This document shows positions 1-64,000 of a stretch of DNA of 64,000 bases, piece by piece; position 1 is the first letter of the stretch; the number at the start of each line of letters is the position of its first letter. Source of the stretch: Allacma fusca (taxonomy: Eukaryota; Arthropoda; Collembola; Symphypleona; Sminthuridae); contig OX359246.1 of NCBI GenBank assembly GCA_947179485.1, forward strand, positions 70,769,508-70,833,507, given 5' to 3'. Below the pieces are notes generated by a model that saw nothing but the letters and a program-made list of their open reading frames with translations, did not search any database and was not told the DNA's origin. A program made the position numbers and the translations under genes.

Positions 1-1251
1 GGTGTATCAAATTTTAGATACAAACATTAGTTGCGTAATTTAGGAGGAATTCTTACTGTATTTAATTTTACAATTTAAACAATTTCTAAAACGAATTCTC
101 TGCAAAGATACCCAAACTTTAAAACAAATTCCCCTTTACCCAAATATATTTTTTTCCCTTTCAGAAATGTTTGAATGAATTTCGAGACTGAATGTCGAGC
201 AATGAAGGATCTCCGTATTAAAAAGTGTCTACTGTATTTTTAAAAGGACACGAGGAACTGAAACTGACTTCCACATGCTCCACAAAGACCCACTACCTCG
301 CCGCCCACCAATCCCAATCATTTCCGCCATCACCAATGGCTCCGAGACGAGATAATTTTTTACGCAGACGTTATCCATGAGATAATCGAGAATGGCAGAT
401 AATCAAATCAGGTTTGGCCATCGAAGTTGACGATACACAGGAGCGATTACGCGGAGCTCGTACAAATGGGCCAAAGGAATTTATACGGGCTCTGTACACA
501 CAGTGGATGTTCACAAGATTACAGTGCACTCTCCCTTTATACAGCCCTCAAATTTACTCCCTATTTTCCACTACTGGATCAAATTTTCCCAAAATCCCAA
601 TTACCAGAACATGAATTATTATTTGCTCATTCCAAAATAATCAAATAATTCTAAAACTTTAAGATTTTTTTAGGGTCACGCTCTACAATGAGATTGGACT
701 GTAAAAATCTACGGACGTACATAAGAAAACCAGAAAAAAATTAACGACTTGAGGAAAAACGTGTGAAGTGTCTGGTGCAGCTGGGACGTTTGGCATTCCC
801 TTTGGAAAATATCCTTCCGATGGCAATGACATTCATTTCTCATTAAATTGGGGCTGAATCAATAAGTCAAATCTCAATACAAAATTTATGCCCACATTTG
901 TCACGATACTAATCTTCTCAGATTTCCAGACTTGAAACAAATGATCTGGAAATTTTGGGCAATTTATTTCCTGGACCTGCCCAAAAAAATGCTTGTAAAA
1001 GTTAAATAATTTTTTAAAAAATTTACAAATGAAACCCTCAAAAAAAAATGACGTGTCTTCAATGAAATGAAGATACGCTGCCCCAACGGATATGATTCAA
1101 TTATTCTCCAAGACATTTCAAACAGATCCAGTTAGACTTGAAGATATTTATTGAGGAACGTCCCTCCTCAAAACAAATCCAATTTAAAAAAAAATCCTTG
1201 AAGCCAGAAATCAACAGCGTTTGAAAGAACCCCTCGGAAATATTACCCTAT
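1..1251. other. No gene seen; AT-rich non-coding DNA
   Basis: The stretch contains only short open frames in several overlapping phases, with no family signature and no convincing splice-site pairs. It is ordinary intergenic sequence as far as can be read. Confidence 0.6.
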
Positions 1252-1278
1252 ACACACACACACACACACACACACACA
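1252..1278. repeat. (CA)n microsatellite
   Basis: An uninterrupted run of CA dinucleotides is directly visible. It is followed by a short mixed stretch rich in GTATGTACATA, which is a simple-sequence style seen all over this window. Confidence 0.95.
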
Positions 1279-1854
1279 TGGACGTATGTACATACACATA
1301 TGTAATCACAGTTGCACAATTACATCCCCCCGGAGCATTAACAAAACAAGAAGTTGTGGAATTTTTATAACGAGTTTAATTTACAATAAGGAAAAGGCCT
1401 CTGAGGAGGGAGCCCCTCATAAACTCACGTTATGTTGTCAAAAAATAGGGACTGTCCAATCCGTGCCGTCCTCCTCCCAACTTCTCACTTCACACACAAC
1501 ACATAGCAATCAACGCAGACTCGGATCACCGGCAACAGTCACATTGTCCCCGTCAAAACAGAAACTCACTTCAGACCTCACACCTGTCACTCCTGACCTT
1601 TGGCATGGTCCAGGCTCAAATCCAATGTCAAACTAATTGGCCCTCAGGAATTAATACAGGCACGCTTTGGGAACCAATCAAAACCCTGTCCAATTGGCGC
1701 TTCAGGGATCCCTAAGCGCATCGGAGTATCAGGACGATGTGTATTATTGAGCAAGGCGATGCAGGGGAGAATTTCCAGGAATTTATCAGGAACTACAAGT
1801 AAGCGTCCTGTGGAAAACAAACCCCGCCTCAGTATCAGAAAGCACACTAGAAGC

Positions 1855-2165
1855 TTAGCAGCGCTTCCGATGCAGCGCTTCCGATGCAGCGCTTCCGATG
1901 CAGAACGGCTATCTAGAACGACGATACAGAGTAAGTGAACCGTCGATGCAGGGAGTAAATAAGCGCTTTGTAAAATGAAGTCTCTTTAGGAATTCTTCGG
2001 AATTTTAAAATTCCTTTCAGAAATCAGCAGCGCTTCCGATACAGAGTGACAATGCAAGAATGAACCGTCGATGCAGGATGTACACAAGCGTTTTCAAAAT
2101 TTAAGTGTCTTTACAAATTCTTCAGAAATAAAAATTTCCTTCGGAAATCAGCAGCAATTCGGAAA
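1855..2165. repeat. 14-bp tandem repeat inside a 125-bp duplicated block
   Basis: The 14-bp unit gcgcttccgatgca is repeated in tandem at 1861, 1875 and 1889. A longer block beginning gaaccgtcgatgcagg at 1937 recurs, diverged, at 2062 (period 125) and includes related 'cagcagcgcttccgat' sequence. The open frame at 1600-1938 that overlaps the repeat has no recognisable family and is probably produced by the repeat. The block looks like a small, old minisatellite locus that expanded by segment duplication. Confidence 0.75.
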
Positions 2166-3924
2166 TCTTCTTCGGAAATAAAAAGCCCCTCGGAGAGTAC
2201 AAAGTGTTCCGATGCAAGCGGGCTGCGGAAATTTTTGAATAAAAAAGGCGGGAAAATTTGTTGCTAGAAAAAGCGCTGTGGAGGAATTCAAAAAACCCTG
2301 AAGGGTAAGAATGACTTGAGGGATTAAGGAGACACTGGGGAAAAAGGAGGGGACAATAGAGGTAGATGGAGGAGACACTCCGGAGGGGACTGAGGGAATG
2401 AGGAGGAGAAGGAGGAGGAGGAGAAGGAAGAATGAGCGCCCTACGAAGACGTGGACTAGAACTGGAGATGAATGAGGTGGCTTTGAGAGCGTGGACGGAG
2501 TTGGTCTGTCTCACTCGCCCTGTAATGTTATTATGACTTAGAAGTCTGGGCTTGGAAGTGTTTGACTGCCGAGTGCGTCCTCCTCCTTCACAAAATATCC
2601 CAACAAGAGTGAGAGAGAGTGGAAAAAACTGAAGGTCGGTTGAAAATCCCTTGAGGAATGCCGGTTTCTCTCCCTACTCCTCTTCTCCTCTCTCACTATA
2701 TTTTTCCCTATTGTTCAAAGTCTATATACAAGAGTCTATTCATTTGACTCAAAAATCCTTCCCTCCTTCGGGCTCCCACTTCACTCTCACTACAGTACTA
2801 AACTTCAAGCCAAACTCCAACAAGCACACACACTCATCCGGAGCACCACACACTCAACTCTGGACTCACAGTCTCTGAAACACTCCAATAATAATGTGTA
2901 CTCTCTCCGACACGGCTGTATCTATCTCTCTATGTCTCTCTCCTTTGAAAGAGCATTTCTGTTCTGAGAGGACCAGATTCAGAATCCTCTGACTCTTTTT
3001 CTTTCCCTTTCCTCCATATACAACAACAACAACGTCAACAACACAGCCCAACAGCACAATAACATATGAGCCAGGGGTTGTCTTTTTCCTCAACCCTCTA
3101 CTAGTAACTACAGATATACTACTTTTTGGCGTCAAGAGAGTTGTAGTACAGTCCCTGGTTGTTATAAAGACTCTCCGAAAAAATCCGTAATGTTAAGAGT
3201 ATAGCCATTAGATTAACATGGGTAACGGCCCAGGGGTGCAGGGAGGGCTCTTGGGACGTGAGGAGTGGACGGTAAATGTGTAGGAATGGAAATTGCAGTT
3301 TCTGGCTATCCTTATTATGAATGCAGCACCCTTCCCTATGAACATGGGGCTTGTGCCTTTATAAACGTAACTTTGTGGAGGATCGTGCTCGTACATACAC
3401 AATTGTCTTCAATGGCTTATTAGCAGGGACTTGTGCCTGTACAGTGTGTACAGTGGGTTTTTGGATGGAATGAAACCTAAGGGGAAATAACTGGAAAATG
3501 TGGGGATATCCAGCTGGCATGGAGGAGTTGAGATGGGGATGGAGGGATTTTTGTTTGGGGAGGGGGGATTTTGAGGGGAGGCTTGGAGGAAAGGGAATGT
3601 TTTCGGAGAGGGGGTCCGGGATAGGGGGAGTGAACTGTATGAGCTGGGAGCTGATGTTTAACATAATGCTATTCTTGTTAAAGTATAGTTTGTGTGTATG
3701 AGAGAGGCTCATGAATAAACATGTGCACATTTATGGCCCCTTTTAAGTTAGATAGACTTGTCGGCTGCAGATATGAGTGTCTACTCAAAATAATGGGGTT
3801 GGACTCTGTTAGTCTGCTAAGGTGCAAATCCTCTCTTGGGGAAGCTTTGAGTGTTTGGCCGTAATGGGAAATTGTTGTCTCGGTTAGATATCATTATGGG
3901 AATTTTTGGAGTTGGAATGGGCAC
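2166..3924. other. No gene seen; purine-rich patch near 2300-2450
   Basis: A GGA/GAA-rich patch at about 2330-2450 produces a long minus-strand frame rich in Ser, Pro and Leu. I read that frame as a composition artefact. The rest is non-coding with no clear signal. Confidence 0.5.
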
Positions 3925-5262
3925 TTCTTGTGGTTAGCGCAATGGTAAATTTTGAGTGGAGCCCTAACGGCCAATCTTTAATGTTACAATACAAATTAAT
4001 CTTTAGTGGGAACATAAAGGTAACTATTTACTTTTACCCTAATGGTAACTTTTTACGGTTACTCTGGTGGTAACTTTTCACTGTTACGGAACAAATTAAT
4101 TTTTACTGGGACCAAAAGGGTAACTATTGGCTTGAAATGTTTACTTTTCTAATTTACGCCAATGGTAATTTTTGTCACTTACCCGAATCGTAAATTGTTA
4201 CCGATGCCTTAATTGTAACTCTTTACTGTTACCCAAAAAGTAATTTTAATGGCTGCCCTAATGGTAACTTTTTAGGGCTACCCCAATGGTAACTTTTTAG
4301 TGCTACCCCAATGGTAACTTTTTAGGGCTACCCCAATGGTAACTTTTTAGTGCTACCCCAATGGTAACTTTTTAGGGCTACCCCAATGGTAACTTTTTAG
4401 TGCTACCCCAATGGTAACTTTTTAGGGCTACCCCAATGGTAACTTTTTAGGGCTACCCTAATGGTAACTTTTTAGGGCTACCCCAATGGTAACTTTTTAA
4501 GGCTACCCTAATGGTAACTTTTTAGGGCTACCCCAATGGTAACTTTTTAGTGCTACCCCAATGGTAACTTTTTAGGGCTACCCCAATGGTAACTTTTTAG
4601 GGCTACCCCAATGGTAACTTTTTAGGGCTACCCCAATGGTAACGTGTTACGGATAGCCCAATGGTAACCTTTTACGGCTACTCCAATGGTAACTTTAGCT
4701 GTTACCCGAATGGTAATCTTTTCACTGTTACCCTAATGGTAACATTTCTAGTTTCCCACAAGGGTATTTTTGGCCGTTTACCCCAACGGTACTTTCTACG
4801 CTTACCCTAGTGGTAATTTTTGTCGTTATCTCAACCTTTTACGGCTGCCCCATTGTAACTTTTAGTTATTACCTTAATGTTAACTTTTAGCTGTTACGCT
4901 AATGGTAACTTTCAGTTGTTACCCTAATGGTAACATTTTACTGCTACTGAAATTATAACCTTATACTATTACCCTAATGGTAACTTTTCTAGTTTCTCAC
5001 AAAGGTACTTTTTGTCGTTCACCCCAACGGTAAATTTCTACAGTTGCCCTAATGGTAATTTTTGTCGTTAATCTCAATAGTGACTTTTCTCAGCTATACC
5101 CCCAGTGGTAACTTTTAATTATCACATTAATGGTAACTTCTGACAGTTACCTTAATGTTTATTTCTCACGTTTACCCCATTGATATTATTTTTCATTTAC
5201 CCCTAATGGTAACTTTAGATATTTACCCTAATGGTAAATTTGTCGTTTATCCCAATGGTAAC
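3925..5262. repeat. 25-bp minisatellite, about 1.3 kb
   Basis: The homogeneous core has sixteen copies of 'atggtaac' at an exact 25-bp step from 4261 to 4636. Units alternate between 'agggctacc' and 'agtgctacc', giving a partial 50-bp higher-order pattern. Older, diverged units spread on both sides from roughly 3925 to 5262. Many flanking units carry the dyad GTTACC-5 bases-GGTAAC (for example 4918-4934), which the homogenised core has turned into GCTACC...GGTAAC. No coding signal is visible. Confidence 0.93.
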
Positions 5263-7560
5263 TCTCCTCCTTTACTTCAATAATTGTATTTTCTCCAAAA
5301 AAAATCCCAATTGAATTAAATTATCCTCGTTGTACTACAAAGTTTCCTGGGCATAAAATGTTATTTGGCATTTAGTTTATTTAGTTCTAAGGAGCCTCAC
5401 CCATACTAAACATACATAGATTTACACCCCCCAGGACGTAGTGTGTGCTTTAAGAAAAATGTACGAATGAATGGTAGAGGAATAGGAATGGCCAGAGTGG
5501 GATAAAGAATCGACGCCGTAGAATTCCTTGGAGAGTGACACAATTGCGAGTCATAAAATTGGTAGTTATTTATTTATTTTTTTTAGCTGTCGTTAAGAAT
5601 CCACTCTTACCCTTCTGATACTCAAGGTGTGAATCACACATTGACCGAGTCATAAAGCGAAAGTTATCTGCGTGAAGATATGTGAGTCCTCCTGAGTGGG
5701 TCTGCGTATCATCTGTCTCTACTTTATTTTTCTTAAAAGGTACATTCCCAAAGAGCAGCCCCATATCTCCAATATAAGGGTTACCGTTAAAATACTCTTC
5801 ACACAGCTCACTCACTCACTCACTCACTCACTCACTCACAGGCACAGTGAGGATCCCAAATATTACTTTTGACTTGTTCGAAAGTTACTTTATGGAAAGT
5901 CTCCTCACAATAAATTTCCTTGTTTCTTCCCTCTCTCTCTCTCTCTGTCTCTATCTCTATCTTTCGCCCTCTCAACACAGTTCACAGGGATAGGTAACAT
6001 TTGAAAAGTAAACACACACACGTTATATACTTACCCATATGTAATTACTCAAGTATACCAGAATTTACAGAAAAACACATTATTATGAGCATGCAAGGGT
6101 GCCAAAAAACACGTTTGTCTCCCCCAGCCTTCCTCTAAGAGTTTCTTCAAACATTCAAATATTTCCTAATAAAAATTTACGTCACCCCAATAAAATTTCT
6201 GTGTATTTCAAGGGCGTAGGTCAGTATTTAAATCCCCAACAAAACATTTTCTCACTTTGTATTTTTCTTTAAATTTTGGCTAAAATAGTTCCGCTGGGAT
6301 TTGTTTAAAAACACCAGTACAAATTTAGGAGTACCAAATTGTCACATAAAAATCTACACATTTTTCCTATGTAAAGTATGCGTCATTGGGTAGAAATATT
6401 TTTTTTATGGAACCTTCTTTCTCAAATTCCTTGGGATGGGCAAGCTATGTACATATGAAGGATGCGTACATATATGTATCTATATGTATACATATATACG
6501 TATGGGTAAAGGACGCCTTATGACACAGAAAGATTTGAGTGCGGCATGAATCATGAATGAAGTATTTCATTCATTGTTTCATATCCCTTGTGTGTGTCCT
6601 CGTAATCTTCGAAGGAGCGTAAAAAGGAGTCTTGACCATTGTTATCTGTCTCCGTGTTTTGTCTCCCCTTTATGGTCAATGCTCATGTTATATGATGGGG
6701 ATGAGAGTTCCCAATGAGCACATCTTCCAGAGATTTTTCCCTTTTTTTCCGACTCGTGTTAACTACTCATCTCCTTGGAAATTGTGTGGGAGAGAGGATT
6801 TTTCAATGCTAGCAAATATGCAATATTTGAGTGGGAAAAAAATATTTTTACAATAATTTGCTTTGCATAAAAATTTTACAGGAATATAAAATTATTTTGC
6901 CCAGAATTTTTAAACTTTTATTACAGGATTTGAGTGCGATTTTGTGGAGTCTCATTTGTCCCCGTTGTTTTCTGTACATTTTTTAAATGCTTGTTTAGAG
7001 GGGTTGAAAATGTTTTGGAAATGCAAGAGATAAAATTAAGATACGTACATAATTACACTGAGCTGGAATAACTGTTTAGGATAGGTTGAAATGATAGTGG
7101 AGCAAGTGGTATTTAATGTCGGGAGTGATAATAAGCCGTAAGTATCGATTGTTGTGAGGACACAATAAGCTTTGAGTCTGGGAGACATGTACAGTGGACG
7201 CTGTTGGTGTTTTTGGGAGAAGAATAAGTTTGGACGTATAAAATTTTCTCTTGGTGAGAAAAATATTGGGTTGGAGAAGTGATTGTGTTTGAGTGTAGGG
7301 TAAAATATTGGGGTGTTTGGAAAAATTGTGTGGTTGGGATATTTTGTTGGGAGAGTGTGAATTATAGGAGGGTTGGAATAAAGTGAGGGGACTGTATATG
7401 GGGAAATTCTCCGAGACTAAGCGTCAGCTCGAGAATAGTCACTTGTGAGTCTTCCAGTGTCATGTCAGTTATGTGGTGTGTGTGAGAAATTCCAGGGGAA
7501 AACTGTCGGCTTAAAACCTTTGGCTATAAATTAGATGGCTTGGCTTAAAATTCCAGCTTG
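5263..7560. other. No gene recognised
   Basis: A minus-strand frame at 5570-5815 has protein-like composition (81 codons), but it has no recognisable domain and its 5' end runs into a CTCA microsatellite. The rest is AT-rich with scattered TATGTACATA-type simple sequence. I see nothing else. Confidence 0.5.
5807..5840. repeat. (CTCA)n microsatellite
   Basis: About eight tetranucleotide copies of CTCA are directly visible. A CT-rich run follows at about 5931-5947. Confidence 0.93.
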
Positions 7561-7624
7561 AGTGTCCGATGGAGTTCGTGCTCTGGAGAGGTTTGGGAGC
7601 TTTAGTCAAATCCTGCACTTTTGG

Positions 7625-8600
7625 GATTGACAACGGTTCTCTGATTTTTCTTGGGTTGTTTTTGTATCAGGTGCATTTTTGGAGTTGTTTTGGTGACCGA
7701 TGCTTTTTTCGAATTGTTTTTCTGCCCAATTCATTTTTTTTAGTGGTTTTTGTATCCGATGCATTTGTTAAGTTGTTATTCTCTTGTACATTTTCTAGTT
7801 GTTTGTACGCAATTATCTAATGTATTCCGCCGGTTGGTTTTGTATCCGATGCATTTCTGTTGAAGTTTTCGGGTTCGATGTATTTTAACAACTTCCTTTG
7901 TTTCCAATGTATTTTTCTGCTTACTTTGGTTTTGGAAGTTTTGTTTAGCTGGCCCGTTGCATTTCTCCACCTGCCTTTGTGCCCGATGCATTTCTCTCGC
8001 TTTTTCGTAAGGAATTGTTTCAGACGTTTTTGGTTCCGATGTATTGTTCAGGTTACTTATATTTTGGACATGGTTTTCTGATAGTATGCGATGTATTCCT
8101 CTAGTTATTTTTGTTTCTGAATAATTATTATTTTTCTGCTTATTTTGTTTGTTGGCACATTTTTCTAGCTGGATTTGTGACCGATGCATTTCCATTTCCC
8201 GTTGATTTGTTTTAGATGTTTCTAATATATTTCCGATGTATTTACGTTGTTTCTTATGTTTCCGATGTATTTACCTTGTTTCTTATGTTTCCGATGTTTT
8301 TACCTTGTTTCTTATGTTTCCGATGTATTTACCTTGTTTCTTATGTTTCCGATGTATTTACCTTGTTTCTTATGTTTCCGATGTTTTTACCTTGTTTCTT
8401 ATGTTTCCGATGTATTTACCTTGTTTCTTATGTTTCCGATGTTTTTACCTTGTTTCTTATGTTTCCGATGTATGTTTTTGATTGTTATTGTGTCCGATGC
8501 ATTATTGTGGTGATGGTCATGTTTCCGATGAAATTTCCAGATTGCTTTCTTCCCAATGATTTTGTAATTTCTTGTAACTGTGCCGTTCATGCATTTCTTG
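7625..8600. repeat. Degenerate 29-30 bp minisatellite with a homogenised core
   Basis: The core runs from about 8233 to 8475. 'ccgatg' recurs at 8233, 8262, 8291, 8320, 8349, 8378, 8407, 8436 and 8465, an exact 29-bp step, and units differ mainly at one A/T position (tgtattt or tgttttt). Upstream (about 7625-8200) and just downstream, much more diverged versions of 'gtttttgtatccgatgcatttt' occur at loose 25-50 bp spacing. Because 29 is not a multiple of 3, all three plus-strand frames read the same Cys/Phe-rich peptide. The three overlapping open frames there are therefore artefacts. Confidence 0.92.
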
Positions 8601-8639
8601 AATGGCTTCTGTATCAAAACATTTTAAATTCTTCCTAAA

Positions 8640-10941
8640 CATATTTTCCCGGTTCTATTTTCTTTCTCATACCAAAATAAAAAAAAACAGCATTGAGGAG
8701 AAACTTAAGTCCAATAATAAATTGTAACCTCCATATATTTTACTCTTTAAAAATTTCCTCCACGTATATTCTTAAATAATAATAATCTGTGAGAATGAAG
8801 AAGAGAAGCCTTCTCAATTAGTAGTCACGGCAGTTCGAAGCCCTAGCATAAATTTTAATTAACTTTTGAATGAGCGGGGCTCATATTCCAGTGCCTGCAA
8901 TATCTCCTTTTACAAAAATCCTCCCAACATAATAGTACGCACCCAAAATGTTGGAGCATGGTGCGAAAAGGGAGATAATAAGATTCCTCCTAAACTCCAC
9001 GATCCACGACGACTGCAAAGTGATGAGATGACACGGAAATAAATCCCGCTCTGTTTGTGTTCCTTAAAAATCCCAAGCCCCGGACCATAACATTCTCTAA
9101 CAAAACATACAAGCATGTAACATATGTGCATAGGTAATTATAACCTCCTTGTTTGTTTTGATACTGGAGCACGTGTATTTCCTTCGCTTACCATTTCCAG
9201 CAAATCACGTTTTTTTCCCTCACGTTCAAATCTTTCCCATCGTTCCCTCTCCTTATTTTGCTCCTGACATTAAATGGGAGCCCCACGTACACATACATAT
9301 ACATATGTGAGAACAAATTTGTAATTTGCATCCGAACCCATATGATTTATTTAAATACGAACATACAATTTACTGATTAATTCCAAGAGGCGCTTTCCAA
9401 CATACATTTCACACCTGGCCAAAAAAATTCCTTCGGACAAATTCAATGGAACCACATCGATGCAATAAGAAAAACACACTATTTGCGTAATTATGTGTCT
9501 TTACAAAAAGACCCTTCACAAGAGCATTGACTCCAAATGGTAACATTCTGGATTCAGCTTTTGTTAATTTTTTTTTGTTATAGGAAAAAAGCGTCCTGTG
9601 TTCAATTCCAAGGGGTAAATTTTATTCCTTTTAGGGTAACTTTTATAAATTGAGTGTGTTTCTTACGTATGTATGTAATTACTGTATTGAGCCTATTGAA
9701 TTTTCAGGGCTCAATCGCTACTCCCTATAATTATGACTATATTTTCAAGTCACGGAGGAAGGACTTGGAAGGGAATTGAAGTCCTGATGTATTGCTGAGA
9801 TACGAGATTTGTTAAGCAGGATGAGGCTGATTGTGAGCCAGGCCTGAAACAGGTGATGTATACATAGTAAGTATGGGAAGCGTGAAATAAAATGCGTGCA
9901 GAGCACCTGCTCTTTTTTAAATAATTTCCGGTTGCCGTTATAAACATATAAGTTTACATGAAAAAATTCCAGGGAGGCTGCCACGCGTCATATTTTTTAC
10001 TATTATTATCACTTACATATATAATATGAATGCAGTCAAAATGCAGCAACGAAATCTTTTTTCGCCGTTACGTTTCCTTCATCCGCTCCCTCAATGTTCA
10101 GTCACTCAATGTTCTGTAACGGCCAGGGCCCATTGTACAAAATGCATTTTTTATTCTACATTTATTGTAATGGGGAAAATCCGCAGCAATGTACAATGAC
10201 AGCATATGCAGGTTTCTCACTTAACTGCCACTGTTTTTTTTGCCAGCAGGACAATCTCCAACCCAATATTTTTTTTACTGGAAATGTTTTCCCATCATTT
10301 ATTTTTTGCATCTCCTTATTTTTTGTAAGGACACATATGTATGTCTATTGGTATTAACTGCAGTTGAAGTTGTTTGTCCCCCTTGGACCATATATTGTAA
10401 GTTCAGCCTTTGGACTTCCACTCAATTATGGAATCCCACACGAAGGGCAGGTTAAACGTTTGCTTTTTATTACTCATTGGATGAGTCGAGTCGTCCTTTG
10501 AGGAATAAACAAAGATTGAATCAAAATTTGTTAACGTCATCTTTACTCACTAAAGAGTCTGAAGACTTCCAATGGGCCTTGATATAATTCTGGAGCGTGG
10601 GAAAATCCTGTGAGTCAGGATATAACTCTGCTCTAAATCTCAACTGAAGTATGAATCATCATTGTTAATAAATTTCCGGGATTTAATTCCAGAATAGTTC
10701 CGTCGGATCTTAACTACATATTCATTTCAAAATTATGTAACACTAAAATTTTAGATTTTTCAATTTATACCGAACAATATACATTGATTGGAAAAGAGAC
10801 TTTCAAAAATTAGGTATTCCCCAGTATTTGTTTATAATCATAACCAAACAGTAATTTACTGAATAACGTTATTAGAAATAAAAATACAAACCGCGGCAAG
10901 TTAGAAGCAAGACTTCAACGTCGCTGTTTAATAACACAGAC
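8640..10941. other. No gene seen
   Basis: Only short unrecognised frames occur on both strands. There is no domain signature and no convincing exon. The region is presumably intergenic, downstream of the minus-strand cytochrome b561 gene. Confidence 0.5.
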
Positions 10942-11936
10942 CAAAGGTGTCCACATAATTTAGCTTATCCTATTTCATTCCTATTTATAAAATTTGAACC
11001 GAGCCTATATACACACATCCCTTTATTTTAACCGCCGAATAGGTCAGCCTATCCTACATCCTTCCTATATGGGGAGCACTAAGCCTACATATTTGCCTAC
11101 ATTTCATTGACAAATTATATCAACCGATTCTACACCCTTCGACCCGTCCTACATTTTATATGCTTTTCGTTACTGACAGACAATTAAAGGGCATTCCACT
11201 CTAATTAAAATTCATCGCTACGGGATAATTTGAGGCTACGCGTAGGGTGGCGTCAAAGTAGCATGAATTTTGAGCTTTTTTCAAAATTTCAGATTTTTTT
11301 AAACACAACTATCGGGTCGATTTCAACCACATAAGGAATAACCATTCCGATTTACATAAGCAATATTCACACAAAATTTCGTTGAAATCGATCCAGTAGT
11401 TTTAGAGATAGCTGTCATTTGACTTAAAGTTCAAAATTTCAAGAATTGTTTTCGAAAAAATTCCAAGGCCGATTTCAACAACATGAACAACAGTTATTAC
11501 TATTTACATAAGCAATAATCACAAAAAATTTCATTGAAATATATTTAGTAGTTTTGGAGATAACTGTCATTTCACTTGAAGTCCAGAATTTCAATAATTT
11601 TTTTCTCAAAAACTATCCGGCCGATTTCAACCAACTATGAACTTAGCCTTATTTATTTCAGTGGTACACAATCTGCAATTACCAGTCGCGGATTATTCAT
11701 TAATTTCCATTCTACCCGTTCCATATACCATTAAATGAAAATGATGTGCTTCAATAGGCTAATTACATATATATCTACCTATAATTCTATGACGACTGAG
11801 CCTACCTATTTTGTAGGCTAGGTTTTAAGTGTATATTCTTGCACCCTATTTTGCCTACAAGCCTCTTAAATAAAATCCTCGCACCCTATAAATAGCCTAC
11901 AAATAGGCCTATATGTAGGATAGGCGGACACCGTTG
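10942..11936. mobile_element. Short non-autonomous hAT-like DNA element with 8-bp target duplication
   Basis: The left end reads CAAAGGTGTCC and the right end, reverse-complemented, reads CAACGGTGTCC: terminal inverted repeats of 11 bp with one mismatch. The identical 8-bp sequence ACACAGAC sits immediately outside both ends (10934-10941 and 11937-11944), which is the target duplication length of hAT-superfamily elements. The 995-bp interior holds no transposase frame that I can see. Inside are direct repeats of a 152-bp unit ('cgatttcaac' at 11318, 11470 and 11622), and a subterminal region rich in 'cctatt/aggcta' motifs at both ends. The superfamily call rests on the duplication length and the ends only; other superfamilies with 8-bp duplications are possible. 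Confidence 0.8.
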
Positions 11937-12106
11937 ACACAGACCATAACACAAGCCGGAACCCAAGAGCGACAAATAATGTTGAACCGATTACAGTAAC
12001 GCAGTAACTATATTTATCGCTGTTATCGGTTAGGGATGAGTTCAGTTGTTGCTGCCATCTCTCAAGTGTAAGACGCAGCTCTGGAAGAACTGAACACGAA
12101 TCGCTT

Positions 12107-12643
12107 CTATCTGGAAGCATCACGTTTTCGGAAGTACTCGTTTATTTCAACGTCCAGATGTGCCAGGTTTGTTTTGGAGATCGTTGGTATTTTTTTCGGG
12201 AATTTTAAAATTTTGGGCACAAGTTTTTTCAATTTTTTTCTCTCCTTGAAATTAAAAAGATTTAGAGTTGCCCCAGAAATAAAAAAGTGGTTTCCGAGCA
12301 TTAGCTCCGTATAAATATCTTCAGCCGAATAAAAATATGTAGTTTCAGTGAACTGACAATGAATGTACTCCGCGCGGAGCGCTGGCTCTTTATCCCTAAA
12401 TTTCCTCAACCCGTTACTATATGCCGGTTTGAAATTTGATCTACACTTGTTTATTTTGAAGATCATGTACATCTTACCATGTATATCTGCTACCCTGAAA
12501 GTAGTTCGACCAATCAAAGAGACGTTCTCAAAAGCGCTGAACCCCTGCCATAAACCATTCCTGGATATTTTAATTATTTGACAAGAAGATAATTCCGTCA
12601 AAAGGTACTTATCCCTTGCAATTAGTAACTTTCTAGTTCCTAA
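12107..12643 (-). CDS. Unidentified open reading frame, about 179 codons, no ATG at its 5' end
   Basis: Reading the minus strand, the frame is open from just after a stop at 12644-12646 down to the stop near 12107. This is the longest open stretch in the window and longer than chance would give in DNA this AT-rich. The first third has no ATG, so it is probably an exon or a remnant rather than a complete gene. Legible pieces include FRVADIHGKMYMIFK, RAEYIHCQF and TYFYSAEDIYTELMLGN. The tail is Lys-rich (KERKKLKKLVPKILKFPKK). I do not recognise the family. Its neighbour is the hAT-like insertion at 10942-11936, and a second frame continues toward that insertion (11945-12123, with ERWQQQLNSSL). 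A source in an older mobile element or a decayed gene is possible but not shown. Confidence 0.35.
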   Translation of the reverse strand, partial: LGTRKLLIARDKYLLTELSSCQIIKISRNGLWQGFSAFENVSLIGRTTFRVADIHGKMYMIFKINKCRSNFKPAYSNGLRKFRDKEPALRAEYIHCQFTETTYFYSAEDIYTELMLGNHFFISGATLNLFNFKERKKLKKLVPKILKFPKKIPTISKTNLAHLDVEINEYFRKRDASR

Positions 12644-12649
12644 TTAGAA

Positions 12650-14782
12650 ATTATTCTCTGTTGTATAATACGATTATATGCTACCAAGTATGAGTATAGT
12701 ATGAGCTCTTATAATTGTTATGAAGAAGCATAAATGTATAAATAAAATATTTAAAATTATATGTGTATTTTGATGGAATAATATTGTAAAAAATTTTGAA
12801 TGGAATTGAAAAACCAGAAGCTATTGAAGCCCGCAAATTATAATTAATAATACATATATAGGTAATTATTTATTGTAATAGTATATTTTAAAATACAGAA
12901 GATTGAGAACGGCACTAGACAGACAAAAGGGGGACAGGCTTATAAGAAGACACAAAATCAAGGCTGTAAACTAATAGTCCGGATGATTTACAAGCATTTG
13001 TCCCGAAATGAATAATATTTTGTAAAATTGCTGTCATAAGTCTTGACCACTAAAGCTCTATTAGCTATTATTATTACATCCATTATGATTCCTATCGCTT
13101 GAATAATAACTTACATATAATTGTATAGTCACCCTTAAAATTATATCCTACAGTAATAAGTATATGTACATATTCCATTCTACTGTAACAAAGCCTTTCA
13201 GCATTATTTTTCACAAGAAAGATTGAAATGAACAGGGAAGAGATTTTTTTTCAAAAACGATTCGCAGGATATATGTTGAGCAGTAAAATAACAAAAATTT
13301 CGTTATAATAGTTTACTTAAAATTCGTTAGGTTTGTTTTTAGAAATATCTCAATAGGATCTATATCTAAAATAATACTGATTTTTTGTATGCAGATTAAA
13401 TTCCCTTGACAAAGGAGAAGTTGCTTTTAGCGTCTCACAGTTCCCCAAATGTAATAATAATTTTAGTTCCCCGTTGTAAATAAATATATACTACAGTAAA
13501 GACGCATGTACATAGTATACAATCAGGAGGATATTGATAGGTAACAGGAATTTCTTAAAATTTGCCTACACTGATGTTACTCTTTAAAAATTAGAATACA
13601 ATTTTGGTCCTGACATGCAAATAATTCTTTGTTCATAACTCTAATGTATATAATAATTATATATTTATACTCAGGTATGTAGAAATTCTAATGTATTGAA
13701 TCCTCTATATAATTTCTTGTGGAATCCCAAAATTCCCAGCTATGGATATATATTGATACAATCAGAGGACAATTTTTACAAAAGCGCGGTCACAATTAGG
13801 GTTTCGCTCAGCTAAAACAAACCATATTTGGTTATAATTTCTTAAATCTATCTCCTATGACTGGACTTGGTTCTGCCTTTATTTTTCTTGTAGTAGTGTT
13901 TAAGGGGACGTTGCTTTTGGTTCCCAGGCATAGAATTTACTGTCTTGGATTATTGGTAAAATTTAAAGCCAATATTTAAAATATATTTAAATGTTTGCGA
14001 ACCCCTCTTCAAAACGCACTCTATAAAAAGAAGCTACAGTCTGGAATTATTATATTAAAAAGAACCTACTCTGAATAAATTTATGAATAGATACTTTTCA
14101 GCTACATTTTTTCCCAAAGGTTTTTGAAGTCGTTCATTTCAGCATTATAAATGATGTGCTAGTAATTAATTGGGATTTACCTTATTTTGGGATAACATAT
14201 TCATACAGGCTATTAATTATTAAACCTTCCAATAAAGTTTTAAAATATATTAATGTTTTTTAATTAAACCTTTTTCTCCCGCCACATTTGAGCGTAGAAA
14301 TATGGTATTAGTTATTTAACAGGAGGATCATTTCTTAGACTTAAAATCAAGTAATAATATTAACAATTAATTACAATAACCATATTATATTTGAGACTTA
14401 ATGCTGGGACTTAATCCTAATTAAAATTCTCATGTATAATAATAATAATTGTATATAGATATTCTCCTTTTTTCGTTGGCGATTCAATTTGTGCATCGTT
14501 GTTCGTGTCAAGTGTCTTACGTGCTGCTCTGGGATCCTTGAGAGACATTTTGGCCTGCGATTTTCAAATAGTCCCGGAATCGGTCCAAATATTCGTCGCA
14601 TTTTTTTTTGTATAATGTAGATACTAAAAATTAATTTTTTTTTGTATAACATGAGGGCTGTTGACATCCGTCCATTCTTCCCACCGTCCGTTCCGATTCA
14701 GTTTGGGTTATAGTTGAGGGTGTGACCGATGAATAAATTTTTGTTAAAGTTGATTGAAAAATCCAAGTAAAAAGAAAAGCTT
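12650..14782. other. No gene seen; very AT-rich
   Basis: The stretch is dominated by short A and T runs with no recognisable exon. The minus-strand frame near 14398-14667 ends in homopolymer-rich sequence and matches nothing I know. From about 12.6 to 21 kb the DNA looks more AT-rich and homopolymer-rich than the region to the right. Confidence 0.5.
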
Positions 14783-14788
14783 TTTATT
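14783..14788 (-). terminator. Candidate poly(A) signal for the distal last exon of the cytochrome b561 gene
   Basis: The forward tttatt reads AATAAA on the minus strand, about 170 bases after the stop codon of the terminal exon at 14957-15101. The position is plausible for 3' end formation of that isoform, though AATAAA is common in AT-rich DNA. Confidence 0.4.
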
Positions 14789-14956
14789 TTTTTTAAAAAA
14801 AGAGATGAAGCTTTACAGGGACAGAGAAGGGGGTTTCAGAGAAGGTGTCCGGGTCCAAATTTGTACAGGGAAACAACACGGGATGAAGAGGCGGAAGATT
14901 TGAAAGATTCTTTAAGAGATTTTTTTTTGCTGACTGTTTTTTTTGGGGGGGGGGGT

Positions 14957-15101
14957 CTACAATCGTTCGGAAAGCACAGCACTTCCCCTTCTGATGGGGC
15001 TGGTGCGAAGGAACCACACCATGAGAATCATCGAAGCAATAATGGACAAGCCGAGCGTGTTAACTATGATAGCCTCTTGGTTGTGAAGCCGGTACTCAGC
15101 C
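14957..15101 (-). CDS. Cytochrome b561, alternative last exon B (distal)
   Basis: Acceptor GATTAAAG precedes GGCTGAGTACCG. The exon enters in the same phase as exon A, completes the split Gly codon and runs 48 residues to TAG. It carries its own helix 6 (AIIVNTLGLSIIAS... ending VWFLRTSP), matching exon A at the EA-IVN-LG core, but with a different short tail (RRGSAVLSERL). Right after the stop, the minus strand has a run of about 11 C followed by A's. The polypyrimidine tract is weaker than that of exon A. Confidence 0.85.
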
Positions 15102-18100
15102 CTTTAATCACCAAAACCAAAGAGAATCTTAATTAGCCAATGAAAAAACACTCATCAAATAAGCCCGTGCAGATTATAATAATTAATTTCAATCCGATAT
15201 TAATCTACTTCAAATTTATTGTAATCATAATTTATTATTATTGTTAAGCACCCCAAACTCAATTCACACTATTTTCAAATCCAGTTTGCTCACTCAGTTT
15301 TTTTAAGACTATTAATCCCAATAATTATTATTACTTTCTCAAGAGTCATAACTATTATTTAATATTAATTCAAATCATCACCCTTTACACACAGGCATAT
15401 TTAAATCAAAATAATTAATATCCACCCAAAGATTTCCATTATAAAGCATTACCCCATTTGCATTAATCCTAATTTCCCAATTTTTTCTCTGCTTTATTTA
15501 ATCCAAATTAAAATTCCAATTATTCCCATAATAACTAATTTATCAACTTTTATTTAAAAAAAATTAATGAACCAAATCTTTAGAAATACTGCCTTCCTTT
15601 CCTTGTTTAGCATTAAATCTTGTCACTGTTACCCAAATTAATTTAAATAAATCTCAATTTATAAATTAGTATCTCAACCTAAGAATATTATTACTTTCAG
15701 ATTTTTTAAAATGAAATTTCAAAATAAAAGATTATTAATTATTTTTACGCAGAATTGTTACAGCTCATGCTATAGAGAAATAGAAACCCTCAAGATCATG
15801 CTATCTTGAATAAAAAGAATTACAGAGAAAACAAGAAATAAAAAGAAACAACCAAAGCTGTAGATCAATAATTAGTTATGGACTATCAAATAAATAAACT
15901 GGGGCTGAAATCATCTTCACAACAATAGGGAAGGAGGGGGTGTCTCACTTCTCCCCCAAAGAGACCCCCTAAATAAAACAGGAGACAGCAGTCTCAGATG
16001 AAATTGAAATTATGGAAGGCGGGAAAGGAAATTAAATTTAAATAATAATGTGCAAATAAATGAATGACCAAAATATAAATGACAAAATAAAATTATCAGT
16101 AATAGTTCCATTTAAATTTTTTGTTTTTACTACGGTAATAATAATTAAATTTCAAACAATCAACCTTGTAATTTGAACAAATCATAGGATTTTGTATACG
16201 TAAAACTATATGTTTGTTTGGAGGGGAACTCTGGATCAATAATAATTATAATTAATATTATACTTAGTTAAACATGTGGCCAAAAATCCTGCTTATTTCA
16301 TATTTAAAATTCAAAGATTTCTCTTAAATTGGATTTAAATGAGCCCTAAATGTAATTCTTTTAATAATAATTATCCAATAAAACTCATTCAAACAAATCA
16401 AAATGTTCAGAGGCAAGATTTAAAAAAAGGCTGGGGCTGCTTCGGCCTACATGTAAAATATTTCTATTAAAATAATTCCTATATAATAATTAATCGTACG
16501 CTCTAAATCTTTTTTTAAAATTCGCAACAAAATTCTAAAAACAGAAATTAATCTCAAAAGGCTCCCTACACAATTCCCTGCTTGGCTCTACGCATATACA
16601 GATATATATTTTAATATTCAAATTATTGAATATTAAAGATCCTGCATTTTTTAAAAAAAAAATCGTAATAAACCTTAAAAATCTTACACTAGCTCAGGAT
16701 TTTTTTTTGTAAAATTCTGTAAAAGAATACTTAGGATAAAAAAATTGTGAGTAAACTCCTCACTGGCACTTGAGCTAAAAAGAATAATTGGATTTAAAAT
16801 TCTATGTATGTATAAAGCTATAGCTAAATATGTAAATGTATATTCATTATATATTATTTTTAAAACTTAATGATATATAGTTGCAATGATTTTTTTAACA
16901 TGTAGGATTCAAAATTGATTTTTTCCCATGTATTTACTTTGCATTTTTGTAAATGTGAATTATTTTTCCATGCATTTTTGTTTCCTTGCATTATATTTTT
17001 TAAAAGTGTCTGTACAAAAAAAAAAAAAGGGTTCTCAGCATCTGCTCTTTTTTTGAGTATTTTGAATTCTTGAGAGAAAAAGGCTGATTAGCATTTATGT
17101 TGGTCTCATTTTGTGTATATTTTTTTAATTAATTATTATTATTTTTATAGTAATACAAAAAAAAACAAACAAATGTAGATACTTGAAATGTGTTATGCTT
17201 ATGAAATGTTTTCTTATATATTTACAGGAGAGAAAAACTTAATGAAGAGAAACGAAATTGAAGAGGGAAAGTTCAAAGGTCAGTGTGGTAGGTCATTCGA
17301 ATGGGTAGCTTTCGAACAGGCCGACCATGGAGTGTGAATACAATGGAAATAGCTGCAGCCGCTATAACGACCCCTAAAACGTTTACTATCAGGGCCTCCT
17401 CCGTTTCCCACGTTGAGTAACTTTTCGCCCTAAATTTTTGTCAGGTAGGATCAGTGATCAAGTCAATTATTTTTACACATTTAATTCAAGCCCTATCACT
17501 CAATTTCCACCCTCAACTCGCTTTTAAAAATTCTTATTTTTCTAACAAGAATAAATGTTCTCAAGACATATATCTTCGTAAATGTATCATTTACTCTGTC
17601 ATTCAAAATTTCAGATACCTCCTGGAAAGTTCCTCAACTAATAATCAGCTCCTGGGTTCACATTAATAATAATTATTCTTATTTTTTGTACTATAAATTT
17701 TGTGACTTTGGAGATTTCTCATCGTGACAGTGTACTCTCTCGCCATAAGAGATCCCAATTGTGTATATTTCATTGACGAGTTGGGACACCAACATAATTG
17801 TAAGTTCCTGTGCAAATCCTAATTTTTATTTTTTCAGGCCCATTTGGACACTTTGGCTACACAAATATTTGATGTATTTATAGTTTCTCACAAACTTTGT
17901 CTTTAAAATTTTTAAATGAAATCAAAATACATCGGCTTTGGATTTATAAGCATAGTTTTTTTAATTTTTGTTTCCAGACACCGTATCAAACGAAAATTCA
18001 AACTAGGAACTGGCTCTGGGCTCATGTTGCTTTTAAAGGCAAAGTTTAAGGTCTATAAGGTGGATACGGAGATAAATAAAAATATTCACTGATTGTGAGT

Positions 18101-21100
18101 TCAGGGGAGGGGGGATTACTCGTTCTGTAGAGAGTACACTGTTGGATGTATTAATTAAACTCAAAGGTATAAAATTTGGTGTCAAATTTCTAGTGCTTTA
18201 CAAAAACATAGGAATAATTGTGTCAAAATAAATAAATAAAATGTAACAAATTTTTGTTGGAATTTTTCCAGACAAGGACTCACCCCAAAGTGAAGATAGC
18301 CTTCTCAGTAATTCCAGTGACTGCTGTCGCACAAGCCATCACAAAAGTGATGATGCCGAAAGTTGCGTGGGTGGGGACCAGGGCAGCTCGACAGGCTGCT
18401 GTTCGGCCTTCGCAACATAGCAAAATGAGGAAACTGAAGAATCCAACGACGAACTGACACAGTAAAAAAAAAATATAGAAAATAATTTTCTTGAAATTTA
18501 AAGATCTAACACAAATTATATTCGTATTAGGACAGATTTATTGCTTATACTGTATTGGGATGTTTACGAGGATTTGTACTTACCATTTAATTTAATGTCA
18601 AATAATTAATTAAGCATGGACTACTACTATGACTAAACATTTGATTTTTTCTATACTTACTTGAATTGCAAACAACCCCATGGTGGTAAGTCCCAGCCAG
18701 GAATGGAGGGAGTAGAAATTTGGGATCTTCGGGTTTTCCAACTCATGAGAGTCCCAGACGGTGAGGAAACCAATGGCGATGCAGACAATTGAAAAGGCAT
18801 GGAACACTGTGTGCAGCAGCTTCACAAAGATTTTCCGACAGCAAGTCACCATTCGGTAAAACAACATTGCTGGAAATATTTTCAATGAAATGAATAATTA
18901 TTTTTGTGCAAAAAATGTTTTGAAGGAAAAATAGCTAATTACAATAATTTAGTTAAAATTTTAAATGAATAGGTTTCTGTCCTCCCCCCCCCCGTTATTT
19001 ATCTATAATTTGGCTTACAAAATCCCGAGAAGAATATAAACCCGGCCACCATGAGAGTTGGATGGAAATTAAATTCCTTCTTCGGCTCCGACTGTAAAAA
19101 CACAACAAATTAATTAATGGACCAAAACTCTTGTGTAAGAACTTACATTTTTTTGCTTGTGCATCTAATCTTGATAATAATAATTTTTAGGATTGATTTT
19201 TTAAAATTGCTTTAGAATCCGATTTTAATCATCAAGAATAATTTCGTCAGAGCAATTTGGATAACTTCAAATTATAAATATTATTGTTATTTATTTTCAG
19301 AATTGTGGAATATTTTCAGAGGAAACCCGCCCATTACCTGCCAAGCATACCCGCCGCGGTACATCATCACCCAAAAGATGACTAAGACCAGGGAGGCCGT
19401 GAGAAAGATTCCAGTGATTAGCATGGAGAACACAAATCCCACTTTGCTTCCCATCGTGTCTTCTTCCTTCGACCTGCAAAGATTCAATAAGTGCGTCGTT
19501 AGTCATTGTCTCTGTCATTGTATAAAATTTCCATCAATCCTAATTAAAATAGATGTAACAAGCAAATTTTTAACCCCTCCACGTCTTTCCCGTCGTAGGG
19601 AGCAAATAACTTTCGATCTTAGAAATTAAAAACTTTAATGTTCAAGGGAAGGGATTCCAGTTCCCCCAGAATTTTAATTATTGCAACAATTTCTCCTTTA
19701 ATATTTTTGTACTTTACAATTTTGCCTCTTAGCAGAGAGACTCTTAGACATGTGTCAGGCAGGAATACATAATTATGGGTGATGACGAGGCTTAAACTAG
19801 AATTTACACTGTCATTAATTACCCATTGACAGTATCTTATGGATTTTAACATGCACTTTGCATATGACCTCAATGTTGACTGTTCATTATTTGCTATTAC
19901 GTCTATCTAAATATATTCAGACTTGCATATGCACACATATAATTTCCTATTATGCATTTTGACTTGTCTGTATACCTATATAATAATTTCAGGTAAAGAC
20001 AAAGACCATTACTGTATACACAGTCCCATAAACGCCCTAATGACACTTTTTTGACAGAAGTCAACTCAAGCTTGAAATTGGAGGAAAAATCAGCTCACTG
20101 GAGAAGAACGCCTTTATAACCATCGTCTCTATTCGATACAGAATTTTCATGCAACTTTCAGTAATTACATATCTGGCCGTTACAATAACAATCTACTGTG
20201 ACTGAATAATTTTAAGTAGTAATGCATTTGCCTTCAAATGTAGTTATTTTGTTTCGTAAATGCAGATACTGTTTTTACAAGGGAGCTTCTTGTATAAAAA
20301 GCGTTCACTGCACAAGTGAATACTAATAAGATTAGCATTGAGATTAATTATTCAGGAATTCCTTTAAAAACATTTGTAACTATAGGGACATTATTTTATA
20401 AAAGCGTCTGCTATTCCAAGAGTCCGGAGTATACGTATTTATTTACATGTAAAATTTATACAGTCATGCTATTTCCATTCAAATTGGTACATTGACTATT
20501 AATTGACTTGTAATTAAACGTTAGGAAATGAAACGGAACTTCCCCTGTAATTAACGCTGACTAATAGTACCATGACTGGAAATGAATACAGTCAGTCCTT
20601 GGCATATAGTAGCATGTCAAGATTCTACTTTTATATTCATTTCCTCTGTATTGGGATGAATATAGGAATGTCTCTAAATATTTTAGCCCCTGTATAAAAA
20701 ATATTATTGAAGGGAGTCTTCTCTATTGAGAGTGGACTGTAATTATATAGATTTCGCATTAGAGTTCATAGCCCGTATGGACTTTTATGAGGACTGTCCT
20801 GCCTCATAATGGAACTTGTTGAGGGAAGTTTTATTTGAATGGACTCAAGTGGACATAATGATAAGAGTCTGCGGAAATAAATGGGCAGAAAATAATTGCC
20901 CATTTTGCCGTTTGTGGGACAGTGGACACGAAAATCGGTCTGCGAAACGACCTCCTTTGAACTCACGCATTTATTTTCCCTCACACAATATCCTCATATC
21001 AGGCACGTCAATGTAGAGGACCCCATATATGTAAGTACTCCTAGTAGGAGTGATTATATGTACATATATGACCATTTAAAAGAAACTACATTGATATTCA

Positions 21101-24100
21101 TATCACACGCGTATTTAGTACTCACAGCCCGAATTTTTTTTACCTATTATGCAGTGCACACTTACTGTAATATTGAATATACCTTTTTAAAGGGGATTTT
21201 CTCCATTGGGGCCAAAATATTTGAACACATTCCCATTTAAAGAAATGTTATTTTTTTAAGTAAAAAACGTGTATATAAGCACAGCGCAAATTTACCCTTA
21301 AATAATTCAAATGCAAACAAATGCATTGGAAATAAGAGGTTTAGGAAATATTGTGAAGGGAAATATTTGTATAAAGAGTTTTTTTGTGTGTAGATATTTG
21401 TATTTGCACAGAATTGTGTAAATACTTATAATTTATATCCAATTGTGTGCACAAGGTAAAATGCATGACATGAGGGGGGAAAGCTCTCGTTTCTGAGATG
21501 ACACATTGAGTACTCATTATTCCTCAAGTATTTAGAAATTGTTGACATTTATTGAGATGTTCATTTATCTAAATCCGAGTTCAGTCACCCCTGGCAGTAG
21601 TACGGAATTGTAATCCTTTGATTGTGTGTGTGTTATTTCCCCCGTTTAAAAAAAACATGTCTGGAACAGAGATACCTGGGGATTTTTTCCCGATTTGTCC
21701 AACTTTGATGGGTCGATATTTATAGGAAATATACGTCTGAGAGATATTTGAAGAGTGGTTTTGGAGAATATAAAGGAAGCTTTTTCCCCCCTTCAACTCC
21801 AACTGTCTGAGGATATTTATTTTCTACGAAATTGATTTACTCAATTTCTCATCCCGTGTTTTGTTACAAATCCGAGAGGGATTTTTCCCCTTATTCCTGG
21901 AATTGTTTTTCCTGGGGGTGAAAGCATGGATTTTTCTTATGTCAACGTTTCAAAGGCTCATCTGACAACAAGATCAATAGCATCTTCAAGTTTTATGTAT
22001 AAAATCCTACCTTTTGCCGAACAAGGTGGCCCACAAGATTTAGCTTCGAAAAAAAGGAACCAAAATCCAATATTTGATTCTCATTTCTGCAGAAAATGTT
22101 TGCAAATTCCCAAGAATTTTGCCATTCTTTCAAATTTAATTTTTCCCGCGTTTCATTGGACACTGCCCTGAAAATCCCTTAACATTTACTGATTCTTAAG
22201 GATTTTAGTCAAGTTACAAAAAATGTTTGTTTAAAAAAGGATTTTTAACAGATAGAACAAATATATGTACTTTGCCTGTACGCTTTTGACCCCTCTGACA
22301 GGGAAAATTGTCGCATGGGATTGAAACAAATTTTAGAAAATTTTGGGGAAAATTTCCTTCAAAATGGGGGAATCAAATGTTTTGCACAAAACATAATAAC
22401 ATTGGTTCAAATATATTACGTAACGAATTTACTGTAGATTCGGGTAAATTTTATGAGTCATTTCGTATGTATATAACCCTGTTGTTTTGATATTTCGCGC
22501 CTTTTTGTGACTATGTATTTTATGAGCATCATGTAGTACATACTGTGTAAATTTGTTAGTTCCGCAAATCGGGAAAATACATGGTGTTGGTACGTGAGAT
22601 CTCTTTTTTGCCTTTCATCAGCCCCCATATGTCATTGACAGTTTCTTTATAGAAGCCCAACGTTTCATTCCTATTGATTTTTGACTCGCACACAATGAAT
22701 TTCCAAGGACTATTTTTACTCGTTTTCAAAGGGAGCTCTGCTCTAATTTGGATATTCCGTGCTTCCAAGTTTAAACGCCTGATCAATTCCACTCTTTTGT
22801 ACGTTCAAATGAACGGTAATTTAAATACCACAATATGCACACACATCCCATCTGCCCTGCCCAATAAAAGGAACTCTGTGGTTCTTGAGGACTTAATTCC
22901 GTTGGTAATGTATTGATTGATTTGTAAAATACTAGAAATTCAGGTATGTTTAATTGCATGTCGTAAACTACCTACTTTAGAATTCTAGTGTAAACGGATC
23001 TACTTTTAAAATCTAGCACACGTACACAACATATGGTCGAAGTTCATCAACTTAAAAAATACAGAATTCTTACACCAGAATTGTTTTTTTGAGGACCGCT
23101 TTAAATTTTTTATAAGAAATTCTCTCCCTTAAATCCAACAAGTGGGAATTTCTGGCTCTGAATTGCCTATTCTATATTTTGACTCATGAATTTCACACTT
23201 GTTGAGGTGAATTCCATGAACATTTTTATTTATATGCATGACATGAGTGTACCGATGTAAAACAAACACACAATTACAGGGGAAATCTCAAGGGACAAAT
23301 TTATTGGACATTTGTCAGCCCCAATATTTCCAGGGGAAATTTCCCATTTGCAGTATGCACAATGGTCCTCGAAAATACACCCTCAGTTTTAATTCTACAT
23401 GGCGGCACATATTTGCTTATGACATGAAATCCAGGAAACGTGTGCATTAACTTAATTGGCAAAACCATTAGGACAGTCCTCATGGGATTTGTAAATGAAA
23501 TTCGTGCAGAATTTGCTCTGCAAATATATTGGGGCTGTTTATAACATAGCGTTATTCCCTTTAAAAACATGCAAGCAATTACATATGTATGTGCATTTGC
23601 GAGGCATTTTTAACTTGTGCATTTACTCAGTTGTCCACGCAGTCACGCTTGACCATACTTATTGCTTATATACTTTTGAATGTAAAATAAAATTAATTGC
23701 ACGCAAGTGTTTCACAACCATATTTTATCCCCAAAATTTTGAAAAGCCCGACTCACTTTTGCAAACCCATTTAAAACCCAATGGTTCCAAATTTAATTAG
23801 CATTATTAACATTTTATGCAAAGTGTATTTTCTTAAAAAATTTACCCAATTTGTTCAATTAATTGCAAAAACATCAGTAAGTTGGAATTTCCCCAAATAT
23901 TTTAGCCCCTTTAGGGTAAATACTCTTACAAGGGGTTCTTTACACATAGCATGTGCTATGTGAACAGCATATTTATGCAGTTCCACTGATAATAATGTCC
24001 ACGTTTCGTTTGCAATCATGCTCAAATGGGCCCCATTTCCAAGCAATTATTTCCATGAGGATATTTAATACGGGAAATAAAATGTTGAGGGAATGTGTGT

Positions 24101-27100
24101 GCATCTCCAATAGGAAAACATACGGAGCTGATTTTCTGTATGCATATGTGAATGCATTAACATCCCATGGTATTAAGTGGTTATCTGACCTTTCCGTCTC
24201 CCCAAACACACAACAATCATAATTGACCACGAGAGTTTGAAAAAAAAATTCATTGAAGTTGCTGCGGACTTGATCCTTTGGAAAAAAAGATGTGAAGCGT
24301 TGCCAAATGAGAAGTCCCGACAGGAAAATCTCTGAACCTTCTGAACTGATGGGATAATTATGATTGCTCATTGGATCATGTCCATTGGACAGTGCGCCCC
24401 ACAATAATATTGCAGGTCTTCTTCCCTCACCACGATTTCCCCAACAGGGTTAAAACAACCACATGGTAAACAATTCCAATGGCGTACACTCATTACGTAT
24501 AAAAACAGCATTAAGTAAGTATGTGTATAGCAGAGCCGTATACGAATCCATGCGATCCCATATGTACATATGTCTGGGTATTGTAAAACAAACCACTTCA
24601 CCGTCTGTCCGCATTGTCTTCAGTATTCGATTACAGGATATGGGACCAGACATTTATGACAGGGCTAGGGTTTTTTGCCCGGTATTTTAGCCCCTTGGGT
24701 TTTTATAACGTTTGTGTATACTGTAACAGAATTGCATGGCTCCTCAGAGAGATCCCAACTGACACCTGGCCTTTTTATACCTTTTGTATTATGTTTTGAT
24801 TGGTCCATTAACTTCGGTCAATAAATTATTCACAATTATAAACACAGTTAAATATAATTCAAATTAATATAAAAATCAACAACTTTAGTTCAGCATCCTT
24901 TCATTGGCTAAGACAAAGTAACAATTATGTCACAGTATTGAATCTCACAAGGAGACTCTCCCCCATGTCAAAAACCTAGTCTCAGTGTGCCCCTTTTTAA
25001 ATTCAAGCATTGTTAAAGGAAATCTGGAAGCTAATACATATGTATTCAAATGGTACTAAAATGTGTTTCTTGATTTCCTTCTGTATTATTTTAGCTTGAC
25101 AATAATAAATTGGGGAAGTGTTACAAATGATACTGGCCTCCCTGCTGTTGGAGAAATTAAAGAAAACAAGGGCTATAAATGTACATTTAATAGAGCCATG
25201 GGGCAACGTGAGAGCGCATAGTGCAAAGTCCAAGAGCAGCAAGAATAACGGATCTGCAAGAGGGTTTGTTTATTTTGTTATGCTTATCCCCCCACATATG
25301 CATTTTCTATTTTTTGCACAAGCCTCCTTCACAACAACACTCATTCCGTATTTTATTTACAATTCCTGCGGCTTTTTTTGCTCCTCAGCAAAAAATAAAA
25401 AAGCTGTCTTTTAGTTAGTGCTGCTGGAGACAGCTGATTGGGGTTTGTGTTGTCAACAGAAATTGGAAGCACCGCAAAGGAAGGGGCTTTACTAGTTTTG
25501 AATGCAGCTTGTGCATCACCGTATAGCCTTGATGATATTATTGTAACTTTACTTGTATCCAATACATTGGATGTACATATTTATGTTCGACAAATATACA
25601 AGCGTGAGAAAGGATTTTACAGGAAAGAAAACACACAATGCAAAAAAAAAAATGAAACTCCCAAAAGCGTAGGATTGAAATGGGAATGGTATAAGACGCA
25701 TTTCCCTCTCTCAAAATCCTTCACACATGGTCGGAGCAGGAGTCCCAATTGATTTACTCACAAGGAGTTCGGAAAGGAAAAGTGAGGGAAATTTTGGCGG
25801 AACGAAGGGACTATTTTAAATAACCCCAAATTAAAATCCATTGAGAGAGGGTATAGCAATAATCACTATTCAATATTTTGATGGGACTCAAATTAGATTT
25901 CTCCTAAATTCTGTGACTATTTTGGCATCTGGTATAAAAGTTTGCTCCTTTGGAAAGCTTCAAATTCCTTTATTGAAATTTCTTCAAAAAATTTGTCAAG
26001 AGCCTTAAACACAAAAAGGGTTACACCACATGGGAATAAAATGTGATTGATAATAATTACGCAAAATATTTAACGCATTAAAACCATAACTCTCAGATGA
26101 TCTCAGAGCTCCAAGAATTTCGTAGCAATGCATCAATTATTGCAAAAACCAGTTTTTTTTAAATCAAGCTGTAAGAGTCCGTTATTCTTTAGACGGACAA
26201 TTCAGGAACTCAAAATAAATTGAAATCTTTAAGCAAATACCAAATTAACGGTAGATTCCCCATTCTTTGAGTTTTTACTTTGGGAGAGACTCAAAGCTCC
26301 CTATTTATCAAATATGGTTTAAATTACAGATCCCAGGCTTGGGATTCAAAAGGTCTGCGAAAGCCAGTATTGCTCAAGAATTGTGATTACAATTGGGGAT
26401 TTTAGGCTTGGAAATCATTATGATACGAATATGGCTCGAAGGAAATATTTTTCTTAAGACCGTAATATTATTGCGGTGAAAATAAATTAGATGAGAATTT
26501 TCCCAGTTTTTTTTTTGCTTCACTTGTAGCTTAAATTTTTTATTTTTTTTGAAAACTTATTTAATAGCCATGATCTTGCGAAAATTCTCTCCTATTCTTT
26601 CCCTTTCATTTGTTGAGAGGTTTCCAATTTCAATCTTTCGCTCCCTGTAAAATCAACCATGAAGTCTACTTCGCTATGCATGGACAATGATAACAAAGGA
26701 TGAGGAAAATCTTCAAAGAGACTGTGCCATTGAACTCACACAAGCTCATGTTGTTGGAGTCTGTGCCGATGGTCGAGAGCTCCTTTGTGATTCTCCTCCC
26801 TTTGAAATCCATTCACGTACATACGTATCTTCCATACACTAATAATTCCATATATACATGCACTGCGGAGCACTAAATCCTGCCAGTGTATAATTCCATT
26901 CAAACTTTTAAAATTTAGCTCTATAAGCACACATACAGTATATTCATAAAATTTGCCTTAGTAATAAGTATTACAATGCTGTATATAAACCTGGGCTATA
27001 CCTTTAATTCATTTGTAATAGACCAGAAAATTTCTATTGGAAATCTAAACTCAGGATATATTTCACCCTCTTAAAAAGTTTCCTATCACACTTTTTTTTA

Positions 27101-28180
27101 ACACACAGGATTCCCTTCTCTATAATTTTAAATTTTCCTATATATATTACGGCTTCTGTATAGGGAAATAATTTTTAGAAACTCATACATTTGACTGAAC
27201 GCCGTAGGAAATTATTTAAACCTTATTTCCCTACCAATTAGTATACACAGAGACCCAATTTCTATTCTAAGGTTCGAAGGACCACTATTGGGTCCAAGAA
27301 TATTTCCTCAGCCTATGCTCTATACCCAATGCGTTTCTATGCATCTACATATTTTTGCATCAAGCCCATATATTACAATTTACGGCTTGTAAAATACTAC
27401 CACAGCCCATATATGGACAGGGGCATTGGATTAGCAAAGCTTATATAAAAATATGAAGAATATTTTTTACAATATTAGAAATTTTGAGGTAGGTAGAATA
27501 TAAAAATAACTTGGTCTTTCCCTCTCTTGAAGACAAGATTTCTATTTCTAAAGGATTATTATGCATGAGAGGGATTCCCAAGTAAGTAATCAATCCCAAT
27601 CTCGTTCCTCAACATGTATGTTTGCAAACTATAGGATTTTATATATTTTTTTAAAGAGGTAATAGCCCCAAACGTATGATGTAATTTCCCCATGGAAATT
27701 TTATTCCTTGCCCCTAAATGAGCAAATGTATGTGTGTGTGTGTGTGTGTGTGTTTGTGGACTATCTGTATAGGACAATTTCATATTGACAAGAGTCCAAA
27801 GGAAATCCGAAAGTTGGGCCAATTACGAGGAGTATATAGTAGGAGCGTAGGAGATAAAATTTATAGTAATGTGACAAAAGTGTTGGGAAATTGCTCATTT
27901 CCTCAATGTCTTTGAGCTCACTCGAGATTTGATAGGACTCTGTGTATATTTTCCTTGATTTTTTTTTCGACCTGCTCAGGAGAACTAGGCCTGAAGCAGA
28001 ACTGGCCTCTTTAAACCCTCCGTCCTCCTCTTCTTTTTCTTCCTATAAGAGAGTGGACAAACTCGTAGGGGCAAAAAAATATAAAATATTATGCAAAATC
28101 TAAATGAGTGACCACAGTATATGATCATGATACGGTCTACGAGAGACTGCTGTACATTGGGAAGTTCACACAAGATTCAA

Positions 28181-28216
<36 letters not shown>

Positions 28217-31051
28217 GAATGAAAAGCATGTTTAACGGGACATTATCTCACAGAGGATTAAACCTGTACCTTTCCTTGTAATTATTGGACATACATACGT
28301 CCCTGTACACATTGAATAGGAAATTCTTGCTACATCTTCAACCCTCAATTTTTTTTTCATGCTCAGGTAATTATCCCACATCTTGGAAAATCCATGCACA
28401 AAATGGGTCCGAATCCATGGTTCCGTAACGTGAGGATAATTCATTGCAGAGAGGGAAGGATAAATTTCCAAAGACATTTTTTTTCTTTACCAGGAGCTTA
28501 TATTACCTGAGCTCGTATTAAATCTTAAGCTTACATAAAATCTTGAGCTAACATAAAATCTTGTGCTAACATAAAATCTTGTGCTCACATAAAATCTTGT
28601 GCTCACATAAAATCTGAAGATCACATAATAATAACTTGGGCTTTGACATGAGATCCTGAGGTAACTTAAAATCTCTAGAGTAAAATTGGGCTTGCACAAA
28701 AATCTGAAGCGTAAAAATTTCCCCCCAAAAGATTTCCAACCAGATTTTATTAAAAGTTGCACAAAAATATCTGCCAAATCTTTCCTCCATGCTTCTTGAC
28801 TCCCTCTCGTCTATTCATTAAGACAGAAGCGTCTCTGTTCCAATTATATCCCCAAGAATGAGGAAAGAAAAGTAGATCTTAGGAGTCAAAATTTTTGGAA
28901 AAAATTTGGGGTCAAAATTTCTAAAAAAAAAAATTGGGATGAAATTGCATCCGTGTAAATATTTTTTTCGGAAATCGAATTTGTTTTGTGTGAAATCAAA
29001 AGAATGCATTTTTTTAGGGAGGGTTCCTTTTAGGAATCCCCTTCGAACGAAGAGGGTTTTTGAACGGATTTTCTACCCGGAATTAAAATTATATTTTTTA
29101 AGTGGCCAGATACAAGGGACTGTAGTGCTAAAAATTGAGAGCTCGCATTTATCTCAATTTGGGTTTTGGTCACCACAAGGCTTGCGGAATTGCTTTTGTC
29201 ACGGCCCGCTATCAATTATTCCTTATGCTCCGAGACGTTATATTTAAAGGGGGTCTCGTACATACATATGCATCCATTGCATAATAAAGGATTGGACAGC
29301 AGGATGTGAATTTATTGTCAACGCTGGCTCCCATTGTCCTGTCACCAATTGTGCGCATCTTTTGTGGTCGTGTGTGAATTGAGATTTCTATTAAATGTCT
29401 GGTAATTTTCTGCCTTGGCTAGCTCCAAACAGCTATTGGGGCACATATGTACATATTTCAGAGCGGAGAATATTTTCCATGGCGATTTTATTATTGGGCA
29501 GAAGCAAAAAAAAAAAGAGCAATACAAACTCAACCATGACGAATCAACGGAAATATAATTTTTAGGAGTCAAAACCGGATATTAGGTTTTAAAGATAATC
29601 AAAAAATCCTCCAATGACTGGAAAATATTTTGCCCTTCAAAAACCCTCCAAATCAAGGATGTTTCCAATGCTGGGGAATTAGTTCAAAATTACGCAAAAA
29701 TCCTCCCACTTGTTGCTTCTCATACGCGAAATCCGCATTTTTTATTTTGAGGGTTACGAAACTCAAGGGATTAAAATTCCCTGGTGCTTTGAACTTCCGA
29801 GAAAATTCTTGATGAACAAAATTTGCGAGTCTTAACCCAATTTGACTTCAAACTCCACAGAATTTTTTCCCACAAAATCCACACACAATTTTACCCCAAA
29901 TCTTTAAAAATTATCCTTTAGAAGCACAAATTTGAGGTACAATTTTCGAGGAAAATTCTTTTGCAAATTGTCCTCCAATTTTGAGCCCCCACCAAAATAT
30001 CCCTCTCATTTTGCAATGATCCAATAGAAAAATGACCAGACGAAAATATAAAATCCCCAGAAAAGTACACTTGAAAAAATTGTGTTCCCCATAAAATTTT
30101 GACGCGATTGATCCGAGCATCTCCAAATAAATCCTAAAAAATTTCGAACACGGAAATGTTCAATGCGCAAACGTTCAATCTTTTTTTTAAAAAAAAGTTT
30201 CAAACGTGTATCTCTTAAAAAAATCCAAAACTGTTACACAATAGGACAATTCCCACTTGCATTATTATCCCTGCAGTCAAGATCTTATCAATGATCAACT
30301 TGAATTGTTCCATCAGACAAAAAAAAATAACAACAATGGCCAGAGAGCAGGAGCTTTTTAAAAGCTTTAAAAAAGAAATCTGTACTTTAAAATCGAACCT
30401 CATTTGTTCCGGGAAAACGTAGACCCTTTCGGTACCCGTGATGACTCCAAGAGATAATTTAATTCAACACCAAACAGCACAATAAGTGAGTACTCACTTA
30501 TATATTTTTTTTTGTACTAAATAACAATAAATATCCACTCGAAAAAAAAACCCACTGGGCCCACAAATTAAGTGACCCAAACCCTGTCAACAATGAAAGA
30601 ACCAATGAGCGTCCGATCCAAGGTCACATTAGAAAAATATCCTATAAAATTGAGTGATAGGGAGAAAAAACACTTGTTATTTCAAAATATTTCCCTATGA
30701 GATTACATGTGGTTCTCTCCCTCCGAGACTCCTCTGAACTGTTGTTGGACGAGAGTTAAAATTGACAATGGAGATTATGGGGAAGATGCGGAATGGGAAA
30801 AGATGTGGATTGGGGAGGGATGCGAGAGACTGTGCGTTTGTATCTATTCAGTGTGTATGATTTTTTTCCCTATGCTCTGCTCTGCACTCTGCTCTGCTCT
30901 GCTCTATAGGCAAAGTCATAAGTAAATCTTTTGAATGTAGTTTAACACACACTTGACGATAAAGCCTGTTTTGCTCCCAGCCATTTAAGATATACATGAG
31001 GCTCTATAGGAAATTGTTTGTTAACTATTCTATCACACAGTAATAATCAAG

Positions 31052-31097
<46 letters not shown>

Positions 31098-32288
31098 CAC
31101 TCCTTTTTAAAGTCAATTCATACAGAGTCAATCCATGTATCCACCAAAGCTGTCGACTTTTAAATGACGTACATATCAGGATTATTATCCTCCTATTTAA
31201 ACACACGGGCGTACATACCTATTTCCCTACACTTCCCCTCACAATCCCCTTTAAACTCCTGCAGGGACCAGTGATAAATTCCTCTGGTTTCTCTCAACAC
31301 TACAGGGACTCATCCCCACCACCACAATAGCGTCCCTGTTAAGAAGCTAAAGTGTCGGGCTGGATTGCCCCTTAACCACAGGCCTTAATTTAGAAGCCAT
31401 TATATATATATCCTAAACACTATTTTGTCATCATAGCTATAACGTCCTTATGGTTTCACACTACAGCCTCTCAGAATTATTTAAAGTTTTGCAGTACACA
31501 GTTATAGCCTTATTGTATGTACATACAATGTTGTAGAGCCCCGTAATAATAATTATAGCTCAACTTTTTATGTCCATAAAAAATGGATACAGCAATTCTA
31601 AAACCACACTCACAGTCCGACCTATAATCCTGTACCATTTGGACCACAGTCACAATTCCAGACATACAGGCACATATAATTACATACGTTAAATGTAGAA
31701 ATTTAATTCCCAAACCTGGAGCTACAATGGATACAGACTCATCAGAACCAGCTCTGGCTACCCAACCCTTGTTATATGCTTGCATTTTGCTACGGGAATA
31801 TATGGCAAGCAGGTTCGATGTAATTACAGAATAATTAGGGGTAGAAATATATATAATTATTTAAAGGGAGAGGGAAATTATGAAATCTCAGAGTGCCCCG
31901 GTGAGTCCTCCTCCAGGTCCTCCAGTTCTAAAGGGGGGGGGCTGCTTGGCCCAGAGTCTACTGTATAATAAACACTAGGGGATTTACATACTTATGTATG
32001 TACGTAATTATACATATGTAGGATTTGTGTGGACGCACCCTAAAATCCTAGCCTGAGGGATGAAGAAGCCATTCCCTGTGAGCATCCCAACCACTAGTGT
32101 TGTATTTACATCATTGGAAGAGCTGGCTGGCTTCAGGGGTCATGGTTCCCTCCGTCCCAGTATATTTACATACAGGGGACTCTCGTCAATACAGATTGGG
32201 AACGAAGGGCTTTTGAACCTATCAGAGGAAGAGAGAGACTTTGAGAGGAAAAAAATTGAATGAAAGGACGCTCTTCCTATTTTTTTTT

Positions 32289-32320
<32 letters not shown>

Positions 32321-35300
32321 TGAAGCTTTGAAAAGCATTTAAAAACTGGCTTTGGGATATTTGACGAAAGACATTTTAGGGGGATTTTTTGAGGGGTTTG
32401 GTTTTGACTCTCACCCTATTGCCCTACATTGTACAGGGCTGGCTCAAATTTACCTATAGTTCCTTATGCCATAGTGCCCTATCATCCATTATGTTTCGAT
32501 TATATTTCCCATGATGTGATAACATTCAATATTTACATACATATTATAGGACCATCACAAAATGTTTCCCACACACCTTGATCTCAAGTCCAATATTGAT
32601 TTTTCTGGGGAGGATTTAACATTCAAACATTTAGGAATAATTGCAACTCCTGTAGGAATATTATCGGGACTGTAAACTTAACTTGATATGTACAAGGAAT
32701 GGAAATCCAAGCGTGGAATTAATGCTTATTGTCTGAGTCAAATCAAAGTATATTCTTCCAAACACTCCTGTTTTCTCTCAATGCTGTTGTTGTAGGGTTG
32801 TGTGAGGAACAATGGTAATTACTTTTTTTTTTACAAGGGAAGAACAAAAGGGGCAATTCATTCAAATTTCCAGGCTCTTGATTCCCTTCCAATAATTATT
32901 ATTATTGTCATTTCAATGGAATTTTTTATAGGATATAATTTCCACCAACAAATTTTTGTTTTGACAGTGTTAACTTATGGCCTCTGACAGTCCATCCTCT
33001 CTGTAGCGGCTCCCTTGTGAAAATTTTAATCTTAATCTTTAATAAAAAAAAATCTTAAATTTTTTTTAAAGGGTCGTCCATCACAGGAAAAATCCTCTGT
33101 ATTTTTTCATATAAGGAAATCTATTACTCTGTACACAAAAGGCATGGCAGGAATACTGTATAGTGAGGGCTAGGAAATGAGCACTAATAACTCACGAGCT
33201 GGGAGATTGGAAATAGCGATAGGAGTAATAATTATCTTGTCGGCGGAAAATTAAATTACAACTAATTTTTAAAGTGTGTGTTTCCTCTGGGACTGTAAAT
33301 AATAATTAAATGTTTTTTTTTTTTAAACCAAAGGTATATTAGTTTACAAGGAACTCTTTTTATAAAAGGCTCCCCTACAAATAGCATTTGTTTTGCTGTA
33401 CGTATGTACATACACTGGGGTTAAATATAAAGGATTAATTTTTGAAAGGGATTTTAGACCCAGATTTTACTAATTCCATGCATGCTTTCACAGTAAGAGT
33501 GGACTGTAGTTTGGGGTATTATGAAACATGATCTTATTGTTTAGCTTATGATTTGGTAATTTTGTGTGTAAGTCACAGAGAGTTTTGAAAGTTGACTCAC
33601 TGTAGCGAGAAGTACGATACTACTCCTGATGTTATTTGTGCATAGGTTGAAATTATAATGGGACAAGTGTAGCGTGCTAAAATGAGATATGTGGTTAAGG
33701 GACGGTAAATTTTTCAAGGAAATTATTAAAATGAGTTTTTTAAAAAAATCTTGGGATCTCGAAAGAGTGCTGCAATTCCTGCTACAGTTGCAGATCTGAT
33801 TAACATTTGGGAATTTTTGGAAATGATTTTGTCCCAAGTCCCAATGGAAGAGGAAAAGCCTGCAACACAGAGAGCTTATACTCAAAGGATTTGTTTAAAT
33901 TGCCTAATAAAATCCACTGGGATTCCTTCAGCGGTCTCTTCACAGACAAGCTTAATTCTGATGACAGCTTGAAACAAACCTCATGTTTCTCTTTTGAGAG
34001 ATCAAAAGTTGAGGGTATATTTAATTTCTATGGAGAGTGAGTCCCTGTGTAAGAGCATCTCTATTATAGGGATGAGAAATTGCATGCTTAAAAATTTTAA
34101 AGCGTGTAAATATTAAAGTTTTAATCCTACAAGTGGTTCGCTTTCATAGGGTGAGTCCACTGTATAAATATTATTGCATTGATAAATATTATCACCCAGG
34201 CTGGACTCACAGTCTTGTTCAAATATCCCTGTCGATTGTCCTTGGTGAGATATGGTTACAGTTGAGGTAAGGGATTATGAGTCAGAATTCTTATATCTCA
34301 TATGTGGGATGAGTTGTGAGTAAACAGAATTTAATTTCAGAGCACTGCCTTTACAACAGCGTCTATGAAAAGTATCCAAACTCACTTGAGATCCCTATTC
34401 GGAGTGAATAGGAAAAATAGCATTGGGTATAAATGGGATTGCGTTCAAATTTAATGGTTTGTAGAGAGAGAGAGAGAGAGAGGCTCTCTTTCAGCAAGAG
34501 TTAATTGTACACCTTTGACTGCACTCTCAGGGTAATTGTCAATCAGTCATATTTTGTGAGCTCCGAGTGATTTGACTTGATTTGAGCTGATTGCTCTTTT
34601 TTTTCCCATTCCTCCTATGCGATGACAATACGCAGTACAAAGGGAGAGTCATAATGGGCTGACGTTATATGACTAACGTGTGAGTGGAGGCTGGGAGCAT
34701 GTAATCAGATCCAGTGTGATTACAGGATTGTGAACAAAGGCCAAGGAGCAGATTTTATTTCTTTTTGGAGGTGAGAGTTGTAATTGGAAACAATGAGACA
34801 AAGATCAAGTGACCATGTCGAGGGAAACAACTGAATAAAATTGTATCACGTTAGGGATCCCTTCCAATGCGATATACTTGTACATTATCGTCTATGCTGG
34901 GGATTAAAAATTAGCAAAAAATCCATGTCACACACATGTGGATACAGTCCCTGCTCATTAATACAAGATCCCCTTTTGAAAGTCTCAGAGAGCTGATAGG
35001 GTAAAGCAGTCATGTGTGTGTGTGTGTGTATGTGTGAGTTGTCATCGTCAGGAATGGATGATTCAGAAGTTGACAGGCTCAAACTCAGCTTATGTTTAAG
35101 GAGTCGATGTGTAAGAGCAGAACTGAATGTGTCAGGAGGGAAAGTCATGAGCTTAATATTATAGCAAAAACTTTTATTCGAAGAAATCTTAACCCAGAAT
35201 GACAGTCGAAGTCAGAAGCTCGGGAGTTCATTCAATAAATAGCTTATAATAAACGTCATTGCTCAGAGCTTGTAACGTTACATTTCCCAATGTTGACATT

Positions 35301-38300
35301 TCATAAAATATTAATGTCCTCTAGCACTTATGCCTTACAGTATTAAGATTCTACTCCGTTGGAGAGTGTGAATGTTGGCTGGTTGAGTTTTCATGGAATG
35401 AGCAAAGTGCATTTGCAGGTAAGATTGTAAATTTGATGGAAGTTGTATGTGACATGTCAAAGGTGAGACGGAGGAGTATTTTTGTAAAGTACTGGAAAGC
35501 GAGAGGAGGTTGAAAAGTAGCTCTGGGACTATCTCCTGCGTGAGGTTAAGTTCCAGAGAAAATTAATGTGAATTTTAGCTTGAGCAGAGCTGTACTTCAA
35601 TTAATCAATTTTCCCTTATATTTGAAAAGTTTTCGTAATTTGGAAATAAATTAGTTTTTTCCTATCCAGAATCAAGATGTTTTCCTAGCTCTGCGTTTAT
35701 TACACACACAGTGCATATTATTATGTAGTACAAGCTTGGGTCAAGGGTCAACTCTACCTTCCAATTGAGTCACCTCATAATGAGTCAGGACTCAAATACA
35801 GATATGCAATTCACTGCAAACAAATGCCTGATTTCATGTTTGCTCAAAGATTGATTCTTCCGGTTATTCAAGGATCTCTTTAATCTTAAATAGATTAACG
35901 TTGCAGCTAGAATGCCGCTTCCAGGTTTAAGGTTTAAATACTCCCTCAGAATGCAGCAAGGAATGCAGTTCCTCCTCACATTTGGAATGAGACTACGTCA
36001 GTCACGAGTAATTCAGCCCTTGGAGAATGCTAATTTCCGCTGTATTTCCCTCAAATAATTTCCCCTTGGGATAGAATTATTTTTGTCAAATGTGAAATTC
36101 TTGGGCAGCGTATACGCGCTTATTACTTTAGGTGCAATTTTAGGATTTGGGCTAGATTTCAAATTCAAAGAATGTATAGGCAAGAGGAGTTGTTGTGCAG
36201 AGATTATTGTCATTTAGGACTATGATTTTTGGGGTTGTCTAAGAAAAAATTAGGACTCTCAGGGATGCTTGTATAAATATGACAGACTGTACAAATAAGT
36301 TTTATATAGATACTAGTTTCTATATAATAAGTTTTTGTGCACCATCATCCTTCATTTGTCGTCTCAGCTAAGACGCTAAATAGCCTTTCTGTTTTTCTCA
36401 CATTATTCTCATTGCCAGATCTGAGTTTTTGTGTTTACATTTTGTCATATGGACTCGAGAACGAGGATATTTTCCAACCCCATGGGAATACATAGTATAT
36501 ATGTATGGAGGGGGATATTTACAAGGGAAGTTAAATTAACAATAAGTGAAAGCATTTGCGCACATTAGCGCCAACGTCTTTATGGTTGATATTTTGTGAG
36601 TCAGCCAGGACCTTACTCTATTGTTAGTTCCTTTGTGGTTGCTAAACTGTAAAAACAGTGAGCTCTTCCTATAACGGACCCTGACATTCCCCTGATATTG
36701 TGCACAATTTGCAAAGGTGGGGATGGATTTTCCCACATATTTACTCCAATGTTATTTCGTCCTCTCAGAGAGAGCATACTATTTTGATACAGGGCTCAGA
36801 ATTTATAGGTTATTCTTTCCAGGGATCCTGACACAGAAAGATGGACTGTAGATCTTGTTACTTACAAAATCTTGAGTAGTTTTTAAGTATCTACCTCTCG
36901 AGTACAAATTAAATCCTCGTGTAATTTTAGATAGATACTGTAGACTCTATGCTCAGGGGATTTTTTTTAGCTCTTAGGCCCTAATTGGCTCAAGGTATTG
37001 AAATGAGGAACATTTATCTTGAAATGCGATTGTAACATTTGCAGATCATCTGTATCATTGAGAAACAGTTGAGATTACTCAGGGAATAAGGCTGGGGGTT
37101 ACGAAGGAAAAATCACCTGTTATCTATGGGCATATTTGAGAGACAAAAAAAAAGTATTCTTGGGTTTAATGCGTTTAAAATAAATAGTGAAATGCTATTT
37201 GGAAGGGGTTGTTTTTTAGCCTGACAGTAAATAGCATCTGAGATTTTACTCTTGAGTTGATAATGCTCGAGCACTTGTTAATAACGTCATGTTTCTTGTC
37301 AGTGAAGGCGCAAAATTGCCTTGAAATATTTTTAATTAAAAGAAAAATAGTCTGTACTCAAAATGCTTGTATTTATAAATTTGTCTGGATTATTAAAAAT
37401 TAATTATAGAGGGTTTGACTTTGAATGGAACTCTACATGTGGGGTATTTTGATTTGGAAGGAAAATACATTTAGCTCCTTTTGCATCTTCACAGGTATAT
37501 TCCTAAAGCCCCAATTAATGGAGGTCGTACATGACCCATCATTGAGGAAGTCTCAATCACTTCCTAATTCCAAATTGACATTTCATGTTGCACTTTATCG
37601 GCTGAGATTAATTGACGGGGAGATCTCCTGTGGAGCTCTTACATATGTAAGTGCACTCTATTATTTTATATGGTAATTTAAGTGTGGAGAGAATCTCCGC
37701 ACCTTTCCCATTCAACAATAGACCTGTCTTTTATTGATAATTTCTGGGCGGTGTATAGGAAGAGGACGTGTCACAAAAGGATTTTTATTTCTGCAGATTT
37801 TCATATATCCTTACAATTATTATATGCTCCCGAAAGGATTTTTACAACTTTCAGGTTTTGAAACACTGGATATCCTCTCCACAATATTGAGATTACAAAT
37901 TGATTAATGGGTATTAAAATTCTCAATGTTTTATTTCATTTTTATGTCCATTTTATATATTTTATGGTATACTTAGATATTAGTAATCACCATAAAATTT
38001 GAGGGCTTAATTTTTACCATGCATTTTTACGTCTTTTTCTTTCTGTTTCACACTGCCCCACTTTAACATTTCCAAGAATTTAACACTCAAAATTGATTTG
38101 AAATCGAACCAACTCCCTGTGCTTTGAAAAGTAGAGGAAGTAGAGTGGGCTCTTGGATTTACAAAATGAATTGATATTCCTTCCGTTTGCATATATTAAT
38201 GTTATCTGGTGCCTTTTATGGTCTGCTAGGACTTTGAAACGTGTCAATTTTATCCTTACTCTTGCATTATTAATATTTAGTAGATGATGACTTATATATT

Positions 38301-41300
38301 ATTTCGTAAGATTTGAATGCTATTCAGCGAACAGGGCATGACAAGGAGTAACATGGAAATTGTTGCGTCAAAGAAGGTCTGTTATGTGTCTGGGCCCATA
38401 GGGGAACGTATAGTAGTAAGATAATGATAAAGGATGGGATGATAAAGAGTGTGTGACTGGGACCATATCGACGACAACAAAATAACAAGTTAAAGATGAC
38501 ATCATCTTGGAATGTGGATCTTGCTGTGAACTGGCGTGCAAGATAAGTTTGATTTTTTTTTCTTTTGGATGACATGACAAGAGGAGAGGCTATAAGTATA
38601 GGAAACCGCATTGGGAATGTGGACTTATGGGTAGAGTAAATAAAATATTACGCCAGTTGCTCACATGTAGTTTCACTTTCATTCATCCGATTGTCCACCA
38701 GTGCTAGAAGTGTATAGAGCAAGTCTATTGAGAATTATGCTCAGATTTGATAGGATTTATGAAAAGGAGAAATAAAAGAGACATGTCACTTGTTGGTGGC
38801 TTCCTCATATCGTGGGGCTCATTTATGCATGGGGCTATATATGAAGATGAAATTACTTGGACTCTCATGCCAACAACCACTCTTCCTTCCCACACACTTC
38901 CACGATTTGGCATTTAAAATTACTTGCAGTTTATTGTGCTCCACGTCCCATGGATTCCACCACCAATGCATTTCCTCTTTCATTACTTATCTTGCCGCTG
39001 CTTTTAATTTCATCTCCTCAACTCTGACATACTGTACACATAGCACATACATATAAGTACACCATCCCAATTAAATTCCTCAGAGGAAACTGTGAACCAT
39101 GTGAACGTACTACGTATACGTATTTGGCTGTATGTAAGTGCGCATGATCAAAGAGTCGCGCCTTCATGTCTTTATCACGTTTAGTCGTGGACAGTTCAAA
39201 TTAGCATCTCATATACGCAGCAGGCACAAACCAAAGGCTCCCCTTTGAATTAATACGACAGAGCGTTCCGTTAGGTGACCAAATTCAAACAATGAGCCTT
39301 GCAGTCATAATAATCCACGGAGACTCTCCGCTCAATATGGGCGAAGTCTAATCATTTAGTAATATGTGCGGAGTCAAACACAAGTCAAAATATTAATCTT
39401 GAGGGTACGGACTGGCAGATAGGAATGAGAGCTTTCCTTGCCACTAGATCACATGGGAAAAATAATTATTTCAGAGACGAATTGCATTGTCAGACCTAAA
39501 TGCACAGCTGTTAGAAACAATACCTTAAAAGTTTGTAATGGTGGAGACGTGGAAGCTAATCTGACATACTTGGATTCAAATAATTCTGAGGGATATCTAC
39601 CAGTTTGAGAGGATTTGTGGGTCTTGAAATTACGGACTGGCGGATATTTAAGAGCTTTCCTTGCCACTAGATCACATGGAAAAAATAATTCTTTCAGAGG
39701 GATTCGTGTCTGAAATTCATTGCACAAACCCAAAGACAGTTTATCATGTTCGTTTATTTGAATGGAGAATGTGAACTTGGTGGAGTTAATGTAAACACGA
39801 GATTAAAATTCAAATAAATGTGGAATATTCCTAACACATTCGTGTGAATTCCCAGCTTTGCACAGGAATTTAAATGATGTGGCTTTCCATACAAGTTTAC
39901 AGTATTGGAGGTAGAAGGTGGTAGTCTTTTATGTTCAAGCTGTGCGGTCTACATTTATACAAGCTAAATATTAATATTCAAAACGCATTGCAATGAACGA
40001 GCAAACCCCGACTGGGAACAAAACTCGAAACAGTTTTGGATCTATAAATAAGTGGTAAATTCCCAATCCCAATCGTGTGAAAATAAATTACAATTTGGTT
40101 AAACACTGAGAGGTTAGGTGTAAAACGCGTGTACCCCGGGGGACTGAGGTACTTAAAATAAACAATAATATATTGCACGGTTGTGTACAATATGATTTTA
40201 TTGTTTTTATTATGATTAATCTGGTGGTTAGCACAAGCATATACAAGGTTTGAATGACGAGATCGCAATCGAATTACACATTTAAATGCAAAACAAGGAA
40301 AGCAAGAGATTTTATCTTCCCTCGAACATTAATGTTTTAAACTATTGCTTTCACTTTGCTTTTAGCTCAGACGTCCCAATTAAAAACAGGACTTAAATCG
40401 TATTTCATGCATTTCAAAATATTTTCGCATTTACACAGCGCACGTTTAAATCTACTAACAAGCTATCCTTGCCACTAGATCACATGGGAAAAATAATTCT
40501 TTGAGGCATTAATATTATTTCAAGCGCTGTATTGGTCAAACCCATTAGTAAGTGTTAATATATGTATCGACATATTTTGTCTTTGATTTAATTTCAAAGA
40601 TATCGAGTATCCGTGGGAATCTTTGTCATCAGGAAGGACGCCCTCAGCCCACCCTCCAGTTGAGATTCTCTGCCAAGAGATGGCCTTACATTCCAACTGT
40701 CAATTCCTCCACACAGAAGCAACAACCTTCAAATACCGATTACTCACTGCATGCTAATTAATCATAAATTGCATTGATTAGCATATTATTTTCCGCTCAT
40801 AAAAATTGCATACGTGAATCATTGCAAACAACTTTGCTAACTGCACGCTGCATTATTGGAAGCGTGTAAACACAACCGTATTCAAATGTTATTTCACCTG
40901 TCACGTTCCGCCCAGTGCCTTTCAAAAAACTCTTTTGTACTCTGGCTCTTTTTTTATGCAACTCATTGAGTTCTCGAACCACATGTGTGTATCTATAAAT
41001 ATGTATATATCGGTTTATCAAAGCATAATTTCAATTGCATCTAGACCCACATACTATTATAACTCAAAGAAACAGGAAGTCCCTCTTTTCCCTACCTCAG
41101 AAATATACATATACATTAATGCCTAGCCCACACGCTAAAAACACTTGCATAAATCTCTTCTCACTACAGACACAATTTTTTCTCTTGTTTTTATGAAAAC
41201 AATTTTTTCTTTGATGAGAACCTCTCAGACCAGGACAATCATTAACGAGGGAAGCGGCAGAATGTTTGCGGAAGAGCAGTTGCAATTGAGACGTACGTGA

Positions 41301-44277
41301 ATGCACGTGTGGAGAGTCAACAGCAAGAAGAAAAAATGGGATTCCTCCACAAGTCTTCACTCACGTCCATGTTGTTGAACACAACTAATTGTGAATTGTG
41401 TCATGTCCATCCCTTGCACTATATGCACATATGGGCAAGACAAAAATGCTAAAAAAATGCACTTAGAAGCAGAATCGGAGCAAAGAAGAGGATTTATGGG
41501 ATTGCACAAGGAAAGGGAATGTGTCACTTGGAAATGCATTCATATGCGCTCAAAAAATCCACATGTCTCCACATAACTGTCAATACAGAGGAATTGGGTC
41601 CACGCCCAAATCCCTCAATGTAATTACTAGAGCAAGACTTAACATGTACCTCAACGGCTCAGGGCAAGACTAAGTGGGAACAGTCAACTCTGGCTATAGC
41701 AGACGCCCCTCAATCAAAAGGTATGGCCATATCTCAAAAATACCTTCCCAATTTCCCATTTAGTCCTTATTACATTTTCTCCTTGAAAAAAAAAAACACT
41801 TGCAAAAATAAAAAACATTTGCAAAAAATTAATCTCTTTCTCTCACAATTAACTCTTGACTCACAAATTGTATCCCTCTTCAAGGGCTCCCCCACTAAAC
41901 AGCGTCTACTTCAAATCCCATGCTAAAGGCTTCTTAAACGAACAGAATCCCAGGATTTTTTCCCTATCCCAGGAACAAACAAAACCCACGCGTCACTATT
42001 GTCCAATCAGAGTAATTTGCTCCTTGACAATAGCCCTTACTGCCGAAACGTGACTCTGATTGTGACTGGGAACCCCAAGCCCAGTCCTCTATTCTAAGAC
42101 CACAACAATAATTATTAAATACAAGGGAATTAAATGGGAAATTTGACATAACTTGAGCCTTGAGTCAATGAAAATTAATAACGTAATGCGGAGCAACGCT
42201 CGGACTCAACCTAATAGTAATTAAATGGGGCTCAAATTAGCAAATTTTAATGAATGGACCATTCCTTATAATTAAATCTTTCTTTTTTTTTGCATATTCT
42301 ATTTAAATAGCACGTAGCCCAAATATTTACCATAAAAAACAAACTTATTATTAATTACTTATTACTTAAGCCGTCTCTATTAAATAGAGACTCCATTGAA
42401 ATAATCCCATTCATCCCAAAGGGTGGGTATTTGGAGATTATATTAGCCCAAGTATCTATCTATAATTAGATATAAATAAATAGTGCAATTTTATCCCCTA
42501 CAGGATCCCGCCCCGCCTAGGAGCATTCACAACACATTAGTAATGACATGGGTGCTTGGGCTATGTCTTCTTACCACATAGTATGTACATATGTACATAC
42601 ATCCACATCCCCAGCCTTTGACTCCACTAATGAAATTGGAATTTAAGTATATAAATGCTGGGGCCTAATAATAATAATTCCTTTTGATTTGGCCCTTTCC
42701 AAGCTCATTACCCCGTCCTCATCATCTCACAGGTGAGGGAGATCCCCTCTCTCAATAGGACCCTCATTGGGAGAAATTAGGAGGAGAGCTGGCTCCTCCA
42801 TTCATTTTAAGTTCACTTTCCTTCCCCTCCCCCTCCCTCAATCTAAAAATACTCTAGAATTATGAATGGACTTAATGGAACCTGACAGGAGATTAGGGAA
42901 TGAATGGGATTGGAAACAAGAGGGAAGATTGGGAGTGCTCATGCAATCTCTCTCCTATCTAAGTATATCTATTCTGAACTGTAGACACTTATTCCCAAAA
43001 AGGAATTTTTGCCCTATATCTAACAAGGGAATACATACATACTGGGGCATTCCATAGGAGCCTATTTGCATAATTGCATTTGTACACACACATAACAACT
43101 TTTACGTATGTAATCATTAAAAGCTCTGATGTGATGATGTTTCACCTGTCATAATTTACAAGCTTCAGGATTTTGCTCTAAAAAACATCCCACCCAAAGT
43201 TATTCCGAGTTCATTGGATTCAATATATTTTTAGTGTTAATATACCCCTTTGAGTAGAAGATTATTATTACCTCTTGGGATTTTTTTTCCACTGGAGACA
43301 ATTTTTTATCTCTGTCTCATAAGATTTGTTTCCCATGCAAAATCTTCATTTGCACATTGCCCCAATTTTAAAATCCTCTTTTCTCACCCCCCCCTCCCCA
43401 TGTTTTCCCTTTCCCCATAATTTTTAAAAATAGTACTGATCCTGGAATTTTATTCCCTGTGTCAGGGACTTTCTTTGGATAAAATCCTACCTGAGATCTT
43501 ATATCCAGAGCGTATGCTAATAAAATTCCAGAATTTTGAAATAGTACTCCTTCCCACCCCGACACGTGCAATCTAGGAGTATTTATACAGAGAGAGAGAG
43601 AGAGAGAGGGGGGGGATGTAAACTGTGAGGAGAGCCAGTGTGTGGTGAGAGCCTGTAAATATTACAGGCTCGGGGCTTTTCCTATAATTATGTAGGAAAA
43701 GGAGCTTTGAAGTCCTCTGAAGGAATTGGAGGGATGTGGAGCACATAAAGTGAGTTTTGCCAGTTGGAAGACAGAGATAAAAACATGTGCCTTTCAAAGA
43801 TAAACACACGCTCTAGATTTAATGCTGCTATACAGATACGTACATACATATGTACATACATACGTACACTTACTCTGTGAGAATAAAATCTACGCATCAA
43901 CTCTCCCGCTCGCTCTCCCCTCACAGTTCCCAAAAAGCTGAGTCTCTCCTTGTTCCAGGTCCTAAATTTCCAACCCTCCGGAAAATTCTACAGTGGGCTT
44001 TGACTATCAAGGACGCTATCCCTGCAGAGCCCCAAAACCAGTTCTAATTGTTCAGATGTTCATTTATGTTTCCATAAAAAGAAATTTTCCTACAGCTATC
44101 TGTGGATCCAAGGAGAAATCTTGGGGATCAAAATGTGAATAATTATTTTTTAAAGGTATACCCTACCCTTATAGTCAGAGCTCACTGGGGTCTTGTACTC
44201 TCTGAGAAAGACAGCTCGTACACAGTATATTTACTTCCTCTTACATGCTAGGAATAACTTAAGGGACGCTATATTCA

Positions 44278-44315
<38 letters not shown>

Positions 44316-45155
44316 TACACACACATGCTCAAGTCATTTCTGACAATTGAAAGTGCCTTCCTCCATGTATATTCCCTGATGTGAGGAGCCTCCTATTTTG
44401 CTTACACAAGTCCTGGGACTCACATGAGAAAATCGCTTTCAAAGTCTTTAATGTGTGAAGGCTTGAGGCGTTCTATGGGAACGGATGGGAGGCCGTGAGA
44501 GATTCCCGGTCTCCACATGTTACTCAACGTCCTTCTACATTACAATAGTACAGGGCAGAGTTCCTATTGAAGCATCTCTACATGGTCAGAGCCAAAATCC
44601 TCTAAAAATATTATTATTACTTTAATTTTTTAAAATATTTTAATTTCAATTCCAAGCGAATTCAGAAAAAAACCCAAGCTTTCAAATATCTTCGCTCCAT
44701 TCTTGGATCCTATTGGTCTGGATGAGAGTGCCCCTTATATTAAGAGCGCTCTGGTCCCAGAAGAGTAATTATTTGAAAAGTTTCAGGAACAGAATTATTG
44801 ACGTCATGTAATAAATTACAAACGCTGTGAAAATATTCCCAGAAATTTCTAAAGTTTTTTAAACTTAGATTTTTCCTTTAAACTGAGCTGGAAGGAGTTT
44901 CTTCCCAAGCGTTTTAATTGTCTCTTAAATAATAGGTTTTGTAATTGATTTGAGTGCTGCAAATCCGTGTTAATATGTTACGGGCCAAATATGCAATTTG
45001 AAAGGAGCTTTCCTGAGACTCGTCCGAAGATTCCAAATTTAAATTAAATAATTAAGGAGGGGAAAATCTGGATTTATGACTTACTTCTCATCATTGCACT
45101 CCGGAGGGTCCTCCTCATTGGGAGAGTCTTCAGCTAATTCCGTCTCCTCACTCAT
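14957..45155 (-). CDS. Cytochrome b561-family transmembrane reductase (gene span, six coding exons per isoform)
   Basis: The protein is an integral membrane electron carrier that takes electrons from cytosolic ascorbate and passes them across the membrane to ferric iron or monodehydroascorbate. Joining 45085-45155, 19338-19473, 19019-19091, 18661-18869, 18284-18453 and 17273-17429 gives 271 residues; using 14957-15101 as the last exon gives 267. Phases agree at every junction. Six helices are visible. The four family haem histidines are present: His79 (FHPTLM, helix 2), His113 (KLLHTVFH, helix 3), His149 (YSLHSW, helix 4) and His192 (VPTHATFG, helix 5). Basic residues RK and K precede His113, where the family binds ascorbate. 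Before helix 1 the N-terminus is acidic and soluble. Drosophila nemy belongs to the same family, but I cannot place this copy in a subfamily. The gene lies head to head with MOB4. Confidence 0.93.
15102..17272 (-). other. Intron/3' UTR interval between the two alternative last exons
   Basis: The interval is very AT-rich, with no other exon recognised. A minus-strand ATTAAA (forward 17124-17129), about 145 bases past the stop of exon A, is a candidate poly(A) signal for the proximal isoform, which would make the rest of the interval specific to the distal isoform's intron. Confidence 0.5.
17273..17429 (-). CDS. Cytochrome b561, alternative last exon A (proximal)
   Basis: Acceptor AAATTTAG is followed by GGCGAAAAGTTAC. 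The exon completes the split Gly codon, then reads AKSYSTWETEEALIVNVLG and a hydrophobic helix 6 (VVIAAAAISIVFTL), with a basic tail (GRPVRKLPIRMTYHTDL) ending at TGA. Other family members have the same region as GKYS..EPEGVL.NVLG, so this is the canonical-looking C-terminus. Confidence 0.92.
17430..18283 (-). other. Intron of the cytochrome b561 gene
   Basis: The interval lies between the donor GTGAGT (forward 18278-18283) and the acceptor of exon A. It is AT-rich with no other coding signal. The small plus-strand frame at 17454-17666 is a chance frame. Confidence 0.8.
18284..18453 (-). CDS. Cytochrome b561, exon 5 (end of helix 4, helix 5)
   Basis: The exon is 170 bases, entering in phase 0 and leaving in phase 2 (split Gly). 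It reads FVVGFFSFLILLCC, a Cys/Arg-rich loop, then VPTHATFGIITFVMA with the fourth haem-ligand histidine. Its acceptor is TGTGTCAG and its donor is GTGAGTCC. The plus-strand frame over it (18254-18457) is a shadow. Confidence 0.93.
18661..18869 (-). CDS. Cytochrome b561, exon 4 (helices 3 and 4)
   Basis: The exon is 209 bases. It completes a split Ser codon, then reads MLFYRMVTCCRKIFVKLLH, helix 3, a short loop with NPKIPNFYSLHSWLGL, and ends in FAIQ at a GTAAGT donor. It supplies the second and third haem histidines and the SLHSW motif that typifies the family. Confidence 0.95.
19019..19091 (-). CDS. Cytochrome b561, exon 3 (helix 2)
   Basis: The exon is 73 bases, phase 0 in and phase 1 out. 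It reads SEPKKEFNFHPTLMVAGF then IFFSGF, carrying the first haem histidine in the FHPTLM motif. Acceptor TTTTTACAG and donor GTAAGC flank it. It is too short to stand out as an open frame, but the family alignment on both sides fixes it. Confidence 0.92.
19338..19473 (-). CDS. Cytochrome b561, exon 2 (helix 1)
   Basis: The exon is 136 bases. It takes a phase-2 junction (2+1) and leaves in phase 0 at donor GTAATG. It reads SKEEDTMGSKVGFVF, helix 1 and MMYRGGYAWQ; the YRGG-AW motif is typical for the end of helix 1 in this family. An in-frame Met eight codons in could serve as an internal start for transcripts whose leader exon is non-coding. Confidence 0.93.
26740..26822 (-). CDS. Candidate alternative first coding exon of cytochrome b561
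   Basis: ATG plus 27 codons (MYVNGFQREENHKGALDHRH...) is open and ends in phase 2 at a GTGAGT donor, exactly the phase exon 2 needs, giving a hydrophilic N-terminus ahead of helix 1. The evidence is frame, phase and donor only. Such matches arise by chance in a long intron. Confidence 0.3.
27731..27753. repeat. (TG)n microsatellite
   Basis: A run of TG dinucleotides is directly visible inside the long intron. Confidence 0.95.
28184..28212. repeat. (GA)n microsatellite
   Basis: A clean run of GA dinucleotides is directly visible. Confidence 0.95.
28530..28625. repeat. 18-bp tandem repeat, five copies
   Basis: 'taaaatc' starts at 28536, 28554, 28572, 28590 and 28608, an exact 18-bp step, with units like 'taaaatcttgtgctcaca'. 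Since 18 is a multiple of 3, the minus strand reads a repeated hexapeptide (FYVSTR) without a stop. That explains the open frame there; I do not take it as a gene. Confidence 0.9.
31053..31095. repeat. (CA)n microsatellite
   Basis: About 21 CA dinucleotides occur in a row, the longest such run in the window. Confidence 0.96.
32290..32312. repeat. (CT)n microsatellite
   Basis: A CT run follows a T run. It is directly visible. Confidence 0.94.
34463..34482. repeat. (AG)n microsatellite
   Basis: A run of AG dinucleotides is directly visible. Confidence 0.93.
35341..35418 (+). CDS. Weak candidate exon, unknown gene
   Basis: The preceding 'tgccttacag' looks like an acceptor and 'gtaaga' follows as a donor. 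One frame is open across it (LRFYSVGECECWLVEF...), leaving in phase 1, which matches the entry phase of the candidate at 37495. No family is recognised. Chance is a real possibility. Confidence 0.15.
37495..37646 (+). CDS. Candidate exon, unknown gene
   Basis: The exon is flanked by 'ttgcatcttcacag' and 'gtaagtgc', both good splice sites. Only one frame is open (50 codons); it includes PQLMEVVHDPSLRKSQSLP and LYRLRLIDGEISCGALTY and looks more protein-like than its surroundings. The other two plus-strand frames hit stops early. No family is recognised. It would lie inside the intron of the opposite-strand cytochrome b561 gene. Confidence 0.25.
39425..39475 (-). repeat. Copy 1 of a dispersed 45-bp repeat
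   Basis: It shares 'gctttccttgccactagatc' and 'acatgggaaaaataatt' with copies at 39648 and 40458. The minus strand reads LFFPCDLVARKAL after an in-frame stop. Confidence 0.85.
39648..39698 (-). repeat. Copy 2 of a dispersed 45-bp repeat
   Basis: It lies 223 bp from copy 1, and the similarity extends upstream ('acggactggc' in both). The minus strand reads LKELFFPCDLVARKALKYPP inside an open frame of 95 codons (39449-39733). Confidence 0.85.
40458..40505 (-). repeat. Copy 3 of a dispersed 45-bp repeat
   Basis: The core 'tccttgccactagatcacat' is intact. The minus strand reads LKELFFPCDLVARIA and then stops. Confidence 0.8.
43589..43615. repeat. (AG)n microsatellite followed by a G run
   Basis: An AG run merges into about eight G. 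It is directly visible. Confidence 0.93.
44279..44313. repeat. (CA)n microsatellite
   Basis: A clean run of CA dinucleotides is directly visible. Confidence 0.95.
45085..45155 (-). CDS. Cytochrome b561, best first coding exon
   Basis: ATG is followed by 23 codons, strongly acidic (MSEETELAEDSPNEEDPPEC then NDE), ending in phase 2 at a perfect GTAAGT donor. Joined to exon 2 it gives NDEK-SKEEDTMGSK, a continuous charged N-terminus before helix 1. It is more GC-rich than its surroundings. Just upstream, TTATTTTCAG (near 45213) could be the acceptor of a 5' UTR exon, with a non-coding leader ending at the GTGAGT donor near 45671-45676. This choice of start is inferred from phase and composition. 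Confidence 0.65.
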
Positions 45156-48100
45156 CTTCCCCAGATCCGGTGTCAACTCGGGAATCAACTTGACAAAATT
45201 TTAAAACACCTCTGAAAATAACGCTCTGGAACAATTTCCAGAATATTCTTCTATCTTTAGAAGTAATTGAAGTCAAAGTTGTTTTTTATTCCAGCGCTAT
45301 AGTATGTAGGTCTTGGGAAAGAGAAATTCTGAAACTGACTCAAATTCTCAAATGTCACTGGAGAAAGAATTATTTTCACTATAAGAATTCCCAAAAATTT
45401 TAACTCGAAAATAAAATCTGTCCCTTGAGATAATTAACACAGGCTCTCACAAGGAGTTAAAAATCCTTGCTCTTGTACTGAGTGAGAGGAAAAATAAAGC
45501 GGGATTTGAGAATAATTTTTCCCAGAGAACGCTTCCAAGTATTGAGGGGAACTGACAGACTGAGAGGGGAATTTTTGCTATGGAACAGCTCCTGGAACAA
45601 CTGCCAGAGCGGAAGTGTATGAGAGAGTGTCGAAGAGACCGTTTGAAGTTCTCGAACTGGGAATGAGTAAAAGGACTCACTGAGTCAGTCCCAACAACTC
45701 CGTACCATTCAACCCACACCAACAGGCACAACAACAACCGCTAAAACGACTCCCTGACTTTCCTTCCACGACCCATTCTGACAATGAGTGAGAGAGTGAG
45801 GGAGGGAGGGAGGGAGTGGACGTGGACTTTTCTCTCCCTGTATATTTATATCTATAGTGTAATATTACATATAATTATAGTCAAAGCTCAATGTACAATC
45901 TGAGTCAAGGCAGGAGAGCACTCGAGCACCGTCAACCCAACGCTGTATAGTTATAACTCCATCGGCCCTTTTTTAAAAAATCCACAGGAACACTATCAAA
46001 CCATTCCTTGTTTATTACAAGGGCTATCCCCAGAACCCTTTTTATCTCTGTTTTGTATAATTATATTGGAGGGGTGCTGTAAATCTCAGAATGGACTGTA
46101 TATCCAAGGGATGCAAATGTGAAGTGCATTTTGAGCCTCAGACTCACACCCCTGGTTTCATATAGCTATATTGTCCCTTCATATGTTAGCATTATTGTGA
46201 GGAGAGATTCCTGCTCTCTCTCTCTCCGAAATCCCCTCTTCCTTAAAATCCTCCTCCGGTCCATCATTCCAGCCCAATAGGAAAATATGCATAGGAATTT
46301 ATTTTCCCTGTCAATGTATATCTATATGTAGTGCGAATGCATTTCCTAGAATTTACAGGGCACTCACCCTCAGTCAGGATTCTAAGAAATTCCAGGAGCG
46401 ACATGCAAATTCCATCCAATGCTCTCAAACGGATTCGGAAGGATTCTAATGCTAAAATGTGGCTTTTAAAAATGATTGAATTCAATGGACATTATCCCTC
46501 CTAACTTCCCAGAGGGTGTTGTACAAGGAGGGCGGACTGTACCTGGAGTGGGTTATATGCTGTGAATATGTCTGTTATTAAAATACAGGAGTATAGGGTA
46601 TGATAGGAGATGAGGTAAGAAGATATGAAAGGGTGTAGTATAATGAGCCTTTATAGCGTGTGTATGTATCTGTATATAAAAGAATCCTTCCGTTTGGAAG
46701 GAGAGATCTCTGGAGATTTTTTTTTTCATTCCGCACCCCCCCCCTCCTCTTACTAAAATGCAAGGCTCTCGTTTGAGTGGGAATTTATTTACCTCCTCCC
46801 GAAAGCGAATTTCCCTGAGATTCTCCTTTTTTTTCTCTTCCTCCATTTCAGGGAGAGATCTCTCCCGACAACTTATTGATAATAGGATGAAATGGATGAA
46901 ATGGACTGAGAGCATTAGCATGCAAATGCCAGGTCCATTAGCGGAATTCCGGATGTGAGTTGAGGAGGCTCCGCTCCTCACAACTCAATCCCATCCACTT
47001 TAATGCATATATACGGATAGGCTCTGGCCGTATGTACCTTACATGTGTTCTTACGGGCGGAATCCTTTGTATTGGATTTTATCCGCAAAGGGCTGAATGC
47101 ACTTTTGGGCCAGACTTATTGGATAGATATTGCAATCTCATTGCAGAAAAATTTTCGTATTTTCTTTCATTTACAATCATTATTCCTTCAAAATTTTGCA
47201 AGATTTTTTTTTTTCATAATTGCAAAAATTTTGAGATAATTTGTTATATAAAAATTGTCAGTGTAGGAGAATTTGTTATTACAAACATTTTAGGAGAATT
47301 TTTTATTACACACATTTTTTTTCGCTTGCTTTATTTCAAGGTAATTTTTTACCCACTTGTTTTCGCCCATTAAGAAAAATCTTAGGACTTAATTAAGACC
47401 CGGACGGAAATCACAGAGGTACGGACGGATGCGGGATGAGTTGTGGAGGAAGTATAGGTGGAGATGTGTGAGTGAGTGTAAAAAAAAAGATTTGTGCACA
47501 GTCGACTCTGTCTCGACCAGCATCTTTAAAAGAGTCCGGAGAATTTTTAATTTTTTAATTTAGGGCGTGTAAAAAAATTCCCAAGGGAGAATTCAGGCTT
47601 GAATTTTAAAGAGAATTTTTTTAACACTTGATTCTGAAAATGTTGAACTCAGAGAGGAATTATGAGGAGATCCGGAGGGGTCTGTTATAATGAGAGTGGG
47701 TTGTATTGAATGGGGAGAGGGAGAGAGAGCCGGAGCTTGTATGGGCAGGCATGACTATGGGGATCCGTTGGCATGGCAACCCCCTCCTCTATGGAAACAT
47801 CCGCCAGGTCCACACAAATAAATAGGCAGCCAACTGGAACCCTATACAAGCTTCTATGGACCTAAACATAGGATACTGGAGTGGTGTACAATGGAGTTGT
47901 TAAGAGGTGAAATGGAAGTTTGGGGAAATTTGTGGAAAAATTGGGGCAATTTTTGGGATTATTTTGGGTTTTTTTTAGTAACATTTTTATTCAAGGGAGG
48001 AGCGCACATTTAAAAAAAATGGTTGGTAGATTTTTTTTTGTTGGATATATGGATATGGGAGAAAATATGAAGGGGATAATTGTATTATAGATTGTGTGTG

Positions 48101-48589
48101 GGGTGTTTGAAAGTACATACGTGGCCCTTGGAAGCCTGAAGTGACTTTTGGAGTGCTTGAGTGAGTATGTGGAAAGTCTAATTGGGAATCTCATTTGAAT
48201 ATCTGCGTATATGACGAGGTTCAAGAGCTGAGATGATGCACCCGCAATGTACGTTTTGTGCAGAGGAAGGAGAGAGAGAGAGAGAGAGAGAGAGGGGAAA
48301 TATGACAGTGACTGGAAGAGTGATCATTTATGAATAGGAGAGGAAGGAGCAGAGTCGAAGGAAAATAAACAAAACCAGAGCAAAATGAGATAACCCAGAC
48401 TCGGACCTCAAACCTACTTGACAGGTCCCAATAAGCACGGGAAAAGAGTCCACAAATATTTTACGAAATTCATTCAAAACATATTTGTGTGCAACTTCAA
48501 TGTGGGACTCATTACCAATCAACGTTTTTTTTCATGGGATTCAATTATACGCAAGCTTTTTTTTTGCATTCATTGTTGGAAGTAAATTG
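45156..48589. other. Upstream region of the cytochrome b561 gene; no other gene
   Basis: Several minus-strand frames (45447-45737, 46264-46485) end at GTGAGT-type donors but in the wrong phase for exon 2. One may be a non-coding leader exon. There is a GA microsatellite at 48270-48293. Nothing else is recognised. Confidence 0.4.
48270..48293. repeat. (GA)n microsatellite
   Basis: A clean run of GA dinucleotides is directly visible. Confidence 0.94.
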
Positions 48590-48599
48590 GATGAAATCC

Positions 48600-49480
48600 A
48601 TGTAGACCATTTTGCTTATCTGTAAAATGCATTCAGTCCATTTTTTTCAATTGAGAATCTAATTATCACGTCTTGCCTTTAATTAAAAATAGATTTAGAT
48701 CATTTGGCTTTCCGTCTAAAATGCATTTAGACCAGTTTGCTTTTTTGGGAATTTCATTAAGAACCTATTGCTTGTGATTGAAAGTACAATTGTCACAATT
48801 TACCTTCATTTATAAATGCATTTAGACAATTTGACTTTTTTGGGAAATGCATTTAGACCATTTTGTTTTTTTTTATAAATGCATTTAGTTCATTTTGGGC
48901 TTTTGTAAATGTGGGATTTTTCTTTCAAACCAAAATGCATTTAGATCAATTTGCGTTTTGGACAATGCATTTAGATGATTTTGTTTTCAATACAAAATGC
49001 TTTTAGACCATTTTACTTTTTCGGATATGTTTGTAGATCATTTTGCTTTTTTTGGGGGGAAATGCATTTATGCATTTTGCTTTTAATCCGTAACGCATTT
49101 AGATCATTTTGCTTTCGATTGAAAATGAATTTGGACCATTTTGCTTCAAGACGTTTTGTTTTCAAACCCAAAATGCATTTAGACCAGTTTGCTTTTTTGG
49201 GAAATCCATTTGGACCATTTTGTTTTTAATCCAAAGTGCATTCAGACCATTTTAATTTATTGTAACTTGAATTTACATTATTTTGCTTTTAATTGGAAAT
49301 GAATTTGGAACGTTTTACTTCTAATATAAAATGATTTTGGATCATTTAGCATCTAAAAAAATTACATTTAAGACATTTTGCTTTTAATTGGAAATGAATT
49401 TGGAACGTTTTACTTCTAATATAAAAATATTTTGGATCATTTAGCTTCTAAAAAAGTTACATTTAAAAAATTTTGCTTTA
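48600..49480. repeat. Degenerate minisatellite of about 28-32 bp units, with a 95-bp tandem duplication
   Basis: Variants of 'aatgcatttagaccattttgctttt' recur about 25 times. At the right end a 95-bp unit is repeated: 'ttttgcttt' starts at 49281, 49376 and 49471, and the first two full units are nearly identical. The array resembles the 7.6-8.6 kb array in style (unit about 30 bp, 'gatgcattt' or 'aatgcattt' core), though the units differ. Confidence 0.85.
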
Positions 49481-52400
49481 CTCAAGAAAGAAACTATAGC
49501 TTGCTGTTGAAATAAATCAAAAGTCAATTATTTCAAGTCCTATTTAAAAGCTACAAGGCAGAAGAAACTAATATTCTAAGTTGACTTCACATCTCTGAAT
49601 CCCGTCTAAAACCTTCCCATTATTCCTTGAGAGCTCTTTTTCCCTTTCATCTCTCTCTCTCTCTTTCTCTCTTTCTCTCTCAAATTACTGTGGAGTTGAG
49701 AGCCAATGAATGGAAATGAGCTGAAAATTGAGGCTCCGTAAAGTAATTTAATTTAGAAGCAATTCCCGGAGAAATTACGTCCTCACTTTTAGCTCCACTT
49801 CAAAAATCCAGCTCCCATTCTCTTCACATATTTTACCCTTTTTCTCCCCTCAAGTATTAATTTTTTTCATTTTTAAGCAATTTTATTGCCAAATTCAGAG
49901 AGCACAGCTCGTGCTCGTGTACAGAAGACGCACTCAGAAGAACACTCTATATATGTAAGTATATACAGAGAAAGAGACTGCAGTGCATGGCCAAGGAATT
50001 TTGTACATTTGGGAATTTCTACTCTACACACAAGGAATTTGATGTCTCCTAAGCGTAAGTCATATCTTGGATGTAGTAAATCCACATACAAAAAAAAATC
50101 AATTGATTAGGAATTTCCCCAATAAGTTTTCCAATGGAAATAAATGCCTTTGAAGCCCAATCCTGGAAAATCATCCGAGAAAAAAAGCACATTCGTAAAA
50201 GGCTGCACGCAAGGCTGAAATTCCTCCTGGAATTAAGGAATATCCTTCCTATAAGGTGCATTCGAATTACTTGCGAATTGAGAGTGTCTCAAGAGGCTTA
50301 TAAGCCCCCTAGTCCAACGTCCAGGGGCATTCTGATATGACAATTCTCCTCCGCAGTTTGTAAGTTTGTACCAAAGTTTTCCCGCCTTTTTTCAAAATCT
50401 CTTTGATTTCTCGCAGTTTCGCCTTCCGCCAACGCTCCTTCAAAAATAGCTATTACTGAGCGAGGAGGAATTTCAAAATTTTGAAAATCCTAAAATAACT
50501 TATGAAAATCAGAATAAAATATCCTATTTGAATCTATCCATTTCCTATCATGTACGAATTGCATTCAAAATTAAAAAGAGGTTGGAAATGGAAGATCATG
50601 CCTGAATGCGTAACCCAAGGATATCTCCAATATTTGACAAATATTAAATTTTAGGAATTAAATCTCCTTCAGTTACTTTATTTCTGAAATTTGATTTTAG
50701 AATTTTTCCCCCTAAATTTTCACACATTTATTTTTTGAAAATTCCATTTGAGAGCATTGCTCATTAGAGGGGTCCCATAGGGGGATGAAATCATTTCCCA
50801 GGACTCTATTCACATGGAATTTTGCGTGCTAGGAAATAGTGGAGTCCTGTCGTGTGAGAGTTTCAGATTGTGACCATAAGCTTATGTCCTACAATAGTGC
50901 GGCAATTCCTGGCCTCAATGAATATTAATAGGGACCTTTTGCCCTATATTTTCCCTTGTTGTTTGGAACCTTGAGTTAAGTGAATGGGCTCCACATAAAT
51001 TCCGCTCTTAAAATATGGGCTTCAAAATATTTGTGCGTGAAATCCTACCTTAAATTAGCTGAAAAAAAATCAACTGGTCATGACTTTGGAAGTTTTAGAG
51101 TATTTACATTTGAGAATGGGATAATTTTTTGCTTCCTTTTTCTTGTCTTAATAGATCAACCGGGGAAAGATTTATTGGCAATTGTAATATTGTAAGCAGA
51201 AATTAAAATGCACGTAGGTTGTAATAGAGAGGGCTTCTTAAAAGCAAGAGTGAACTGAATATAGGGCGTTTGTAGGAGCTCATAACTTGGATTGAATTTT
51301 TTTGTATGGATGTTTTCAATGATATTTGATACAGGCACAGGCACTAATCAGTCATTGCCTGACAATAGTGACAAAAACAATTAATTAATGATCGTATCAA
51401 TATATAATACAATGAGAGCTCAAATACAATGTCAGAGTGTATATTGGCATCTCATGGGCAGGGCCTATATAGAAATCCCTGATGGATTTAAGGTCATTGA
51501 GTCAAATATTTTTTAAGGAAATTAAATACGAATTTAAAATCAAGCGTTTTACAATCAAATCCTTTGAAAATGCAGAGCAAGGTTAATTCAATGCAATGTC
51601 CGTGAAATACATAATAAATAATTATAAGAGATTGAACTTTAGCAAAAGAAATCCTGTTTTTAGGGTGTTAAAGCTTTTTCCTCATTTAGATTCTGTATGT
51701 CACCGACTTTTGAAAACGGGATTTTCTTACGGGATTTAACATAGGAAATTGTAAGTGAGACAGGGGGGACCCTTTCCCTACGAGTAGAAAATTTTATCTT
51801 CCCGCCCCAATAAGCGCGCGGGGAAAGGTAATAAAATACCCCTGAAATGTTCTACCAGGAAAAAAAATCTTGCTTTAAAATGACACGTGCTTGCTCGGAC
51901 TTGAACATTACTTCCGTAATTGAAACTGTAGCCCCATTCTGGATACATACCTAAATATGCACATGCATACAAATCTTCTTGGAAATAAAAGACCAGGAAC
52001 ATCTTAAAGCTCAGGAACAGTGTATCTTCCAAAAACGAAATGCACCTTTCACAAGTAGTTCCGCTCCCTAATGTTCCTCTACACAGGAGCAGTGTCCGGA
52101 CCCATTTAGCCTCAATAATTCAATTGTTCGACTGCGGAATCTCTTCCATATAAAAGGAACCCATTTTCTCTCACCTCCCTTCAAAATTCCGCAGAAAAAA
52201 ATTCTCAAACAAAAGTTTGCGTTCGAATTTCACAAAATCTGCGTCATTGGCCCTGGTTGATTCCACCTGCCACAACAGTAGTAGTCATAAACCCGGAGTA
52301 AAAATTCTAATTTCCAAAAATTGTAAATTTAAAAATGTTTCCGGAAAATTTTGTTTAACCAGCGTTTTGACACTGGCCGGTCAAAACCCCAAAATTGGGG

Positions 52401-52518
52401 CGCAGTGGCCAGAAATGTGACGCCAAGTTTCTCTCTTGTGAAACGTTTTGAGAAATTTAGTGCCAGAAAAAACAACCCCACTTTCATTTAAATTATTGAC
52501 CTTTATGACCCCAAACAT

Positions 52519-52530
52519 TGACCTAGGTCA
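52519..52530. promoter_or_regulatory. TGACCTAGGTCA palindrome (everted AGGTCA half-sites), copy 1
   Basis: Two nuclear-receptor-type half-sites face outward with no spacer, inside a roughly 70-bp repeat ('gaccccaaacattgacctagg') that recurs at 54.7 and 56.4 kb. Any regulatory role is inference. Confidence 0.35.
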
Positions 52531-54684
52531 TTTGAGGTAACTTCAGAAAATTACTCGGAAAATTCCCATGAAAATGAGCAACTTGAATATTTTAACTGTA
52601 TTTGGGCCTTTCCTGGGTATATGTATTTGAATGAAGAAAATATTTTGGGGCAAAGTAAGACAAATGAAGTGACGGTCTTTAAACCAGAGATCTCCAGTGA
52701 GGAATTTTAAATCCCCATCCGAAACTGGATCTTCGAACTCCGAATGTGGCCTTAATGAAAGGACTCAATGACAAGGAATGACCCAGATTCCCTGCTCCTG
52801 TAGTCCCAAAATTTACTGCCCATAATCAGGTAAATTAGGACCAGTCAATTGTCGAGACTCAATCTCTCCAAAATTAGCTTCTTATCACTCCCTCATAAAT
52901 AAATCCCAATGTTCAAGTCCTTGCAAAATCCGATCATAGATTAATAATCAATGGTCCTACTATAAGTTACAATGAGTAAAATTAATTTATGAGTCTGGGT
53001 CTCTCTCATCCCAATAGCCCGAGCTGAGAAGTACAGTGCGCTCTTTTTACTCGGTCACCCCCTCCAGAAAAATTATAATAAAAATACCCCCCAAAATAAT
53101 TTAACTAAACATAAAGTGGGGTCCCCCATAACAAGAGCAGACTGTGTCCAGTGAAAGGAATTGAACCCCCGTCATAATATAAGAGCCATACACGCAATTG
53201 AGAAAGTGTGGAAAGAGAATAACATTTACGCATCCCAAATGATGAAACGCCTCAAGAGGCTCAAGACCAATGAGGAGGAGCAGCGTCCAATTCACCCATA
53301 AAAATTTTACGAGTCTCGGACCCACTCGGACGTAACAATTGCGGCGTTAAAGTGTACAGTCGTAATAAAAAAAAACTGCATAAAAACCAAAGACCCAAAA
53401 ATTGGACTGTGAAAGATGAAAGTGTCATTGACACATAGCCTCCTCATTTTTCCTTCAATAATTTTTACAGCTCAAGAAAATAAATTAAGGGTGGGTTGTT
53501 CAAATTTCCCTCAATTTTTTCATCTGTGAATTTATATGCCCAGAGGGTCAGAGATTTAAGCCAATTATAAATAACACATAGGGATCTCTATGTATAACAG
53601 TATCTCATACAGGAGTCAATTGGCAAAAATGTTTCAGGATCTGGTTGAGTGTAAAAAAAATATAGAAAATAATTCTTTACAATTTGGTATTTTAATGAGG
53701 AAAAATAATTACCCATTGCAATATGGGATTGCATCATGTCTTGACGTAACCCCCTTGAGATTGGAGTACTAAAAATATTGAGTGAATTGGAAATAATTAT
53801 TAATGTACAGGAAATAAAAAATAAAGGGGTATTGATAGGAGGATGGAACGCGATGGGGACTCCGAGGAATTCCTTGGCAAGAAATCATAATTTCCTTGGG
53901 AAAGTGAAAGATTTATGAGGGATGATGAGATGCGGAGCGAGCATGGTGGCAAATGGGAAAACTCATGAAAATTTCATATAAGGTGAAGACACACGAGCTC
54001 ATTAGCATATCATTATCATTACCTTACTTCCCTTTCTAATGTTTCACGTCAATTAGAGTCCTCGAAAAAGTTAGCACGCTCGGATGGTTTCGCGGCTTCC
54101 TTTCAAGCCCTTTCCCCTACACATTTGACCCCCATATTTCCCAATCATTTTTTTTATTTGTTTTAGATTTAATTTATAGCTCATGTTAGAATTTACATCA
54201 CCGTCTCTCCGTCGTCCAAACCGACTATTACGAAAGAGTCCCACATCAATCACATAAGTGGGAAATAAATAGATCCAAATATTGGGGCATTTCCATCCAA
54301 ACAGAATGTTTCCCACCATTTGCGCCTGCATCCCAAATAAGGCGCGAAAAATTTAAATCACTTTTTAAAAGTTTCCCAAATTTTCTGGAATAATTTTTCC
54401 CTCCTGTAGACCATATAGTGTCTGGGAATTAAAATACGAAGTGTGCTTCTTTTTCGGAAAGTCATCTTAAATTGGTTCATGAATTTTACTCCTGAAAACC
54501 CAAAATTTTGATCTCAGGCTTGTAAATTTTAATCCAATGATCTGGCTCATGGCGCATTTGAAAACCATTTTTGAATAAAATTTAGGGGAAATATTTCCAG
54601 GGGTTTGAAAACAATTCATAATTTTGAAATCCAATTTGAATTTGCGCTATAATTGTGACCCCCCATCCCCTGTGGTCCTAAATA

Positions 54685-54698
54685 TTGACCTGGGTCAA
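54685..54698. promoter_or_regulatory. TTGACCTGGGTCAA palindrome, copy 2
   Basis: The same repeat as at 52519 and 56427, with one change in the centre (AG to GG). It lies 0.6 kb from the first-exon candidate at 55302. Confidence 0.3.
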
Positions 54699-55301
54699 TT
54701 CCTTGATAGTAATTTTAAAAATTATTCAATAAAATTCAACTAACTGGGGGAGGGGATTCCAATTGAAAAGTAATTTTATTTAGGGGTGTCAGATATGAAG
54801 GGGGGTCATGTGGCTTGACCCACCCAGCATAGGTCACGAGTATGTAAGTTTAATAGAGGATTTAAATCCCGACCATTTAAATCCTTCGATCTTTGATTCT
54901 TGGGAGTCATCACTATTATTTTAATGGGAGATATGAGAATAATCCCAAATTGCCATATTTGTTGATTTTGCCAATTATGTTTACGCAAGTGAGGAATTCC
55001 TATCCCCTCTCACAAATCTGATTGGGAATTGAGGCACGTGTCTTGGACTTGGGAATTATCCAAAAATATGCCCTCCGTCCCGTTTATTAACTTTCACTTA
55101 GAAATGATGCCTCTTATGTGATTTGTAATTGATCAATAAAATTATTTTGAGTTGAAGGATACCATATGAATGCATGCAATTTTAATATAATAATAATTCT
55201 CTATATTTATTATTTGCAAGGAATAATAATTCACTAGCATTTGGGTATGTTGAAGCATTTTAATAAAATTACGTAAGAATTAATGACAATAAATTTCTTA
55301 C

Positions 55302-55387
55302 TCCTCTTGTTTGTACTGAAGGGAAGATGAGACTTCAGTTCCAGCATACTCCTCCCCGAACCGGTCCTTATGAGCATACATGTCCAT
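55302..55387 (-). CDS. Candidate alternative first coding exon of cytochrome b561
   Basis: ATG plus 28 codons (MDMYAHKDRFGEEYAGTEVS...) ends in phase 2 at GTAAGA, as exon 2 requires (giving EE-SKEEDTMG). The composition is coding-like and more GC-rich than the flanks. If real, it would imply a second promoter and a primary transcript of about 40 kb. There is no homology support for such a variable tail. Confidence 0.4.
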
Positions 55388-56230
55388 TATTTGGGGTGGT
55401 CACTGACTATGAAAACACTTTATAGCACCTTGTAATTAAATTTAATTACTGTATTTTTTTTTAAATTAAATTTATTGCTTTAAAAAATAATCCAAATGTT
55501 CGGGAATCAATTCCAGGGGTACTTTGAGATTTGGAAAAATTAAGGACAACTTTTGAAAAATAGCTCTTAATATTCTGCCAACGTGAGGGATATTTTTTGT
55601 AGGAATTAAAACTCAACACAGTTGTCGTTAGGCTTTGAAGCAAAAACAAATTTTTCCCACATTTGTAATTTCGACACAAAGTTTTAACTTCCTGCTAGAA
55701 ACTCATTACAATGTAGGACTAATGCGTGTGAATTTTATTGCAAGTATTAATATTTATGGGAACGGTGTGGTTCTGAAAAAACAAAACAAAAAAATATCGT
55801 ACGAAAAGTAATAATTTACCTTGTGAGGAATATTCTTATTGCTATAAACTGTAGCTCAAGCCAAGTCAAACTAAATGTCATCTAGTAACCCAGACTTGGG
55901 AGGAAAAATGTAATCTTAAGGAATTATAACATATGGTTCATAGATACAGATACACCTGCAGATGCTACACATTATAAAAAAAGGGAATGGATCCTCTAAG
56001 TAAATAAGCCTGCGTTGACATATGGCTATTTGCAAAGTATGTGCTTTAGGAGATATGCAAATCTTGCTGTTCATTTCCCTATATCCCTTTTGGACGTAAT
56101 TACTTGAAGAGTCTTGAAAGAAAACGTTCTGAAAGTTCAAATGTCAAAAATACATTTCATGATTTATTAGAAACATCCCTTCATTTCCATATCTTCCTCA
56201 CGTTTTGAACCTGAATTTATCCAACCTTAC
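55388..56230. other. Interval between first-exon candidates
   Basis: A weaker minus-strand candidate (55820-55881, ATG plus 20 hydrophobic codons, phase 2, donor GTAAAT) also lies here. I do not rely on it. Nothing else is seen. Confidence 0.3.
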
Positions 56231-56301
56231 TTCGGATCCTTTCCGCTCATGTCCAATATCTCAACGTAGAGGTCGCTCGGATAGCTTCCTGAAAAGTCCA
56301 T
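56231..56301 (-). CDS. Candidate alternative first coding exon of cytochrome b561
   Basis: ATG plus 23 codons (MDFSGSYPSDLYVEILDMSG then KDP) ends in phase 2 at GTAAGG, in frame with exon 2. The codons are coding-like. Alternatively, the TTTTCAG inside it could make a shorter internal exon. Phase and donor are the only evidence. Confidence 0.4.
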
Positions 56302-56426
56302 AAAATTTCCAATAAATCCGCATTAAAACATTTTTTACAAAATATTTTCAAGAGTGCAAAACTAACGAAATTAAAATTTTAAAAAATGACTTTGATTCAC
56401 GCCTCTTGGCCCCGTGACCTCAAATA

Positions 56427-56440
56427 TTGACCTAGGTCAA
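56427..56440. promoter_or_regulatory. TTGACCTAGGTCAA perfect 14-bp palindrome, copy 3
   Basis: The palindrome is exact and sits about 130 bp upstream (in minus-strand sense) of the first-exon candidate at 56231-56301. Flanks ('gacctcaaatattg...', 'ttaggaaat') match the other two copies. Confidence 0.35.
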
Positions 56441-58910
56441 TGAATTAAATTTTAGGAAATCTGGGAATAAATTTCCTACAAATAGGGGGACTCAAATATT
56501 TTTTTCACTTCCTTATGTGGGCTAGAGGAGAGGTAAATAATTACAAAAATAGGATTTTTCATCAAAATTTTGCTTAGAAGCGTCATACCTGAACTTTTGG
56601 CGGGAGGTATGTGACGCTAGGATTTTTGGCTCCTCTGGAAAATATCAAATTGGATTTAGCACGTTTCCCATCGAGACTCCTGATGTTGAAATGCATTAGA
56701 CTCAAATACAGAAATGAATGGAGGTAAAAGCGAGCAGCAGGTGGAGGAGGAAACAGGTCAACTGTGACCTTGCCGTCTTTGTTTTACTGTCACGACTTTT
56801 ACTTAACTTTTTATTTAACGTGTGTTAAAGCTCCGCAAAATATCCCAAATCCTCTGAATCTAAAGATCGTCCCGTCGCTCATCCTCAATCGCACGCACTA
56901 TTTTTTGCCCTCATGTTCTCCGTCTGCATTGGGATGAGAAAGTTGGGGTAATTGTGAGGAGTCGTCAGAACATCAGGTGAAACAACAAAAGTCCTTCATC
57001 AATTTAACTTTTAAAACAATTAAGAGCGTCCACTCGTCTCAATGTGTCTTGCTTTCTGCTTACAAGCTCCACTGGGATTTCTACAATGGATTAAACTTCC
57101 CAAAGATTTCCCCCAAATTTGAATGTCACTCGTCGTATTCTTTTATTTAAGATTTGCAACACTTACCCGGATAAATCATCCAAGAAAAGCTTGATCCAAT
57201 GGTTTTTTTTTTCAACCTGATTTCCATTGTTTTTTTAGAAACAATAAGAAACTAAAGACACAAAAAAAAACATTTAATCAATTATATTTGGCGCATGCAT
57301 ATATAAAGGTGATTCAACTTTATATAGATATCAAATTAATGTTGCGGTAAATGTTTTCACCAAAAGTTTAGCCTTACATTGTCACACGGTTGTCACGGAG
57401 GTTGGAATGATAGAGCTGTAATAATAGATTTCCCCCAACATTTTGTTACCTTGTGAATTTTAAAATATACTTTCCATTTCAGATATTTTATCCCCCCGAT
57501 TTTGTTTTAAATGTAAAAAAGAGTTGAAATTTATATTCAGGGGCAAAGATGCGGCATATAGGGAGTACCTGATCTTACCAGTTTTCAAGGACGGTGTATA
57601 TGCCGTTAATAAAAATTATTTACTAAAAACAGTGTGTTTCTAGAAAATTTTAAGGGATTTATTTACATAAGTGAAAAAGGGCCATCACGAGTTGGAAATG
57701 TGAGAGAAGGTTCATGAATTCGCTGAAATGTTTGATTCCAAGCGGAATTTTTGAAATGGAGAAATGATATTTGTTTCACATAACTTCCCTTAATATTTGC
57801 TACAATACCATATTGTAGTATGTTATGAACGATGTTTTTCCAGGTCAAGCCAGCAGTTCTCAACCTATGACCTGTCTTAAAGCTTCCCGAGTTTCTACCA
57901 AGAAGAACAAAAAAATATTTAAACAAAATGTAATCAAACAAATTTCAATTCTCTGAATTTAATCGTTTAGAAAAATCGTTACTTTTCATCACTTTCTTGG
58001 CAGCTGTATATGTAGCTTTTGGGCTAGCAGAGCCAAGTTTTTAAAAATCGGAAAAAAATTTCAAAATTTGGAAATCGCAATTCTTTATTTAAAATCCCAT
58101 TTTACGGAGGTTTGTCCGAAGGGGGAGGGGATAGAATCGTTTCATGGTGCTTGGGCCTATTTTAGCAAAATGACTGGTTCCAAAAACTGTTGTTTACACG
58201 TATGTTATGATTATGATTTGTTGGATACCTATAGCATGTAGCAATACATATTCTTTGGTTCGATCATTAGAGTCATTCTACAGAATTACTCGCAAGTTCT
58301 TTAAAAATCAGAAAGAATTTCAAAAAGAATTAAGAAATGGTTCACCAGAATTTCCGTCACTGATGCTAACATTTATTTGAATCGGCTCGTAACTCTGCCC
58401 ACAAAGTGTAAGTATAGTAAAAGCTTCTTCTTCCATCCAGATTTTTATAGACTTTTTACCCAAGCACAAAGACAATATTCGGCTGTCAGGGTGTCTGGTT
58501 GTGTATAGTTGTCTGTCATCACGATAACTGCCGAACCAATGACACCAGGCAATTCAAATTTGTTGTACGACAAATTGGTTTTAAACAAAATTAAGAAACC
58601 TATTGTTTTTGTTTATTGTCATCCGTTTAACCTCACAAAATTAAATGTGGATCACAATTTAACGTGTAAATACATACATGAAACTGGGATGCGTAACATG
58701 CACCATCTATAATAACTGCATTTATTGCTTACATTGAATTACATTTCATATCCACCGCCAGATGTCCGACGAACCTGCCCATTCGTAATTTGAACATTAG
58801 CCCTAGCGTTTTTTCTAAATTTGTGTACGTATACTAATTACAATAATTATAATTTAAATTAAGTTTTGGATTTTCGAATTTAATTCAGAATTTTAATTGA
58901 TCGTTGGATC
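56441..58910. other. No gene seen
   Basis: A minus-strand GTAAGT donor at about 57171-57176 follows an ATG frame (MEIRLKKK...), but in phase 1, which does not fit exon 2. The stretch at 58480-58600 ('gtctgtcatcacgataactgccgaacc') reads like an old interspersed repeat. Otherwise the region is non-coding. Confidence 0.4.
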
Positions 58911-60073
58911 CAGACCTGGATAACCGAAAAATAAGGTTTCCGTTAGTTCGTCATACGTTATTGTAAATTTGTTTCCGTTTTGGTTTTTGTTTACCGTTAT
59001 TTTAAAATACCGTTATCGGTTATAACGGTTTTCAAGCAAAATTAATTTGGTTAAACGGTTAATAACGGTATTCAGCAAATTTTATTGAGCTATTTTTAAA
59101 TTTATTTGATTAAACTAATAACACAAGCATTATTCAAACATTTCAAAACCACGGAACTTCGTAACATGTACCATTCAAAATCCGTTGGTTCGAAGGAAAA
59201 AAACGGAGTTCAGTACCTCGTCCTTCATACTGCTTCGTCTTTCAGATAGAACAAATGCTAAGGCAGAAAACAGGCGTTCAACACTCACTTGAGTCCCAGG
59301 AATCCAAATAAGTACTCTAGCTATATATCTCAATGAAGTCGGAGCAATACTGGCCCACTATTCGAATAGATCACACTTTACGCACTTTTTATTTTTTTAA
59401 CTCGGAAGTTTCTCATATAATGCCTGATATCACATAATATCTATAATCTAATATCATATAAACCTTCCAACAATGTTGTTCTACTGGAAACAGAAGCCAT
59501 ATATGCAGATTCTGTTTTTGTCTTTATTTCTGAGAAATACTTCAAACGGGTCTTCCTTGTCAATAGAAACATTAGCTTCAAGCTGTTCGACATCTTGTTA
59601 ATAAAGTGGAACTAACGATTAGCACTATTAGCAGAAATCGAAATATGCTGCAATTGAAAAACAATTAGCAAAAGCAGATGTATGTTTTCATAAAACTAAC
59701 AATACACAAGTCGAAATAAGCTTAAATTGAATGAATCTAATAATAAGCAATTTATGTGTACTAGGTAAGTAATCAACGTACCGATATGTATATACATACT
59801 CATATAAAATACGTTTACAATTAGCCACGTATTCAAACGGCGTTCACGGTGAGTTCAATCGACAGTTGGAAGTTGGAGTACTGGTTACCTTTACAGTTGA
59901 GAAAAAACCTAAAATAACCGTATTTTTTCAGTTTCGGTTTCGGTTACGGTTATTACTAAAACACATTTATCGTTTGTTTTCGTTTATCGTAAATATTTTT
60001 TTTTCGGTTTTCGGTTAGATTTCAAAAACTGTTATTGTAATTTTTCCGTTAATAATAACGTTATCCAGGTCTG
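58911..60073 (-). mobile_element. hAT-superfamily DNA transposon, internally reduced copy
   Basis: Terminal inverted repeats CAGACCTGGATAAC are perfect over 14 bp at both ends, and the 8-bp target duplication GTTGGATC is identical on the two sides (58903-58910 and 60074-60081). Both subterminal regions carry many TAACGG/CCGTTA boxes, as expected for hAT transposase binding sites. At 1163 bp it is far too short for a full element of about 2.5-4 kb. The only coding remnant seen is the transposase C-terminal region on the minus strand (59175-59357). The intact ends and duplications suggest a not very ancient insertion of an already reduced copy. Confidence 0.95.
59175..59357 (-). pseudogene. hAT transposase C-terminal (dimerisation) domain fragment
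   Basis: The minus strand is open for 61 codons and reads WASIAPTSLRYIARVL, then PGTQVSVERLFSALAFVLSE and RRSSMKDEVLN. The 'P-T-SVERLFS-A--V-S-RRS-M' pattern is the signature of the hAT family dimerisation domain. The frame is bounded by stops on both sides. The DDE catalytic core and BED zinc finger are not found in this copy. Confidence 0.9.
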
Positions 60074-60081
60074 GTTGGATC

Positions 60082-60597
60082 AACATTAGTATCAATAACA
60101 GTGCAAAAGGATGTGGATGTTCGTACGTCGAGTTCAGCCACAAACGTTTGAGTGTCAACTGGGGTCCATAAGCCTTTATTTTTGCAATTTCTAATCCTAA
60201 GCATTTTAGGGTAATTTTTTAGAGTATTTATAGGAGAACGTACAGTTATTAACCCTTAGTGACATAATAGCACGAAGTGGTGATCCGAGATGATTTGCAG
60301 TGTTGATAGCTGGTTCCTTGGCATTGACGCTTTGAGCAGGGACCTGTGAAGCTTCTTATTTGGCACCCATTCAAGCCCAGCTTTACTGGATTGAGTCCTA
60401 GTTTTTGTGACGCATACGCGCTCCTGCCATCTCGTGCCCTTCACCCTTACTACAAATATTCCCGTCAAACTTTGACTTCCAAAATATATTCAGTCACAGT
60501 TTTTTTTTCGTTCCAAAATTTAATATCATTTACAAAATTGGAAGTTGCAACTACGGAGTTGCTTCCTCATCTTGATTTTTGAGCGACTAACAATAAG
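60082..60597 (+). promoter_or_regulatory. MOB4 upstream region and probable non-coding first exon
   Basis: A strong donor, aataag/gtaagtgt, at 60597/60598 pairs with the acceptor ctcctcgcag ending at 60737, giving a 140-bp intron in the 5' UTR, with the start codon 11 bases into the next exon. The transcription start is therefore upstream of 60597, probably within 60.4-60.6 kb. I see no decisive TATA box. The frames at 60256-60582 are chance. Confidence 0.55.
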
Positions 60598-60748
60598 GTA
60601 AGTGTGACAATTATTCCGGAGTTGATACCTGAATTTTAATTGTGTTCCCCAATTTCAAGATTCCTTCGAATCTCGGATAAAATACGAGTAATTCTTTCAT
60701 GGAAATAATTAACATTTGACCTGTTGGCTCCTCGCAGTTTTTCTAAAA

Positions 60749-60802
60749 ATGGGAGAGGTGAAAGCGATCTTGCGACGGAATCGACCCGGGACTAAAGCTG
60801 CT
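60749..60802 (+). CDS. MOB4: MOB4 exon 1 (coding)
   Basis: Eighteen codons from ATG to KAA, ending in phase 0 at donor gttagt. The start is fixed by the match of RRNRPGTKA to the family N-terminus and by the upstream acceptor. The next exon continues with [14 protein letters not shown], equal in length to the family's xDFYNWPDE region. Confidence 0.93.
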
Positions 60803-62971
60803 GTTAGTAAATATTTAAAGTTGTAAATTAATAAGTGTTATTAGACTTGGGGTGTAGTAACCCTTTAAGTTTTAAAATACAGTCAAAAATATTTGGCTAG
60901 TACGTTCAATTATTTGCGTTTTGACGGATTTGGAGTGTTTTAGATGAAGTGGTTCAAATTTCAAAGCTACTGGAAATTTTGGTGATTATTTTTGTGGCGT
61001 AGTTGAAAATAAATACGATTTTGTATTCAGTAATAATTATTGTTGATTGATTAAATTAATTAATTTCAGGGTATTGAAGCTAATAAGCGTCAAAATGAGA
61101 AAAATTGGAGCCGAAATATAATTAATGTCATGTAACATTCGTGTGATAATGGAAAAAGATTGTTTGTTATGTCAATATGGGATTTCTGATACTTGTGCTA
61201 ATTGTTGTTATTTACGTCAAAATGTGAAACAGTACTTTCAACTTTATTGTTTGAAGATAATTATTTAACGGATTTGTCAATCGCTGTAACATCGAGGGAA
61301 CGCTCGCATATAAAAATGTTGTTAAATTATTTTATGTTTAATGTAAGGATGTAAATACGAGGGGGTTAAATTTGTTTGTGTTTGTTGTAATTAATTGTTT
61401 TTTTTTTTCGTTTAGTGCTTTTCCCGTTGGCCAGATGAGCCCTTCGAAGAGATGGATAGCACTTTGGCGGTTCAGCAATGGATTCAGCAAACGATAAATA
61501 GAGATGCATCTCTGATAAGTGCAATCCTGACCCCTCCTGAAACTCAAGATGAGGAAGTTTGGAAGTATGAGCACTTGAGGCAATTTTGCATGGAATTAAA
61601 TGGTCTGGCCGTGGTTTTACAAGTGGAGTGTTCCCCTGAGACTTGTAACCAAATGACTGCTACGGAGCAATGGATCTTTTTATGTGCGGCTCATAAATCA
61701 CCCAAAGAGTGTCCCGCCATTGACTACACCAGGCATACTCTGGATGGGGCAGCTTGTCTCCTCAATTCTAACAAATACTTCCCTAGCAGGTTGGGACAGT
61801 TGTTTTTGAAAATGGTAGCAATAGAAATTACTTGCTGTTTCAAATGTATTCAGACAGTTAATTAATAAGTACAAGCTAGAAGTTGTGTCTTCACAGAACG
61901 TTACGAGTTTCCATATGGAAACATTTGACTTATTTTAGGATCTTCTTCGGTGTCATTTTAGAGAAAGATTTATCAGTTGTGTCGAAGCGGGTCACAGTTG
62001 GATATTTTAGTTACTTGCGGTTGGATTCTAGTAAATAGCGTTTGGTCCATTGTTTGTTGAATGATCGATAGTAGAATTGAGGAGTTTATGCTGTTATTTT
62101 ATTTTTCGAAGTTAAGAAAAGCAGCTCACAAGTTAGTACTTATTCTTAATACTGTTTCTGCTTAAGTTTTATGTGTAAATGATGTCAAATGTTTTGAGCG
62201 TTTTCATGAGATTTTAAAAACTGACACAACCTACATGAAAGCGTATGGTCCCCACAAAACTCTTTAAACAGGACTAAAGTTTTAAAGGGCTTCTTGTTGT
62301 GTATATGTTAGCTGAAATGTGGTTGCATGAGGAAATTAATATTTAACCGACATTCCGAGTCAACCTCACAAATTAGAATTTAGAAAAGTTCTTGTATTAT
62401 GAAAGGAGATGTCAAATATTAGAAAGGTGCAAGTATTCTCCCGAAATACGTGAAAAAATCCTGTTCAATGAAATGATCTTGCAGTAGAACTAGTTACAAA
62501 AGTTTAATTAGAAATATTTTATCTTTATTAAAGACATTAAAGTGTCATAAATGTTCAGCATGATGTTTAATGTACAGTGTCGATTTAAAGCTATTTGTAA
62601 TATTAACAATTTATAAGAGGTTAAATATAATAATTATGCTTTAATGCAGGGTATCAATTCGTGAGTCATCGTTAGGGAAATTGGGATCGGTTTGTCGACG
62701 CGTCTACCGGATTTTCTCTCACGCCTATTTTCATCATAAAGCCCTCTTTGATGAATTCGAGTCGAAGTCATATCTCTGCAAGCGATTCACGTCTTTTGTC
62801 ATCAAGTATAATCTAATGTCAAGGGAGAATCTCATCGTGCCGAATATGGAAGTAGACAGTAAAGGCGTAGTCACACCCAGTACTGGCGGTGCTAACGTCG
62901 GAGGTGGAGACACTGTCAAGCAAAGTAATGGAGCCCCTGGGACAGTGGTGACTTCCGAATCTGAAGCTTAA
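60749..62971 (+). CDS. MOB4: MOB4 (phocein/Mob-like protein), gene span with three coding exons
   Basis: MOB4 is a non-catalytic adaptor of the STRIPAK complex, where it sits with striatin and PP2A and restrains Hippo-type kinases; it has also been linked to vesicle traffic. Joining 60749-60802, 61416-61789 and 62650-62971 gives 249 residues, phases agreeing. The N-terminus ([17 protein letters not shown]) and the core match animal MOB4 almost residue for residue, for example [20 protein letters not shown] and [20 protein letters not shown]. The MOB zinc ligands are visible: Cys90 and Cys95 (ECSPETC) and His167 and His172 (SHAYFHH). The usual length is about 225; the extra residues form a Gly/Thr/Ser-rich linker before the conserved terminal SESEA. 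It is transcribed away from the cytochrome b561 gene. Confidence 0.97.
61416..61789 (+). CDS. MOB4: MOB4 exon 2
   Basis: The exon is 374 bases, with acceptor ttcgtttag and donor gttggg, leaving in phase 2 (split Arg). It covers most of the MOB fold, including the two zinc cysteines and the run up to NKYFPS. The frame would run on 24 codons into the intron, so the apparent open frame is longer than the exon. Confidence 0.96.
61790..62649 (+). other. MOB4 intron
   Basis: 860 bases, AT-rich, starting gttggg and ending ttaatgcag. No other feature is seen. The other coding intron (60803-61415, 613 bases) is similar. Confidence 0.9.
62650..62971 (+). CDS. MOB4: MOB4 exon 3 (C-terminus)
   Basis: Acceptor ttaatgcag; the exon completes Arg143, then reads [17 protein letters not shown], the zinc histidines, [16 protein letters not shown], and a low-complexity tail ([12 protein letters not shown]) ending in SESEA and TAA. 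The tail is about 20 residues longer than in vertebrates. Confidence 0.96.
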
Positions 62972-63500
62972 CCATACTTTATTTATATTTATTATTTAAA
63001 TTCCATAATTAATTCTTAACTCACAACACAACGTTTACTGTAGTTTGCAGTCTAACCTCCACAATTTAATTGTGACAATTTATCTAGGGCTTTTAGTTAA
63101 TTGTACCAGTGTGCTGAATTGTATTGGTAATTATTGGAATTTACATCCGTGTCACGACAAATTGATTAACTGCCGTTTTTGTTCTACTCTCTTCGGAGGA
63201 TCTTAAACAATTTAATGTATTTGTATTTTGTAACTCTTGAGTTGACGCTAGGAAAGAGCTGTTTGAAACGCAGCTGCAATAACAATTCTGAATGGGAACA
63301 CCATAACCTTTTGCAATTGTAATTAATATATTTCATGTTTTCACGTTTTGTGTTTTTAAATTGCATGATTTCAGTTCAAGATATTACAATTACAATAATT
63401 GATTGCTTTTATGTATGTAAATAGCATAAGTTCATTTGCGTTTTCCTATTTACGAAAATACGAACATTTGTCCTGAAATAAAGTAAGGAAGCTGATTTTT
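62972..63500 (+). other. MOB4 3' untranslated region
   Basis: Sequence after the TAA has no other coding signal, and the AATAAA at 63477-63482 gives a UTR of roughly 520 bases. The minus-strand frame at 63184-63366 is a chance frame. Confidence 0.6.
63477..63482 (+). terminator. MOB4 poly(A) signal
   Basis: A canonical AATAAA follows the last coding exon with no closer exact match at a sensible place. Cleavage would fall about 15-25 bases downstream. Confidence 0.6.
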
Positions 63501-63775
63501 ACGCTAATCGTACAATTTTCCCTATTGTGTATTAATTAAATTAGGCTCTTTACAGCGCCTCATCCATGGTCACCTGCTTCTGTAAATATTTATAGTTAAT
63601 TTATTGAATAGCCCTACAAGTAATTACTATTTAATTCTTATTGAATTGCATATGAAGTAGGTTCGGTACTATGTCCTCAAGTGCATATATACATAATGTC
63701 CTTGAACCTACTATTCATTTTGTTTACTTATATATGTATACTTCCACTTCAGCTTGTTATACTTATATGATCCAG

Positions 63776-63878
63776 GATCCCAGAGCTGCAAGGCTACTCA
63801 AACCAAGTCCCCTTCACTTGTTTCACCAAAGGCCCACAAGAGTGGATCGTGGAAAGTCCTCCGGGAAATTACGTTCAA
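63776..63878 (+). CDS. Weak candidate exon of an unknown downstream gene
   Basis: A possible acceptor (atatgatccag) and donor (gtatct) bracket 103 bases that are open in two frames (DPRAARLLKPSPLHLFHQRP or SQSCKATQTKSPSLVSPK). The DNA is more GC-rich than its flanks. No family is recognised, and the true frame cannot be chosen. Confidence 0.2.
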
Positions 63879-63972
63879 GTATCTATCTGCTTATAATCCT
63901 TTGAAATTACAGTACTGGTCAATTCTTATAAATTCACAAGTTACCCTATTATTTTCATTTTGTACAGTTTTG

Positions 63973-64000
63973 CTCAAATCCTTTGTTTTTTTTATTCCAG
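63973..64000 (+). other. Probable 3' splice site at the window edge
   Basis: The window ends in a long T-rich tract and ccag ('tttgttttttttattccag'), a textbook plus-strand acceptor. If real, an exon begins at the first base beyond the window. Confidence 0.45.

Follow-up and report, generated by a model that had tools for sequence, protein, structure and literature searches.

A likely Nemy-type cytochrome b561 gene of the springtail Allacma fusca with two probable mutually exclusive last exons

Cytochrome b561 isoforms and duplicated terminal exons in other animals

The fly cytochrome b561 Nemy is the product of CG8776. In the fly, evoked transmitter release changes in opposite directions in mutants that lack different nemy isoforms, and the isoforms act on different ascorbate-dependent enzymes, the authors suggesting different production sites (PMC4523183). 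The RT-PCR of the same study (Knight et al.) combined one reverse primer for all isoforms with isoform-specific forward primers, so that the variants shown differ upstream, and the words "last exon" are absent from that text, in which no coding swap of helix 6 and tail was noticed (PMC4523183). A further report on fly nemy concerns the choice of poly(A) sites within the 3' UTR and not a change of last exon (PMC13228862). The event described for human CYB561 is an alternate promoter (PMC9274141), and the sequence set of PMC10691727 kept one sequence per gene, isoforms being set aside.

Terminal exons that exclude one another have been described in other fly genes. PGRP-LC, pip and CG42235 have mutually exclusive 3' variable regions, which in pip are tandem-duplicated terminal exons (PMC9013439), and in ewg and nrg ELAV acts past the proximal poly(A) sites, with the result that the distal last exon is used (PMC8055025). 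Duplicated mutually exclusive terminal exons as such are already known; for cytochrome b561 genes, a limited search of the open-access literature brought up no published case of a duplicated last exon, and within the scope of that search the case described here appears to be new.

We analyzed a window of 64,000 nucleotides from Allacma fusca (assembly GCA_947179485.1, contig OX359246.1, positions 70,769,508 to 70,833,507 of the forward strand). In it lies what we take, with good probability, to be a gene for a Nemy-type cytochrome b561, an ascorbate-driven electron carrier of membranes. An old tandem duplication of the last coding exon would have left this gene with two last exons that exclude one another, A (proximal) and B (distal). 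The predicted arrangement resembles that of pip, PGRP-LC and CG42235, in which 3'-terminal exons are used one at a time, those of pip being homologous repeats (PMC9013439), and differs from it in that there are two copies, that a transmembrane helix is exchanged and that no convincing RNA pairing was found.

Gene model and assignment to the Nemy type

The cytochrome b561 gene lies on the minus strand, and in the gene model four shared coding exons are spliced to last exon A or last exon B (Table 1), with GT donors and AG acceptors throughout and open frames of 241 residues (isoform A) and 237 residues (isoform B). Exons A and B each have an AG acceptor and their own stop and are entered in phase 2 through a glycine codon (GG|G) from one shared donor at 18284 (GGG|GTGAGT), i.e., as far as can be read from the sequence, two acceptors are in phase with a single donor, as expected of mutually exclusive last exons. 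The spliced frames and the alignments given below confirm the original prediction that the two exons are entered in the same phase, can be aligned with each other and end in different stops. It had also placed the common donor at the end of an "exon 5"; the donor itself stands, but it ends coding exon 4, the exons A and B being alternatives for coding exon 5, and it would close an exon 5 only when the numbering includes a 5' UTR exon. A possible acceptor AG is found just above 19473 (minus strand), nineteen bases upstream of the ATG, and an upstream 5' UTR exon is therefore probably present. The frame between this possible acceptor and the start codon (19455-19473, minus strand) is open, so an N-terminal extension encoded by an upstream exon is possible.

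Table 1. Coordinates of the coding exons and of the candidate 3' signals (positions in the window).
Feature	Position	Strand	Remarks
Coding exon 1	19338..19454	-	start codon at 19454, helix 1
Coding exon 2	19019..19091	-	haem ligand H49 (Dcytb H50), F46
Coding exon 3	18661..18869	-	R69, double-cysteine loop 1, K76/K80, H83, metal-site H105, H119
Coding exon 4	18284..18453	-	double-cysteine loop 2, R155, H162, E183, K184, F187
Alternative last exon A (proximal)	17273..17429	-	157 bp; luminal loop, helix 6, tail, TGA stop
ATTAAA, candidate poly(A) signal of A	17124..17129	-	about 145 nt past A stop; motif match only
13-T run (U in RNA)	17016..17028	-	about 100 nt past A signal; ELAV-type lead
Alternative last exon B (distal)	14957..15101	-	145 bp; luminal loop, helix 6, tail, TAG stop
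AATAAA, candidate poly(A) signal of B	14783..14788	-	about 170 nt past B stop; motif match only

Both isoforms matched the Pfam profile PF03188 (E 2.7e-38 and 131.8 bits for A, E 1.2e-38 and 132.9 bits for B; curated cut-off 23 bits) and human Dcytb (5zle; E 1.6e-34 and 3.3e-34, respectively), and both also matched an Arabidopsis relative. By sequence the protein is a six-helix member of the same family as human Dcytb (CYBRD1, 5zle/5zlg), with the four haem histidines in common. These haem-ligating histidines (H49, H83, H119 and H162) all map to shared exons, which supports the shared haem core of the original prediction. The same holds for the other mapped residues of the haem and the ascorbate/metal sites of Dcytb (F46, R69, K76, K80, S104, H105, N114, Y116, R155, E183, K184 and F187; roles according to PMC6123691 and PMC10691727), the exceptions being the positions of R187 and K225, at or beyond the splice junction. 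The ascorbate-site residues of Dcytb are kept at both sites except for Ser in place of Asn107 and Val in place of Met156. Unlike Dcytb, the springtail protein has Gly for R187 and a second cytoplasmic loop that is four residues longer and contains cysteines, and its gene has two alternative endings.

Both cytoplasmic loops carry double cysteines (TCC in loop 1, LCC in loop 2), and a cysteine-rich sequence in both cytoplasmic loops has been reported for Nemy, whereas none was found in the other insect groups or in human proteins (PMC10691727). Insect Nemy proteins are further matched at H2-3 (Lys), H4-7 (Arg), H4-3 (Val), H2+21 (Ser), H2+22 (His), H3-3 (Tyr) and H4+25 (Phe), and the EDXXLL tail motif of the CG1275 group (present in most but not all of its members) is absent from both tails. 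The gene is likely of the Nemy type, the assignment being made by motifs. A pattern search for relatives in prokaryote genomes gave 32 pattern matches, 0 of which were confirmed.

Elsewhere in the window, two plus-strand segments (61416-61862 and 62645-62968) appear to belong to a single gene of the Mob1/phocein family (Pfam E 1.8e-23 and 2.5e-10). There are also two tandem arrays, a large one with a 25-base unit at 4015-5263, inside which rows of period 50 and 75 occur, and one with a 29-base unit at 8217-8473 (95% matches) that is open in more than one frame.

Homology of the two last exons and signs of constraint

The peptides of exons A and B reached a global alignment score of 45 (maximum among 5000 shuffles 16) and a local score of 67 with 14 of 31 residues identical (best shuffle 46, none of 2000 as high). 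In tblastn searches within the window exons A and B found each other (4e-5 and 3e-5) and had no further partner below E 0.1, the next matches having E 0.34 and 1.1, and a search of exon B against the whole assembly returned only B itself. On these alignments A and B are diverged homologues, and the origin of the pair by exon duplication, as originally predicted, is supported by their being mutual tblastn partners and by the absence of an equally good alignment among the 2000 shuffles. No second copy of exons 1-4 was found within the window by tblastn (other matches E 4 or worse), which indicates that the exon and not the gene was duplicated. Tandem gene duplication is common and cytochrome b561 matches occur at five other places in the genome, and one might regard B as what is left of a second, tandem cytochrome b561 gene after loss of its other exons, and not as a working alternative exon; this is extremely improbable, given the lack of exon 1-4 matches better than E 4 elsewhere in the window and the fact that B still has an open frame in phase with the upstream donor.

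The PF03188 profile search of the 392.7-Mb assembly (91 contigs) gave nine exon-level matches at six places. One of these is a related gene near 4.74 Mb of C1 (4737000-4746999; exons at about 3519-4689 of that stretch), which is identical to the springtail Nemy-type gene in 101 of 187 core residues and has its last intron, judged by eye, at the same place and in the same phase. A single last exon was found in it, identical to A in 15 of 31 and to B in 13 of 32 residues, and it shares with A a loop that is one residue longer. There was no B-type exon better than E 1.8 in 30 kb near this gene, so it neither confirms nor dates B. A last-exon tree (A, B, the related gene, Dcytb and a partial Arabidopsis sequence; 42 columns) recovered the split of A plus the related gene in 49% of 200 bootstraps. 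The related gene is itself Nemy/CG1275-like: it keeps the four haem histidines, has no double cysteines, and carries Met and Cys where Dcytb has the metal-binding His108 and Tyr117, respectively. By these residues it may have lost metal reduction.

When helix 6 was aligned to that of Dcytb, exon A scored 47 and exon B 52, with none of 2000 shuffles as good in either case. The GC content of the two exons (A 0.49, B 0.51) is that of the shared exons (0.44-0.51), compared with 0.32 in intron 4 and 0.26 in the gap between A and B, and among the best 25 of the 145-base stretches taken every 20 bases through 12957-18283, the highest lie on or across exons A and B. GC content is 0.27 in the 300 bases before B and 0.40 in the 300 bases after its stop, i.e., the contrast is sharp upstream and weaker downstream. 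At third codon positions GC reaches 0.62 in exon B and 0.60 in the shared exons, and is lower in exon A (0.46). Over 33 aligned codons, A and B differ at 16 first, 12 second and 24 third positions (28/66 for the first two together vs 24/33; Fisher P 0.0055). Free drift of one copy ever since the duplication would give about equal differences by codon position, and the excess at third positions therefore argues against such long decay.

We also simulated neutral decay by substitution from A or from B (1000 copies; indels and splice sites lay outside the model). With 0.5 substitutions per site, 12 and 14% of the copies (from A and B, respectively) were stop-free and a Dcytb score of at least 47 was kept by 0/1000 and 5/1000; at 0.5 substitutions per site or more, stop-free copies made up at most 14% and copies scoring 47 or more at most 0.5%. 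From its match to Dcytb, its GC content, the third-position skew and this simulation, exon B looks functional and does not look long dead, which speaks against the dead duplicate that had been named beforehand as the outcome contrary to the original prediction. It is very unlikely that B is such a duplicate, kept by chance, with isoform A as the only form made. A is the proximal exon and equals the single last exon of the related gene in loop length, but in B the frame and the acceptor are both intact, the GC content is that of an exon and helix 6 is Dcytb-like with a basic anchor, and neutral decay does not give the skew of the A-B differences toward third codon positions. A very recent loss of function, no older than about 0.1 substitutions per site, is possible, because 53-55% of the simulated copies were still stop-free at that distance.

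The reverse case, with B as the true, constitutively used last exon and A as a relic or a rarely used exon, is hardly probable either. The alignment of B to Dcytb needs no insertion in the loop and has the slightly higher score, B is followed by AATAAA where A is followed by ATTAAA, and the 18 bases before the acceptor AG of B contain 10 T against 5 in A (with 10 pyrimidines in both); however, the marks of constraint are common to A, and the only last exon of the related gene resembles A at least as well as B.

Parts of the protein exchanged and choice of the last exon

With both exons taken as functional, the exchange begins at the luminal pocket. The junction glycine falls at Dcytb R187 by ungapped count, three residues after F184; the gapped alignment places it at R187 for A and has a gap at R187 for B. 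R187 of Dcytb lines the luminal pocket, F184 is a luminal ascorbate contact, and helix 6 forms part of the dimer interface (PMC6123691). The luminal loop has a net charge of -2 in A and -1 in B, and the best 19-residue hydropathy of helix 6 is 2.73 in A, 2.29 in B and 2.45 in Dcytb. The cytosolic tail has a net charge of +3 in both, so the original contrast between a basic tail A and the tail of B fails. The emphasis on the tails, as possible determinants of trafficking or partner choice, was also too narrow, since the swap covers the loop next to the luminal ascorbate pocket and the dimer-interface helix as well. The HTDL end of A, which we take to be class I PDZ-like, and RRGS in B, presumably PKA-like, were seen by eye and are too short to weigh. 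In Dcytb, K225 contacts a cytoplasmic haem propionate (PMC10691727); the corresponding position is basic in both isoforms (A K230 if gapped or R229 if ungapped, B R227) and in five of seven insect Nemy proteins (PMC10691727).

The choice between A and B is likely made by competition between the poly(A) site of A and splicing to B. Transcripts ending at the ATTAAA after A would give isoform A, and bypass of this site would let the polymerase reach B, whose acceptor would then take the shared donor. Both candidate poly(A) signals were identified by motif only, in DNA that is rich in AT, and the first AATAAA after A lies over 1.7 kb downstream. Together with the bypass in fly ewg and nrg and the poly(A) site choice in fly nemy, these candidate signals make bypass the leading model.

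Control by ELAV itself is possible but doubtful, and we keep it only as a lead. UUUNUUU has 12 matches in the 400 nt after the A stop compared with 1.6 in dinucleotide shuffles (0/300 with as many), but the 12 matches overlap one another and lie within or beside two runs of T (17165 and 17028); at least 12 were present in 0.3% of 2544 overlapping 400-base stretches of the window and in 5.1% of the 78 low-GC ones. The springtail gene resembles the ELAV-regulated ewg and nrg in having a proximal and a distal last exon with a T-rich stretch after the proximal candidate signal; its own two last exons are homologous to each other, and ELAV regulation, shown for ewg and nrg, is only a candidate here.

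It is quite unlikely that both exons are used with their choice set by competing RNA structures rather than by bypass of a poly(A) site. The fly genes PGRP-LC, pip and CG42235, in which competing RNA structures are reported to govern mutually exclusive 3' regions, would be the precedent, but intron 4 and the A-B gap share no complementary stretch longer than an AT-rich 14-mer, which 7 of 200 shuffles reached, and such pairing is a weak candidate.

Under the preferred reading, two last exons chosen at the poly(A) site of A, electron transport is expected of both isoforms, because shared exons encode the haem ligands and the named ascorbate residues. They would differ in the luminal loop, helix 6 and the short cytosolic tail, and hence in dimer pairing, location or partner enzyme. 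More speculatively, and rather unlikely as it stands, the swap might be a functional selector by which one gene makes two non-interchangeable electron donors through a changed luminal loop and dimer helix, one form serving, for example, peptide amidation (PHM) and the other amine hydroxylation (TbetaH). Drosophila nemy appears to reach a split of the PHM/TbetaH type via variants differing upstream. As the two springtail forms would be identical except for helix 6 and its flanks, they would offer a direct test of whether that part of a cytochrome b561 picks the dimer or the partner.
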